A stretch of DNA of 64,000 bases from Archangium violaceum. GTDB taxonomy: Bacteria; Myxococcota; Myxococcia; Myxococcales; Myxococcaceae. Each line of letters starts with the position of its first letter. Position 1 is the first letter of the stretch. Positions 1 through 64,000 of this stretch are shown piece by piece. Below the pieces are notes generated by a model that was not told the origin of the DNA, searched no databases, and saw nothing but the letters and a program-made list of their open reading frames with translations. The stretch lies in contig NZ_CP069396.1 in assembly GCF_016887565.1 (NCBI RefSeq), positions 647,001 to 711,000 on the forward strand, in the 5' to 3' direction. Made by a program: the position numbers and the translations under genes.

Positions 1-366
1 CTTCAGCTTGTGCAGCTTCTTGACGTAGTTGTAGTGATTGGACGGGTCCAGATACCCGGCCATCTGCACCAGCTGATGGTCGAGCGAGAACGTGCACCGG
101 CTTCGCCCCCAGATGAACTCGAGACGAAGCTCCGGCGGGAAGATCTTCTTCACGACTTGCGCCGCGTAGTCATCGGAAGCGGATGACCAGACCGCGAGAC
201 GGAAGTGGGCCGCGCACTCGAGCAGGAAGCGCTCCACATGGGGGCGCACGTAGACGAAGTAATCGAAGAGACGGAAGTCCTCGGCCCGTTCCAATCGCTC
301 GTCGCTGGCGTGGATCAACGTCTCGTCGAGATCGAGCACCAGCAGTATCTTGTCCGTGCCTGTCAT
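1..366 (-). CDS. NIF/CTD-like HAD phosphatase (partial, N-terminal part)
   Basis: The first 122 codons of a leftward gene are visible; the rest lies beyond the window edge. The protein opens MTGTDKILLVLDLDETLIHA. DLDET is the DxDxT nucleophile motif of the haloacid dehalogenase superfamily, in the form used by the NLI-interacting-factor/CTD phosphatase branch. The next stretch (FVYVRPHVERFLLECA, then AVWSSASDDYA) fits HAD motif II (S/T after a hydrophobic strand) in that branch. It probably dephosphorylates a protein, but the substrate cannot be told from the sequence. The ATG at 366 directly precedes the DLDET core, as in short bacterial members. The catalytic lysine and the final acidic motif are outside the window. 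Confidence 0.85.
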   Translation of the reverse strand, partial: MTGTDKILLVLDLDETLIHASDERLERAEDFRLFDYFVYVRPHVERFLLECAAHFRLAVWSSASDDYAAQVVKKIFPPELRLEFIWGRSRCTFSLDHQLVQMAGYLDPSNHYNYVKKLHKLK

Positions 367-855
367 GCTTCCGCCGGGAGCCGCCGCGTCGAATATGGCA
401 TGGGGTCGGGCTTCAGGAAGGCGGCGGGCAGTACGTCTCCTGCTCCGCCTGGATGCTGACCCTTTCGAGGGGCGGTGGCGAAAAGTCCTGGCCAAGTTCA
501 GGACGCGGCCTTAGTCTTTTCCGCGACGCGCCACCCGCGTCTCTCATGATCTCTGCCCGCTAGAACCACCGCTCCGCCGTGCGACCCTCTGGGGTGAGCC
601 GTCTACCGCACCGGTAGGCAGGCTGCCCGTTCGTTGCCACGAGTGCTCAGTGCCTGCGGAGTGGGGTGCCGACAAGCGAACGAACCGAGGCCCTGGTTGC
701 CCACCTGTGTGGGTGCCTCGCGCTCGCTCGTCACCCGACAGAGTGCTTCCACTGGTGTTGGGGCGAGCAGCCCGGGCAAGACATCCAGAGCCACGGCTCT
801 CCATCGCGTGTCGGTTCGTCCTGGACCCGAACCGCTGTGATGACCGGAGGACCTT
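367..855. other. 489-bp intergenic region with two small inverted repeats
   Basis: This stretch separates the leftward HAD gene from the rightward ABA4-like gene, so it must hold divergent promoters. I see no convincing gene in it. Two short palindromes stand out: GTCCTG-8 nt-CAGGAC at 485-504 and CTACCG-CAC-CGGTAG at 603-617. Either could be an operator, but no known regulator consensus is matched. No clear -35/-10 pair was recognised. Confidence 0.4.
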
Positions 856-1362
856 ATGAGAGTCGAAACCCTGTTTCTCGTTTTCACCTATGGTGTTTTT
901 CCTGCGTGGGCACTCCTGTTGTTCGCACCGCGTTGGAAGTGGACGCAGAGGCTCGTGCACTCGGTGTGGATACCGGTGATGCTGGCCCTGGCCCATATTG
1001 GCTTCCTGCTGCTGGCGGCTTCCCCTCCCGAGGGAGCCAGCGCGGCGACCCTCGAGGGGGCCATGCGGCTCTTCCAGGAGCCGTGGACGGCGTTGGTCTG
1101 CTGGATTCACTATCTGGTGTTCGATCTGTTCGTCGGCGCGTGGGAAGTCCGGGATGCGATCCGACGCAAGCTTCCCCACCTGGCTGTCGTCCCCTGTGTC
1201 CTGCTGACGTGGCTGTATGGTCCGCTCGGGTTGATGCTGTACTTCCTCGTCCGGTTCATCGTCCGCGGGACGGTCACCCTCGAGGAGATGCCCGAGGCCG
1301 CGAAGGCATCCGCTCTTCCGTCAGCGGAGACTCCGGCCTCGGGGCATCTGGTGAATGTGTGA
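856..1362 (+). CDS. ABA4-like (DUF4281) membrane protein
   Basis: A 168-residue protein with about four hydrophobic segments. The central segment contains FDLFVGAWEVRDA, a hallmark of the DUF4281/ABA4-like family; plant ABA4 takes part in neoxanthin synthesis and photoprotection. The bacterial members have no firm function. The C-terminal 30 residues are hydrophilic and low in complexity. An AGGACC-type Shine-Dalgarno (GGAGGACCTT) sits just upstream of the ATG. The gene stands alone, followed by a hairpin terminator and the convergent rsgA. A carotenoid or membrane role is possible by family but is inference. Confidence 0.75.
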   Translation: MRVETLFLVFTYGVFPAWALLLFAPRWKWTQRLVHSVWIPVMLALAHIGFLLLAASPPEGASAATLEGAMRLFQEPWTALVCWIHYLVFDLFVGAWEVRDAIRRKLPHLAVVPCVLLTWLYGPLGLMLYFLVRFIVRGTVTLEEMPEAAKASALPSAETPASGHLVNV

Positions 1363-1369
1363 CAGAGGG

Positions 1370-1403
1370 CCCACTGCGCTGGCGGACCTGTCAGCGCAGT
1401 GGG
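1370..1403. terminator. Bidirectional hairpin terminator
   Basis: A perfect 12-bp inverted repeat, CCCACTGCGCTG (1370-1381) and CAGCGCAGTGGG (1392-1403), with a 10-nt loop. It lies between the convergent stop codons of the ABA4-like gene and rsgA. There is no strong T-tract on either side, so termination may be weak or Rho-assisted, but the position between two gene tails supports the call. Confidence 0.75.
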
Positions 1404-1410
1404 TCACCGT

Positions 1411-2496
1411 CTAGTCTCCGCGTCGCTTCGCTCGTGAGCGCTGCCTGCCTTCCAGGATGCGGTTGCGCTCGACGCGCTTGTGCTCGCGCTGCAAGGCGCT
1501 GCTCGCCTGACGCGCGTGGAAGGCCTGCTCGCGCTGGAGCTTCTCGAAGCTCCTGAGCCGCTCCTGGGTGAGAGCCCCGGTGTCCACCGCGGCTCGCACC
1601 GCGCACCCCGGCTCGCGCCGGTGTGTGCAGTCCGAGAAGCGGCAGTCGGCGGCCAGCGCGAGGATGTCGGAGAACGCCTGGTCCAGGCCCTCCTCCTCCC
1701 CCCACAACCCGAGCTCGCGCATCCCCGGCCCATCGATGAGCAGGCCACCCTGGGGCAGCACGAAGAGCTCCCGGTGGGTGGTGGTGTGGCGGCCCCGGTC
1801 GTCATCCGGCCGGACGGGCTGGGTGGCCAGCCGTGCCTCTTCCAGCAAGCGGTTGACCAGGGTCGACTTGCCCACGCCCGAGGAGCCGAGCAGCGCTCCG
1901 GTCTTCCCGGCGGGAATCCGCTCGCGGAGCGCCTCGAGCCCCGTGCCCTGTTGCGCGCTCAGCGCGAGCACGGGGACCCCTGGGGACAGGGCTTGCACCT
2001 CCTGGATGCGTTCGGAGACGTCCTCGTGGAGGTCGGCCTTGCTGAGCACCACCACGGGCTCGGCGCCGCTGTTCCAGGCCACGGTGAGCGCCCGCTCGAT
2101 GCGTCGCGGGTTGTAGTTCCCATCCAGCCCGGTCACCAGGAACACCACGTCGAGGTTGGCGGCGATGAGCTGGCCCTCGCGCTCGCTTCCCGCCTCGCGT
2201 CTCATGAGGACGCTTCGGCGGGGAAGGACGGCGTGGAGCAGCGCCTCGCCCTCACCGGAGGGCAGCAGCAGGGCCACCCAGTCGCCGATGGTGGGCAGGG
2301 CCTCGGCGCCCGGGGCGTGGTGGAGGAGCCGTCCCGAGGGCCGCGCGAGGTACGCCCGCTCGGACGTCTGGACGGTGAGGAGCCCGCGCTCCTGGCGCAC
2401 CACGCGGCCAGGGACGAGGGGAAGGGAGGATTGGGACAGCAGAAGGGAAAACGCGTGGGTGAGGTCTGGACCCCAACCGAGGGACTCGAGTGACAC
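1411..2496 (-). CDS. rsgA: Small ribosomal subunit biogenesis GTPase RsgA
   Basis: A 361-residue circularly permuted GTPase that acts late in 30S subunit maturation and hydrolyses GTP on the ribosome. The motif order is the permuted one: LSKADL (G4) comes before GSSGVGKSTLVN (G1), then DGPGMRELGL (G3). An OB-fold-like N-terminal region (about 1-100) precedes them. Near the C-terminus, CRFSDCTHRREPGC supplies the Cys-His zinc site of the family. Length is normal (300-370 residues). The C-terminal tail is rich in Arg and Lys (HKRVERNRILEGRQRSRAKRR would contact rRNA by analogy). It appears to be a single-gene unit. Confidence 0.95.
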   Translation of the reverse strand: MSLESLGWGPDLTHAFSLLLSQSSLPLVPGRVVRQERGLLTVQTSERAYLARPSGRLLHHAPGAEALPTIGDWVALLLPSGEGEALLHAVLPRRSVLMRREAGSEREGQLIAANLDVVFLVTGLDGNYNPRRIERALTVAWNSGAEPVVVLSKADLHEDVSERIQEVQALSPGVPVLALSAQQGTGLEALRERIPAGKTGALLGSSGVGKSTLVNRLLEEARLATQPVRPDDDRGRHTTTHRELFVLPQGGLLIDGPGMRELGLWGEEEGLDQAFSDILALAADCRFSDCTHRREPGCAVRAAVDTGALTQERLRSFEKLQREQAFHARQASSALQREHKRVERNRILEGRQRSRAKRRGD

Positions 2497-2605
2497 TGAA
2501 AGGACTCCGGGCAGAGCGGTGCCTGTGGCGCACCTGGTTCTTCAGGGCACCCAGCGGGGAGTCAGGGACGCGCTGCGACGGACCTACGGAGCCGAGCCAG
2601 GCGGC

Positions 2606-2662
2606 CTACGCCCTCTGGGCGAACAGGACAGCAACCGCGGCGGGGACAATGGGCGAGTTCAT
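2606..2662 (-). CDS. Possible 18-codon leader or small ORF
   Basis: A very short ORF encodes MNSPIVPAAVAVLFAQRA. Its ATG is preceded by a strong Shine-Dalgarno, GGAGG, with about 7 bp spacing, which is why it is listed. The peptide is hydrophobic. It lies in the 259-bp gap between rsgA and the secreted-protein gene at 2756-3460. It may be a chance match, a remnant of a longer gene, or a true small membrane peptide. Nothing else supports it. Confidence 0.15.
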   Translation of the reverse strand: MNSPIVPAAVAVLFAQRA

Positions 2663-2755
2663 GAGTGCCTCCGAGTGCTCGCGGGGCGGCGTTCATCGCC
2701 GCTCGGCAGCCCAGGACATAACAGGCTTGTGGGTGTCAGGTCATCCCCCCTCGGG

Positions 2756-3460
2756 TCAGCGCGCGCCGGTCACGGGGTCCGGCGCGTCCACCTTCTGGTG
2801 CCCCGTCACCGTCACTTCCGTCCGGAAGCGCACCTTGTAGAGGAGGACCCCGCCCGAGCCGACGATCTTCATCCGCGTGGGCTGCTGCTCGCACGGGGTC
2901 TCCGCGTAGGCCAGGAAGTCCATCTGGAGCTCATCCAGCATGGGAGGCATGTCGGACGGGGACATGCGCAGGGTCATCACCTTCCCGGCCCGCGCGTCCA
3001 CCACCGCCTGTCCCTTCATTCGCTTCTTGTCCGCCTTCACGGGGGCGAACTTCACGGTCAGGAGCCCCTCGCTCGGGCCCGGTGCGGAGTCGAAGCGGTA
3101 ATCCGCCCGGGCTCGCGGGTGGAACGGGGACAGCCTTGCCTTGTCGTCCTCGTCCTTCGGTGGGTCCTTCGGCTCGGCCTTGAGCTGGCTGGTCAGGTCC
3201 CCCTCTTCCTTCTGGGAGAGCCGCTTGCGTGCAACCACCGTGGTTCCGGACCGGGTGACCTCGTAGCTGCGAGTCAGCCGTCCCGTCACCTTGCCCTCCT
3301 TGTCCAACTCCTCCGTGACCGAGCTCTCCACGGTGCGGCAGGCGGGGACGGCCAGTTTTCGCTCCTCCGCCTCGCCCAGGCGTTGGAGGAGGTCATCCAG
3401 TGGCGCGTCCGCGCGGGCGGAGACACCGAGGAGCAGGGGCAGAAGGGCAAGCACGCGCAT
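2756..3460 (-). CDS. Secreted protein of unknown function
   Basis: About 234 residues starting MRVLALLPLLLGVSARA, a clear Sec signal peptide with a likely cleavage site after ARA. An in-frame ATG seven codons upstream (3481) would add a charged stretch ahead of the signal, so 3460 is preferred. The mature part is rich in charged residues and beta-prone, with repeated KV/TV strands and a DLTSQLKAEPKDPPKDEDDK linker. No enzyme motif was recognised. It probably acts in the periplasm or at the outer membrane. It is transcribed leftward and has no close partner. Confidence 0.7.
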   Translation of the reverse strand: MRVLALLPLLLGVSARADAPLDDLLQRLGEAEERKLAVPACRTVESSVTEELDKEGKVTGRLTRSYEVTRSGTTVVARKRLSQKEEGDLTSQLKAEPKDPPKDEDDKARLSPFHPRARADYRFDSAPGPSEGLLTVKFAPVKADKKRMKGQAVVDARAGKVMTLRMSPSDMPPMLDELQMDFLAYAETPCEQQPTRMKIVGSGGVLLYKVRFRTEVTVTGHQKVDAPDPVTGAR

Positions 3461-3545
3461 GGCGTGGAACTTAATCTCCACCCGTCTTCGAGTCGCAACC
3501 GAATGGCGATGCGCGAAGACTCCGTCCGGGTGGGGACACTCCCGG

Positions 3546-4373
3546 TCAGAGGACGTGCGCCACCTCCACGTCGAAACGTTTCATCTTGTGCGAGAGCAGG
3601 AGTTGATGGAGCCGCTGGGAGATGAGCAGAAGCGGCCGGGGGCGATAGGGGCCCATGCGCTGTCCCACGGCCTGGCGTGTGCAGTGCCAGTCCGCGGCGT
3701 TCACGCTGGCGCGTTGGACGTGGACTTCGGAGAGCACGTCGAACCCCGCGACGTGCCCTTCTGGGCAATGCGCATCATCTGGCGCGGGCGCGAAGAAGCC
3801 GTGTCCCACCCGTGTCTGAGACGCCAGCTCCAGCCGGCATTCGGGCAGCAGGAGCTGGTTCCAGGCCGGGCTCGGCTTGCCATTTCGATCCACCACCGGT
3901 CCCAGCTCGTAGCCACGGAGACCGATGGACTGCATTGCCTCGGCCAATCGCGCGGATACCACGATTTCTCCCCCGAGAGTCTGGGCGATGTCCCGCTTCG
4001 GTATCCTCTTCACGTCCAGGTGCAGCGGCCCTACCTGCCTGGCGCCGAAGCCGCACCTGGGACACGCTCTCGTCTCGTCATAGCCGGTGCCGCAATCCTC
4101 GCCCGTTGGCTCGAAGAGTGGGCGCACCTTCATCCAGAGGAGCTCTGCTTCGTTCAGCTCCCTGGGCGTGTATTTCCGGTGAATCTCCCAGAAGGTCACC
4201 GCCAGCGATCCTTGCCCGCGCTTCTCCTGCTCGTATTGGCGTATCCGTTCGATGAGCGGATCATCCATCTCGAGCACCACCCGGCGTGACATGCCGATCT
4301 CCTGCCCCACGTCCGGTGGGAGGAACTGTTTGGCGTCGTCCGCGAAGAGCCGGACCTCGAGGGTTTCTCTCAT
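3546..4373 (-). CDS. Probable SitI-like immunity protein with CxxC motif
   Basis: A 275-residue soluble protein starting MRETLEVRLFADDAKQFLPP. The middle has C-x(10)-CPRCG, and a further Cys-His cluster (HCPEGH) comes later. This resembles the CXXCG immunity proteins of myxobacterial Sit cassettes but is not the standard two-CxxC form. The start is fixed by context: the toxin gene stops at 4376 and this ATG begins 2 bp later, so the two are translationally coupled. By position it should neutralise the toxin encoded just upstream. A longer open frame to 5435 exists but overlaps the toxin gene and is not used. The immunity role is inference from pairing. Confidence 0.65.
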   Translation of the reverse strand: MRETLEVRLFADDAKQFLPPDVGQEIGMSRRVVLEMDDPLIERIRQYEQEKRGQGSLAVTFWEIHRKYTPRELNEAELLWMKVRPLFEPTGEDCGTGYDETRACPRCGFGARQVGPLHLDVKRIPKRDIAQTLGGEIVVSARLAEAMQSIGLRGYELGPVVDRNGKPSPAWNQLLLPECRLELASQTRVGHGFFAPAPDDAHCPEGHVAGFDVLSEVHVQRASVNAADWHCTRQAVGQRMGPYRPRPLLLISQRLHQLLLSHKMKRFDVEVAHVL

Positions 4374-4375
4374 GG

Positions 4376-5488
4376 TCAGAAGTGGACTCCGGGGAGAGGG
4401 TATCTGGCGTAGACCCTCTTCATGAGTTCCCACACGACTTCGAGCGGAGGTGGTTTCAGCCCATATCCTGCCAGGCGCCGGAACTCGTTGGTGATGAGTT
4501 GATGGTAGGCGCGATCCAGGTCCACGGTGGGGCCGTTCTCCGGGCCGCCGAGGTAGCGGGGGTGGATGTGGTGTTTCTGCTTGGGGCCACCGGCCAGGTG
4601 GGGGAAGGCCCTGCGGGCCTCTTGCATGCCCTTGTCGTACAGCGCACGAGCGGACTGCGGGTCCAGTGAGGGGGGCGCCGACAGGACGACGAGTGCGCCC
4701 ACCCCGGTTCCCAATACGGCGGTGACCGCACCGGCTGGCACGGCCATCTCCGCCACCATCAGCGTGCCCTGGGCACCGAGCTTCAGGACCGGGAGACTGG
4801 CTCCAGCGCCTGTCACACGTGCCCCCATCTCCAGCCCTCCTCCCGTCAGCATGAGCAGGTGCGTGGACAACCGTGCTGCTTCCCGCACCTGCTCGCGCAA
4901 GGGTCTGTCGCCGTAGCTGGCGAAGTACTCGGGAGAGGATGCAATCAATGTGGCGACGGCAGTGGGGAGCTGGCGCAGACCCTCGAGCGTGCCAGGGATG
5001 TCCAGCAGGCTGGTGGCCAGGGCCCGAGCCGTTTCCTCCAGGGCATCCTGGGCGCCGTCCAAGGCCGTGTTGAGGAGGTCCTTGTCCAGACCCTGTTCGC
5101 CCAGGGGAACGTGGCTGGAGCGGCGGAGCTCGTCGTCCAGTGGATAGAAGACACCACCCAGAGAGAGGTACATGCGACCGACGAGGAAGCCGCCAGCGAC
5201 GAATGTGCCTTCTCGCAAGGTCACCTGCCCCATCCATTGCACGGGCTGGCCAGTGGACACGGAGGCGAGGTAGCCGTCCGGCCGCATGACGACGAGGGCG
5301 AGAAAGCGCTCGCAGAGGGAGTCCAGTTCGGCGGCGGGTACCACGGGCCTCGCCGAAGAGAAGGACGACGGAGTCAGTAGTCGCAGCGGATGCGGCTGCG
5401 TGCGGTCCATCCGCCAGTGCGAGTCCGTGACACAACCCACCAGCACTGACGTGATGGCCAGGAGCAGTCCAAGGCGAACGTGAGCCAC
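4376..5488 (-). CDS. SitA-like lipoprotein toxin with HHIHP C-terminal domain
   Basis: A 370-residue lipoprotein. The proposed start is GTG at 5488, giving VAHVRLGLLLAITSVLVGC, in which LVGC is a lipobox (Cys19). Residues of about 150-290 have Ala/Gly-rich hydrophobic helices that may act in membrane translocation. The C-terminus carries KHHIHPRYLGGPENGP and, further on, YHQLITNEFR. This is the layout of HNH/AHH-type toxin nucleases (HHI-P, GG, later H). Exchangeable lipoprotein toxins of this design are the SitA proteins of Myxococcus, moved between kin by TraAB outer-membrane exchange. The immunity gene follows after 2 bp. The SitA subfamily number is not certain. Confidence 0.7.
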   Translation of the reverse strand: MAHVRLGLLLAITSVLVGCVTDSHWRMDRTQPHPLRLLTPSSFSSARPVVPAAELDSLCERFLALVVMRPDGYLASVSTGQPVQWMGQVTLREGTFVAGGFLVGRMYLSLGGVFYPLDDELRRSSHVPLGEQGLDKDLLNTALDGAQDALEETARALATSLLDIPGTLEGLRQLPTAVATLIASSPEYFASYGDRPLREQVREAARLSTHLLMLTGGGLEMGARVTGAGASLPVLKLGAQGTLMVAEMAVPAGAVTAVLGTGVGALVVLSAPPSLDPQSARALYDKGMQEARRAFPHLAGGPKQKHHIHPRYLGGPENGPTVDLDRAYHQLITNEFRRLAGYGLKPPPLEVVWELMKRVYARYPLPGVHF

Positions 5489-5580
5489 ACGAGACGTGGA
5501 GCGTTCAGTGGTGTCCAAGGGCACTCCTCGTGCGTTGGGCGCGGTGGACGTGGGTGGGCTCCGCTCGTGGAGCCCCGTTT

Positions 5581-7542
5581 TCACTCGTGGGAGCCGGCCC
5601 GTCGCTGCGCGGGAAGTCCGGCGTTGTCGGGCACGGGGCTGCCATCGGGCGCGCGGGCGGGAGTGGCGGAAGCGGGTGCGTCCTGCTCCTGCTTCTCCTC
5701 CGTGCCCTGGGCCTTGGCGAGCGCCTGGCGGGCCTCCTCCGAGCGCGGGTGGAGGGCCACCGTGCGCTCCAGCCAGCGCAGCTGCTCCTCGTGCTTGCCC
5801 TTCCGGCCGTAACGCGCGGCGATGCGCATCATCTCCTCCGCGTAGTCCGGGTGCAGCGCCGCGCCCGTGGTGGCCTCCTCCAGCGCGGGCCAGAGCTCCT
5901 CCGGGTCCGACGTCTCGTCCAGCCGGGCCCGTCGCAACTCCTCCACCTGCGAGCTCCGCCACTCCTCGTCGAGATGCTTCACCTCGGTCTGGAGGGCCTC
6001 GCTGAAGCGCAGCTCCGTCGGGCACGTCAGCTGCTCGCAGGCGGCGAGGTAGTCGGTGAAGAAGGCGAGGGGGCCTCGCGCGGGGTACTCCCGGAGCTTC
6101 TCGGGTCCCAGGGCCTGTTCCAGCGTGCGGGCCATCTGCGCCCCCACGCGGATGAAGAGCGAGCCCCCGCGAGGCTCATGCGCGGTGCGCACGCGCGCCA
6201 GGGCGGCCGGGGGCTCCTGGGCGATGGTGGCGCGGTCGAGCAGCGCGGATACCTGAGAGAAGGCCTCGGGCAACTCTCCCGGCTCGGGAAGCGCGCCAGG
6301 CCCCCGGGTGGCCCATACGTGCCAGGCGAGCCCGTAGGTGAAGACACGGGAGAGGCCCTCGTGCACCACCGCGTCCACCTCGTCCGCGGCGTGCGTGTCG
6401 CGGCGTACCTGCCCGTCCTCCAACAGCACCTCGATGATGCGCAGCGATATGCGCCGCAGCCGTTTCGCCTCGCCCTCCAGGTTCGTGGCGAGCGCGATGA
6501 CGACGTCCTCCGCCGGCAGCATGAGGAGCAGCGTGGTTGTCTCGGGCTGGCCACCCGCGTGGGCCACCACGTAGTGGCCTCGCAGCGGGTAGGTGGCGAA
6601 ACCCATGCCGTAGTCGGTGAGCTGGCCCTCGCGGGTGCTCATGGACGTCTGCATCCGCCGCGTGGTGTCGGGTGCCACCAGACTGCTCTGGAGCACGGCC
6701 TGACCGAAGGCGAGCAGATCCTCCACCGAGGCACGGGCGCCGCCTCCGCCGAAGCGGCTGGACACGTCCAGGTAGTGCGAGGCGACGAGCTGCCCCTTCT
6801 GGTGGCGGTAGCCCAGGGCGTGCTGCTTGTCGCGCGTGCGGTAGTCGTCCAGCGCCGCGTGCCTCATGCCGGCGGGGCCGAAGACATGGGACTTCAGGTA
6901 CTCACCGAAGCGCTGGCCCGTGGCCGTCTCCACGGCGGCGCCGAGCAGGTTGTAGCCCCAGGTGGTGTAGACGAACTTCGTGCCGGGCTCGGCGACGAGT
7001 GGCTTGTCGGCGAAGAGCGCGAGGGCTCCCGCGGTGTCGAGGTGCTGCGTGTTCTCCGAGCCCTCGGGGCCATCGTAATGGGACACGCCGCCGAGGTGTC
7101 CCAGCAGCTGGCGCACGGTGACGGGCCAGGGCTTCTCGGGGTAGCCGGGCACCAGGGTGTGGATGTCCGCGTCCAGGTCCAGCCTGCCCTCCTGCGCCAG
7201 CTGCAGCACGGCCATGGCGGTGAAGGACTTGGTGATGGACGCCATCCGGTACGTCGTCCGGGGCGTGGCGGGCAGCTTGTGGGCGAGGTCTCTCAGCCCG
7301 TAGCCCCGCGTCCAGCGCATGCCCCCGTGGAGCACGCCCACCGAGAGCCCCGCGTAGGGCCCCCGGGCGAGCTCGGCGCGGACGAGGGCATCCAGCGCGC
7401 GCTGCACCTCCGGGGGGAAGGCCTTGTCCTTCGCCTTGGAGGAAGCGGGAGTGGAGGCGGCCGGAGCGCGCGAGGGGGCCGGACGGGGGTCCGCCAGCGC
7501 GGTGAAACCGAGGAAGAGGAGCGCGACGGGGAGCGCCCTCAC
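5581..7542 (-). CDS. Serine hydrolase (class C beta-lactamase/esterase-like) with long C-terminal extension
   Basis: A 653-residue exported protein. The GTG at 7542 overlaps the upstream gene's stop by 4 bp (GTGA) and gives a signal peptide, RALPVALLFLGFTALADP. The catalytic motifs are SITK (Ser102, Lys105), a tyrosine motif in TTWGYN, and AHAGG as the KTG-box equivalent. These fit the penicillin-binding-protein/beta-lactamase fold (class C, esterase EstB and LACTB relatives). After about residue 390 comes a 260-residue helical extension of unknown role, ending in a TPR-like segment (WLERTVALHPRSEEARQALAKAQG). It may act on peptidoglycan, esters or D-peptides. Coupling to the SGNH hydrolase suggests they work on the same cell-surface material. 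Confidence 0.8.
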   Translation of the reverse strand: MRALPVALLFLGFTALADPRPAPSRAPAASTPASSKAKDKAFPPEVQRALDALVRAELARGPYAGLSVGVLHGGMRWTRGYGLRDLAHKLPATPRTTYRMASITKSFTAMAVLQLAQEGRLDLDADIHTLVPGYPEKPWPVTVRQLLGHLGGVSHYDGPEGSENTQHLDTAGALALFADKPLVAEPGTKFVYTTWGYNLLGAAVETATGQRFGEYLKSHVFGPAGMRHAALDDYRTRDKQHALGYRHQKGQLVASHYLDVSSRFGGGGARASVEDLLAFGQAVLQSSLVAPDTTRRMQTSMSTREGQLTDYGMGFATYPLRGHYVVAHAGGQPETTTLLLMLPAEDVVIALATNLEGEAKRLRRISLRIIEVLLEDGQVRRDTHAADEVDAVVHEGLSRVFTYGLAWHVWATRGPGALPEPGELPEAFSQVSALLDRATIAQEPPAALARVRTAHEPRGGSLFIRVGAQMARTLEQALGPEKLREYPARGPLAFFTDYLAACEQLTCPTELRFSEALQTEVKHLDEEWRSSQVEELRRARLDETSDPEELWPALEEATTGAALHPDYAEEMMRIAARYGRKGKHEEQLRWLERTVALHPRSEEARQALAKAQGTEEKQEQDAPASATPARAPDGSPVPDNAGLPAQRRAGSHE

Positions 7543-9041
7543 CGGGTCTCCTCCGAGGCCTGGAGCGCCGGGGCCAGGGTGGCCTGCCGGCTGGGGTCCT
7601 CGGACTCCACCCAGCCGCGCAGCAGCGCATCGGTGAGGAGCTGGCCGAGCAGGTCGAGCCCGTGGCTCCGCGGGTGGACGAGGTCCTCGTGCACGAACCC
7701 CGCCTGGACGAAGCGCGCCAGCGAGCCGGAGCCTCCCATGGCGGAGAAGATGTCGAAGAAGGCACAGCCCTCGGCGAGGGCGATCTGCCGCTCGATGCCG
7801 ATGACCTCGTCGAGGTAGGGCCGCTGGGTGAGCTTGTTCGGCCCGTTGCCGCCGCGCACGGCGTCGATGGGGCCCATCACCAGGCAGGCGCTGTCGGGGC
7901 TGGCGGCGCGCGAGCGGCGGATGAAGGTGCGCAGACCCTCCTCGACCTCGGCGAGGTTGGAGCGGCCCCACTCGAGCCGCTTGGCCTCGTTGCCGCCGAG
8001 GATGAACAGGAGCAGGCGCGGCGAGCGCTCGGCGAGCTGGGCTCGGAAGATGTCCTCCTGGGCGCGCAGGAAGAGGTTGGCATCGGCGGAGGGTACTCCC
8101 AGGGTGTCGAGCACGATGCCGGGGCGCTGGTGTTGCAGCACCACGCCGAGCACCACGGCGCCTCGGCCCTCGGCGACCACGTCCAGGTTGCGAGCCCCCG
8201 GAGGGAGGTCGAAGGTGAGCGCCTGGGCCTGGCCGTTGCCCCGTGGCTCGGCGCGGGCGAGCTCCTTGCCATCGACATGGACGGACAGCCGGCCGGCGCG
8301 GGGCATGTCGAGCCACCACAGGGTGCCGCGCGGCTCGCCGGTCAGTTGGAACCGGCTGCTGGCCCTGGGCTCGGTGGTCACGTGGTAGACGCCGGTGAGT
8401 CCGAAGGGCAGCTCGGCGAGCTTCAGCTCTCCCAGGGTGCGAGCCTCCCAACCGCCACGCGCGAAGCCGGCGCGGACGCGGGGCCCGTACGGCGCGAGCC
8501 GATCCACGAAGAGCACGCCGCGGCCGCCATCACCGAAGGCGCCGCCGAGCTCCTCGCGCACCACGTCCACGATGCGGTCCCCGGCGATCAGCGAGTTGCC
8601 GAACGCGGAGATGACGGCGGGGGTGGAGGCCTTGCCGGAGGCGAGGGTGTCGAGGGACTCGAAGAAGGGGGTGAGGGCCGTGCGGGAGCAGGAGGCTCCG
8701 GACTGAAGGACGCAGGGGTTCTCCAGGCCGATCTCTGGGCGGACGCCGAGCTTCTCGCCGATCTGGTGGAGCTTGAGGGCCCGGGGGGACGGAGCGGGCA
8801 GCGCGCGCCGGATGGCGGGAGCCGGAGCCGGAGCGGGCTGCACCGGTTGTGCGGACGAGGGCGCCTGGGCGAGCCGGAGCGGCTTGCCGGGCGGCACCGG
8901 GGACCGGACGGTGCGCGGGGCACGGGAATGCCGGGGTACCGCGGGCCGAGACCCGAAGTGCCAGAGGGCCCAGTCGAGCGCACCGAGGAGGAACGGGATG
9001 AGGATGAACGCCCACCGCCGACCACGAAAAGCTTCGAGCAT
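7539..9041 (-). CDS. Membrane-anchored SGNH/GDSL-type hydrolase
   Basis: A 500-residue protein starting MLEAFRGRRWAFILIPFLLG, a single N-terminal membrane anchor, then a Pro/Ala-rich linker (about 45-90). The catalytic region has FGNSLIAGD in place of the classic GDS block I, GGNEAK as the block III Asn, and DLVHPRSHG as the block V Asp-x-x-His. The middle domain (about 200-330) is beta-rich and may bind carbohydrate. Such proteins deacetylate or acylate surface glycans. The stop overlaps the start of the serine hydrolase by 4 bp, so the two are one operon. The upstream ORF start (9173) would run into the SDR gene; the ATG at 9041 places the anchor at the N-terminus. Confidence 0.75.
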   Translation of the reverse strand: MLEAFRGRRWAFILIPFLLGALDWALWHFGSRPAVPRHSRAPRTVRSPVPPGKPLRLAQAPSSAQPVQPAPAPAPAIRRALPAPSPRALKLHQIGEKLGVRPEIGLENPCVLQSGASCSRTALTPFFESLDTLASGKASTPAVISAFGNSLIAGDRIVDVVREELGGAFGDGGRGVLFVDRLAPYGPRVRAGFARGGWEARTLGELKLAELPFGLTGVYHVTTEPRASSRFQLTGEPRGTLWWLDMPRAGRLSVHVDGKELARAEPRGNGQAQALTFDLPPGARNLDVVAEGRGAVVLGVVLQHQRPGIVLDTLGVPSADANLFLRAQEDIFRAQLAERSPRLLLFILGGNEAKRLEWGRSNLAEVEEGLRTFIRRSRAASPDSACLVMGPIDAVRGGNGPNKLTQRPYLDEVIGIERQIALAEGCAFFDIFSAMGGSGSLARFVQAGFVHEDLVHPRSHGLDLLGQLLTDALLRGWVESEDPSRQATLAPALQASEETR

Positions 9042-9147
9042 GCGGCCCGGGACTCTAGACGAAAGCTCCGGACCGAGACAGGAACCGGCCGCGAAGCCCC
9101 CGAGCCGGGCGGCCCACCGCTCTCCCGCTCGCCCTCCCTCCCCGCTT

Positions 9148-9927
9148 TCAGACGGCGCCGGACAGACCTCCATCCACGTTGATGGCCGTGCCGCTCACAT
9201 AGGAGGCGCGCGACGAGACGAGGAAGGCCACCACGTCGGCGAACTCCTCGGCCCGGCCCACCCGCCCCAGGGGGACTCCCGCCTCCCGGCTCCGCTCGGC
9301 GTACAGCTCCTCCGGCGGCTTGCCAGCGGCCTGGGCGCGGCGCTCCCACTGGCCGCTCTCGATCATCCCCACGAGCACGGCGTTGACGCGGATGCCCTCG
9401 GGTCCCAGCTCCTTGGAGAGCACCTTCGTCAGCGCCATCCCCGCCGCGCGGGACACCGACGAGGGCGTGGTGTTCTTCCCGGGCTCCTTGGCCTTGATGG
9501 ACAGCACGTTGACGATGGCCCCTCCTCCGGCCGCGCGCAGGTGAGGCACCGTCAGGCGCACGGCGCGCATCGCGGCGAACAGCTTGAGCTGGAGATCCTC
9601 CTCCCACTCCGCGTCGGTGACCGACAGGAAGGCCTTCGCGGAGGCCGAGCCGGCGTTGTTCACCAGCGCGTCCACGCGTCCCCAGCGCTCGTGCGCGGCG
9701 GCCACGAAGCGCTCGAGGTCCTCCGCGCGCGACACGTCGGCGGGGACGGCGAGCACCTCGCCTCCGAGGGCGCGCAGGCGGGCCGCGGTGGCCTCCAGCC
9801 GCTGCGGATTCCGGGCACACAGCGCCACGCGTGCCCCCTCCTGGACGAGCCGTTCACACACGGCGGCGCCCAGTCCCTCCGAGCCACCCGTTACCAGCAC
9901 CACCTTGCCAGCGAGCTGCAAGTCCAT
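9148..9927 (-). CDS. SDR-family oxidoreductase lacking the catalytic Tyr and Lys
   Basis: A 259-residue short-chain dehydrogenase/reductase. It has the TGGSEGLG nucleotide-binding loop, NNAGSA, and a C-terminal GTAINVDGG typical of FabG-like enzymes. The active-site region reads NVLSIKAKEPGKNTTPSSVSRAAG. Counting 13 from the catalytic Ser places Ser where the Tyr should be and Arg in place of Lys. It may therefore be inactive, or belong to a divergent SDR branch. The start is well supported by GGAGGAGACC upstream. It is followed 106 bp later by the SGNH gene on the same strand. Confidence 0.85.
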   Translation of the reverse strand: MDLQLAGKVVLVTGGSEGLGAAVCERLVQEGARVALCARNPQRLEATAARLRALGGEVLAVPADVSRAEDLERFVAAAHERWGRVDALVNNAGSASAKAFLSVTDAEWEEDLQLKLFAAMRAVRLTVPHLRAAGGGAIVNVLSIKAKEPGKNTTPSSVSRAAGMALTKVLSKELGPEGIRVNAVLVGMIESGQWERRAQAAGKPPEELYAERSREAGVPLGRVGRAEEFADVVAFLVSSRASYVSGTAINVDGGLSGAV

Positions 9928-9975
9928 ACGAGAGGGTCTCCTCCTGCAGAGAGGCCCTCCTTATACACACCGTCG

Positions 9976-10383
9976 TCACGGAGTAGGTGAAGGACCGGAG
10001 CCTCCCACTCCCTGTTGGGACTGCTGCTCCTGGGCCATCGTCGCCCACTGATTCCGGATGGCGTCCTTCTGTGTCTCATCGAGCGCCAGCCACTGCTGGC
10101 GGAGCGTTGGCCACTGGGCCTGGAGCTGATGGAGCTGTGCGCGTTGCTCGGGGGGCAGGCTGGGGTAGAGCGCGGAGAGCTCCCGGGCCGCCTTCTCCTC
10201 GCAGTCCGCCTGCTTGGGCTGGGCCGCTATCTCCTCCATGAAGAAGCAGAGGGCCTCGGCATTGGCCTCGATGAGCCCCGCGGGGGGCGTTCCTCCTGGA
10301 GTGGGTGGGGCGGCGCTCGCCGGCAGTGCCTGGAACAGCGACAGCGCACAACAGAGCGAGGGGACGAGGCGCGGAACTCTCAT
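9976..10383 (-). CDS. Secreted small helical protein, unknown
   Basis: A 135-residue protein beginning MRVPRLVPSLCCALSLFQALPASA, a Sec signal peptide ending in ASA. The mature part has two Cys (ALCFF, ADCEE), then a predicted helical region (about 75-125) rich in Gln, Leu and Ala (RAQLHQLQAQWPTLRQQWL). This resembles the Gln/Trp-rich DUF3106-like pattern, but family membership is uncertain. It is likely periplasmic. It stands alone, upstream of the SDR gene on the same strand. Confidence 0.65.
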   Translation of the reverse strand: MRVPRLVPSLCCALSLFQALPASAAPPTPGGTPPAGLIEANAEALCFFMEEIAAQPKQADCEEKAARELSALYPSLPPEQRAQLHQLQAQWPTLRQQWLALDETQKDAIRNQWATMAQEQQSQQGVGGSGPSPTP

Positions 10384-10558
10384 CGGGCTTCCTCCTGGGT
10401 GTTGCCCGGGCACGACACGATGAAGCTTTGTCGTGTCCCAGAAGAGAGGAGGCGGCCCCGTGGTGTGAGGCGTCGGTCCCGCCGAGCGCTCCGGCCCCGG
10501 TCTGGAGGCACGCATGCGGCCTGTCGGTGATTCGACCCGCCGCGTGGTGACGGACGCG

Positions 10559-11080
10559 TCACTCCTCCGGGGAGCCCGTCCCGGTGTCCGGAGGAGCCGC
10601 GCGGCGGCGGCGAGGGGGCGAGGCGTGAACGAGCGCGGCCTCGGGGGCGGCGTCCTCGCGGCGGAGGACCTCTCCCTCGACGACGGTGGCGCCCTCGGGG
10701 GTGACGGGGTGGCCGATGGTCGCGACGAGCTTGCGGTGGGCCTCCTCCAGCCGGCGGTGGAGGGTGTTGAAGGTCTGCTGGGCGGTGCTGGGCATGTCCT
10801 CGGTGTAGGTGAAGTACCAACGCAGGGCGTCCAGACACTCGTAGAAGTGGTCCACGACCGACTGCTCGCGCGCGGGCAGGTTCATGAGGTCGTGGAAGGT
10901 GGCCGAGGCATAACGGGTAGCCAGGGTGCTGAGCATGGGCTCGCGGCTGCGCAGGCGGGAGAAGAGGACGAACATCTCTCCCCGGCGCGCCTCGAGTCTC
11001 CGCATGATGCTGGCGGAGTCGAGCGCGATGAGGTTGCGGACGCGGGCGGTGATCTCATCGGCCTGTTTGCGGCGAGCCAT
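10559..11080 (-). CDS. Conserved-looking soluble protein, unknown
   Basis: A 173-residue protein starting MARRKQADEITARVRNLIAL. The first 130 residues look mainly helical, with alternating charges and no signal or membrane segment. The tail is basic and low in complexity (ASPPRRRRAAPP). No known domain was recognised. It has no obvious operon partner and lies 72 bp from the end of the SitI6-like gene on the same strand. The normal third-position GC bias supports it as a real gene. Confidence 0.6.
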   Translation of the reverse strand: MARRKQADEITARVRNLIALDSASIMRRLEARRGEMFVLFSRLRSREPMLSTLATRYASATFHDLMNLPAREQSVVDHFYECLDALRWYFTYTEDMPSTAQQTFNTLHRRLEEAHRKLVATIGHPVTPEGATVVEGEVLRREDAAPEAALVHASPPRRRRAAPPDTGTGSPEE

Positions 11081-11152
11081 GGCACGGAGAGCCTACCGCC
11101 GAGTGCGCTTCCCGCGTAGGCGGTACCGTGGTGACGGAAGAAGTTCGAGGGC

Positions 11153-11869
11153 TCAACGTACGGGCACCTCGTGGATGTCTGCCCCGTCCAGCTCCAGGCG
11201 CCGGAATGTGTCCACGAAGCGCTCGGTGGCGATGAAGATCGTTTCGAAGTCGCTCAGCCGGAACAGGTCGGTGTCTGCCGGGAGTGATGCCGCGTCCAGG
11301 ACGGGGTCGTCCGGGAAGCGGAACGAATCCAGACCACACCTGGCGCACGGTGGAGGCCGTGGTGGCGTGCAGTCCGGATGCAACCGGCCATGGGCTGGAA
11401 TTTCCAGTTCCAGCAACTCCGGGTGTTTCTTCTGCCGGAAGCGCAGCTCCGTCGGGAAACCGCGCAGACCTTGTACGCCCGCGGCCTGCAATTGCTCCAG
11501 AGCCTCACGCCGTATCAATACCGCTCCCAGGAGATGGAGATAGAGCGCGCTGAAGGTTCCGGTGGCAGTGCCCGTGAGCGGACCAAACGTAGAGCCCGGG
11601 AGGAGTTGGCTCCCGGGCATCACGAGTGGCCGCACCCGTTCTCGTAGACGCACGAATTCATCGAGGGGCTCCGGCCGGGATTTCTCATACTCGTCGCGTT
11701 CGGGCAGCGAGGACAGGTCCACGCTTGGATACGCGGTGAACCCTCCCGTCCATGTGTCCTTGCATTCAGTGCAGCGGAGCCATGGGAGGCTGCCCCACTT
11801 GTGTCTGGCGTTGATGTCACCGGTGTACCGCGACGTTCTTGGCTCCTTGAGCCGGTAAAACCTCGGCAT
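11153..11869 (-). CDS. SitI6-type double-CXXCG immunity protein
   Basis: A 238-residue cytoplasmic protein with two well separated Cys pairs: LRCTECKDTW near residue 32 and PCARCGLD near residue 180. This is the layout of the Myxococcales double-CXXCG (SitI6-type) family. The motif ELLELEI plus GRLHPDC just before the second pair is shared with the second copy at 42512-43222. It should protect the cell against the SitA6-type toxin encoded 4 bp upstream. The Cys pairs likely bind zinc. Specificity is expected to reside in the divergent stretches between them. Confidence 0.85.
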   Translation of the reverse strand: MPRFYRLKEPRTSRYTGDINARHKWGSLPWLRCTECKDTWTGGFTAYPSVDLSSLPERDEYEKSRPEPLDEFVRLRERVRPLVMPGSQLLPGSTFGPLTGTATGTFSALYLHLLGAVLIRREALEQLQAAGVQGLRGFPTELRFRQKKHPELLELEIPAHGRLHPDCTPPRPPPCARCGLDSFRFPDDPVLDAASLPADTDLFRLSDFETIFIATERFVDTFRRLELDGADIHEVPVR

Positions 11870-11873
11870 CTCG

Positions 11874-12554
11874 TTACCTTCTCCCGCGTTGGTACGGCGC
11901 GATGGGGCCTGTCAGCCCGAAGCGGAACATCAGCTCGCCCGCGTGGCGGTATATCTGTTCGGGTGGAGCATTGGGGTAGGTGTTCATGAACTCCCTCCAC
12001 GCCTGGTTCCACAGGCCCCCATTGGGTCCGCCGCTGTGGAGTCGGATATGGACGTGCTCGGGGATGAGAATGGTAAACTGATGGATGTCGGGTACTCCTC
12101 GGCCGTGGAACCAGTTCCTGAGTACCTCTGCCTGCGGGAAGATGTGGTGCTGGACCCAGCGGCCTGGAGGAAGGGCGAACGCAGGGGGCTTGGGGTCGAA
12201 GTGCCGGTTGAAGCGGAAGGTGAGGACGGGCTCGTTGTTCCGTGGCCATCCTCCGGGGCGGCCCCACCAGCGGCGCGGAGAAGCGGGTGAGGCACCCGGG
12301 ATGTAGATGGGCCCGCCGCCCCGGTAGGCCAACAGTACCTCGCCAGGTACTGCCTCCCGGCAGCGAAAGAAGCCACACTCCTCTCCATCGTCACGGCACA
12401 GCAGGACGAGGCTGCGTTCGTCCTCGCAGCCCTCCTCCCAGGAGGAGGACACCACCTCCGGTGCTTGGTTCTCTTCCAGCGCGACGGGGCTCGAGGTCGC
12501 GCATGCCGCCAGCAGCCCGAGCAGCAGCAGCCAGATTCTCGTCAGGGCTCTCAT
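11874..12554 (-). CDS. SitA6-type polymorphic lipoprotein toxin
   Basis: A 226-residue lipoprotein, MRALTRIWLLLLGLLAAC, with lipobox LAAC (Cys18). After a Cys-bearing mid-region, the C-terminal half has QHHIFPQ, then VHIRLHSGGPNGG and WNQAWREFM, the pattern of SitA6 toxins. The HH and later His residues suggest a metal-dependent nuclease-like domain. In Myxococcus, Sit toxins move between kin through TraAB-mediated outer-membrane exchange and kill cells that lack the partner SitI. The ATG at 12554 is preferred over upstream starts because it gives a proper signal peptide. The gene is divergent from the Pat-type gene. Confidence 0.85.
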   Translation of the reverse strand: MRALTRIWLLLLGLLAACATSSPVALEENQAPEVVSSSWEEGCEDERSLVLLCRDDGEECGFFRCREAVPGEVLLAYRGGGPIYIPGASPASPRRWWGRPGGWPRNNEPVLTFRFNRHFDPKPPAFALPPGRWVQHHIFPQAEVLRNWFHGRGVPDIHQFTILIPEHVHIRLHSGGPNGGLWNQAWREFMNTYPNAPPEQIYRHAGELMFRFGLTGPIAPYQRGRR

Positions 12555-12697
12555 GGGTCCGCGGAGCGTAGCCTGTTCCTCATCCGCCACCTGCCCGTGT
12601 CCTCGCCGTTTCCATTGCCGCTCAGGCAACGCGGCGCGCGCTCGCCACACGGTTGCTGTTGAACCGGAGGGCCATTCGGGACCAGAAAGGGGTCTCC

Positions 12698-15430
<2,733 letters not shown>

Positions 15431-15452
15431 GGAGGGCCCTCTGTTCACACGG

Positions 15453-16355
15453 TTGGATCCGCGGCGGCTCGAGACGTTCAGGGTAGTGGCCACCACGGGA
15501 CAGGTGTCGGCGGCCTCGCGGCTGCTCCACCTGTCCCAGCCCGCGGTGACGGCGCAGGTGCGCCAGCTCGAGCGCGAGTGTGGCCAGCCGCTGCTGGTGC
15601 GCACCGCGCGAGGCGTGCGTCTCAACGACGCGGGCCGCGCCCTGCTGGAGTACGCGCAGCGCATCCACCAGCTGCTGGACGAGGCGGCGCTCGCGGTCTC
15701 CGTCGAGGAGGAGCCGGGCGGAGAGCTGGTGCTGGCGGCGAGCACGACCGTGGCCAGCTACGTGGTGCCGGAGCTGCTGGCCTCCTTCCTGCGCTCGCAC
15801 CGGGGCGCGCAGGTGCGGGTGGAGGTGGGCAACACCACACAGGTGCTCGCCTGGGTAGGCGAGGGCCGCGCCCCACTGGGCCTGGTGGAGGGACACGCCC
15901 GCGCCGCCCTCATCCGCCTGGAGCGCTACCTGGATGACGAGCTGGTGCCGGTTGTCTCCTCGCGGGCCCCGGCGGAGCTGCTGCGGGTGCGCTCGGTGGA
16001 GGCTCTTCGCTCGGTGCCGCTGCTCTGGCGCGAGCCGGGCTCGGGGACTCGGGCCGTGATGGAGCGGGCGCTGCGCAAGGCGGGCGTGCGCCGGGGGCTC
16101 CAGGCGGGAGACCTGCAGCTCGGCGACAACGAGGCCATCAAGGGCGCGGTGCGGCTCGGCCTGGGCGTCGGCTTCCTGTCCAGATGGAGCATCCAGGACG
16201 AGCTGGCGCTGGGCCGACTGCGGGTGCTGCCAGTGCCGGGGCTGAGCGTGGAGCGGGCCTTCTCCTGGGTGCTGCCGGTGGATGCGCCCTCGGGGCTCGC
16301 GGGCCGCTTCCTGCGCCACGCACGCGCCTCGCCACCGCCCCTGCTGCTCCCCTGA
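15453..16355 (+). CDS. LysR-family transcriptional regulator
   Basis: A 300-residue regulator. The N-terminal winged helix-turn-helix (residues 1-60) has SAASRLLHLSQPAVTAQVRQLE, trimmed here to its core, SQPAVTAQVRQLERE. An effector-binding domain follows (about 90-290). The best start is TTG at 15453, which sets the family's usual LETFRVVA opening; no ATG fits. GGAGGG lies about 16 nt upstream, longer than usual. It faces the YeiH-type transporter tail-to-tail with 5 bp between stops. In enterobacteria YeiE (LysR) is next to YeiH, so a regulator-transporter link is likely here too. Confidence 0.85.
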   Translation: MDPRRLETFRVVATTGQVSAASRLLHLSQPAVTAQVRQLERECGQPLLVRTARGVRLNDAGRALLEYAQRIHQLLDEAALAVSVEEEPGGELVLAASTTVASYVVPELLASFLRSHRGAQVRVEVGNTTQVLAWVGEGRAPLGLVEGHARAALIRLERYLDDELVPVVSSRAPAELLRVRSVEALRSVPLLWREPGSGTRAVMERALRKAGVRRGLQAGDLQLGDNEAIKGAVRLGLGVGFLSRWSIQDELALGRLRVLPVPGLSVERAFSWVLPVDAPSGLAGRFLRHARASPPPLLLP

Positions 16356-16360
16356 GCGCC

Positions 16361-17251
16361 TCACTCCACGAGGCGCAGGACGATGGCGCCGAGGCTCAGG
16401 CCCGCCATGCACACCCAGAGCGCCAGTCCCTGGGCGAGGGGCCGCACGCCCACCGAGCGGAGGGCGCCTCGGGTGAGGCTGGCGCCGATGAGGAAGAGCG
16501 TCAGGACCAGCGCCTGCCTGGACGCGGCCGCCACCAGCTGCCCCGCCGGCCGGAGCGCGGGCACCCAGGTGACGATCGCCGCCGTGGCGATGAAGCCGAG
16601 GATGAACCAGGGATGCCGCGCCCTGCCCTGCTGGGGCGTCGCGTCACCCGAGCGCCGCCGCCATGCGCCGACGAGCAGGGTGAGCGGGACGATCCACAGG
16701 GCCCGGGCCAGCTTGACGGTGGTGGCCACCTCCAGGGCCTCGGGGCCGAACTGGATGGCGGCGCCCACCACGGAGCTGGTGTCGTGGATGGCGAGGGCGC
16801 TCCACAGGCCGAACCGGCGCGCATCGAGTCCGACGGCATGACCGATGGCGGGGAACACGAAGAGCGCCACGGCATTGAGGAGGAACACGGTGCCGAGCGC
16901 GACGGAGACCTCGTGCGCCTTGGGGCGCAGCACGGGCACCATGGCGGCGATGGCGCTCCCGCCGCAGATGGCGGTGCCAACGCTGATGAGCAGACCAGCC
17001 TCCCGGGACACGCCGAATGCCCGGGTGAACAGGGCGCCGAGCAACAGACACACGGCGATGCCCGCCACGGTGTAGAGGACGCCGTGTGCGCCCACGGCCG
17101 CGACGACGCGCAGATCCATGCCGGCGCCGAGTCCCACCACGGAGAGCGCCAGCAGGGGATGGGTGACGCGGCGGGTCCACTCCACGTAGGGGTTGCCCAC
17201 GAGCAGGGCCACGAGGACGCCGGCCACGAGCGCGACAGCGGGAGCGTTCAT
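16361..17251 (-). CDS. YeiH-type putative sulfate exporter family transporter
   Basis: A 296-residue membrane protein with about nine hydrophobic segments. Family signatures include GTAICGGSAIAA and AIHDTSSVVGAA. It belongs to the YeiH/putative sulfate exporter family (UPF0324); substrates remain poorly defined, with sulfite/taurine-derived sulfur and cyanide contexts reported for relatives. The ATG at 17251 starts just before the first membrane segment. An in-frame ATG at 17308 would add 19 basic residues and has a fair AGAAG upstream, so it is an alternative. It is convergent with the LysR gene. Confidence 0.8.
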   Translation of the reverse strand: MNAPAVALVAGVLVALLVGNPYVEWTRRVTHPLLALSVVGLGAGMDLRVVAAVGAHGVLYTVAGIAVCLLLGALFTRAFGVSREAGLLISVGTAICGGSAIAAMVPVLRPKAHEVSVALGTVFLLNAVALFVFPAIGHAVGLDARRFGLWSALAIHDTSSVVGAAIQFGPEALEVATTVKLARALWIVPLTLLVGAWRRRSGDATPQQGRARHPWFILGFIATAAIVTWVPALRPAGQLVAAASRQALVLTLFLIGASLTRGALRSVGVRPLAQGLALWVCMAGLSLGAIVLRLVE

Positions 17252-17330
17252 GCGCTCACGATGGGTTCGGAGCCTTCGGGAAACCAGACGGAAGACGGGA
17301 TGAGCCATCAGCTTCTTGGATGGCTCGCGA

Positions 17331-17371
17331 ACACCCTCTCCCCCTGGGAGAGGGCCGGGGTGAGGGTCTGC
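17331..17371. repeat. REP-like palindromic element
   Basis: The core is CCCTCTCCCCCTGGGAGAGGG followed by a second arm, CCGGGGTGAGGG. This type of GC-rich palindrome occurs as dispersed intergenic copies in many proteobacterial genomes. It lies in the divergent space between the YeiH-type gene and the HEAT-repeat gene. Only one full copy was seen in this window. It may act as a terminator or mRNA stabiliser, or be a RAYT/REP element. Confidence 0.6.
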
Positions 17372-17451
17372 GCTCTGGCTCCCTGTCGACAACTCGAGAC
17401 AGGGCACCCTGGCCCCTACATTCATGGTCACGTCCAGGTGTGCTAGCTGCC

Positions 17452-18654
17452 ATGCGCATGGACCCACTTGCTGGCCTGAAGGAAGCGCTCGCGCTGCCAG
17501 TGGCCTCGTTGCGCAAGGAACCTGGGGCAATCACCCTCCTGGTGTATGCCGTGCTGGATGCACCTCCCGCGGAACGGGGGCTGGCCATCGAGCGTCTGCT
17601 CCAGCTCACCGAGGCGCGGATGCACCTTCCCCTCCAGGAAGCGCTTCCCGGCCGTGTGGTGGAGCTGCTGGAGAGCGAGCAGTCCGAGGTCCGGCGCATC
17701 GCCGCGCGGCTTGTCGTGACATGTCCGCATGCCGCGGCCATCCCGGGGTTGATCCGCTGCCTGGCGGACGACGATGTCCGGGTCCGCGAGGACAGCATCC
17801 TCGCGCTGCGGCACGCCGACTTCGACACGGGCGCTCTGGTGCCGCACCTGGGCTCGGAGCGCGCGGAGGTCCGGGAAGCCGCGCTGCGCGTGCTCCATCC
17901 CCCGGCGCCTCCATCCGTTCGGGCCGAGCTCCAGCGCCTGCTGGGAGACGACGTGCCGGGGGTGCGCCACCTCGCCGCGGGATTCCTGCCGGATGACGAC
18001 GGCACGCCCGGGTTGTGGGGCGTCACGGTCGATGCGCTTCGGGCGGGAGGGGACGAGAGCACGCGAATCCAGGCGGCCGGGCGCCTGGGCCGGCTCGAGC
18101 CCCAGCCGGAGACATCCGAGGTGCTCCTGGAGGCGCTGAGCACGGGGACGGCGCGTGTCCGAGCCGCCGCCGCCGAGGCGCTCGCGCGGTTCTCTCCCGC
18201 GAGCACGGAAGCCGCTGGCGCACTGCTGGAAGCACTTCACGACTCCTCCTCGGCCGTGGCGTGCAGGGCCGCCGCCGCGTTGTCGGTTCGAGGCCCTGCC
18301 ACGGAGGCACTCGCACCGAGCCTGTTGGCCGCGCTGGAGGATGTCTCCATTCCCGAGGAGGTGCGGGGCCAGGTGGCGCTGGCGCTCGGCAGGCTCGGGG
18401 TTCGCGAGGCCATCCCGCCGCTGTCGCGCCTGCTGGACAGGCCGGACTCGTCCTTCCGGCTCGTGCTCGACGCGTTCACCGGCCTGTCCTCGCTCCCGGG
18501 GCTGAAGCATGACGCGGTGGTGGCGCTCGGACTGTTCGGTCCGCTCGCGGCGGAGGCGGCATCGGCCTTGTCCCGGCTGGCGCGCGAAGGAGGCCCGGCC
18601 CTCCGCCATGCTGCGTCCGAAGCACTCGGGCACATGGGCCTGTTCGCATCATGA
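17452..18654 (+). CDS. HEAT-repeat protein
   Basis: A 400-residue soluble protein made of about ten HEAT-like helical repeats. Typical lines are EVRRIAARLVVTCPHAAAIP, DDVRVREDSILALRH, and EVREAALRVLHPP. Such solenoids serve as protein-binding scaffolds; some bind phycobilin lyase substrates or kinases, but no specific role can be read here. The ATG at 17452 is chosen because the repeats begin soon after it; the open frame extends to 17320 through the REP-like element. The stop overlaps the ATG at 18651 of the next gene's frame, so they are probably co-transcribed. Confidence 0.8.
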   Translation: MRMDPLAGLKEALALPVASLRKEPGAITLLVYAVLDAPPAERGLAIERLLQLTEARMHLPLQEALPGRVVELLESEQSEVRRIAARLVVTCPHAAAIPGLIRCLADDDVRVREDSILALRHADFDTGALVPHLGSERAEVREAALRVLHPPAPPSVRAELQRLLGDDVPGVRHLAAGFLPDDDGTPGLWGVTVDALRAGGDESTRIQAAGRLGRLEPQPETSEVLLEALSTGTARVRAAAAEALARFSPASTEAAGALLEALHDSSSAVACRAAAALSVRGPATEALAPSLLAALEDVSIPEEVRGQVALALGRLGVREAIPPLSRLLDRPDSSFRLVLDAFTGLSSLPGLKHDAVVALGLFGPLAAEAASALSRLAREGGPALRHAASEALGHMGLFAS

Positions 18655-18662
18655 GGGGTGAG

Positions 18663-19415
18663 ATGAGCCTGCAGACTTCGAGAATGTCGCTCGCGGGTGC
18701 GCCCGCGCTGGTCGTCCACCGGGGTCCTCGCGAGGAAGCCCTCCGCCGTGGCGTGGTGCTCTTCTTCCACGGGCTCGGCGCGTCCAAGGAGGTGAACGAG
18801 CGGGAGCTCGGCGTCTTCGCGGACCGGGGACTCGTCGCGGTGGGGCTCGACGCGATGGGGCATGGTGAGCGGCGCTACCCGGACTTCGATGCGCGCTTCA
18901 CCCACGACAACCCGCGCGCGGAAGAGGACTTCCTCCAGGTGGTTCGTGCGACCGCGAACGAGGTGCCATCGGTGCTCGATGCACTCGTGTCACTCGGGGC
19001 GGATGCGGAGCGGTTGAGCATTGGCGGTGCTTCGCTGGGCGGGTTCATCACCTACCGGGCGCTGCTGCTGGACCGGCGGCTGCGCGTGGCGGTTCCGCTC
19101 ATCGGCTCGCCCGAATGGGAGCTCCCGCTGCCCGAGAGCCCGCACTGTTTCCCGGAGCGTTTCTTCCCCGTGGCGCTCTTCAGTCAGACGGCGGGCCTGG
19201 ACGACGTGGTGCATCCCGGGATGGCGCGAGCCTTCCATGAGCGCCTGGTCCCTCTCTATGCCCAGGCTCCCGAGCGGCTGCGCTACCGGGAGTTCCCCCT
19301 GTCCAGGCACAGGATGCGGCCCGAGGACTGGAACGAGGCCATCCAGGACGCGGCGGACTGGCTGGTCCGCTTCCTGGGCGTTGAGCGGAGCCACCCTTCG
19401 CGGAACGCGGTGTAG
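18663..19415 (+). CDS. Alpha/beta hydrolase (esterase-like)
   Basis: About 250 residues. The oxyanion region is FFHGLGASKE, the nucleophile elbow is GGASLGG (Ser), and a late His in SRHRM completes a likely triad, with Asp upstream (GLDDVVHP). It resembles dienelactone-hydrolase/YjfP-type esterases. The ATG at 18663 has AGGGGTGAG upstream; the ATG at 18651 overlaps the HEAT gene stop (ATGA) and is possible. The substrate is unknown. It lies in the same direction as the HEAT gene and the membrane protein that follows. Confidence 0.8.
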   Translation: MSLQTSRMSLAGAPALVVHRGPREEALRRGVVLFFHGLGASKEVNERELGVFADRGLVAVGLDAMGHGERRYPDFDARFTHDNPRAEEDFLQVVRATANEVPSVLDALVSLGADAERLSIGGASLGGFITYRALLLDRRLRVAVPLIGSPEWELPLPESPHCFPERFFPVALFSQTAGLDDVVHPGMARAFHERLVPLYAQAPERLRYREFPLSRHRMRPEDWNEAIQDAADWLVRFLGVERSHPSRNAV

Positions 19416-19439
19416 AAGATGAAGAACGAGAAGGTGCAC

Positions 19440-20273
19440 ATGGCGGACACGGGTTTTTTCAAGGGGTGGTTGGGGCGCTTCAAACTCCTCAGGCGGTACG
19501 CGGCCAGGAAGCCGGAGCAGGACACAGAGGAACCAGGCCGACTCTACGAGGCCTACAACGTCCTCGAGGACAAGCCGGCCCTGGTATTGATACCGAGCGA
19601 GCGTGCACCCATGGAGCCCCAGGAGGAGTGGCGGGTGTGCTTGCGCTCCCAGGCCATGCCTCCCCATTTCGTGCTGGAGGTGGAGAAGGCTCCGAGCTCC
19701 GGTCGGTTGTCCCAGCTCCGTGGGATGCTCGAACAGCTCGGCACCGCCGTCGGGCGGTTGGCGAACGATGAGGAGGCGCGTGCCCATCTCACCCGCGTGC
19801 CGACGGGGCCGATGGAGTTCATGTGGCACCTGCCCGCATCCGCCTGGAAGTGGGTACGCGCCAGTCGCTGGCGCACCGCCGCGGCGATTGTCCTGATGCT
19901 CCTGTCCTCGCGCCTGGCCATCCATCTGGTGGAGCGGGACATGTATGCGCAGGAGCAGGACACGAGCCGTTCGTCCGTGGAGCGGTGGAGGGCCGAGCAG
20001 GCCATCGCCGCGCACCGGGCGCCCGCGTTGATCAACAAGGCCAGGGTGGGTCAGGCGCCCATCGCCTATCCCCTGCCCAAGGCGCCATTCGTCGATCAGG
20101 CCAAGACGCCCTGCAAACCCAATGAGGACGAAGTGGAAATCAACGGCGGCTGCTGGATGGCACTCGAGAGGCGCCCGCCCTGCCGCGAGAACCAGGCCGA
20201 GTACCGGGGCAAGTGCTACCTGCCGGTCTCTGCCAGCTCCCGGACGCGTGAGCCCCAGTCCCTCCACCGGTGA
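19440..20273 (+). CDS. Membrane protein resembling a Ser/Thr kinase C-terminal tail
   Basis: About 277 residues. One membrane segment (AAIVLMLLSSRLAIHL) lies in the middle. The outer part has CKPNEDEVEINGGCWM, PPCRENQAEYRGKCYLPV. This Cys-pair module is one I associate with the extracytoplasmic ends of myxobacterial Hanks-type kinases. Here it has no kinase domain ahead of it; the N-terminal 130 residues are soluble and unrecognised. The start at 19440 has GAGAAGG upstream; the ATG at 19419 is an alternative. It may sense wall fragments or partner with a kinase in trans, which is inference. Confidence 0.65.
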   Translation: MADTGFFKGWLGRFKLLRRYAARKPEQDTEEPGRLYEAYNVLEDKPALVLIPSERAPMEPQEEWRVCLRSQAMPPHFVLEVEKAPSSGRLSQLRGMLEQLGTAVGRLANDEEARAHLTRVPTGPMEFMWHLPASAWKWVRASRWRTAAAIVLMLLSSRLAIHLVERDMYAQEQDTSRSSVERWRAEQAIAAHRAPALINKARVGQAPIAYPLPKAPFVDQAKTPCKPNEDEVEINGGCWMALERRPPCRENQAEYRGKCYLPVSASSRTREPQSLHR

Positions 20274-20276
20274 ATC

Positions 20277-21686
20277 ATGGCGAGCAGGACCATCGAGGAG
20301 AGCCGTATCCAGCGGCTCAACACCCGCGAGTCGAAGGGTGGCGAGTACGTCCTCTATTGGATGCAGCAGAGCCAGCGCGCCGGGTTCAACCCCGCGTTGG
20401 AGTACGCCATCCAACGGGCCAACGAGGCGAAGCTGCCGCTGCTGGTGGGCTTCGGGCTGATGGATGGCTACCCCGAGGCCAACGTCCGTCACTACCGCTT
20501 CATGTTGGAGGGGCTCCAGGACACGCAGCGCGCCCTGGCTCGCCGGAAGATTCCCCTCGTGGTCCAGCGCGGTGCCCCGGACGTGGTGGCCCTGAAGCTC
20601 GCCCGGCACGCGGCCCTGGTGGTGTGTGACCGGGGCTACCTGCGCCATCAGAAGCAGTGGCGCCGCACGGTGGCCGACAAGGCCTCCTGCCCGGTGATTC
20701 AGGTCGAGGGGGACGTCGTGGTTCCGGTGGCGGCCGCCTCGGGCAAGGCCGAGTTCGCCGCGCGCACCCTTCGTCCCAAGATCCACCGTCTCTGGAGCGC
20801 GTACCTGGTGGAACTCGCGCCCACGCCGCTGAAGACGGACTCGCTCGGGCTCGGCGTGAAGGGACTGGACCTGGAGGACCTCGACGCGGTGCTGGCGAAG
20901 CTGGACCTGGACCGCTCCGTGCCTCCGGTGAGCCACCGCTTCAAGGGCGGCACGAGCGAGGCGAAGCGCCTCTTGCGCAAGTTCCTCACGGAGCACCTTC
21001 CCGAGTACCAGGAGAGCAGGCCCCACCCGGAGACGACCCACGTCTCGCACATGAGCAAGTACCTCCACTTCGGGCAGGTGAGCCCGGTGGAGGTGGCGCT
21101 CGCGGCGCGCGAGGCGAAGGTGGCGGACCATCAGCGCGAGAGCTTCCTCGAGGAGCTCATCGTCCGGCGCGAGCTGGCGCAGAACTTCGCCGAGTACACG
21201 CCCCTCTACGACTCCTTCGAGTCCCTGCCCGAGTGGGCCCGGAAGACGCTGGAGAAGCACCGGGGCGACGAGCGGCACCACCAGTACACGAAGGAGCAGC
21301 TCGAGCGGGCTCGCACGCATGACCCGTACTGGAACGCCGCCATGCGCGAGATGCGTTACACGGGCTACATGCACAACGCCATGCGCATGTACTGGGGGAA
21401 GAAGATACTGGAGTGGAGCAGCACCCCCGAGCACGGGCACCGCACGGCGCTGGAGCTCAACAACAGGTACTTCCTGGATGGGCGGGACGCGAACTCCTAC
21501 ACCAACATCGGCTGGGTGTTCGGCCTGCACGACCGGCCCTGGGGCGAGCGCGAAATCTTCGGCACCGTGCGCTACATGTCCTCGGGCGGTCTGGAGCGGA
21601 AGGCGGACATGCGGGCCTATGTCGACAAGGTGGACCGGTTGGTGTCCGAGGCCAGGGCGGCGGGAGTCCGCTTCGAGGGGGACTGA
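20277..21686 (+). CDS. phr: Class II CPD photolyase
   Basis: A 469-residue deoxyribodipyrimidine photolyase that repairs UV cyclobutane dimers using FADH- and blue light. The N-terminal alpha/beta domain (about 25-170) has YVLYWMQQSQR. The helical FAD domain (220-460) has MSKYLHFGQVSP and MYWGKKILEWS, followed by NRYFLDGRDANSYTNIGW. These class II signatures include the tryptophan-rich electron path. The length is normal. The start follows the upstream gene by 3 bp. Its 3' end overlaps the convergent flavoprotein gene by 70 bp. Confidence 0.95.
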   Translation: MASRTIEESRIQRLNTRESKGGEYVLYWMQQSQRAGFNPALEYAIQRANEAKLPLLVGFGLMDGYPEANVRHYRFMLEGLQDTQRALARRKIPLVVQRGAPDVVALKLARHAALVVCDRGYLRHQKQWRRTVADKASCPVIQVEGDVVVPVAAASGKAEFAARTLRPKIHRLWSAYLVELAPTPLKTDSLGLGVKGLDLEDLDAVLAKLDLDRSVPPVSHRFKGGTSEAKRLLRKFLTEHLPEYQESRPHPETTHVSHMSKYLHFGQVSPVEVALAAREAKVADHQRESFLEELIVRRELAQNFAEYTPLYDSFESLPEWARKTLEKHRGDERHHQYTKEQLERARTHDPYWNAAMREMRYTGYMHNAMRMYWGKKILEWSSTPEHGHRTALELNNRYFLDGRDANSYTNIGWVFGLHDRPWGEREIFGTVRYMSSGGLERKADMRAYVDKVDRLVSEARAAGVRFEGD

Positions 21687-23179
21687 ATCCTCGCCGCCCT
21701 CGCGATGCACGCCGCCGTACGCACCCCACCGAGCGCCGTGGCCAACGTGCTCTGCCCCGGGAACACCGAGTCCCCCACCAGCCACAGCCCGCGCTGCACC
21801 TCGCGGGGCCCCAGCGTGCGGTAGTGGTGCAGCCCGGCGCGCCGCGGCACTCCGCCCACTGCCCCCGCCTCGCGCTGGGTGAAGCGCTCGAAGGTGCGCG
21901 GCGAGGCCGTCATCTCGTGCTGCACGTTCTCCATCCACTCGGGCGCCAGCCGTCTCAGTCCCTGCCGCATCCGCTCCTGGATGGTGGAGACGAGCCGGGC
22001 CTGCTCCTCCTCGGAGCGCGCCATCAGCGAGCGCAGGGGCACGTGCGTGGACACCGTCAGCGTCCGGTGGCCCGGCGGCGCGCGGCCCGTGTCCGCCTCT
22101 CCGCTGAGCGAGGCGAAGAGGTGGTTGCCCTCGACGAAGGGCGCCTGCTCGTTCTGCACCAGCTCCAGGTGGTGCGCGCTCGGTGAGGCCTCCCCGGGTG
22201 CTCTCACCACGAGGTACAGCATCACCGCCCCCCAGCCTTCCTCCACCCGTCCCGCCAGCGTTCGCAGGTACGAGGGCACGCGCTCGGGCGGCAGTCCCAG
22301 CAGCCGCACCAGCCCCTGCGGAAGCATGTTGGCCACCACGTGGCGCGCGTGCAGCTCGCCCTGCCGCGACGTCACCTTCCAGCCTCCGGGCACGGGCTCG
22401 AGCGACTTCACCCGGTTGGCGAACAGCACCTCGCCTCCCCCGGTCTCCACGGCCCCCGCGAGCGCGCTCGCCAGCCGGCCGATGCCTCCGCGCACGTGCC
22501 CGGTGCCTCGCCAGTAGTAGTCCATGGCCGCGAGCGCGAAGGGGGCCTCGGCCTCGGTGGCGCCGCACTGCACCGTTATCTGGCAGAGCGCGTCCAGGTA
22601 CGTGCGCAGCGGGGTGAAGCCCAGCAGGCCGAAGCGCTCCAGCACGGCCCCGAGCGGCCGTCCCATCCAGCGCACCAGCGGCAGGTACCGCGTGGCGCGC
22701 GAGGTGTGCCGCAGCAGTGCGCGCAGGTCGAGCGGCGGCAGCAGCGTGGGATCATCGAAGAGGGGCCACAGCGCCTGGGCCACCTGCTGCTGCAGCGTGA
22801 AGAAGCCGCGCAGCGCGTCGGCCGGGGCGCCGGGGAAGGCGTGGAGCTGGTCCATCAGGCGCTGGCGCTCGCGGTACACGCCCAGCCGCATGCCCGGGGT
22901 GCGCAGCTCCACCAGCGGATCCAACCAGTCCACCGTCACGTCCAGCCCGAGCTGGCGCACCCAGCGTCCGAAGAGCTGCTCCTCGGCGAGCCCGGAGAAG
23001 AGGGTGGCGCCCGCCTCGAAGGAGTAGCCGTGTCGGCGGAAGGTGCTGGCGCAACCTCCCGGATAGTTGAGGGTCTCGCAGAGCGCCACGCGGGCGCCCC
23101 GTTGGGTGAGCTCGAGCGCCGTGGCCAGTCCGCCGAAGCCCGCGCCCACCACCACTGCGTCATACCAGGTGCTCGTCAT
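21617..23179 (-). CDS. FAD-dependent oxidoreductase, carotenoid isomerase/desaturase-like
   Basis: A 520-residue flavoprotein. The N-terminal dinucleotide loop is DAVVVGAGFGGLATALEL, followed by LNYPGGCASTFRRHGYSFEAG, trimmed; GGCAS/FEAG is typical of the CrtI/CrtISO/retinol-saturase superfamily. The C-terminal LWLVGDSVFPGQST closes the FAD site. It could isomerise or desaturate a polyene, most likely a carotenoid. Adjacency to a photolyase suggests a light-stress theme. The ATG at 23179 sits four residues before the Rossmann strand. The last 25 residues are divergent and encoded opposite the photolyase 3' end. Confidence 0.8.
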   Translation of the reverse strand: MTSTWYDAVVVGAGFGGLATALELTQRGARVALCETLNYPGGCASTFRRHGYSFEAGATLFSGLAEEQLFGRWVRQLGLDVTVDWLDPLVELRTPGMRLGVYRERQRLMDQLHAFPGAPADALRGFFTLQQQVAQALWPLFDDPTLLPPLDLRALLRHTSRATRYLPLVRWMGRPLGAVLERFGLLGFTPLRTYLDALCQITVQCGATEAEAPFALAAMDYYWRGTGHVRGGIGRLASALAGAVETGGGEVLFANRVKSLEPVPGGWKVTSRQGELHARHVVANMLPQGLVRLLGLPPERVPSYLRTLAGRVEEGWGAVMLYLVVRAPGEASPSAHHLELVQNEQAPFVEGNHLFASLSGEADTGRAPPGHRTLTVSTHVPLRSLMARSEEEQARLVSTIQERMRQGLRRLAPEWMENVQHEMTASPRTFERFTQREAGAVGGVPRRAGLHHYRTLGPREVQRGLWLVGDSVFPGQSTLATALGGVRTAACIARAARIQSPSKRTPAALASDTNRSTLST

Positions 23180-23307
23180 CGTCCCGTGCCGCGTGTCCGT
23201 CGCGGCAGGAGATAACGCTCCCCGCGTGGCCGGTCACGTCCGATTTCCACGCGGCGTGGTCCGAGGTGGGAGCACTGGAAAGTTGCCGCCTCCCTCCCCG
23301 GTGGGCG

Positions 23308-24597
23308 TCAGGGCTCGGAGGGTTCCTCGCCCTGGGGCTGGACGCCCTGCTCCGGCTGGACGCCCTTCTCGCGCAGCACGCGCACCACCTCGGCGGCCAT
23401 GACGCGATGGCCCTCGGCGCTCGGGTGGATGCCGTCCACCTCCAACCCGTCCAGGAAGAGGTGCACGTTGTCCGGCTGGCGCGTCACCGCCTCGAGGTCG
23501 ATGACGTCGGGGAAGGTGCTTCGAATCCACGCGTTCATCGCCAGCCGGTCCCTCTTCACCACCTCGTAGTCGCCGTGGTTGGACTTCTCCTTGGGAAGCA
23601 GCGTGCTCACCCAGGTGCGGCACAGGGGCGCGAGCCGCGAGAGGAGCAGGTTCATCCGCGTCTGCAAGCCGCTCACTTCCAGCGAGCTCAGGTCATTGGT
23701 GCCCAGCAGCACGATGCAGTCGGTGACGCCCTGGAGCGACAGCACCTCCTGATCCAGGTTCTGCAACTCGTCGTAGAAGCCCTGGCCGGACACACCGGCG
23801 TTGACGATGGGCACGCCGAGCTGGGCCTCGGCCAGCGAGGGCCAGGCCTTGCGCGTGTCATCGTGCTCGGTGATGTAGCCCTCGGTGATGCTGTCGCCGA
23901 TGGCGACGAAGGCGCGCGCGGGCGGGCCCTCCACGTCCACGGTGGCCAGTCCCACCGCGCGGGCCCAGGCCGAGCCACCAATGGCGCCCGTGGTGCCCGT
24001 ATAGGCCCCCGAGCGCACGTAGCTGCCGGGCAGCGTCTCGATGGCGCTCACGCCCAGCGCGCCCTGCACTTCGAAGGACACGGCCAGCTCGTCGCGGAAG
24101 CCCACGGGGAAGGGCACGGGATCGGACACCACGCGCTTCCTCGCCCCCACGGAGAAGCCCTGTGCACCGGAGAACGTCACCGTCACGGGCGTGGAGGCCA
24201 GCGAGCCGTTGGGACCGGCGCGCGCCACCGTGGCCCGGCGCAGCACCAGGCTCCCATCCCCCGATCGGAAGGCGAGCCGCACCCGTTGCCCCGCGCGGCC
24301 CACCGGCACGCGCAGGCGGAACGTCACGTTGCCCGTGCTGTAGGACCAGCGCAGCGCCGCGTGGTAGCCCGGCTGGAACAGCGGGGGCACGGCCCGGGGC
24401 TGTCCCACCTCAGGCTCCACGTTGACGGGCGCCACCTCGAGCCCTCCGTTGGGCAGGGGCGCCTCGGTGGACACCTCCCCGGAGGTGCCCGGCTCGGAAG
24501 GGAAGGACTCTTCCCACCCGTCCCCGCCGGGCCCGCAGGCGACCCCGAGGATTGCCCAAGCACACACCAGGACTCGCGTCCGTTGGCTTCCGTTCAT
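23308..24597 (-). CDS. SGNH/GDSL-hydrolase lipoprotein
   Basis: A 429-residue exported protein, MNGSQRTRVLVCAWAILGVAC, with lipobox GVAC and a Gly-rich start to the mature part. A beta-sandwich-like domain (about 70-215) precedes the SGNH hydrolase domain. The catalytic blocks are AIGDSITEGY (Ser), GVSGQG (Gly), LLGTNDLS (Asn), and DGIHPSAEG (Asp-x-x-His). All four are intact, unlike the GNS-type hydrolase at 7539-9041. It probably deacylates a surface polysaccharide or lipid at the outer membrane. The ATG at 24597 is chosen for the signal peptide; the frame opens at 24720. Confidence 0.85.
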   Translation of the reverse strand: MNGSQRTRVLVCAWAILGVACGPGGDGWEESFPSEPGTSGEVSTEAPLPNGGLEVAPVNVEPEVGQPRAVPPLFQPGYHAALRWSYSTGNVTFRLRVPVGRAGQRVRLAFRSGDGSLVLRRATVARAGPNGSLASTPVTVTFSGAQGFSVGARKRVVSDPVPFPVGFRDELAVSFEVQGALGVSAIETLPGSYVRSGAYTGTTGAIGGSAWARAVGLATVDVEGPPARAFVAIGDSITEGYITEHDDTRKAWPSLAEAQLGVPIVNAGVSGQGFYDELQNLDQEVLSLQGVTDCIVLLGTNDLSSLEVSGLQTRMNLLLSRLAPLCRTWVSTLLPKEKSNHGDYEVVKRDRLAMNAWIRSTFPDVIDLEAVTRQPDNVHLFLDGLEVDGIHPSAEGHRVMAAEVVRVLREKGVQPEQGVQPQGEEPSEP

Positions 24598-24782
24598 TCC
24601 TTCCCCTCCGTTGCCGGAAAGGGTGTGCACCTCCCAGGCCAATGGGGAGCGGGCACACCGTCCAGAATCGGTCGCTCGCCTCGTCCCTTCGGGTAGGACG
24701 GGCGCGCACCCAAACACCACGGCCCCCGCTCGCGGAGTGCGCGCGGAGGCCGGGGGAGTGCCGCTTTTTCAGGTGCCAGCGA

Positions 24783-25343
24783 CTACGGCAGGATCCGGGC
24801 CACCAGCTTCCACTTGGAGCTGGTCTGGGCCTCGTTGTCGAGCCACGTGGACACGCCGATGAGGCCGGCCATGGTGGCGAGGCTGAAGACGCCCAGCCAG
24901 TTGACGAGCTTGGTGGCGTTCTTCACGTCCTGCGGGGCCTCTTCCGCGGCCTTGCTGCCGGACTCCATGGGGATGCCCTCCTGGAGGGAGCGCTTGGCCA
25001 GGAAGCCGCCACCGATCAGGTTGACGAGCCCGCTGACCAGCGTGGCGCCCATGAGGAAGTCCTTGGCGATGACCAGCTTGCGCGCCACCGGCGAGATGCT
25101 CCGGCCGCTCACCTTGGAGCGACCAAAGAACCAGGTGAGGGCGGACGTCCCCAACCCGATGGCGTTGACGATGTTGTAGCCGTTCCACGCCGCGTTGACG
25201 ATCTTCGCCCGGTCCTGCTTGTCGGTGATGAGCTTGGCCGACGGATTGAGGGCGATGCGGCCGAAGAGCGAGCCGCCGAAGCCCGAGGCGAGACCGAGGT
25301 TGTGGAGAACGTAGGCGCTGGTCGTGAGAGTCGGTGTGGGCAT
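24783..25343 (-). CDS. Small multi-pass membrane protein, unknown
   Basis: A 186-residue protein with about four hydrophobic segments, starting MPTPTLTTSAYVLHNLGLAS. Features are GGSLFGRIALNPSA and a C-terminal WLGVFSLATMAGLIG. I do not recognise the family. The start has a strong AAGGAGGGG upstream, which marks a well translated gene. It is flanked by the SGNH lipoprotein gene (same strand, 185 bp downstream) and the histidine kinase end. A GC-rich hairpin-like stretch follows its stop at about 24720-24765. Confidence 0.65.
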   Translation of the reverse strand: MPTPTLTTSAYVLHNLGLASGFGGSLFGRIALNPSAKLITDKQDRAKIVNAAWNGYNIVNAIGLGTSALTWFFGRSKVSGRSISPVARKLVIAKDFLMGATLVSGLVNLIGGGFLAKRSLQEGIPMESGSKAAEEAPQDVKNATKLVNWLGVFSLATMAGLIGVSTWLDNEAQTSSKWKLVARILP

Positions 25344-25566
25344 GATTCAACCCCTCCTTGCTGCGTTTGTGGTGCGGGGGTGAAACTACGCATGCTCCGT
25401 GTGACGGCTCGGCAACCTCGGTCCCCTGCTCGGTGGGAGGCTGGGTGGGCCTGTAGCTCCTTCCCGGATTTCCTCGGCTGGACGGAAGAGCCGGCGGGAA
25501 GTCGACACGTGCCCTCCCGAATCCGTTGAGAGTGGATCCGCGTGCGGCCGAGCGGGATGCCGGGTG

Positions 25567-27651
25567 TCAGTGCGTCTGCCGCCGGGGAAGCTTCACGGTG
25601 AAGGTGGAGCCAACGCCCAGCTCGCTCTCCACCCCGATGGTGCCGCCATGGGCCTCGACGATCTGCCGCACGATGTAGAGGCCCAGCCCCAGCCCACCGA
25701 AGTTGCGCGAGGACGCGCGCTCGAAGCGCTCGAAGATGCGCTTGCGGGCCTCGGGCGCGATGCCGATGCCGCGATCCCTCACCACCAGACAGACCTCGCC
25801 CTCGTGTCCGCGCACCGACACGTCCACCGGCTTGCCCTGTCCGTACCGCGAGGCGTTGGCCAGCAGGTTGCCCACCACCAGCTCCATCCGGGCTTTGTCC
25901 CATTGCCCCACCATCGGACCGTCCACGTGCAGCGTGGGTCTGCTCCCGGTCCACGCCAGCTCCTCGCCGAGCCGCCCCACCACGCCGCGCACCACCTGCT
26001 CCAGGTCCAGCTCCTCCCGGTGCAGCTCCAGCCTCCCCAGGCGGATGCGCGAGATGTCCAGCAGCTCACTCACCAGCCGCGCCAGCCGCTTCGTCTGGCG
26101 CTGTGCCACGTCCACCATCCGGTGCAACTGCTCGTCGGTCAGCGCGTGCGTGCCCTCGCCACCGGCCACCGTGCGCTGCAACCGCTGCAGGTTCATCAGC
26201 AAGGGCGTGAGGGGCGTGTTCAGCTCGTGAGAGGCGATGGAGAGGAACTCGTCGCGCACGCGGATGGCCTCCTGCGCCTCGTGGTAGAGCCGGGCGTTCT
26301 CCACCGCGCTGCCCGCGCGCCGCCCCAGCTCGTGCACCAGCGCGCGCTCCGGGCCCGTCAGCGGGCGCTCCCGCGTGAAGACGGTGATGACGCCCAGCAC
26401 CCGCTCGCGGTGCATCAGCGGCACGATGAGCAGCGCCCGCGCCCGCGCGTCCCTCGGCAGTGAGAGACACTCGGACCCGCCGGCCAGCCGCTCCAGCACG
26501 CCGCGCGGCAGGGGCGAGAACAGCTCGGGCTGCCCGGTGCGCAACACCTTCTGCAGCGGTGACTCCGAGTGCTCGTCGAGGACGTAGCGGATGCACCGGT
26601 AGCGCTCCTCCTCCTCCCGGTGACGCGGGTAGCGGACCGCCAGGCGGCGCAGCGAGCTGCCGTCCTCCTCGAACAGGTCCACCAGGCACCCGTCACCCAC
26701 CTCCGGTGCCACCTGGCCCGCCAGCAGCTCCGCGATGGTGGGGATGTCCAGGCTGCGCCCCAGCAGGGCGCTGGTGTCCGCCAGCAGCGTCAGGGTGCGC
26801 TGGGCGTGCCGCTGCTCGATGTCCACCAGCGAGCCGAGCAGGGTGAGCGCCAGACCGGCCAGCGTGGCCACGCCGATGGCCACCGCGCCCAGCCCGCCAA
26901 TCTCGAAGCCGCTGGCGACGTACCCCGGTGGCATGGGCGTGGGGACGAAGCGGGCCGCCGCCATTCCCGTGTAGTGCATGCCGGAGATGGCCGCGCCCAT
27001 CAGCAGGGCGCTGACCAGCTTCGCCCAGGACCAGGCGCGCTGCTCCCGCTGGAACCGCAAGGCCAGCCACAGCGCGGCCAATGACGCGGCGATGGCGACG
27101 AGCACCGAGAGCGTGAACAGCAGCGGGTCGTACTGGAGCGTCGCCTCCATGAGCATGGCGGCCATGCCGATGTAGTGCATGGCGCAGATGGCCAGCCCCA
27201 TGAAGATGCCGCCCGTCACCAGCCGATCCGGCGTGACGAGGCTGCGGCTGACCACGAACAGGGCCGCCCACGCCCCGAGGATGGCCACCCCCATGGAGAG
27301 GGCCGTGAGCCCGGGCCCGTAGCTCATCGGCATGGACATGCGGAAGGCCAGCATCCCCACGAAGTGCATGGACCAGATGCCCACGCCCATCATCGCCGCG
27401 CCGCTGCCCAGGATGACCCGCCGCGCCATTCCGGTAGTGCCCGCCACCCGGCCCGCGAGGTCCAGGGCCGTATAGGAGGCCGCCACGGCGATCAGGATGG
27501 AGAGCAGGACCAGGCCCGGATGATAGGCCCCTTCGATGTGCGCCCCGGCGCATCGAAGGCACCCGAGCAGATTTCCCGCGAGTATCTCGGAGCCCCAGTG
27601 CACGATGTCTCTACAACCTGTGCATGCCCGGCACTCCATGCTCCCGTCCAC
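25567..27651 (-). CDS. MHYT-GAF hybrid sensor histidine kinase
   Basis: A 694-residue membrane kinase. Residues 45-285 form a seven-helix MHYT domain with the repeats MHFVGM, MHYIGM and MHYTGM, proposed in this family to bind copper and sense oxygen, CO or NO. A GAF-like domain follows (about 295-445). The HisKA box is SHELNTPLTPLL (phospho-accepting His). The ATPase has NLLANASRYG, DRGIGIAPE and GLGLGLYI. No receiver domain is attached; the response regulator at 29187-29645 is a candidate partner. The GTG at 27651 is the listed start, with ATG at 27639 also possible. The N-terminal 40 residues carry five Cys, which is odd for the family. Confidence 0.85.
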   Translation of the reverse strand: MDGSMECRACTGCRDIVHWGSEILAGNLLGCLRCAGAHIEGAYHPGLVLLSILIAVAASYTALDLAGRVAGTTGMARRVILGSGAAMMGVGIWSMHFVGMLAFRMSMPMSYGPGLTALSMGVAILGAWAALFVVSRSLVTPDRLVTGGIFMGLAICAMHYIGMAAMLMEATLQYDPLLFTLSVLVAIAASLAALWLALRFQREQRAWSWAKLVSALLMGAAISGMHYTGMAAARFVPTPMPPGYVASGFEIGGLGAVAIGVATLAGLALTLLGSLVDIEQRHAQRTLTLLADTSALLGRSLDIPTIAELLAGQVAPEVGDGCLVDLFEEDGSSLRRLAVRYPRHREEEERYRCIRYVLDEHSESPLQKVLRTGQPELFSPLPRGVLERLAGGSECLSLPRDARARALLIVPLMHRERVLGVITVFTRERPLTGPERALVHELGRRAGSAVENARLYHEAQEAIRVRDEFLSIASHELNTPLTPLLMNLQRLQRTVAGGEGTHALTDEQLHRMVDVAQRQTKRLARLVSELLDISRIRLGRLELHREELDLEQVVRGVVGRLGEELAWTGSRPTLHVDGPMVGQWDKARMELVVGNLLANASRYGQGKPVDVSVRGHEGEVCLVVRDRGIGIAPEARKRIFERFERASSRNFGGLGLGLYIVRQIVEAHGGTIGVESELGVGSTFTVKLPRRQTH

Positions 27652-27745
27652 CCGGGGCGGTGCTCCGGAAAACGCGAGCGCCCCGGCTCACCGGCTGACA
27701 GCTCGCCGGGGGACCAGGGCACGGAGCGCTCGTCGTGGCGTCGGC

Positions 27746-28453
27746 CTACGGGCGCTTCTCGGTCACGCGAACCGGCACGGGCACGGGCACGGGCACGGGG
27801 CGCGACACCTCCGCGCGGGGCACGGGCCTCCACAGCAGGTACGCCATGCCCAGCAGCAGCCCCAGCTCCAGCGGCAGCCTCCAGAACTGGTTCATCACGG
27901 GGAGCCCATCCAGCATCACCGGCCGTCCCTGTACCTCACGGATGCCCACCAGCAGCGCCACCATCATGTCCCCCAGCAGGGGCAGGGCACAGAGCCGGGT
28001 GACGAGCCGCGTCGCCGGCAGCCACGCGGCGAGGATGAGTCCCAGACCGCACAGCAGCTCCACCGCGATGACCATCCATGCGTTGAGCAGGGGGAAGGGG
28101 ATGCCGAGTCCGGCGATCAACCTCGCGAAGCCCTCCGCTCCCGTCGTCACCTGCAACCCGGGCGCGCCCACGAGGATGGGCAGCGTGGTGTCGAAGATCT
28201 TCATCAGCCCGAAGACCATGAAGATGATGCCCGTCACGCCGCGCAGCTGGTAGCGGCCGGCGGTCTCGGGGACGCGCTCGAGCCAGGAGTCGAGCCGTTC
28301 GCGCGAGACCCGCGAGCGCACGAGGCGGAGGCACGGGTTGCGGCTCTCGGCGGGGCGGGCGGGGACCAGAGTGTTGGCGGCCTGGGAGGTGTGAGGCATG
28401 GGCGAGTTCATGGGTGTCTGTCTTTTTTGTGTTGGAGTGTCATTCATTGTCAT
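27746..28453 (-). CDS. DoxX-like membrane protein
   Basis: About 235 residues with four membrane segments in a DoxX-like arrangement (FGLMKIFDTTLPILVG, then VELLCGLGLILAA). DoxX-type proteins are linked to redox and thiol stress, but this one has no clear catalytic motif. The N-terminal 50 residues are hydrophilic. An in-frame ATG at 28411 (MNSPMPHT) would shorten it to 221 residues. Near the C-terminus, four tandem GGCACG units (27774-27797) encode alternating Val-Pro. It lies between the ECF sigma gene and the MHYT kinase, same strand. Confidence 0.7.
   Translation of the reverse strand: MTMNDTPTQKRQTPMNSPMPHTSQAANTLVPARPAESRNPCLRLVRSRVSRERLDSWLERVPETAGRYQLRGVTGIIFMVFGLMKIFDTTLPILVGAPGLQVTTGAEGFARLIAGLGIPFPLLNAWMVIAVELLCGLGLILAAWLPATRLVTRLCALPLLGDMMVALLVGIREVQGRPVMLDGLPVMNQFWRLPLELGLLLGMAYLLWRPVPRAEVSRPVPVPVPVPVRVTEKRP
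27774..27797. repeat. (GGCACG)4 hexanucleotide repeat inside DoxX-like gene
   Basis: Four perfect tandem copies of GGCACG on the plus strand. In the leftward gene it reads as a Val-Pro run near the C-terminus. Unit length is a multiple of three, so slippage would change the tail length without shifting frame. Confidence 0.8.
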
Positions 28454-28535
28454 TGACTGCCACTCTCATGACGCACTGCGGGGTGTTTTGTTGTGCGGGC
28501 TGAATTTGTCTGGATTATTGTATGGGATTGTTCGC
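28454..28535 (-). promoter_or_regulatory. AT-rich spacer, possible promoter of the DoxX-like gene
   Basis: This 82-bp gap between the ECF sigma gene and the DoxX-like gene is markedly AT-rich for this genome. On the minus strand it holds ATACAATAAT (TACAAT at 28517-28522). No good -35 was found at 16-18 bp. Promoter function is inferred from composition and position only. Confidence 0.3.
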
Positions 28536-29096
28536 TCAGGGCGCGTGCTCTTCCGCGTGCGCGGCGGCGACGGGGCGCAGCAGGGCCTTCAGCTCGCGCC
28601 GCGCCTGGTGCAGCCAGAAGCCCACGGTTCCCGGGGTGGTGCCGAGCTTCTCGGCGATGGCCTTGTAGCGCAGCCCCGCGAGGTGCAACTCGAAGGCGGT
28701 GCGCAGGGGCGGCCGCAGGCGCGTGATGGCCCACCGCAACTCCTCGTCGGAGACGCGCTCCCAGGTGCGCCACGCGCGGGGCTCACGCACGAGCACCGGG
28801 GCGCCCACGCGTTCCAGGTCCGGGCCCTCACTGTTCTCGGTGCGCTGGCGGCGGCATTGGTCGAGGAACTTCCGCTGGAGCGTGGTGCACAACCACGCGC
28901 GGCGCGTGCTGTCACTCCACTCGCGCAACTGGTCGAAGTGGCGCAGCGCGCGTTCCAACGTGTCCTGGACGAGGTCTTCCGGATCCGCGGCGCCGCTGTT
29001 GCGGCACAACTTGCGTGCGAGTCCGAGCAGGAGTGGCCGGTGCGGGCCGATGACGGATTCGAAGTGCTGGCCATCTCCAGCGAAGGCCTGTGACAT
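28536..29096 (-). CDS. ECF-type sigma-70 factor
   Basis: A 186-residue alternative sigma factor. Region 2 (about 20-85) has LARKLCRNSGAADPEDLVQDTLERALRHF, of which DPEDLVQDTLERALRH is the core. Region 4 (about 120-175) has LRWAITRLRPPLRTAFELHL and a helix-turn-helix, YKAIAEKLGTTPGTVGFWLHQAR. The ATG at 29096 has GGGAGG upstream at 6-7 bp. No anti-sigma factor is recognisable next to it; the DoxX-like protein downstream is a membrane protein but not of the usual anti-sigma type. It follows a terminator hairpin, so it may be expressed separately from the response regulator. Confidence 0.85.
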   Translation of the reverse strand: MSQAFAGDGQHFESVIGPHRPLLLGLARKLCRNSGAADPEDLVQDTLERALRHFDQLREWSDSTRRAWLCTTLQRKFLDQCRRQRTENSEGPDLERVGAPVLVREPRAWRTWERVSDEELRWAITRLRPPLRTAFELHLAGLRYKAIAEKLGTTPGTVGFWLHQARRELKALLRPVAAAHAEEHAP

Positions 29097-29140
29097 GAAA
29101 ACCTCCCGCACCAATAGAGGAGGCTCGATTCGAAAAGAAC

Positions 29141-29165
29141 GCGGGCCGGACAATGTCCGGCCCGC
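29141..29165 (-). terminator. Rho-independent terminator/attenuator after response regulator gene
   Basis: A perfect 11-bp stem, GCGGGCCGGAC and GTCCGGCCCGC, around a 3-nt loop. On the minus strand it is followed by GTTCTTTTCG. It lies 21 bp past the response regulator stop and 45 bp ahead of the ECF sigma start. It should end the response regulator transcript or limit read-through into the sigma gene. Confidence 0.85.
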
Positions 29166-29186
29166 TTGCTCGCTGGTATGGGGGCC

Positions 29187-29645
29187 TCAGTGGACCGTCG
29201 CACACCCGCTATCAGTCTCCCAGGTGGTCCGCCGCGCCACCCGCGACAGGTCCTCCAGGGTGATGCGCCGGGAGGGCGGACCCTGCTGGCTCGCGCCCGA
29301 GTCCGTCAGTGTCCGGTTCACCACCTCTTCAAACTCGGTCAGCTCCGAGCACTTGGAGAGGAAGGCCCGGACGCCCGGGGCATGCGGATCCGTCGCGGAG
29401 CTGTGCATGATGATGGGGACGTCATGCAGCTCCGCGTCCTGCACGAGGCGCCGGCACAGCTCGACCCCGCTCATGCGCGGCATCTGCCAGTCCGTCACCA
29501 CGAGGTCCGGCCGCCGCTCGTGGGCGATCTCCAGGGCCTCCCTTCCATCATGTGCACGAAGCACACGGTGGTCCATCAGCTCGAGAACTTCCGTATAGAG
29601 GTCGAGGAGCTCGGGCTCGTCATCGACAAGAAGAATGGTGCTCAT
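29187..29645 (-). CDS. Response regulator (single receiver domain)
   Basis: A 152-residue receiver protein. The acidic pocket is VDDEPE, the phospho-accepting Asp is in LVVTDWQMPRMSG, the Thr/Ser switch residue is in IIMHSSA, and the conserved Lys is FLSKC. No output domain follows; the last 25 residues are a Ser/Thr/Arg-rich tail. It is CheY-like in plan. It likely relays phosphate from a histidine kinase; the MHYT kinase gene 1.5 kb downstream on the same strand is a candidate. The ATG at 29645 has AGGAGCAGGTG upstream. Confidence 0.9.
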   Translation of the reverse strand: MSTILLVDDEPELLDLYTEVLELMDHRVLRAHDGREALEIAHERRPDLVVTDWQMPRMSGVELCRRLVQDAELHDVPIIMHSSATDPHAPGVRAFLSKCSELTEFEEVVNRTLTDSGASQQGPPSRRITLEDLSRVARRTTWETDSGCATVH

Positions 29646-29950
29646 GACTTCACCTGCTCCTTTCCGTGGAATGGGGTGAAAGCGGGACGGAGCCTCTCCA
29701 GGTGGGAACTCCATTCCCCGCCTCTCTATAAGGTGGAGTCCTCGAATCACTGGTGTGATGTGTGAGATTTGGTGCGCGTTGCGCGAGATGGCCACGGCTG
29801 CGTCAGCAGGGCCCGCTCGCCTCGCTGGTGGACGCGCCCGCGAGCGCGGACCACGAGAGAAATAAGACGTTACCCCCACCCTCTCGGACGGATGCGTTGC
29901 TCGGCTCCTCGTGCACGCCTAGCTTGTGAGGGAGGGGCGGGGGGAGTGCC
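29646..29950. promoter_or_regulatory. Divergent promoter region, 305 bp
   Basis: This gap separates the leftward response regulator from the rightward giant kinase, so it must hold both promoters. On the minus strand there is a TTATAG-like -10 candidate at about 29725-29735, with no convincing -35. I found no sigma-54 site: TGGTGC-3 nt-TTGC near 29770 has the wrong spacing. No gene was found in it. Confidence 0.4.
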
Positions 29951-32900
29951 ATGGGACGGACCGGCGATCAGGACGGCCAGGGGTCGGTGCATCTCCATTG
30001 GGATGAAGCGAAGCCCGGGGTGGACGCTGCGGCGTCCGACTTCGGCGATTCATTCCTGATGGAGGTGGCCAGCTATGGCCCGGCGTCGACGTTCCGCCGG
30101 CTGCTCCCCGGAGAGCGGCTGGGGGGCGCGGACGGACGCCGCTTCGAAATCATCGAGGCGCTGGGGGAGGGCTCCATGGGCCAGGTGTTCCGGGCCCGGG
30201 ACGACGAGCTGCAGCGCGTGGTGGCCCTCAAGTTCCTCTTTCCGCGCGAGGAACTCGCCGGCATGGGCCTGAGGGAGGCCCGGGCCATCGCGCAGCTCGA
30301 CCACGAGAACATCGTCCGCATCTTCGACGTGTCCGAGTGGAAGGGGGGACCGGGCGAGCCCACCGTCCCCTTCCTCGTCATGGAATGTCTGGATGGCGAG
30401 TCGCTCGCGGACCTGCTGGCGCGGGAGCGGCGACCCCCCCTGCGGCGCACCCTGGAAATCATGCGCGACGTGGCCGCGGGGCTGGCGCACGCGCACGAGC
30501 ACCACATCATCCACCGCGACCTCAAGCCCAACAACGTCTTCATCTCACGCCAGGGCACGGTGAAGCTGCTGGACTTCGGCCTGGCGTGGCTCGTCACCCC
30601 GGGCAGCGCCATGCACCTGCCCATGGCCGGCACGCCTCCTTATATGGCCCCGGAGCAGTGGCTGGGCGAGCGGGTGGACGCTCGCACGGACGTCTGGGCG
30701 GCCGGCGTCATGATGTACGAGCTGCTCACCGGACAGCTGCCCTACCCGGGTCTGATGGTGGAGGAGATGCGCGAGAAGGCGCTCTCCCCGGAGCCGGTGC
30801 CGTCCCCGCGCGAGCGCAACCCGGAGCTGTCCTGGGAGCTGGAGTCGCTCCTGTCCGTGGCGCTGGCGAAGGATCCCGAGAAGCGTCTTCTATCGGCCGC
30901 GGAGCTGAGGGACGAGCTGCGCGAGTTGGAGGAGCTGCTGCGCCCGGGACGCGAGTCGCGGCGCCTGGTGGCGCCCCAGCGCCGGCAGGTGACGCTGGTC
31001 TTCTGCCGGCTGGCGGGGCTCTCCCCGCTGGCGGAGGAGTTGGATCCGGAGGACTTCGGCGAGCTGGAGGCGACCTTCCACCGCGCCGGCTCGGAGGTCA
31101 TCCAGCACCACGGCGGCTTCGTCACCCTGTGCATGGCGGACGAGCTGCTGGCCTGCTTCGGCTATCCGGTGGCGAAGGAGGGGGACGCGGAGTGCGCGGT
31201 GCTCGCGGGGTTGGACCTGCCCAAGGCCGTGCACGACGCCCTTCACGCGAAGCTGCCGCCGGGGACGAGCCCGGAGCTGGCGGTGCAGGTGGGCATCTAC
31301 ACGGACATGGTCGTGCTGGACGACATCCTCCCGGAGCTGCGGGGGCGCACACCCACCATCCAAGGCGAGGCTCCGCGCATCGCCGCCTGGCTGGCGGGGC
31401 AGGCCGGGCCGGACGAGGTGGTGGTCGGCCCCAACACCCACAGCCTGGTCCAGCGTGCCTTCGACACCGAGCCTCTCGGGGCTCGGGCCTTCGACGGGCG
31501 GCGCACCCTGAGGGCGCACCACGTCTTGCGCTCGCGCGCGGCCGTCATCCGTTTCGAGCGCACGCTCGAGCGGGATGGGAAGTTGAGCTCCCTGGTGGGC
31601 CGCGGGCGCGAGCTTCAAGTGTTGCTCGACGCCTGGCGCCAGGCCCGCGAGGGACATGGGGGGTACGTGCTCGTCAGTGGTGAGGCGGGCATCGGCAAGT
31701 CCCGCCTCATCCAGGAGTTGCGCGAGCGGGTGCTGAAGGAGAAGCCCCTGCTCCTGCGGCTCCAATGTTGGAGCCAGTTCAGCACCAGCGCCTTCCACCC
31801 CGTCATCGAGATGTTGCAGCGGCTGTGGGTGCGTCCAGAGCGCACGCCCGAGGAGAACCTGCGCGCGGTGGAGCGGTTCCTCGAGGAGCGGGGGCTGAGG
31901 CCGGTCCAGGTGCGCCTGCTGGCGTCGCTGGTGTCACTGCCCGTGGCCGAGGACTCGCCGCACCTGCGCCTCACCCCGCAGCGGCAGAAGGACGAGACGC
32001 TGGCGGCCCTGGCCTCGCTGCTGGTGCGCAACGCCGGCGAGCGCCCGTTGCTGATGGTGGTGGAGGACCTGCACTGGGCGGACCCGTCCACGCTGCAACT
32101 GCTGACGTTCCTGCTCGGCATCGTGGAGAAGACGCGGCTGCTCTTCGTCCTCAGCGCCCGGCCCGAGTTCCGCCCGCCCTGGGCGCAGCGCCCCGGCTTC
32201 CAGTCCATCACCCTGGAGCGGCTGCCAGCGGCGTGCACGCAGCAGCTGGTGAACGAGGTGGCGCGGGGACAGGGCCTGCCGGACGAGGTGGTGTCGCAAC
32301 TGGTGGCCCGCACGGACGGCATCCCCCTCTTCGTGGAGGAGATGACGCGCGTGATGTTGGAGGGCGGCTCGGCGGCGTCCATCCCCATCACGCTGCAGGA
32401 GCTGCTGCTGGCCCGGCTGGATTCATTGCCGCGCCGGCACAAGCAGCTCGCGCAGCTGTGCGCGGTGGTGGGGCGTAGCTTCTCGCATTCGCTGCTCGTC
32501 CTCCTCACGGGGCTGGGCGAGGCCGCGCTGCGCAGGGACCTGCTGGGGCTGGTGTCCGCGGGGCTGCTGCAGTCGCGGGACGCGGAGTCCGAGCCCGGCT
32601 ACCAGTTCCGCCACGCCCTCATCCAGGAGGCGGCCTACCAGTCCCTGCCCCGCAGCGCGCGGCGGCAGTACCACCAGCGCATCGCTCGGGCCCTGGCGGA
32701 GCACTTCCCCGAGGAGGCCGGGACCCGGCCCGAGCTGCTGGCCCACCACTACACCGAGGCCGGCGAGGTGAAGCCCGCCATCCGCTACTGGAGACTCGCC
32801 GGCATGCGCGCCAGCCTGCGCTCGGCCAACCAGGAGGCGGTGAGCCACCTCACCCAGGCGTTGAAGCTGCTGCGGGCCCTCCCGGATGCCGAGACGCTCA

Positions 32901-33985
32901 CGAAGGAAGAGCTGCAGCTGCTCATCGCCCTGGGCATTCCGCTGATGCATTTGCACGGCTTCAGCTCCTCCGAGGTGGAGAGCACGTACACGCGGGTGCG
33001 GCAGCTCGTCCTCCAGGTGGGTGAGGAGCTGCCCCGCCTGGAGCTGAGCTTCTGGGGCGCCTTCGCCTACTACTTCGCGCGAGGCAAGACGCGGGAGGCG
33101 CACGAGGTGGGCGAGCTGCTGGTGAGCCTGGGCGAGCGCCAGGGCAACCAGGAGCTGCTCTCCATGGGGCACCGGATGATGGCCACGGACTTCTTCACCT
33201 GGGGCGAGATGAGCCGGGCGTTGAAGCACGTGCGGCAGGCGCTGGAGTACTCGGACTGCGAGCTGGAGCAGCACCGGCTCCTCGCCGTGCGGCACTGGGT
33301 GGACCCGCGCGCGTCGGCGCTGGCCTATGGCTCCGTCATCCTCTCCGTGATGGGACGCGGGGAGGAGGCCGAGCGCTTCGCGCGGGAGGCCCTGGAGCTG
33401 TGCGGGCGCATCGGCCACCCTCACACGACGGCCTTCGTGCTGACATACTGCGCCCTCGGCGCCCAGCTGCGGTGGGACGCGCGGACGACCCTCTCGCTGG
33501 CGGATCAGTGCATCCCGCTCGCACGCGAGCACCGCTTCCTGCTGTGGTACCTGTGGCCCTCCGCGATGAAGGCCTGGGCCCTCTCCGAGCTGGGTCAGCC
33601 GCGGGAAGGCCTGCGGCTGATGCGCGAGGTGATGGAGCAGTGGAAGCTGTCGGGCATCCTCGCCGGCATGCATCACAACCTGGGCATGCAGGCCATCATC
33701 CACCTGCGGCTGGGAGAGGTGCGGGAAGGACTGGCCACCGTGGACGAGGCGTTGACGTGGCCGGCGGTGACGGAGGAGTACTCGTACCTGCCCGAGCTGC
33801 ACCGGGCCCGGGGCGAGCTGCTGCGGCGGGCCGGCCGCGAGGAGGAGGCCCGCGGGGAGTTCCTCCAGGCCATCCAGCTCGCCCACGAGCACGAGATGTT
33901 CGCCTACGAGCAGCGGGCCCAGGCGAGCCTGCGCCGCCAGCTCCAGGAGACGGGCTCGCACGGCGAGGAGCCGCTGCACCCGTGA
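29951..33985 (+). CDS. Ser/Thr kinase with pseudo-cyclase, AAA ATPase and TPR regions (copy 1)
   Basis: A 1,344-residue cytoplasmic signalling protein. The Hanks-type kinase domain (about 65-330) has the Gly loop LGEGSMGQVF, IIHRDLKPNN, LDFGLAW and APEQW. A class III cyclase-like domain follows (about 345-530) with DELLACFGYPVA, but the first metal Asp position reads CRL and the second reads AD, so it should be catalytically dead. A regulatory ATPase (about 540-860) has Walker A SGEAGIGKSR and VVEDLHWADPS. The C-terminal 450 residues are TPR-like helices. Relatives include PknK-like and MalT-like signal ATPases. It is 4 kb upstream of a close paralogue at 37805-41824. Confidence 0.9.
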   Translation: MGRTGDQDGQGSVHLHWDEAKPGVDAAASDFGDSFLMEVASYGPASTFRRLLPGERLGGADGRRFEIIEALGEGSMGQVFRARDDELQRVVALKFLFPREELAGMGLREARAIAQLDHENIVRIFDVSEWKGGPGEPTVPFLVMECLDGESLADLLARERRPPLRRTLEIMRDVAAGLAHAHEHHIIHRDLKPNNVFISRQGTVKLLDFGLAWLVTPGSAMHLPMAGTPPYMAPEQWLGERVDARTDVWAAGVMMYELLTGQLPYPGLMVEEMREKALSPEPVPSPRERNPELSWELESLLSVALAKDPEKRLLSAAELRDELRELEELLRPGRESRRLVAPQRRQVTLVFCRLAGLSPLAEELDPEDFGELEATFHRAGSEVIQHHGGFVTLCMADELLACFGYPVAKEGDAECAVLAGLDLPKAVHDALHAKLPPGTSPELAVQVGIYTDMVVLDDILPELRGRTPTIQGEAPRIAAWLAGQAGPDEVVVGPNTHSLVQRAFDTEPLGARAFDGRRTLRAHHVLRSRAAVIRFERTLERDGKLSSLVGRGRELQVLLDAWRQAREGHGGYVLVSGEAGIGKSRLIQELRERVLKEKPLLLRLQCWSQFSTSAFHPVIEMLQRLWVRPERTPEENLRAVERFLEERGLRPVQVRLLASLVSLPVAEDSPHLRLTPQRQKDETLAALASLLVRNAGERPLLMVVEDLHWADPSTLQLLTFLLGIVEKTRLLFVLSARPEFRPPWAQRPGFQSITLERLPAACTQQLVNEVARGQGLPDEVVSQLVARTDGIPLFVEEMTRVMLEGGSAASIPITLQELLLARLDSLPRRHKQLAQLCAVVGRSFSHSLLVLLTGLGEAALRRDLLGLVSAGLLQSRDAESEPGYQFRHALIQEAAYQSLPRSARRQYHQRIARALAEHFPEEAGTRPELLAHHYTEAGEVKPAIRYWRLAGMRASLRSANQEAVSHLTQALKLLRALPDAETLTKEELQLLIALGIPLMHLHGFSSSEVESTYTRVRQLVLQVGEELPRLELSFWGAFAYYFARGKTREAHEVGELLVSLGERQGNQELLSMGHRMMATDFFTWGEMSRALKHVRQALEYSDCELEQHRLLAVRHWVDPRASALAYGSVILSVMGRGEEAERFAREALELCGRIGHPHTTAFVLTYCALGAQLRWDARTTLSLADQCIPLAREHRFLLWYLWPSAMKAWALSELGQPREGLRLMREVMEQWKLSGILAGMHHNLGMQAIIHLRLGEVREGLATVDEALTWPAVTEEYSYLPELHRARGELLRRAGREEEARGEFLQAIQLAHEHEMFAYEQRAQASLRRQLQETGSHGEEPLHP

Positions 33986-34037
33986 CGCCGGGCGTCCCCC
34001 TTGGCCACTGGGACGCGCCTGTGCTCCGCTCGCGGCC

Positions 34038-34562
34038 ATGAGCTCTTCTTCCCGACGCGCCCTGGATGCACCCGAGGGTGAGCTGGTGGTCCTCTCCCGC
34101 TCGCTCGTCGAGCAGGCCACCGAGGTCTCCCGGACGAGTCCCCGCCGGCGCATCATCCTGCCCTTCCACAAGACCGAGGCCGAGACGCTGCACCGGATGC
34201 TCAACGTCATCCAACCGGACAGCTATGTGCGGCCCCACCGGCACCTGGAGCCGCCGAAGTCGGAGGCCTGGGTGGTGCTGCGGGGCGCGGTCGCCTTCTT
34301 CACCTTCGAGGAGGATGGCCGCGTGCGCGACTGCCTGGCGCTGGAGGCCGGCGGCGAGCACTTCGGCGTGGACCTGGCCCCGGGCATCTTCCATGGCCTC
34401 GTGGCGCTCGCGCCGGACACGGTCCTCTACGAGGTGAAGAACGGGCCCTACGCACCGGCCAATGACAAGTCTTTCGCGCCCTGGGCGCCCGCGGAGGGCA
34501 CCCCAGAGGCCACGAGCTACCTGGCCCGGCTGAGCGAGGAGTTCCGGCGGCGCTACCCGTAA
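34038..34562 (+). CDS. WbuC-type cupin-fold metalloprotein
   Basis: A 174-residue cupin. Motif 1 is HRHLEPPKSEAWVVLRG and a later His (GIFHGLVAL) completes a likely metal site. WbuC-type proteins are found in O-antigen clusters and some act in sugar or cell-surface modification; the exact reaction is undefined. The downstream half carries the family's YEVKNGPYAP. It starts 52 bp after the giant kinase and may share its transcript. It is not near any other glycan gene. Confidence 0.8.
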   Translation: MSSSSRRALDAPEGELVVLSRSLVEQATEVSRTSPRRRIILPFHKTEAETLHRMLNVIQPDSYVRPHRHLEPPKSEAWVVLRGAVAFFTFEEDGRVRDCLALEAGGEHFGVDLAPGIFHGLVALAPDTVLYEVKNGPYAPANDKSFAPWAPAEGTPEATSYLARLSEEFRRRYP

Positions 34563-34690
34563 GGGGGACTGGCGGACCACCCATTGGCCGGTTGCCTGGG
34601 GACCGGCGGGGGAGGCGCACGCGAACGCCCCTCCACCAAGTGTGTCACGAACGCGCGTCGAGCCCTCCAACGTCCATGGGAGCACTGCAC

Positions 34691-36145
34691 ATGGACGACA
34701 CGAGCGCACGCGTATTTCCAGTTCGAGAGACCGAGGCGACGGGGGACACGCTCCTCCCGCGGCGTCAGGAGGTATCACCCCGGCGGGCGCGAGCCAGGGC
34801 CCGAGTGGCCGCGAGGCGCAACGCGCTGACCGTGGTCGTTCCCATCCAGTCCGACCCCGAGGGGTGCTGGCGGCTGGAGACGGTCCTGAAGGAGATCGGC
34901 CAGGACATCCGGCGCAACCCGCACATCTCCTTCCAGGCGTTGAGGGCCACGCACTTCCTACGCTGGGTCATCGTGCCGGGCCGCGACCGGCGGATGCTGG
35001 CCCTCGAGGCCAACTTCGACGGCTCCGTGGGGGAGTTCCTCGACGACCTCATCCAGGTGGCCGGGAAGACGTTGAAGGAGAGCCTCTACTGCCACTGCGA
35101 GCCGGCCATCCAACGCGAGGATCCGGACGAGGCCCTCAAGGGCTACCTGCTCGACCACGCGCTGCCTGAGTCGCTCTTCTACCGGGGCTATCCGGGCCTG
35201 ACCGTCGAGAGCATCGAGAACGACGCCCGGGTGCGCGCGCTCACCAATGAGTATCTCGACCTCCCCCGGAAGGGCCGTTGGAAGTCGGCGTCACAGCTCC
35301 AGGAGGACATCCGGCGGTACCTCGAACGGGCCGACCCGATGCCGCGGCTCGACCCGGAGCCGGTGCCGTGGAAGACGCGGCTGATGCGGACGCGCTTCGT
35401 GCGCACGCTCCTGGGCGGGCTCTCGCTGCCGGTGGGCATTCCCCTGGGACTGGCCCTGCTGGCCCATGAGGGCGTGGACGTGATGAAGGAGAAGGTGAAG
35501 GCGCGTCTGGGGAGACGCTCGCCGGTGTTGCACGCCTACGGTGACGAGGACGCCAGGCGGTTGGGCGAGCTGCTCGTGCGAGAGGACTTCCAGGCGCAGA
35601 ACCAGCTCACCCACGTGGTGGACCTCAAGCCGGGCCTGCTGCGGGTGCCGCTCATCAAGCTGGCGTTCCGCTACTGGGGCTACCTGGCGACGTACTACTT
35701 CGACGAGGGCAAGCTCGGGGGCATCGAGGGCATCCACTTCGCCCGCTGGGTCCTCGTCAAGGACCGGCGGCAGCACGGGAAGCGGCGGCTCCTGCGCCGC
35801 GCGAAGTACCAGGTGCTCTTCTTCAGCAACTACGACGGGAGCTGGGAGAGCTACCTCGGCAGCTTCGTGGACCGGGCCAGCATCGGCCTCACCACCATCT
35901 GGTGCAACACGGTGGGCTTCCCCCGCACGCGCTTGTGGTTGCGGCCCTTCCGTCTGGAGCTGGGCGCGGACCGCGAGGAGGCCTTCAAGCAGTGGGTGCG
36001 TCAGCACCAGGTTCCCACCCAGGCCTGGTTCTCCCGGCACCCGGACAAGAGCATCGGCAACATCGTCAACAACAGGGAGATCCGCTCGAAGGTCCGGGCG
36101 CGGATGAGCCCGGAGCGGACGAGGGAGTGGCTGCTGTGTCTGTAG
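34691..36145 (+). CDS. DyP-peroxidase-linked protein with internal duplication, unknown
   Basis: A 484-residue protein with GGGAG 8 bp before the ATG at 34691 (34676 is an alternative). Two related blocks are visible: HFLRWVIVPGRDRRMLALEANFDGS (about 88-112; core FLRWVIV and NFDGS) and HFARWVLVKD with FFSNYDGSWESYL (about 349-390). Both follow the pattern RWV-V, a strand, then N(F/Y)DGS and a Leu-rich helix. This suggests a duplicated alpha/beta-barrel fold. A hydrophobic stretch sits between (LLGGLSLPVGIPLGLALL). No catalytic site was recognised. The next gene, a DyP peroxidase, begins 20 bp later, so they are surely one operon. Whether it binds haem, a lipid or the peroxidase is unknown. 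Confidence 0.7.
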   Translation: MDDTSARVFPVRETEATGDTLLPRRQEVSPRRARARARVAARRNALTVVVPIQSDPEGCWRLETVLKEIGQDIRRNPHISFQALRATHFLRWVIVPGRDRRMLALEANFDGSVGEFLDDLIQVAGKTLKESLYCHCEPAIQREDPDEALKGYLLDHALPESLFYRGYPGLTVESIENDARVRALTNEYLDLPRKGRWKSASQLQEDIRRYLERADPMPRLDPEPVPWKTRLMRTRFVRTLLGGLSLPVGIPLGLALLAHEGVDVMKEKVKARLGRRSPVLHAYGDEDARRLGELLVREDFQAQNQLTHVVDLKPGLLRVPLIKLAFRYWGYLATYYFDEGKLGGIEGIHFARWVLVKDRRQHGKRRLLRRAKYQVLFFSNYDGSWESYLGSFVDRASIGLTTIWCNTVGFPRTRLWLRPFRLELGADREEAFKQWVRQHQVPTQAWFSRHPDKSIGNIVNNREIRSKVRARMSPERTREWLLCL

Positions 36146-36165
36146 CGCCACGCGGGGGATGGGAG

Positions 36166-37656
36166 ATGGAGAACATGAAGCAACCACTCGAAACACATGA
36201 CATCCAGGCGCTCGCCTTCGCGGGTTATGGCGAGCTCCGGCGCGCGCGCTACATCTTCCTGCGTCTGGAGGACGCGGCGCGGGCGAAGAAGTGGCTGAGG
36301 GACATCGCCTCGGAAGAGGTGACCACCCAGAAGGCCCTCGAGATGCGCAAGGCGAAGGGGGAGAAGAAGCGCCATGCGCTGCACGTCGCCTTCTCCGCGA
36401 GCGGCCTGCGGAGCCTCGGGTTGAGCGAGCAGGTGCTGGGCTCCTTCCTGCCCGAGTTCGTGGCGGGCATGGCCGAGGAGTACCGTGCCCGCGCCCTCGG
36501 TGACACGGGCTCGAGCGCGCCGGAGAAGTGGCAGTTCGGCGGTCCCGACGCGCGAGGGGAGCGGGACATCCACCTCGTCCTCATGCTCTTCACCCATGGG
36601 AACCTGGACCAGTCGGGGTCGATGGACGCCTACCACCTGCGTCATCGCCAGCGGTACGAGGCGCACGGCCTGCGCGAGGTCTTCATCCAGGACGCCTGCC
36701 TGTTGCCGATGGTCCGCGACGATGGCACCGAGGACGGCTCCCGCGAGGCGTTCGGCTACCGGGATGGCATGACCCAGCCCACCCTTGAGGGCACCCATCA
36801 CAAGCCCGGGCAGAGCGCGCCCCTCAAGGCCGGGGAGTTCATCCTCGGCTACGAGAACGAGTACGGGCAGCTGCCCTTCACACCCGTCGTGCCCGCCGAG
36901 CAGGATCCCCAGGGCCTGCTGCCCGTGCTCGACGTCAAGGGCTCCTCGGCGAAGGACCTGGGGCGCAATGGCTCCTACCTGGTCATCCGCAAGCTGCGGC
37001 AGGACGTGGACGCCTTCGAGCGCTTCCTGTCCGAGCACTGCCATGACCCCGAGGATCCGGAGGGGGACGCCGCGCGCAAGGAACTGCTGGCGGCCAAGAT
37101 GATGGGGCGCTGGCGCAGTGGCGCGCCGCTGTCGCTGTGCCCGGAGAAGGATGACCCGGGGCTCGGCAAGGACCCCGCGCGCAACAACGACTTCTGCTTC
37201 GAGTCGGACCCGAAGGGGCTGCGCTGCCCCCTCAACTCACACGTCCGCCGGAGCAACCCGCGCGACGGGCTCATCCCCGGAGACCCGAAGGAGTCGCTGA
37301 AGATCTCCAACCGCCACCAGCTCCTGCGGCGTGGCCGGCCCTACAAGGACCCGGATGGCGAGCAGGGGCTGATGTTCCTCGCGCTCAACGCCAACATCCG
37401 GCGCCAGTTCGAGTTCGTCCAGCAGACGTGGATGAACAACCCGAAGTTCGGCGGGCACTACGACAGCAGGGATCCCATCGCCGGGGACAACCATGACCCG
37501 GCGGTGGAGGGGAGCGATCCCAAGGCCTATTCGGTGACCATCCCCGGGGAGCCGGTGCGCCAGCGCATCACCGGGCTACCCCGTTTCGTCCACACGCGAG
37601 GCGGCGGTTACTTCTTCCTGCCGGGAATCCAGGCGCTGCGCTTCCTGGCCTCGTGA
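36166..37656 (+). CDS. DyP-type haem peroxidase
   Basis: A 496-residue dye-decolorising peroxidase of the long class. The distal motif GYRDGMTQP (GxxDG, catalytic Asp) is at about residue 196; the proximal haem ligand His is in SHVRRSNPRD at about 358; the distal Arg is probably in RRGRPY. There is no Tat or Sec signal and no encapsulin-targeting tail, so it is cytosolic unless carried by a partner. DyPs oxidise dyes, phenolics or haem-like substrates with H2O2. GGGGG lies upstream of the ATG at 36166; the ATG at 36175 is an alternative. It follows the duplicated-domain protein by 20 bp. Confidence 0.9.
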   Translation: MENMKQPLETHDIQALAFAGYGELRRARYIFLRLEDAARAKKWLRDIASEEVTTQKALEMRKAKGEKKRHALHVAFSASGLRSLGLSEQVLGSFLPEFVAGMAEEYRARALGDTGSSAPEKWQFGGPDARGERDIHLVLMLFTHGNLDQSGSMDAYHLRHRQRYEAHGLREVFIQDACLLPMVRDDGTEDGSREAFGYRDGMTQPTLEGTHHKPGQSAPLKAGEFILGYENEYGQLPFTPVVPAEQDPQGLLPVLDVKGSSAKDLGRNGSYLVIRKLRQDVDAFERFLSEHCHDPEDPEGDAARKELLAAKMMGRWRSGAPLSLCPEKDDPGLGKDPARNNDFCFESDPKGLRCPLNSHVRRSNPRDGLIPGDPKESLKISNRHQLLRRGRPYKDPDGEQGLMFLALNANIRRQFEFVQQTWMNNPKFGGHYDSRDPIAGDNHDPAVEGSDPKAYSVTIPGEPVRQRITGLPRFVHTRGGGYFFLPGIQALRFLAS

Positions 37657-37804
37657 CCGTCTTGCCCTTCCGGGAGGGTGAGCGGCCAGCCCCCGACATC
37701 GCTCCTGCCCTTCCGACCCGTTGCATTGCCCGGTGACCATGAGACCCATAAATTCATTCATCAAGGCCCTCCGAGGCGAGGGCTCGTCGACCGGGGAGCA
37801 GGGA

Positions 37805-40800
37805 ATGCGAGACGAGACCGGTCACAGCAAGGAAGCGTCCCAGGTCGATGACGTGGACTTCGACGATTCCTTCCTGAAGGAGGTGGCGCAGCAGCCACCG
37901 CCCTTCCGCAAGCCGGCCAACGGGGAGCGGCTGGGGGGCTCGGATGGCCGCCGGTTCGAAATCCTCGCGGAGCTGGGCGGTGGGGCCATGGGCCGGGTCT
38001 TCCGCGCGCGCGACGAGGAGCTGCAGCGCGTGGTGGCCCTCAAGTTCCTCCTCCCGCGCGAGGGCCGGGGCGACCGCTGGATGATGACCCTGCTGCGCCA
38101 GGAGGCCCGGGCCATCGCGCAGCTCGACCACGAGAACATCGTCCGCATCTTCGACGTGTCCGAGTGGGTGGGGGAGCCCTGGGAGTCGCGCATTCCCTTC
38201 CTCATCATGGAGTGCCTGGAGGGCGAGTCGCTCGCCGCGCTGCTCCACCGGGAGAAGCGGCTCGGCGTGCGGCGCGCGCTCGACATCATGATCGCCGTGG
38301 CCGCGGGGCTGCAGCACGCGCACGAGCGCCACATCGTCCACCGCGACCTCAAGCCCAGCAACGTCTACCTGGGCAAGCAGGGCACGGTGAAGTTGCTCGA
38401 CTTCGGTCTGGCGTGGCTGACGTCCGGCGTCGCCCCCGGGCAGTACATGCCCTCCGCTGGCACGCCGCCGTACATGTCCCCGGAGCAGTGGCGGGGCGAG
38501 AAGCAGGACGAGCGCACGGACATCTGGTCCGCCGGCGTCATGTTGTACGAGATGCTCACCGACGAGCTGCTCTACCCGAGCGCCACGCTGGAGGAGCTGC
38601 GCGCGAAGGTGGTGTCTCCCGAGCCGGTGCCCTCGGTGCGCGAGCGCCACCCGGAGGTACCCGAGGAGGTGGCGGCGTTGATCGCCGAGGCCCTGGTGAA
38701 GGATCCGCGGCGGCGCCTGCGCTCGGCCACCGAGCTGCGTGACAGGCTGCGCCGGTTGGAGGAGCGGCTGGGGCCCTGGCGCGAGGAGCCGCGCTCCCTG
38801 GCGCCTCAGCGCCGGCCGGTGACGCTGGTGTCCTGCCGGCTGGTGGGGCTGGTGGGGCTCGCCGGGATGTTGGATCCAGAGGACTTCAGTGAGCTGGAGG
38901 CCGCCTTCCAGAAGCGCTGCTCGGAGATCATCCAGGGGCATGGCGGCTCCATCACCACCTGTCTGGGAGACGAGGTGCTGGCCTGCTTCGGCTACCCGGT
39001 GGCGCGCGAGGAGGACTCGGAGCACGCGGTGCGCGCGGGCCTGGAGTTGATCGGCTCGCTGGCGGACGAGCTGCGCGAGCGCCTCGCCCACCCCTTCCTG
39101 CGTTCGCTGGCGGTGCAGGTGGGCATCCACACCGAGCTGGTGGTGTTCGACGACATCCTCCCGGAGCTGCGGGGGCGCACGCCCACCATCCAGGGCGAGG
39201 CCCCGCGCATCGCGTCCTGGCTGGCACGGCGCGCGGAGCCCGGCACGGTGGTGCTCAGTCACACCACGCACACGCTGGTGCAGCGCGGCTTCGAGTCCGA
39301 GGCGATCGGTGCGAGCACCTTCGAGGGTCTGTCCGGAGCGCGTCACATGGAGGCCTGGCGCGTGACGCACGCGCGCAAGACGGTGTTCCGGTTCGATCGG
39401 GCGCTGGTCTCCGGTGCGCTCTCCCCGCTGGTGGGCCGCCAGCGCGAGCTGAGTCAACTCCTGGGCCGCTGGGAGGCGGCGCGCGAGGGCAGGGGCTCGT
39501 TCGTGCTCGTCACGGGCGAGGCCGGCATCGGCAAGTCCCGCCTCGTCCAGGAGCTGCGCCAGCGGGTGTCTCCCGCCACCAGCATCCAACTGCGTTGCCA
39601 GTGTTGGAGCCAGTTCACCAACAGCGCCTTCCACCCCATCATCGACATGCTGCAGCACCTCTTCCGGTTGGATCCGGAAGGCTCGCCGCGTGACAACCTG
39701 ACCCGGCTGGAGGCGAGCCTGGGCGCGTTCGGCATGACGTCGGAGCACATGGCCCTCATCGCCGCCTTCCTCTCGCTGCCGGTGAAGGAGAACCTGCCCG
39801 TCCTCCAGCTCTCGCCGGACCGGCAGAAGGAGCGCACCATCGAGGCGCTGGCGGCCCTGCTGCTGCGCATGGCCCGGGAGCGTCCGGTGTTCGGCGTGGT
39901 GGAGGATCTGCACTGGGCGGACCCGTCCACGCTGGAGCTGCTCGGCCACGTCCTGGGCCGGGTGGATGGGTCTCGTGTGCTGCTCGTGCTGAGCGCCCGC
40001 CCGGGCTTCCAGCACACCTGGCCCTTCCAGGAGCGGCTCCTCTCCCTGTCCCTGGACCGGCTGCCGGCGCGGCTCACCGCCACGCTGGTGCAGGAGGCGG
40101 CCGGCGGCCTCGAGCTGTCCGGGGAGCAGGTGCACCAGCTCGTGGCCAAGACGGACGGCATTCCCCTCTTCGTGGAGGAGATGACGCGCATGGTGGTGGA
40201 GGGCGGCACCCTCTCCTCCATCCCCGTCACCCTGCACGAGCTGCTGCTGGCGCGCCTGGACCGGCTGCCGGAGCGGCGCAAGGCCCTGGCCCAGGTGTGC
40301 GCGGTGGTGGGGCGCGACTTCTCCCATGCGCTGCTGGCCACGTTGACGCGGCGCGACGCCTCCGAGCTGGTGGAGGACCTGGATGCGCTGGTGGCCGCGG
40401 GGCTGCTCCAGCGCGAGGAGGAAGGAGATGGGCCCAGCTACCACTTCCGCCATGCGCTGCTCCAGGACGCGGCCTACCAGTCCCTGCTGCGCAACACCCG
40501 GCGCCAGCACCACCGGCGCATCGCCCAGGCGCTGGTGGAGCAGTTTCCCGAGGTGGTGGAGACGCAGCCGGAGTTGCTGGCCCACCACTACACGGAGGCG
40601 GGGGAGTACGAGCCGGCCATCCGTTCGTGGATGCAGGCCGGCATGCGCGCCAGCCTGCACTCGGCCAACCAGGAGGCGGTGAGCCACCTGCGGCAGGCGT
40701 TGAAGCTGCTGCGCTCCCTGCCCGACGCGGGACAGCGCATCCAGCAGGAGCTGCAGTTGCTCATCGCCCTGGGTATTCCGCTCTCGGCGGTGCAGGGCTA

Positions 40801-41824
40801 CCGCTCGCCCGAGGTGAAGCAGACGTACGTGAGGGCGCGAGAGCTCTTCGGGCTGGTGGGGGACGCGCTGCCGGACCTGGGGCTGTCCTACTGGGGGCCC
40901 TACGCGTACTACTTCGCCCGCGCCGAGTACCGCCTGTCACACGAGCTGGCCGAGCAGCTCGTGGGGCTGGGCTCGCGTCAGCACAACCAGGAGCTGCTGG
41001 CCCTGGGCTACCGGATGATGGCCACCGACTTCTTCATCTGGGGCCGGATGAACGACGCGCGCGAGTTCGTGGAGCGCGCGGTGGCGTGCGCGAACTTCAC
41101 CCTGGCGCAGCACCGCGAGCTGGCCGTGCGGCACTGGGTGGACCCGAAGTCGATGGCGCTGAGCCACGCCTCCGTCGTCCACTCCGTGCTCGGCCAGCCG
41201 GAGCGGGCGCGGCGGTACTGCGATGAGGCGCTGGCGCTGGCCGAGCGCATCGGCCATGCGCACACCCGGGCCTATGTGCTGCTCTACGCGGCCGTGTCCT
41301 GCCAGCTGCGCCACGACGCGCGGGGCACGCTCGAGCTGGCCGAGGAGTGCCACGCCCTCTCGCGCGAGCACTGGTTCCGTCTGTGGCTGGTGTGGTCGGG
41401 TCTGCTGCGCGGCTGGGCGCGCGCCGAGCTGGGGCTCCCCGAGAAGGGGCTGGAGCAGATGCGCGAGTGGCTGGGCAAGTGGCGGACCGCGGGTCTGCGG
41501 GCCGGCATGCCGCACCATCTCGGGTTGTTGGCGGAAGTGCACCTGCGGTTGGGGCATCCCCACGAGGCGTTGCTCTCGGTGCACGAGGGATTGAAGTGGG
41601 GCGAGGCGGTGGGCGAGCGCTTCTATGAGGCGGAGCTGCACCGGATCGGAGCCGAGGCCCAGCGGTCGCTGGGCCACGAGGAGGAGGCGCACGGGTGCTT
41701 CCTCGAGGCGGTGCGCGTCGCGCGCGAGCAGGGCGCCGGGGGTTACGAGCGGCACGCCCTGCTGGCCATGGGGCGCTCGCCAGCGGAGCCGGGACCCGGA
41801 GCGGAGACGCCACGGCCGGTGTGA
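37805..41824 (+). CDS. Ser/Thr kinase with pseudo-cyclase, AAA ATPase and TPR regions (copy 2)
   Basis: A 1,339-residue paralogue of the protein at 29951-33985, with the same domain order. Kinase motifs are LGGGAMGRVF, IVHRDLKPSN, LDFGLAW and SPEQW. In the cyclase-like domain the first metal site again reads CRL, but the second keeps GDEVLACFG. The ATPase has TGEAGIGKSR and VVEDLHWADPS. The start at 37805 has GGGGAGCAGGGA upstream; ATG at 37739 is possible. It is directly followed by a sigma factor gene with 0-45 bp between them, which suggests joint expression and perhaps kinase control of the sigma factor. Confidence 0.9.
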   Translation: MRDETGHSKEASQVDDVDFDDSFLKEVAQQPPPFRKPANGERLGGSDGRRFEILAELGGGAMGRVFRARDEELQRVVALKFLLPREGRGDRWMMTLLRQEARAIAQLDHENIVRIFDVSEWVGEPWESRIPFLIMECLEGESLAALLHREKRLGVRRALDIMIAVAAGLQHAHERHIVHRDLKPSNVYLGKQGTVKLLDFGLAWLTSGVAPGQYMPSAGTPPYMSPEQWRGEKQDERTDIWSAGVMLYEMLTDELLYPSATLEELRAKVVSPEPVPSVRERHPEVPEEVAALIAEALVKDPRRRLRSATELRDRLRRLEERLGPWREEPRSLAPQRRPVTLVSCRLVGLVGLAGMLDPEDFSELEAAFQKRCSEIIQGHGGSITTCLGDEVLACFGYPVAREEDSEHAVRAGLELIGSLADELRERLAHPFLRSLAVQVGIHTELVVFDDILPELRGRTPTIQGEAPRIASWLARRAEPGTVVLSHTTHTLVQRGFESEAIGASTFEGLSGARHMEAWRVTHARKTVFRFDRALVSGALSPLVGRQRELSQLLGRWEAAREGRGSFVLVTGEAGIGKSRLVQELRQRVSPATSIQLRCQCWSQFTNSAFHPIIDMLQHLFRLDPEGSPRDNLTRLEASLGAFGMTSEHMALIAAFLSLPVKENLPVLQLSPDRQKERTIEALAALLLRMARERPVFGVVEDLHWADPSTLELLGHVLGRVDGSRVLLVLSARPGFQHTWPFQERLLSLSLDRLPARLTATLVQEAAGGLELSGEQVHQLVAKTDGIPLFVEEMTRMVVEGGTLSSIPVTLHELLLARLDRLPERRKALAQVCAVVGRDFSHALLATLTRRDASELVEDLDALVAAGLLQREEEGDGPSYHFRHALLQDAAYQSLLRNTRRQHHRRIAQALVEQFPEVVETQPELLAHHYTEAGEYEPAIRSWMQAGMRASLHSANQEAVSHLRQALKLLRSLPDAGQRIQQELQLLIALGIPLSAVQGYRSPEVKQTYVRARELFGLVGDALPDLGLSYWGPYAYYFARAEYRLSHELAEQLVGLGSRQHNQELLALGYRMMATDFFIWGRMNDAREFVERAVACANFTLAQHRELAVRHWVDPKSMALSHASVVHSVLGQPERARRYCDEALALAERIGHAHTRAYVLLYAAVSCQLRHDARGTLELAEECHALSREHWFRLWLVWSGLLRGWARAELGLPEKGLEQMREWLGKWRTAGLRAGMPHHLGLLAEVHLRLGHPHEALLSVHEGLKWGEAVGERFYEAELHRIGAEAQRSLGHEEEAHGCFLEAVRVAREQGAGGYERHALLAMGRSPAEPGPGAETPRPV

Positions 41825-41869
41825 GTGGAGAACATGGAAGCCGAGAGGCCAGGACGAGGGAGAGCCATC

Positions 41870-42502
41870 ATGCAGTTGGAAGAGCGCGAGAAGCTGGAGC
41901 AGGAGATCCGTGAGCTGTGCGGCCGGGGCGAGATGGCCGGGGCCGTGGAGCGGGCCCTGGAGGGATATGGGCAGGAGATCATGCGGCTGATGGCATCCGT
42001 GCTGCACGATTACGAGCGGAGCCGGGATGCCTTCAGTCTCTTCAGCGAGAACCTGCTGCGGGGATTGTCGGGCTTTCGTTGGGAGAGCTCCTTCCGGACG
42101 TGGGCGTACCGACTGGCGCGCAACGCGTGTTACCAGGTGATGCACGCGCCCTCGGGCCGCGAGCAGCCGGTGAGCATGTCGGCGCTGCCGGACGAGGCGA
42201 TGAAGCCACGCTCGGAGACACGTCCCTGGCAGCGCACCTCGGTGAAGGAGCGTTTCCGCGCGCTGCGCGAGAGTCTGGATCCCCAGGAGCGCATGTTGTT
42301 GTTGCTCCGGGTGGACCAGCGGCTGTCCTGGGAAGAGGTGGCGCGGGTGATGTCCGAGGGGGAGGAGGACCTGACGGACGCTGTGCTCAAGCGCAAGGCG
42401 GCGGCGCTCCGGCAGCAGTTCCAGCGCATCAAGACACACCTGCGCTCGCTGGCCGAGGAGGAGGGATTGATTGCCTCGGGGGACTCCTCCACGCACGTGT
42501 AG
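41870..42502 (+). CDS. Sigma-70 family (ECF-like) factor linked to kinase
   Basis: About 210 residues. Region 2-like helices (about 30-90) have SLFSENLLRGLSGFRWESSFRTWAY, core FRWESSFRTWAYRLARN. Region 4 (about 135-190) has LDPQERMLLLLRVDQRLSWEEVARV. It is a divergent ECF-type sigma factor; the N-terminal helix (MQLEEREKLEQEIRELCGRG) is unusual. Start choice is open: 41870 (GAGGGAGAG upstream), 41834, or GTG 41825 that abuts the kinase stop. No anti-sigma gene follows. The convergent SitI6-like gene stops 9 bp away. Confidence 0.75.
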   Translation: MQLEEREKLEQEIRELCGRGEMAGAVERALEGYGQEIMRLMASVLHDYERSRDAFSLFSENLLRGLSGFRWESSFRTWAYRLARNACYQVMHAPSGREQPVSMSALPDEAMKPRSETRPWQRTSVKERFRALRESLDPQERMLLLLRVDQRLSWEEVARVMSEGEEDLTDAVLKRKAAALRQQFQRIKTHLRSLAEEEGLIASGDSSTHV

Positions 42503-42511
42503 GGCGTCGAG

Positions 42512-43222
42512 TCAGCGCACGGGGAGGGGTTGGAAGCTGATGCCATCCAACCCCAGCCGCTGACAGGCGTCGGCGAAGCGCTCGGTGCAGACGAGCACCC
42601 CAGAGAAGTCCCGCAACCGGAACAGGTCCAGTGGGTCTGTCACCGTGGTGGAGTCCAGCAGGCGGACCTTGGGCAGGGAAACAGGGTCCCGGCCGCAGCG
42701 AGGGCAGGGCGGTTGACGGCCAGGGGGCAGGCAGTCCGGGTGCAAGCGGCCCATGGGGAGGATTTCCAGCTCGAGCAACTCGGGTGATTGGCGTTGGCGG
42801 AACCGCAGCTGGGTGCGGCAGCCCTTGAGGCCGCGCAGGCCCTCGGCCTGGAGCTTATCCAGCGCTTCGCGCCGCACCATCAACAACCAGGGAACGGGAG
42901 CTACGAACGAGCCGAAACGGCCCCGGCCCCAGCCCACGAACGGACCGAAAGTCGTTACCGGAGCGGGTATGGCTCCCGGGGGGAGTAGGGGACGTACCAA
43001 CTCACTGAGCCTTCTGTACTCCTCGATGGGCTCGGCTCGGGATTTCTCGAAGTTCGCCAGGTTGGCGACGGGGGTCAGGTCCACGGAGGGGTATGCGAAA
43101 CCGCCTCCCCAGATGGCCTTGCAGAGAGAGCAGTTGATGGCCGGAAGTGCCCACTTGTACGTGCCATCGACGTAGCCCGTGTAACCCGACGCTTTGTCTT
43201 GCTCGATGGTGAAGTAGCTCAT
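42512..43222 (-). CDS. SitI6-type double-CXXCG immunity protein (second locus)
   Basis: A 236-residue homologue of the protein at 11153-11869, with Cys pairs INCSLCKAIW and PCPRCGRD and the shared ELLELEI/GRLHPDC block. The stretch between the pairs is clearly different from the first copy, as expected for a private toxin-immunity match. It remains intact although the toxin gene 21 bp upstream is frameshifted. It may therefore serve as an orphan shield against incoming SitA6-type toxins from relatives. Expression depends on the upstream toxin promoter or an unseen internal one. Confidence 0.85.
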   Translation of the reverse strand: MSYFTIEQDKASGYTGYVDGTYKWALPAINCSLCKAIWGGGFAYPSVDLTPVANLANFEKSRAEPIEEYRRLSELVRPLLPPGAIPAPVTTFGPFVGWGRGRFGSFVAPVPWLLMVRREALDKLQAEGLRGLKGCRTQLRFRQRQSPELLELEILPMGRLHPDCLPPGRQPPCPRCGRDPVSLPKVRLLDSTTVTDPLDLFRLRDFSGVLVCTERFADACQRLGLDGISFQPLPVR

Positions 43223-43243
43223 GCGTGGACCTTCAACTGCTCC

Positions 43244-43949
43244 TCAGTCGCAATAGTAGGGCACCAAGGGGCCATTCACCCCGAAGCGATTCATGAGCTC
43301 GCCCGCGAACCGCCACATGTCTTCCGCGGAGGCGGTATCACGGTTTTCTCTCATGAACTGCCGCCAGGCCTCGTTCCACTGGCCGCCTTCGGGTCCGCCA
43401 CTGTGCAGCCAGGTGTGGAAGCTCTCGGGAAGGCGGATGGTGAAGGCGTGGATGTCGATGTGCCTGCTCTCGAACCAGAGGGCCAGGACCCTCTGCCGTG
43501 GGAAGATGTGGTGCTTCTGGAAGGGCTCTCGCGGACGGATGATGCAATGGACCCGGTACTCCTTGAGCTTCAACCGCTCGCGTTCCCGCCAGTTGTGCCA
43601 GGGGATTTCGAAGACCGGGTCCGCTCTCGTGGGCGCCGCCAGGGGCACTCCCCACCAGCGGCTGGCATTGTGTACCTGGGGCAGGCTCGGTAGCGGCTCC
43701 ACGACTGTCGCCTGTGCCAGCAGCACCGGGTGGGTCTCTGCCTCCACCACGTCCTGGCATCGCCAGACGGCGCAGCGCTCCTCGTCGCACAGAGGCACCA
43801 CGCAGCTCGGATCCGCGCGCCTCCTCCCACGAGGAAGACACGGTCTCGGGTGATTCGTCCTCCTCGCTCACGGTGGGCATCGAGGTGGCGCAAGCGGTCA
43901 GCAGCAACCCGAGGAGCGCGAGCCCCCTCTTCCAGGTCAGGACGTTCAT
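43244..43949 (-). pseudogene. Frameshifted SitA6-type lipoprotein toxin
   Basis: The N-terminal part, MNVLTWKRGLALLGLLLTAC (lipobox LTAC), then TVSSSWEEA, is in one frame from ATG 43949. The C-terminal toxin part, with CVVPLCDEERCAVWRC, KHHIFPRQ and LHSGGPEGG, is in another frame and ends at 43244. The switch falls at the alternating cgcgcgc of 43814-43820: removing one base there joins both halves into a protein that aligns end to end with the intact SitA6-type toxin at 11874-12554. Either the toxin is dead, or it is phase variable, or this is a sequencing error. The immunity gene downstream is intact. Confidence 0.75.
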
Positions 43950-44182
43950 CCAGCGCAGGCTACTTCCAGGCGTTGTCCTCGACGGGCGGAGATGCTCGGC
44001 CATGTGGTGGCGAGTGCCCGCGGTTCTTCCGCGGCTACGGGCGCGAGCGGCCGGCCAGGCCCTCTCGTGCCCTGGCCCTGGACGGACGAGTGGAGCGCGA
44101 ACCCGCTCGCTCGCTGCATTGGAGCACGACAGGCCAAAGCCTTGGGGCAAGCCGAAGACGGCTCCCAGCCAAGGAGGCCAGG

Positions 44183-44596
44183 ATGACGAAGGGTTTCAAG
44201 CGCGCGATGGTTCTCGGCACGGCGGCCACGGCCCTGCTTCTGGCGGGTGGTTGTCGCGACCAGCAGCGGGGCCAGCAGGGTCCGCAGTACGTCCCGTCCC
44301 AGCAGGACCAGGGCACGGGCGGCGCGGGCCAGTCCGGCTCACAGCAGCAGCAGCCGGTGGACGTGAATCCCCAGCCGGACCAGGAGGGCTTCAAGACGGC
44401 GCCCGAGGAGCAGACGGCCCCGCACGGCATCGGCCAGGACGAGGGGCAGGGCGGCTCCGGGACGCAGCAACCCGTGGACGTGAACCCGCAGCCGGACCAG
44501 GAGGGCTTCAAGACAGTACCCGAGGAGCAGACGGCTCCGCACGGCATCGGCGATGAGCGGGACCCGGAGGGCTCCCGGGAGGACCCGCGGGAGTAG
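44183..44596 (+). CDS. Small repeat-containing lipoprotein
   Basis: A 137-residue protein with AAGGAGG 6 bp before the ATG. The signal MTKGFKRAMVLGTAATALLL ends in lipobox LAGGC. The mature part is Gln/Pro/Gly-rich and holds two near-identical 29-residue repeats: QQPVDVNPQPDQEGFKT, a variable residue, then PEEQTAPHGIG. It has no catalytic motif and looks disordered, so it may be a surface or matrix-associated spacer. Its tail is acidic (DERDPEGSREDPRE). It converges on the small protein gene at 44615. Confidence 0.75.
   Translation: MTKGFKRAMVLGTAATALLLAGGCRDQQRGQQGPQYVPSQQDQGTGGAGQSGSQQQQPVDVNPQPDQEGFKTAPEEQTAPHGIGQDEGQGGSGTQQPVDVNPQPDQEGFKTVPEEQTAPHGIGDERDPEGSREDPRE
44348..44434 (+). repeat. 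87-bp direct repeat, copy 1
   Basis: First of two direct repeats in the lipoprotein gene, 29 codons long. The copies are separated by 30 bp (period 117 bp), and differences are mainly at third codon positions, so selection for the peptide is likely. Confidence 0.85.
44465..44551 (+). repeat. 87-bp direct repeat, copy 2
   Basis: Second copy; it differs from copy 1 in protein at one clear site (Val for Ala before PEEQ). An expansion or contraction of this pair would stay in frame. Confidence 0.85.
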
Positions 44597-44614
44597 CGCG
44601 ACGAGCGGCCGGGC

Positions 44615-45004
44615 TCACTCCTCCTTCAGGGGGAGTGAGTGCAGCTCCGCGGGCCAGTCCTCTTCCTTCCTGGGTGCTGCCGCGGAGCGGCGCCTGGCGG
44701 AGTCGGGCTCGTAGGGAGCCGACAGGAGCTCTTCCTCGAAAATCTCGTGGAGCAGCGCATCGGTGGCCTCGCTCGCCTGCTGGAGCGTCGTGAGCTGGGC
44801 CTCGGTGGCGCGTTGCCGCTCCTCGCGGGTCAGCGGGATGACCGCCACTGCCGAGGGCGGCATGACCCGGGGGACTCGCGGCGCCGCGGGCTCCCGGAGC
44901 GTGGCGGGCTGGTCGAAGATGCGTCCGTCCCCGGAGGGAGTTGGTTCGCGCTCCTCGGGTTCCTCGGATGCGCCGTGGGCGCCTTCATCACTCTTGCCCA
45001 TCAT
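44615..45004 (-). CDS. Small soluble protein, unknown
   Basis: About 129 residues starting MMGKSDEGAHGASEEPEERE. The first 60 residues are acidic and Pro-rich; the rest has one clear helix (REERQRATEAQLTTLQQASEA, core EAQLTTLQQASEATDALL) and an acidic FEEELL. No domain was recognised. AGGAA precedes the ATG at 45004. It is convergent with the repeat lipoprotein gene. Moderate support only, from codon use and the start context. Confidence 0.5.
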   Translation of the reverse strand: MMGKSDEGAHGASEEPEEREPTPSGDGRIFDQPATLREPAAPRVPRVMPPSAVAVIPLTREERQRATEAQLTTLQQASEATDALLHEIFEEELLSAPYEPDSARRRSAAAPRKEEDWPAELHSLPLKEE

Positions 45005-45166
45005 CTGTTCCTGACTGGCGCGGTACCGGACAGCCACCCACCGCGTCCCTGGCCTAATGCATGGCGCCTGATAGAGGGTGGGGCAAGGGTCCCCAGATGG
45101 ACGAAAGCCCGGAACCGCTTCGCGCTCCCGGGCCCTGGACGCCAGTCTGGCGCTCGGCTGTCTGCT

Positions 45167-45349
45167 TCACATCTCGAGGGGCGGCTGGGGGCCAGGGATG
45201 ATGCCCGCGATGTCCGGATCCTCGTCGCCCGGCTGCCTGGGGGGCTTGGTATCCTTGTCGCGCTGGCGCTCGGCCTTCTTGGCCTCCTTGTCGCGCTGTT
45301 TCTGCTGGCGGGCCATTTCCTTCTGTCGCTTTGTCGACCTTCCCTGCAT
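45167..45349 (-). CDS. Small basic protein downstream of cspA
   Basis: A 60-residue protein, MQGRSTKRQKEMARQQKQRD, then EAKKAERQRDKD and a Pro-rich tail ending PPLEM. The basic helical N-terminus resembles the small KR-rich proteins often found beside csp genes in proteobacteria; function unknown, RNA binding is plausible. GGAGAA lies upstream of the ATG. It follows the cspA-type gene on the same strand but beyond a strong terminator, so it is made by read-through or from its own promoter. Confidence 0.6.
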   Translation of the reverse strand: MQGRSTKRQKEMARQQKQRDKEAKKAERQRDKDTKPPRQPGDEDPDIAGIIPGPQPPLEM

Positions 45350-45370
45350 GGGTTCTCCGGGGAAAGGGTG

Positions 45371-45405
45371 AAAAAAGAAGCCCAGCCTCAAGGGAGGCCG
45401 GGCCT
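45371..45405 (-). terminator. Rho-independent terminator of cspA-type gene
   Basis: On the minus strand a 12-bp stem (AGGCCCGGCCTC with GAGGCTGGGCTT, two G-U pairs) encloses CCTT and is followed by CTTTTTT. It lies 35 bp past the cspA-type stop. This is the clearest intrinsic terminator in the window. Confidence 0.9.
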
Positions 45406-45439
45406 CGTGAATGAAAGGTAAGGAGCCGGAGGCGCGCGA

Positions 45440-45646
45440 TCAGCCGATCGGGCGAACGTTCTCGGCCTGCAGGCCCTTGGGGCCCTTCTTCACGTCGAAT
45501 TCCACCTTCTGGCCCTCGGCCAGGGTGCGGAACCCGTCGGTCTGGATCGCGGTGTGGTGGCAGAACACGTCGGGGCCCCCGCTGTCCTGGGTGATGAAGC
45601 CGAAGCCCTTCGCGTCGTTGAACCACTTCACAGTTCCACTTGCCAT
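45440..45646 (-). CDS. Cold-shock-domain protein (CspA family)
   Basis: A 68-residue single-stranded nucleic acid binder. RNP1 is KGFGFIT and RNP2 is DVFCHH; the opening [19 protein letters not shown] is typical. It melts RNA structure in cold or stationary phase. Ala-Glu-Asn near the end (QAENVRP) is as in CspA paralogues. The unit Cys in VFCHH replaces the usual Val-His. It has a leader of up to 230 bp and a strong terminator, so the transcript is mostly monocistronic. Confidence 0.95.
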
Positions 45647-45884
45647 TGCTCTGATTCTTTCCCTTGCAGTCCGACGTCCATCGACGAACTGCTCGCTCAC
45701 TGGAGCGATAACCGGGCCTACACCCGTCCAGGGGGCGAAGTCGAGCCGGGAAATCCTCCCGGTCCCGCTTTCGCACTGTTGGATACAGGGCCGCGATCCA
45801 CCACATAACACTCCTGGGCGGGCACCTGTTCCGATGAAAATCCAAAGGGGGCGGGTCCGAACGACCCCAGGGGAATAAGGGCCT

Positions 45885-46355
45885 TCAGGCCTGGGTGCCG
45901 CTCGACACCGGGTGAGGTGGCATGGCGCGGCGCCACCGGGCCCACAGCAGGTCCGTGCCCGCGGCGAGCACCACGCCGGCCGCGTAGCAGACCAGGTCGG
46001 AGGCGACGAAGCCGCGGCCCAGGAGGAGGGCACCGAAGCGGTTGGCGCGGAGCGCATCGAGCCAGGGCGTGTGGAGGAGCTGGCTGAGCTCGACGAGCAC
46101 GGAGATGCCGAGGGCCCAGGCCGCCGCATGGCGCACCCGGAGGCGCGGCAGGGCGAACAGGAGGCACAGGTAGACCATGGAGGCCCACAACGTGTCGCCC
46201 GCGTACTCCCGGAAGAAGCGCGGCAGGTACGCCGCCGCCATGGCCGAGCGCGAGCCCAGGCCCAGCGCGATGACGAGCAGCATCAGGGGTAAGAGGAGCA
46301 GCCGCCCGCGCGCGGGAGGGAGTGGCTCGGGGGCCGGAGGAGTACCGGGGCTCAT
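45885..46355 (-). CDS. DUF2809 membrane protein
   Basis: A 156-residue protein with four membrane segments. Signatures are [13 protein letters not shown] and [25 protein letters not shown], core [16 protein letters not shown]. These mark the DUF2809 family (VanZ-like by fold), whose function is unknown. Its ATG overlaps the stop of the upstream TPR-like membrane protein by 4 bp (ATGA), so the two are translationally coupled. Confidence 0.8.
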
Positions 46356-47245
46356 GCGGGACAGTGTACCGCCGCCGCGTCCCTGGCCTGGAGGAAGGCG
46401 GCGAGCTCGGGCCACTCCCGGGCGAGGTACTCGTACTGGGAGGCCCGGACGGGCTTCTCGGGCAGGACACATCCCAGCTTGAGCGGAACGAGCTGCCCGC
46501 CCAGCCGGCCGCGCGCGAAGGCGTGGAGGACCGCCACCGCGCCCACGTCCAGCTCGGGCACGTTCTCCCGTGTGGCGCTCTGGATGCGTTTCACCGCCTC
46601 CACGTACCTCCCGGCGCGGCAGAGCAGCACGGCCTGCGCGAGCAGCGCGTAGTCCGTCTTGTCGAACATGGGGCGCCGGATGCGCTCCACCCAGTGCTGG
46701 GCCTCGTCCGGCACGCCGTACAGGGCCAGGATGGCCGCCATCACCCCTGGGGCCCGCGCCTCGCGCAGGGCCCGCGTCCCTTGTCCCCAGGCCCGGGTGG
46801 TCGCCTCGCCGAAGGACAGGGCGCGCTCGTAGTCCCCCTGGCGGAGCCACGCGAGCGTGAGCCCGTGGTAGCTCCGCGCTCGGAGCGACTTCCTCCCTTC
46901 GTACGCCGCCCCCGTGAAGGCGCGGATGGCCGCGTCGGGCCTCCCCGCCCGGAGCAGCTCCCAGCCCTGTCGCTCCAGGCGCTTCACCTGCCAGTGGTGC
47001 CAGGCGCCGAGGAGGACTCCCGCCCAGAGCAGACCCACGAGGAACACGGGGATTCCCGCCACCGTCACCGCTGGCGCCAGGGGCCACGGGTAGGTGTCCT
47101 GTCCTTGGGACACCCAGGGAACGATGCCCATGAGGCCGGCGCCGAGCAGGACGGTCGAGAGGAGCTTCAGCCCTCCGAGCCAGAGGCGGACGGACAGGCC
47201 GTGCGTGAGCGGAAGACGGAGGGTGTTGTCGAGGGAGGTCGTCAT
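46352..47245 (-). CDS. Membrane protein with TPR-like domain
   Basis: About 297 residues, MTTSLDNTLRLPLTHGLSVR. Two N-terminal membrane segments (about 22-45 and 60-85) are followed by a cytoplasmic TPR-like array: LLRAGRPDAAIRAFTGAAYE, LAWLRQGDYERALSFGEA, LLCRAGRYVEAVKRIQ. It probably acts as a scaffold at the inner membrane; no enzyme site is seen. The ATG at 47245 is used; a TTG at 47263 is possible. It is the first gene of a two-gene unit with the DUF2809 protein. Confidence 0.7.
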   Translation of the reverse strand: MTTSLDNTLRLPLTHGLSVRLWLGGLKLLSTVLLGAGLMGIVPWVSQGQDTYPWPLAPAVTVAGIPVFLVGLLWAGVLLGAWHHWQVKRLERQGWELLRAGRPDAAIRAFTGAAYEGRKSLRARSYHGLTLAWLRQGDYERALSFGEATTRAWGQGTRALREARAPGVMAAILALYGVPDEAQHWVERIRRPMFDKTDYALLAQAVLLCRAGRYVEAVKRIQSATRENVPELDVGAVAVLHAFARGRLGGQLVPLKLGCVLPEKPVRASQYEYLAREWPELAAFLQARDAAAVHCPA

Positions 47246-47435
47246 GTCCGGGCGCCAGTGCAAGGCGGGGCCCAGTCCGCGCCCGAGTCATTTCCGGTAT
47301 CTGGCGGCCGGGTGCGTCCGTGCCCGGAGATGCCGCGTCCGGACAGGGCGACCATCATGCGTTTGAATGATGACGCCCGCTGCCCGTCTGAGTGGACAGA
47401 TGCAGCAAGGACATCACCCCAGAAGGATGACTCCC

Positions 47436-48131
47436 ATGAAGGCCCTCTTCGCCGCCGTTGCCCTGCTTACCGCCGCCGCCGCTTCCGCCCAGACCGCTCC
47501 CGTCCCCGCCCAGGCCGCCCCGGCGCTCGCGCCGCCTCCGGGCCAGGCCACCGGCAGCGCGCCTCCGACGGCTTCCGGGTTCCGGGGCGAGGACAACAAC
47601 GAGCTCTGGCGCGGCCGGCGCGGCACGCCCGTGGTCGTCGAGCGCGAGGACCTGGAGCAGCGCCTCGCGCGGCTGGAGCGGTTGCTCGGTGAGGCCTTCG
47701 AGCGCAGCGGGCGTGGCCAGGGCAAGGGCAAGCTCCGCGAGGCCTACGATGAGCTGAACGACATCCGCGAGGTGATCGCCGAGGCCCCCGAGCTGCGCGG
47801 CCACAACCCGCGCCCCACGCCGCCCCCTCCCCCGGTCCCGGCGTATCAGCCCATCGCCGACGGCAGGCTGCAGAAGATCATGAACGCCATGTCGCGCGAG
47901 CCCTTCGGCAAGGACAAGATGAACGTCCTCGAGGATGGCGCCGAGGGTAACTACTTCCTCGTCGGCCAGGTGCAGCAGGTGCTGGGCCAGTTCCAGTTCT
48001 CCAAGGACCGGCTGCAGGTGGTGCGGATGCTGTGGTCGCGCGTCCTGGACCGGCAGAATGGCTTCCAGCTCTACAACTCCTTCCAGTTCTCCAATGACAA
48101 GGAAGAGCTGAAGCGCATCATCTCCGGCTGA
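47436..48131 (+). CDS. Exported DUF4476 protein
   Basis: A 231-residue protein beginning MKALFAAVALLTAAAASAQ, a Sec signal. A Pro/Ala linker and a charged helix (REDLEQRLARLERLLGEAFE, core EQRLARLERLL) precede a Pro-rich hinge. The C-terminal 95 residues fit DUF4476: LQKIMNAMSREPFGKDKMNV, QVQQVLGQFQFSKDRLQVV and the final FQFSNDKEELKRII. Function unknown. AGAAGG sits 9 bp before the ATG at 47436. It is monocistronic, with a hairpin terminator downstream. Confidence 0.8.
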   Translation: MKALFAAVALLTAAAASAQTAPVPAQAAPALAPPPGQATGSAPPTASGFRGEDNNELWRGRRGTPVVVEREDLEQRLARLERLLGEAFERSGRGQGKGKLREAYDELNDIREVIAEAPELRGHNPRPTPPPPPVPAYQPIADGRLQKIMNAMSREPFGKDKMNVLEDGAEGNYFLVGQVQQVLGQFQFSKDRLQVVRMLWSRVLDRQNGFQLYNSFQFSNDKEELKRIISG

Positions 48132-48157
48132 AGTCCGGGTTCGCCGGAGTCCCTCCA

Positions 48158-48203
48158 GGGGCCAGGCTCGCGGGGCGCGGATGCCCCGACGGGTCTGGCC
48201 CTT
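48158..48203 (+). terminator. Nested hairpin terminator after DUF4476 gene
   Basis: GGGCCAG (48159-48165) pairs with CTGGCCC (48195-48201), and inside it CGGGGC (48171-48176) pairs with GCCCCG (48183-48188). It lies 27 bp past the stop. The T-tract is weak (CTTCGGCTTT), so this may be a Rho-assisted site. Confidence 0.6.
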
Positions 48204-48245
48204 CGGCTTTCCGGGTCCGTGCGCGCGAGCACGTTCGCTGGTTGA

Positions 48246-49415
48246 ATGCCCCCGCTCATGCGCCCGCGCACCCGCAGAGTGACGCTCCTCTCCGTGTTGG
48301 GAGGACTCCTGCTCCTGGCCCTGCTCGTCGTTGCGGGGTACCTCCGGGGCCTGTCCCTCGTGGTGAGGGCCTCCGGCATGAAGGGAGGCGCGGCCGAGCG
48401 CATCGCCCGCTGGGGCACCGGCCCCTTCTCCGTCGAGGACGCACGCATTCCCTCGCGCCACGGCCCCTTGCGCGCCCGCGTCTTCCGGCCCGAGCACCTC
48501 CACGGACGCACCGTGCTCCTCACCCCCGGCGTGCACGCGGACGGCATCGACGAGCCCCGGTTGGTGGCCTTCGCCCGGAATCTCGCCGCCGGGGGGCTCA
48601 CCGTCATCACCCTGGAGCTGCCCGACCTGCTCCGCTACCAGCTCACCCCTCGCGAGCCGGACATGATCGAAGACGCCGCGCTCTGGGTCTCCTCGCGGCC
48701 GGAGCTCGCGCCCGAGGGCCGCGTGGGCCTCATGGGCATCAGCTTCGCCGGGGGGCTCTCCGTCGTCGCCGCGGGCCGGCCCTCGCTCGCGGGCAGGGTC
48801 GCCTTCACCTTCTCCCTCGGAGGGCATGGGGACCTGTCGCGCGTGCTCTCCTTCCTCTGCACCGGCGTCCAGCCCGACGGTCAGCCCCGCCGGCCCCATG
48901 ACTACGGCGTCGTCATCATCCTTCTCAACGTGGCCGGCCAGGTCGTCCCCCCCGAGCAGGTGGAGCCGCTGCGCGCGGCCCTCCTCACCTTCCTCCGGGC
49001 CTCGCACCTCGCCATTCACGATACGCCGCGCGCCAACGAGACCTTCGCCGAGGCCCGGCGGATGCAGTCGCGGCTGCCCGAGCCCGCCGCCACCTTCATG
49101 CGCCTCGTGAACGACCGGGATGTCGCCGCGCTCGGGCCGCTGCTGTTGCCGCACGCGAAGGGCTTCGCCGATGACCCGGCGCTCTCGCCCGAGCGCTCTG
49201 CCGCCCCTCGGACGCCCGTGTACCTGCTGCACGGCACGGACGACACCGTCATCCCCGCCGTCGAGTCCACGCTCCTCGCGCGCTGGCTGGAGCCCCACAC
49301 CGGGGTGCACCTCCTGCTCTCGCCCCTCATCTCCCACGCCGAGCTCGACCGCCGGATGCGCCTGTCCGACGTCTGGCGGCTCGTCGCCTTCTGGTCGGCG
49401 CTGCTCGGCGAGTAG
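48246..49415 (+). CDS. Membrane-anchored alpha/beta hydrolase
   Basis: A 389-residue protein. One N-terminal membrane segment (VTLLSVLGGLLLLALLVVAG) anchors it. The nucleophile elbow is GISFAGG, the acid residue is in LLHGTDDTVIP, and the His is in SPLISHAEL. This is a complete Ser-Asp-His set. It may be an esterase or lipase on the periplasmic side. The ATG at 48246 is used; 48258 is also possible. It converges on the TerB-like gene. Confidence 0.8.
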   Translation: MPPLMRPRTRRVTLLSVLGGLLLLALLVVAGYLRGLSLVVRASGMKGGAAERIARWGTGPFSVEDARIPSRHGPLRARVFRPEHLHGRTVLLTPGVHADGIDEPRLVAFARNLAAGGLTVITLELPDLLRYQLTPREPDMIEDAALWVSSRPELAPEGRVGLMGISFAGGLSVVAAGRPSLAGRVAFTFSLGGHGDLSRVLSFLCTGVQPDGQPRRPHDYGVVIILLNVAGQVVPPEQVEPLRAALLTFLRASHLAIHDTPRANETFAEARRMQSRLPEPAATFMRLVNDRDVAALGPLLLPHAKGFADDPALSPERSAAPRTPVYLLHGTDDTVIPAVESTLLARWLEPHTGVHLLLSPLISHAELDRRMRLSDVWRLVAFWSALLGE

Positions 49416-49430
49416 CGCGCCCCCACCGCG

Positions 49431-49766
49431 TCAGGCCGGGGGCAGGCCCAGCAGCTCGCGAATCTGGGCGAGCATCTCCTGCTCGGAGAGGTTCACCTGG
49501 GCGTCGCTCTCGATGAGCGTGCGCACCGTCGCGAGCACCTCGTCCGGGCGCTGGCGCAGCAGGCCCAGGTTGGGCGCCGGCATGGGCTCGCCCAAGTCCA
49601 GGCACTGCTCCAGCCGCTGGAGCTCCGGCAGAGGCACCTTCCACCGGCGGGCCGCGCCGAGCAGGGCCCGGGCCTCGCGCGCATCAATCTCATCATCGCT
49701 CCAGGCCACGTGCAGCAGCAGCTTGAGCAGCTCGATGTGGAAGCGGTCGTCGGTCGGTGTCGTCAT
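49431..49766 (-). CDS. TerB-like small protein
   Basis: A 111-residue all-helical protein. HIELLKLLLHVAWSDDEIDAREARAL (core LLLHVAWSDDEIDARE) carries the acidic D-x-E/D pattern of TerB-like domains, which bind divalent metal. A second, weaker copy comes near the C-terminus (LIESDAQVNLSEQEMLAQ). Tellurite-resistance relatives serve as stress or membrane-associated scaffolds; no ter operon is present here. It is followed by the convergent hydrolase gene. Confidence 0.75.
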   Translation of the reverse strand: MTTPTDDRFHIELLKLLLHVAWSDDEIDAREARALLGAARRWKVPLPELQRLEQCLDLGEPMPAPNLGLLRQRPDEVLATVRTLIESDAQVNLSEQEMLAQIRELLGLPPA

Positions 49767-50139
49767 CCGCGTGTCTCTCGGCCCCCGAGCGTCGCTGGTT
49801 CCCGTGCACGCGTCCACGGACGGGCAGTGGCTCGCCCCCCGCCTCGGCACGGGAGCGTGTTGTAGCCATCCGGGCGACGTTTCCCGCTCCAAAGGCCTCC
49901 CGGCGGGACCGCTCCCGGTGCGCGTCGGCCCGCTGTCGCCCCGGTGACAACACGCCACGCGGCTTCCGCGTTGCCCGTCTGGCTATTCCCGCTGTGCCCT
50001 GGATTCCGCTCTCCCTCGGAGCGCGAGTCTGTCCGGATGTTGGCACATCAACTGCACAGCCCCCGTCCGCCGTCGCGAGCCTTCCTGCACGGGCGCTCGA
50101 CGGTCCCCTTTACTTCTCATTCTCCAAGGAATTGGTTAC
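49767..50139 (+). promoter_or_regulatory. 373-bp regulatory region upstream of secreted Cys-rich protein
   Basis: No gene was found here. It holds the sigma-54 promoter at 50041-50056 and, about 235 bp further up, a near-perfect 14-bp palindrome GTGCACGCGTCCAC (49804-49817). That spacing suits a distal activator site for an enhancer-binding protein. The TerB-like gene must also take its promoter from the left part of this region. Confidence 0.5.
50041..50056 (+). promoter_or_regulatory. Sigma-54 promoter
   Basis: TGGCAC-ATCAA-CTGCA matches the consensus TGGCAC-N5-TTGCA with one mismatch. The GG and GC dinucleotides are exactly 12 bp apart, the key sigma-54 requirement. Transcription would start near 50067, giving a 73-nt leader before the ATG at 50140. 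Confidence 0.7.
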
Positions 50140-50985
50140 ATGACCCAGATTCGTCAGGTGCTGCTGTCCCTGGTGTGTTGTGTCCTGCTGCTGTCGACGC
50201 AGGCGTCCGCGCAGGAGTGCAGCCAGTTCGACCGTGGGGAGTACGACGCGGTCTCCGCCAAGGCGGAGAGCCAGCTCATCGAGCTGGAGAAGATCGCCGA
50301 TGGCATCCTGGAGAAGGGCGTGCTGTCCGGTGAGGAGGGGGACCGCTACGACGCCCTCACCAATGATTACGCCTCGAGCATGATGGCGGCCTATCAGATC
50401 GTCTACACGGCGGCCGAGACGGCGGGCAAGTCCGAGGGCAAGGAGGGTGACGCGCGGCTCACGGCCGAGTTCGAGCTGCTCGCCTCCAAGCACGAGACGC
50501 GCACCGTGGCGCTGGCGCTCAAGTGGGAGAAGATCCACGCCGCCATCGCGCAGGGGGAGATCAAGGAGGCCCACCTGACGATTCCGCAGGGCGCCCCGAG
50601 CCCCGTGCAGCAGCTCACCCAGGAGGGCCAGCAGCAGCTCGCCATGCGGGACGTGCTGCGCCCCGAGTTCCTCCAGATTGCCGCGCTCGGTGAGCAGGAG
50701 AAGAGCTCCTTCGCCAACACCTGCAAGTCGGCGGCCTCGGTCATCGGCAACCTCATCATCCCCACCGCCGAGGCGGCGCAGATCGCCCGCTGTGTGCGGC
50801 CGTGCGTGGCCAAGAACTGGAGCGCGTGCGTGAGCTGCATCCGCAACGCGGGCCCGGTCGTCATCAACGCCTGGAACGACTTCGTGGGCTGCTGGAACGG
50901 CACCGGGGCGTGCAAGTGGTACAAGCCGTGGAACTGCGTCAAGAAGGCCTGGTGCCTGGCGAAGCTCATCGCCGTGCTCGCGTAA
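50140..50985 (+). CDS. Secreted Cys-rich protein, unknown
   Basis: A 281-residue protein with signal MTQIRQVLLSLVCCVLLLST...ASA. The body (about 30-200) is helical and charged. The last 65 residues form a compact Cys-rich module with ten or so Cys, CVRPCVAKNW, CVSC, GCWNGTGACKWY and NCVKKAWC, rich in Trp. It ends in a hydrophobic LAKLIAVLA. Such tails occur in disulfide-locked surface or antimicrobial proteins, but no family was recognised. A sigma-54 promoter lies upstream and a strong terminator downstream, so it is a single-gene unit next to a sigma-54 activator. Confidence 0.75.
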   Translation: MTQIRQVLLSLVCCVLLLSTQASAQECSQFDRGEYDAVSAKAESQLIELEKIADGILEKGVLSGEEGDRYDALTNDYASSMMAAYQIVYTAAETAGKSEGKEGDARLTAEFELLASKHETRTVALALKWEKIHAAIAQGEIKEAHLTIPQGAPSPVQQLTQEGQQQLAMRDVLRPEFLQIAALGEQEKSSFANTCKSAASVIGNLIIPTAEAAQIARCVRPCVAKNWSACVSCIRNAGPVVINAWNDFVGCWNGTGACKWYKPWNCVKKAWCLAKLIAVLA

Positions 50986-51007
50986 CGCTCCTCGCGCCAG
51001 CTCCCAG

Positions 51008-51053
51008 ACGCCCCGGATCGGCCGAGCGGCCGGACCGGGGCGTTCTGTCTTTC
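51008..51053 (+). terminator. Strong hairpin terminator after Cys-rich protein gene
   Basis: ACGCCCCGG (51008-51016) pairs with CCGGGGCGT (51035-51043), with an inner CGGCC/GGCCG stem, followed by TCTGTCTTTC. It starts 22 bp past the stop codon. Confidence 0.8.
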
Positions 51054-51097
51054 GAGGCCCCCGTCGTGTCGGGGAATTGTCGTGTTAACGTTCGTTC

Positions 51098-52477
<1,380 letters not shown>

Positions 52478-52480
52478 GTC

Positions 52481-53920
52481 TCACGCCGCGCGCCGGGTGA
52501 CGTGGCGCAGGCTCTCCTTCCCGGGGAGCGGCGCCACCTGGAAGGTGTCCTCCAGCCCCGCGAGCGCCGTCTCCGTCACCACCACGCCCCGGCCCGGGTG
52601 CCCCGTCGTCCAGGCCGACAGGCGCAGCAGCCGGCCTCCCCCCAGGCCCGGTCTGCCGCTCGCATCCGGCCTCAGCGTCGCCGTGTCCACGTGCAGCGTG
52701 GGCGCCAGGAACACCCGAGCCAGTTGGATTCGCTGGGAGGGCTCCTCCGCCAGCGCGAGCGCCAGCTCCAGCACCCGCCGCCGCGCTTCCCGCTCGGCGC
52801 CCGCGTCCTCCGGCAGCGCCGCCACCCCCAGCAGGAAGCTGCTCCCCTCCACCATCACCGTCAGCCCCAGCGCGTCCGCCTTCGTCCGCGCTCCCTCCAG
52901 CAGCGCGTCCACCACGTCCAGCGTGATGTCGTCGATCTGCCCCTCGATGAGCGCCTCCACGTACAGCCCCAGCGCGCGCACCTGTCTCGAGCGGCCCGAC
53001 CCCGTCTCCCTCACCGCGCGCCGCAGCTCCTCCAGCGCCGCGTCCACGTCCGGGTACCGGTCCTCCCGCCGCTTCTCCAGGCAGCGCCCCACCACCGCGT
53101 CCAGTGCCGCCGGCACCGGTGCGCGCTCACTGGCCCTCGGCACCGGCGCGTGCAGGTGCTGCTCCTCCAGCTCCACCAGCGTCGTGCCCTGGAAGGGCGG
53201 CCGCCCCGTGACGAGCTGGTACAGCATCACCCCCAGCCCGTAGAGGTCCGTCCGCGCGTCCGGCGTCTCCCCGCGAATCTGCTCCGGCGCCATGGACAGG
53301 GGCGTGCCCAGCACCATGCCGGTGCTCGTCACCATCGAGCCCGCCTCCTCCGGCGCCAGCAGCTTCGCCACCCCGAAGTCCACCAGCTTCACCAGCGGCC
53401 CCGACGCCCTCGGCAGCACCACCACGTTCTGGGCCTTCAGGTCCCGGTGCACGATGCCCGCCCCGTGCGCCGCCCGCAGCGCCGAGCCCACCTGCTCCAG
53501 CAGCTCCAGCGTCTCTCGCGCCGAGAAGGGCCCTCGCGCCGCCAGCTCCGCCGCCAGGTCCCTCCCCTCCAGCCACTCCATGGCGATGAAGGGCCGGCCA
53601 TCCGCCAGCGTCCCGTGCTCGAGCACGTCCACGATGTGCGGGTGCCGCAGCCGCCGCAGCGTCTCCGCCTCCTGCTGGAAGCGGCGCAGCGCCCCCCTCG
53701 CCGCGGCGAACTGTGGCCTCATCACCTTCAGCGCCGCGAGCTCCCCGGTGCGGGCCTCGCGCGCGCGATAGAGCGTCGAGACGCTGCCCCGGTAACGGGT
53801 GCTCTCGACGATGTAGCCACCCACCTGGGCCCCGGGTGAGAGCTCCTCTCCATAAAGAGAGTGCTCCCGGGCCTCGGGCTCGGGCGGGGTGGCTCGCGGC
53901 GCGTCCTTCGGGTTCGTCAT
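52481..53920 (-). CDS. Ser/Thr kinase with altered glycine loop
   Basis: A 479-residue Hanks-type kinase (domain about 30-300). The nucleotide loop reads RYRGSVSTLYRAR, missing two of the three usual glycines. The rest is intact: AALKVMRP (Lys), IVHRDLKAQN, VDFGVAK, MAPEQ. No membrane segment is seen. The C-terminal 180 residues form an unknown alpha/beta region (ALGLYVEALIEGQIDDI...). It lies tail-to-tail with the FHA activator and starts 18 bp after the lipoprotein gene, so lipoprotein and kinase are an operon. It is a likely source of the phosphothreonine read by the FHA domain. Confidence 0.9.
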   Translation of the reverse strand: MTNPKDAPRATPPEPEAREHSLYGEELSPGAQVGGYIVESTRYRGSVSTLYRAREARTGELAALKVMRPQFAAARGALRRFQQEAETLRRLRHPHIVDVLEHGTLADGRPFIAMEWLEGRDLAAELAARGPFSARETLELLEQVGSALRAAHGAGIVHRDLKAQNVVVLPRASGPLVKLVDFGVAKLLAPEEAGSMVTSTGMVLGTPLSMAPEQIRGETPDARTDLYGLGVMLYQLVTGRPPFQGTTLVELEEQHLHAPVPRASERAPVPAALDAVVGRCLEKRREDRYPDVDAALEELRRAVRETGSGRSRQVRALGLYVEALIEGQIDDITLDVVDALLEGARTKADALGLTVMVEGSSFLLGVAALPEDAGAEREARRRVLELALALAEEPSQRIQLARVFLAPTLHVDTATLRPDASGRPGLGGGRLLRLSAWTTGHPGRGVVVTETALAGLEDTFQVAPLPGKESLRHVTRRAA

Positions 53921-53938
53921 GGTCGGGGACCCGGCGGT

Positions 53939-55453
53939 CTACTTGCCGCGCGACCGCCACTGACAGAGGCTCGCGTCCTGCGTCGCCAGGAGCTCGCACG
54001 GGGCGTGGAGGTAGACGGTGACGGGCTCATTCCACTCGTTCTGCTCCGGGTCCAGGCACTGCTCGAAGTCCCCATCCCCGCTGACGAGCGGCCCGTCCTC
54101 CACGCCGCACATCGAGGCGGAAGGCATCGAGGGGTTGATGCACGCGCCCGTGACCTTGGCCGCGCAGTCGGCTCCCGAGTCGCCGGGCTGTGCGCACACG
54201 CGGTGCAGGGCGTACGCCATCCCCTGGCTCCACTCCGGCGCGTAGCAGGAGAACATCTTCCGGTACATCGAGCCATCGACGTGCTGATCCTTGCCCACGA
54301 TGCGGCCATCCTTGGTGACGGACACCTCCGCTGCCAGCTCCTCGGAGTCGAAGATCGTCCCGTAGAAGGCGCCCTCCCGGTAGCGGAAGACCTCGCCCTC
54401 GGAGAGCGCGTAGGCCGTCCCCGCTGGGGTGCCCGTCTCCACCCCCACGCTGGCCGTGCTCCCCAGCCAGCTGCTGTACGGCGCCAGCATCACGTTGAAG
54501 TCCCCCGACGCGGGGCAGGTGAACGTCACCGCGGGTGGCGTGGTCGAGCACGTGCCCTCGCTCTGCGCGAGCCGGCGCGGGTTGGACGCGTCGCAGCCGA
54601 TGATGCCGGCACAGACGCGCAGCACCGAGCGGCCACTCGTGGTGGAGCCCAGCGCCGGGCCCGTGGCGCACCGGTCCGGTGCCCGCCCTCCCGCTCCCAG
54701 CCGCACCGTCTGGCCGGGCACGCACCGGCCGATGTGGCCCGGCTGCCAGCCGCAGTTGCGGTTCGCTCCGCTCTGGAGCGTGGTGCAGCCCTGGAAGCTC
54801 GGCACGTACTGCGCGAGGTCCGGGTCGTAATCCACCGCTCGCGTCTGCGGCTCCAGCTCGAAGCGCGTGATGTCGGCTGGGTCTTCGCCGCGGATGGACA
54901 GCTCCACCCGCCGGCCGAAGGCGTTGTTGCGCGCCAGGATGCAGGCCGACACCCGGCGCCTGCACTCCTCCGTCGGCACCCCCCCCAGCCACTGCGTGCA
55001 CAGGCCCGCCTTGCCCTTCCACTGGCGCACCGTGTTGCTGATCGGCTCCTTCCAGGTGAGGGCCTGCGTCTCGTCGAGCGCGCAGCCCGCCAGGTACTCC
55101 ATGAAGTGCTGCGCAGCTACGTCCCGCAGTTGCAGTTGCAGGTACGCGTTGCCCGTTGCCGGGTCGAACAGGTCCGCCAGTCCCTGACCCGGGAGTCCCT
55201 CGGACAGCACCCCCTTGCCCGCCACCAGGTCGTTCGCCTTGGGGTTGGTGGAGATGGCGTTGTAGACGAGCTCCCGCGTGGTGAGTGAGTTGGCCACGCG
55301 CATCTCCTCCGCCACCACGTCCAGGGCCTCTGTTTCCACCAGCTGTTCGGGCTGGCAGCCCAGACCGCCGAACAGGGTCGCCACGCCCAGTACGAGGGTG
55401 TGGAACCGGAAGTGCATGGAACGGAAGGACCGCCGGATGGACGTGGAATTCAT
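53939..55453 (-). CDS. Large Cys-rich lipoprotein, unknown
   Basis: About 504 residues (492 if the start is ATG 55417). The signal HTLVLGVATLFGGLGC has lipobox GGLGC. The mature part has around 20 Cys, likely in disulfides, with segments TNPKANDLVAGKGVLSE and DYDPDLAQYVPSFQGC. No enzyme motif was found. It resembles lipoproteins that sit beside kinase genes in myxobacteria, but this is from memory, not a search. It is sandwiched between two kinase genes on the same strand, 18 bp from the downstream one. Confidence 0.7.
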   Translation of the reverse strand: MNSTSIRRSFRSMHFRFHTLVLGVATLFGGLGCQPEQLVETEALDVVAEEMRVANSLTTRELVYNAISTNPKANDLVAGKGVLSEGLPGQGLADLFDPATGNAYLQLQLRDVAAQHFMEYLAGCALDETQALTWKEPISNTVRQWKGKAGLCTQWLGGVPTEECRRRVSACILARNNAFGRRVELSIRGEDPADITRFELEPQTRAVDYDPDLAQYVPSFQGCTTLQSGANRNCGWQPGHIGRCVPGQTVRLGAGGRAPDRCATGPALGSTTSGRSVLRVCAGIIGCDASNPRRLAQSEGTCSTTPPAVTFTCPASGDFNVMLAPYSSWLGSTASVGVETGTPAGTAYALSEGEVFRYREGAFYGTIFDSEELAAEVSVTKDGRIVGKDQHVDGSMYRKMFSCYAPEWSQGMAYALHRVCAQPGDSGADCAAKVTGACINPSMPSASMCGVEDGPLVSGDGDFEQCLDPEQNEWNEPVTVYLHAPCELLATQDASLCQWRSRGK

Positions 55454-55546
55454 GCGCGCGGGGTGTGCACGGGGCGGGCCATGGGGAGCGGGCATTTCGT
55501 GTCCTCGGGTAGACGGTGGGGAAGGGGGGCGCTGTTGCCCTGGAGG

Positions 55547-59383
<3,837 letters not shown>

Positions 59384-59419
59384 GGGAGAGGGCGGTGGGG
59401 GAGCCGCCGGGGCGGGAGG

Positions 59420-59668
59420 TTAGCAGAGACGCGGGGCCGGTCGCGTGCCGGACTTCGCCACGAGAGCCATCGGAGCCTCGGCCCCGCCTCCTCCAACAGG
59501 ACGCGGAACTTCTTCCTCGGTGCGCTCCTTGCCTCCCGTGGTGACGAGCATGTGCAAGTTCAGCAGCCCGCCGTCCACTCCAGCGGGTCCGAGCTCCCAT
59601 TCAATGACGTAGAGCCGGCCACCTGAGCCAGGGATTGCCGCGCTTGCAGGAAGATTCGTACGGCGTCC
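59420..59668 (-). pseudogene. In-frame ORF remnant after WG-repeat gene
   Basis: Directly after the WG-repeat stop (59669-59671), the same frame stays open for about 82 codons to a TAA at 59420, with sensible protein-like sequence (RLYVIEWELGPAGVDGGLL, MLVTTGGKERTEEEV) but no good start codon. It may be a gene remnant, a readthrough extension, or chance in high-GC DNA. The rest of the 285-bp gap to the kinase start holds no recognisable promoter. Confidence 0.25.
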
Positions 59669-60411
59669 TCATCGCGCCAATGATGATTGTCGCTCGCTGC
59701 GCCTGGGTGGCCGCAGCTCGCGCACGACCTCTCCCCGCTCGTCGATGACGAGGAGCGAGCCGTCCTCGCGCTCCACCCGCGCCTGCCCGTTGTAGAAGGG
59801 CTCCACCATCGCGAAACGCCACGCGTACAGGGGCTCGCCCGCGGTGTCCACGTGGTGCCAACCGCGCTCGTCCCGCGCCCGCGCATATCCCTTGTGGAAC
59901 ACGTCCAGGTCCAGGAAGCGCCGTCCGTTCAGCGGGCAACCGTCCTTGTCGATGTGCAGGTGCGACCCGGAGGGTTCCTGCACCACCGCGATGCCATCCC
60001 GGAAGTCTCCGGCATACGCATACCGTTCCGGGTACGCCGGGCGTCCCTTCCGGTCGACGTGTAAGTAGGGACCCTCCACCGTGCGCACCGTGCAGCGGCC
60101 ATCCTGGAAGTTGCCGCACCACGCGTACCGCTCGGACGACAGCTCCGTGCCGTCCGGGCGGAGGTGGAAGGCACGGCTCCCGTCCTCCACCGCGGCCACC
60201 CCCTCGTAGAACCCGAAGGTCCGTGCGAAGCGCCGCGCGTACACCGGCCGGCCCTCGACGTCGATGTGGAAGGCTCCCGTGTCGTCCTTCGCGGCGGCCA
60301 GTCCTGGTGCGTGGAAGGACAGCACCTCGGTGAACCGGGACGGGTAGAGCGGTGCTCCATCGAGCGTGTGGTGGGTGCGGTCCGCCGAGACGCGTGTCCT
60401 CGTCCACTGGC

Positions 60412-60415
<4 letters not shown>
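59669..60415 (-). CDS. WG-repeat protein
   Basis: A 248-residue protein of about six WG-like repeats, each near 33 residues, with the pattern G-PLY--RF--v--F-eG-A-V---G--HiD. Clear units are GRPVYARRFARTFGFYEGVA, GRPAYPERYAYAGDFRDG and GEPLYAWRFAMVEPFYNG. There is no signal peptide. Its ATG overlaps the stop of the GT4-radical SAM gene by 4 bp (ATGA), so both are made together. The repeats could be a protein-binding propeller, or a substrate of the radical SAM enzyme; both are inference. Confidence 0.8.
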
Positions 60416-62763
<2,348 letters not shown>

Positions 62764-63044
62764 GGATGCCCTCACTGGATGAGGGCGGCTTCGGCCGACA
62801 CACTTCGAATCCCCCGTACCGTCGGCCTCGAGTCCTCGCCGCCATTCGGCCTACCCCCGCACCGGCCCGAAGGCCAGCCACCCGACTCAGAGGCGGAACC
62901 CCGCGGAAGTAGGGAAGAGGGAAGCCTAGACCCCTCGACGCCGGGATGTCATGAGCCCCCCGGGCCGGTGTCGGATTTGTGGCTTCAGGCGAGGCATACT
63001 CGGGCCGTTCACGCGTACCGGTGTGACCTCATTCCGGAGCCACC

Positions 63045-63815
63045 ATGCTCACCACCCTGCTCGTCCTCTCCGTCCTCCAGTTCTCCCCGGCGGATGCTCC
63101 CCGGCTCGAGACCCGGGAGCCTCGTGCGCTCAGCCTGCTCGCGCCGACGCTCGCCGCGCCCTCGGGTTACGGGCTGCTCTCGCATGAGCACCAGCCCGGA
63201 GTCCCCGCCCGACACTCGTCCTTCTCGCTCCTGCGGCCGCTGGGGGAGTTCTTCACCGGCTTCGGCACGCAGCTCCTCGTGGGCACCGGCATGTGGGCGG
63301 TGGAGGTCGTCACCCTCTTCGGCGCCACCGTCCTCACCTCCGCCTTCACCGGCAGGGAGGGCGTGGACTTCGTCCTGGGCGCGGGCACGCACGCCATGAT
63401 CCTCCTCAACGGTGCCGTCCTCCCGCTCCTGAGCACCATCCCCATCTGGCTCATCGCCGCCACGGAGCTCGACTACTCCCACAGCTTCATCTGGACGTGG
63501 CTCTCGGGTGTCGCCACCTACGGCGTCTTCTGGGCCGTTCAGTACAGCCGGCCCCAGCGCAACGGAGGCCTCGACCTCGTCCTCTGGCCCGCCCATGTCG
63601 GCAGCTGGCTGCTCGTCGCCCTGGTGCAGACCCTCTTCATCAACCTCACCAAGGAGCCGGATCGCGCCTTCGCGTCCAGGGCTCCCTCACCCGCGCTCCT
63701 CAACGTCGACGGAAAGCGCGTCTCCCTGGGGGCTCCGCTTCCCGTGATCACCTCGGACGTCTCTCGCCCGGGTCGAATGATGCCCGTGTTCTCGCTCGCG
63801 CAGGGCCGGTTCTGA
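63045..63815 (+). CDS. Membrane protein, unknown
   Basis: A 256-residue protein. MLTTLLVLSVLQFSPADA looks like a signal peptide. About four hydrophobic segments follow (GTQLLVGTGMWAVEVVTLFG, LLNGAVLPLLSTIPIWLIA, WTWLSGVATYGVFWAVQY, PAHVGSWLLVALVQTLF). The last 60 residues are exposed and contain PSPALLNVDGKRVSLGAPLP. I do not recognise the family. It is transcribed away from the GT4-radical SAM gene across a 281-bp gap and is followed by an exported protein in the same direction. Confidence 0.65.
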   Translation: MLTTLLVLSVLQFSPADAPRLETREPRALSLLAPTLAAPSGYGLLSHEHQPGVPARHSSFSLLRPLGEFFTGFGTQLLVGTGMWAVEVVTLFGATVLTSAFTGREGVDFVLGAGTHAMILLNGAVLPLLSTIPIWLIAATELDYSHSFIWTWLSGVATYGVFWAVQYSRPQRNGGLDLVLWPAHVGSWLLVALVQTLFINLTKEPDRAFASRAPSPALLNVDGKRVSLGAPLPVITSDVSRPGRMMPVFSLAQGRF

Positions 63816-63895
63816 GGCGGGACGGACGGAGCGCGTGAGTTGCCGTCCTGCCTCGTTCCCTCCTATGACGAGTGGTGGAGACTGAAGGGGGTCCC

Positions 63896-64000
63896 GTGTC
63901 GCCTGCCACCTCGCGTCGCTTCGTCCCGGTGAATCCACGGGGAGTCCTGCTCGGGCTCCTGTCCGTGGGACTCGCGCTGCTGCCGGGAGGGGCCCTCGCC
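63896..64000 (+). CDS. Exported protein, partial (N-terminal part)
   Basis: Only the first 35 codons are in the window. A GTG start with AAGGGGG about 5 bp upstream gives SPATSRRFVPVNPRGVLLGL, then a hydrophobic core and LPGGALA, a Sec signal peptide with a likely cleavage after ALA. No ATG fits. Function cannot be told. It may be co-transcribed with the membrane protein gene 80 bp upstream. Confidence 0.55.
   Translation, partial: MSPATSRRFVPVNPRGVLLGLLSVGLALLPGGALA

Follow-up and report, generated by a model that had tools for sequence, protein, structure and literature searches.

The CDS at 34691..36145 on the forward strand of the window (the whole stretch of Archangium violaceum DNA analysed here, 64,000 nucleotides) encodes a protein of 484 residues, P0001, that is probably a dedicated subunit of, and inherited together with, one lineage of class V DyP-type peroxidases, where it would hold the substrate and/or open the haem pocket. 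The computed results are a tandem duplication, a shared predicted barrel fold, a near-obligate pairing with the DyP, natural fusions of the two proteins, and a hydrophobic linker in most of the two-repeat forms. The role of dedicated DyP partner that was originally predicted for P0001 is, at the level of sequence comparison, strongly supported by the adjacency found in both search directions and by the natural fusions. DyPs are well known, as is the barrel fold; in the top-ranked open-licence PMC literature we found no description of the partner family, of its link to a DyP lineage or of the P450 or catalase-like protein as a third member.

The partner gene and its internal duplication

The reading frame is open over the whole of 34691-36145, and an 82% identical ortholog from the same genus aligns from residue 1. 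The stop codon is followed after 20 nt by the ATG of the DyP gene (P0002) at 36166, which agrees with the coupling at 20 bp in the original prediction. P0001 is the only match in its own 13.2 Mb genome at E 0.001, it hits no Pfam or NCBIfam model at E 1, and there is no sequence match to the DyP families of these two collections. Scanning genome contigs with the single sequence gave no relative whereas a scan with the P0001 alignment succeeded, and a sequence search of the PDB with P0001 or with a one-repeat profile gave nothing convincing. An oligogalacturonate lyase match in the PDB (E 0.003) extends over 31 positions and was regarded as a chance match; the oligogalacturonate lyase family is the commonest weak match in Pfam, with 6 of 76 relatives and 1 of 16 repeats.

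The two repeats are located at 34817..35260 (about residues 43–190) and 35591..36040 (about residues 301–450), both on the forward strand and each a predicted ferredoxin-like half. The motifs are H88-F-L-R-W-V...A-N-F-D-G-S in the N half and H349-F-A-R-W-V...S-N-Y-D-G-S in the C half. The two motif blocks described in the original prediction are real, but the distance of 260 residues given for them fits only the first, the RWV blocks being 261 residues apart and the NxDGS blocks 272 owing to an insert between strands of the C half. When residues 40–205 are aligned with residues 300–484 the Smith-Waterman score is 89, with a mean of 29.0 and a standard deviation of 4.75 for shuffled sequences and none of 2000 shuffles as high, and a comparison between profiles of the two halves, built from 12 relatives, gives a probability of 99.0 and an E-value of 8e-18. 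Together with the same predicted fold order in both halves this bears out the proposed duplication, and sequence and model support a true internal duplication in P0001 with one fold per half.

Predicted fold and structural relatives

The AlphaFold2 model of P0001, built with 76 sequences, has a pLDDT of 85.9 and a pTM of 0.85. Unrelated folds of the two halves would have spoken against the earlier claim, but residues 45–165 and 303–448 share the order β-α-β-β-α-β in the model, with a long helix of residues 235–272 joining them. A Foldseek search with the model gave one match at E <0.001, WhiE-ORFI (9lmn, 3.2e-4), which is also the nearest among the matches listed by VIA-align, with a Z of 15.5 over 223 residues and a model range of 28–451, and AbxO (9ltx) is matched with Z 12.1. 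Single halves match dimeric α+β barrel proteins with Z 5 to 7 (7byu on residues 44–165 with 7.3, 5xzt on residues 296–449 with 5.3), which may reflect just a common arrangement. The haem-binding IsdG/IsdI proteins are found at Z about 5, in a fold class that has many other proteins too. According to the model, P0001 belongs to the dimeric α+β barrel superfamily, having two ferredoxin-like halves packed as one barrel, so that the duplication seems to have produced, in one chain, a pseudo-dimer of a fold for which two chains are often required.

P0001, with no family at E 1, does not reach the curated cut-off of the Pfam ABM family (PF03992); ABM was hit by one of the 16 repeats tested, with E 0.051, and is absent among the 25 of 54 weak families that were listed. 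DyPs are absent among the best 50 matches of the P0001 fold searches, though they might still share an ancestor with P0001. WhiE-ORFI and the SchA/CurD-like ABM barrels (9lmn; Streptomyces) are like P0001 in having a pseudo-dimeric α+β barrel that spans both halves, but P0001 is only 10% identical to WhiE-ORFI, is without ABM over the cut-off, has a hydrophobic stretch between its halves and is encoded beside a DyP. The SchA/CurD-like proteins consist of an ABM domain and a PKS cyclase domain and are found in clusters of the spore-pigment type, and ABM-fold proteins have been argued to be non-catalytic, chaperone-like helpers of enzyme complexes (PMC6689052), which offers a precedent for P0001 as a subunit.

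Conserved residues and linker

Invariant positions in 76 two-repeat sequences are, in the C half, H349, W353, N380, Y388, F392, W404, P411, G425 and R437 and, just ahead of it, E298. In the N half H88 and D110 are kept in 75 of 75 sequences each, with few other conserved positions. The asymmetry between the halves suggests one working site mainly formed by the C half, and from the fold and the conserved residues substrate binding by P0001 is plausible. Both repeats have a conserved histidine at the equivalent position of their second strand (75/75 and 76/76); in a mixed alignment of 16 repeats it is retained in 15, and L023:5244-5837 has Glu.

The linker helix of residues 235–272, encoded at 35393..35506 on the forward strand, contains a single, modest hydrophobic stretch (hydropathy 1.95 from residue 240) that might contact the membrane. 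Such a stretch was detected in 68 of the 76 two-repeat relatives, 31 of them having at least two, and 8 are without one at the threshold used.

Pairing of the partner with the DyP

In 117 genomes of the phylum of the window the partner profile was found at 28 places in 23 genomes and full-length DyPs at 30 places in 25 genomes (compared by eye). All 28 partner places are beside a DyP and all 30 DyP places have a partner, with L119 and L127 being detected only by a more sensitive local HMM; these two have a one-repeat partner upstream of the DyP, and the match in L127 is weak. Samples of Actinomycetota (198 genomes), Cyanobacteriota (146), Alphaproteobacteria (190) and Bacteroidota (198) were added, the group names being inferred from the sample centres, as well as 10 plasmid loci picked for diversity among 60 of 81 records. 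When loci with at least 600 nt upstream were counted from the DyP and binned by DyP profile score, the partner was present in 45 of 45 loci with at least 350 bits (including the window and L186, identical to L065, both known beforehand through the partner), in 4 of 6 between 300 and 350 bits, and in 2 of 17 below 300 bits. Thirty loci of this count are from the phylum of the window, many of them close relatives, and are therefore not independent events. No partner was detectable at L182 (348 bits) and L203 (339 bits).

A tree was made from 105 DyPs, after dereplication at 70% identity, with a quick method that leaves deep forks weak. It requires two changes of partner state, compared to an average of 14.3 when the labels are shuffled, and places 13 of the 14 DyPs without a partner in one group. 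Among 30 DyP loci fetched from 24 genomes that were selected for having a partner, 29 are accompanied by one. Two further Dyp_perox_C loci in the genome of the window have no partner within 1.5 kb; the same family search missed the DyP of the window itself.

From the partner side, a scan of one genome per species in 84,980 species gave 251 relatives, and the best 80 of these were kept and inspected with a DyP detection HMM built from DyPs already known beside partners. A DyP is encoded in the next or the same ORF in 76 of the 80 loci; three of the others end with the contig (L025, L028 and L064) and the fourth (L053) has transposase-like ORFs. In 19 of the 80 partner and DyP constitute a single ORF, and L070 resembles a twentieth with a broken frame. 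All nine plasmid loci examined (of 23 records, tblastn) have the DyP next to the partner or fused to it, and in 59 related genomes this is the case for 14 of 15 partner matches, the remaining one ending at a contig end. A frequent occurrence without a DyP gene, which would have told against the original prediction, is not seen, and pairing is found in both search directions as well as in the fusions. In L053, from Dyadobacter frigoris, the partner ORF at 8986-10368 is directly followed by the transposase-like ORFs (10271 onward, by eye) and the genome gave no DyP match, so that the DyP was perhaps lost by insertion. A 175-residue ORF at L013:1456-1983, in a genome of the same genus, joins a piece of the partner (280–335) to the end of a DyP (385–496) and is a decayed second copy.

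Members of the partner family are present in 11 phyla, namely Myxococcota, Pseudomonadota, Bacteroidota, Cyanobacteriota, Actinomycetota, Planctomycetota, Armatimonadota, Gemmatimonadota, Acidobacteriota, Vulcanimicrobiota and Deinococcota. The 171 classified entries comprise 87 with one two-repeat gene, 44 with one one-repeat gene, 3 with two one-repeat genes, 33 with the partner fused to the DyP, and 4 called as three-repeat that are probably split matches, numbers that describe types and not frequencies as the 33 fused entries correspond to 26 distinct loci (seven were fetched again).

The DyP and the Deinococcus radiodurans enzyme

P0002 is encoded at 36166..37656 on the forward strand (496 residues) and is a class V-like DyP. 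It passes the Pfam cut-offs of DyP_N (33.8 against 27.5 bits) and Dyp_perox_C (32.4 against 20 bits) and that of TIGR01413 in NCBIfam (108.6 against 100.5). The GXXDG aspartate and the proximal histidine are present as D200 of GYRDG and H359, and these residues, together with G197 and R388, are invariant in 15 DyP sequences. The closest solved structure by sequence is the DyP of D. radiodurans (DR_A0145, 8re2/8re3) with E 8e-64, and the DyP part of a natural fusion is also nearest to 8re2/8re3, with Z 40, compared to about 26–27 for DyPs associated with encapsulin.

The D. radiodurans DyP falls within the partner-bearing lineage. In the D. radiodurans record a 'hypothetical protein' of 243 residues is encoded 1 nt upstream of the DyP and is matched by the one-repeat profile with E 9e-41, and a catalase-family gene follows the DyP. 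The catalase neighbour of the D. radiodurans DyP is DR_A0146 (PMC7143949), and from the species, the family and this neighbouring catalase we infer that the DyP gene in the record is DR_A0145. As in the window the partner is thus directly upstream of the DyP, but it has one repeat instead of two, the neighbour is catalase-like, and the enzyme has been studied without its partner. At pH 7.5 the enzyme purified alone is in a six-coordinate low-spin state and shows no activity, and above pH 4 its activity is almost nil; the crystal structure of the recombinant protein, expressed without the partner, contains haem (PMC10820274). Its authors speculate that protein interactions, for example with encapsulin, may govern the enzyme in vivo, and the terms operon, partner and neighbour are absent from the main text (PMC10820274). 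The physiological role and substrates of DyPs are described there as unclear. Low pH optima are general among DyPs (PMC10820274; SaDyP1 in PMC8395514), and inactivity at pH 7.5 does therefore not by itself require a partner.

The partner is encoded beside nearly every examined member of the Deinococcus-type DyP lineage, which includes this enzyme that is inactive alone, and it may therefore be the missing subunit of the Deinococcus DyP. Should the partner activate or direct the DyP, the biochemistry of lone DyPs of this lineage would have to be redone, and a P450 or catalase-like neighbour would indicate the pathway.

Possible function of the partner

The partner would bind the DyP in the cytoplasm, with two-repeat forms often at the inner face of the membrane. 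The barrel might hold a lipophilic substrate or product in the conserved site, located mostly in the C half around H349, W353, N380, Y388 and W404, and/or it might cap and open the haem pocket of the DyP, which would then work at neutral pH. One-repeat members should form the barrel as homo- or heterodimers, and the gene of the window would be the fused form. The pTM of 0.67 for the predicted model of a partner-DyP fusion counts against a subunit, as do the partner without a DyP in its genome (L053) and the two DyPs without a detectable partner (L182 and L203); the 8 of 76 two-repeat members without a hydrophobic linker and the modest stretch in the window count against the membrane location.

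The adjacency of partner and DyP could also mean a shared pathway alone, and the residues that never vary in the C half would fit a catalytic enzyme as well. The partner might itself be an ABM/SchA-like enzyme (a cofactor-independent oxygenase, cyclase or decarboxylase) that acts before or after the DyP with a metabolic link and no stable complex, given that its nearest folds are of this type and act on polyketides (9lmn with Z 15.5 and 9ltx with Z 12.1) and that H349, W353, N380, Y388, W404 and R437 are all invariant. We consider this rather unlikely, as a subunit fits better with the close pairing with, and fusion to, one DyP lineage across 11 phyla while the third gene varies, and no ABM sequence match is over the cut-off. 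By analogy with IsdG/IsdI in the same fold class, and with one histidine conserved at the equivalent strand position in each repeat (75/75 and 76/76), the partner might instead bind haem, as a chaperone that loads the DyP or as a second haem centre, but the Z of about 5 is within the range of a common arrangement and the recombinant D. radiodurans DyP holds haem though expressed without the partner (PMC10820274), which makes a haem-binding role improbable. Close relatives, of which there are many among the examined loci, share neighbours anyway, and an ordinary operon location with no physical or pathway coupling could look similar; it is very hard to reconcile with an adjacency that holds across 11 phyla where no other neighbour is as widely shared, and with the existence of single-chain fusions. 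A subunit of the DyP is thus the preferred reading.

Encapsulin with a DyP as cargo is, like the partner in the window, a dedicated protein partner of a DyP, but it is a shell of the HK97 fold (PMC8346489) and not a barrel protein. The KinJ haem enzyme with its partner ferredoxin (PMC12154649) was considered and rejected as an identity, being different proteins, and is a precedent only.

P450 and catalase-like neighbours

A third gene was surveyed in 112 loci with mean flanks of 7.0 kb upstream and 5.9 kb downstream, each at most 9 kb. A P450 is present in 40 loci, in 35 of which it is fused to the partner-DyP block or at most 600 nt away from it (34 on the same strand), and a catalase-like protein is present in 13, always within 600 nt and in 11 on the same strand, counts that are inflated by kinship and come from profiles built from the same matches. 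The two never occur together within this distance; L147 contains both, with the P450 at 1.4 kb, and in 64 of the 112 loci neither is found within 600 nt. The window itself lacks any match to a P450 or a catalase. P450, partner and DyP are in one ORF in 15 loci. The third gene is upstream in Methylomonas and Actinoplanes, downstream in Archangium and Bacteroidota, and fused in Alphaproteobacteria, and these varied positions argue for repeated assembly.

The neighbouring P450 or catalase-like haem protein might take the product of the DyP onward. It is conceivable, and we put it forward tentatively, that these genes constitute a bacterial, often membrane-associated haem-enzyme module with partner and DyP acting first and the P450 or catalase-like protein second, that makes or clears organic hydroperoxides such as oxidised lipids, and in which the partner is an obligate activator at cytoplasmic pH. 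Such a module would be a DyP-based counterpart of the peroxidase-P450 and catalase-like oxylipin pairs. The peroxidase of fungal linoleate diol synthases is of the cyclooxygenase superfamily and not a DyP, and these enzymes are not known to include a barrel partner. Their haem peroxidase domain is joined to a P450 (PMC4420034; PMC13049297), as in the P450-partner-DyP fusions.

Fatty-acid genes are found beside few loci, a 3-hydroxyacyl-CoA dehydrogenase in L138, L141 and L142 (with two weak matches elsewhere) and an oleate hydratase in L141, which is too few for naming a substrate. The acid motif of the P450 I-helix is tied to oxygen activation with a redox partner. That all adjacent P450s are without this acid was considered and dropped, since 23 of the 40 have D or E, 16 have proline and L099 has serine. 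The 16 with proline comprise 14 fused forms together with L020 and L102, and these might have no need of a redox partner for activating oxygen. The alphaproteobacterial fusions L018, L082, L088, L091, L092, L094–L097, L100, L101 and L103 have a class III cyclase-TPR gene about 1.5–1.7 kb away, and 9 loci have a Crp/Fnr-like gene nearby; a cyclic-nucleotide link of the P450-partner-DyP fusions is possible.

Neighbourhood of the pair and cassette exchange

Upstream of the partner, at 34038..34562 on the forward strand, is a gene for a cupin of the WbuC family (TIGR04366, E 4.7e-41), which by tblastn is present in three loci of the same genus and was not found in seven other loci tested. The cupin, partner and DyP genes are flanked by two paralogous regulators on the same strand with kinase, cyclase-like, AAA_16 and TPR parts, A at 29951..33985 and B at 37721..41824, which are 58% identical to each other; the cyclase-like part was recognized by eye with no Pfam call. 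Regulator A has 23 matches in the genome of the window at E 1e-20, itself included, and kinase matches within 5.5 kb of the DyP are found in 21 of 96 loci, mostly from Myxococcota (L066 is doubtful).

In L135, of the same genus, kinase A, cupin, partner, DyP and kinase B are ordered as in the window with 81–96% identity. L026 and L027, also of this genus, have kept kinase A (77%), the cupin (86%) and kinase B (74–77%), and between them is a partner (38%) and a DyP (54–56%) in the opposite orientation, followed by a P450. A divergent and inverted pair between kept neighbours indicates that partner and DyP seem to move as one unit and to be swapped jointly as a cassette.

A conserved protein of 341 residues without a Pfam match is encoded between the one-repeat partner and the DyP at L119:2804-3826, and it recurs near a one-repeat partner and a DyP in 11 loci that were fetched, among them loci of Streptomyces and Nostoc, with matches in L139, L140, L217–L223, L225 and L227.
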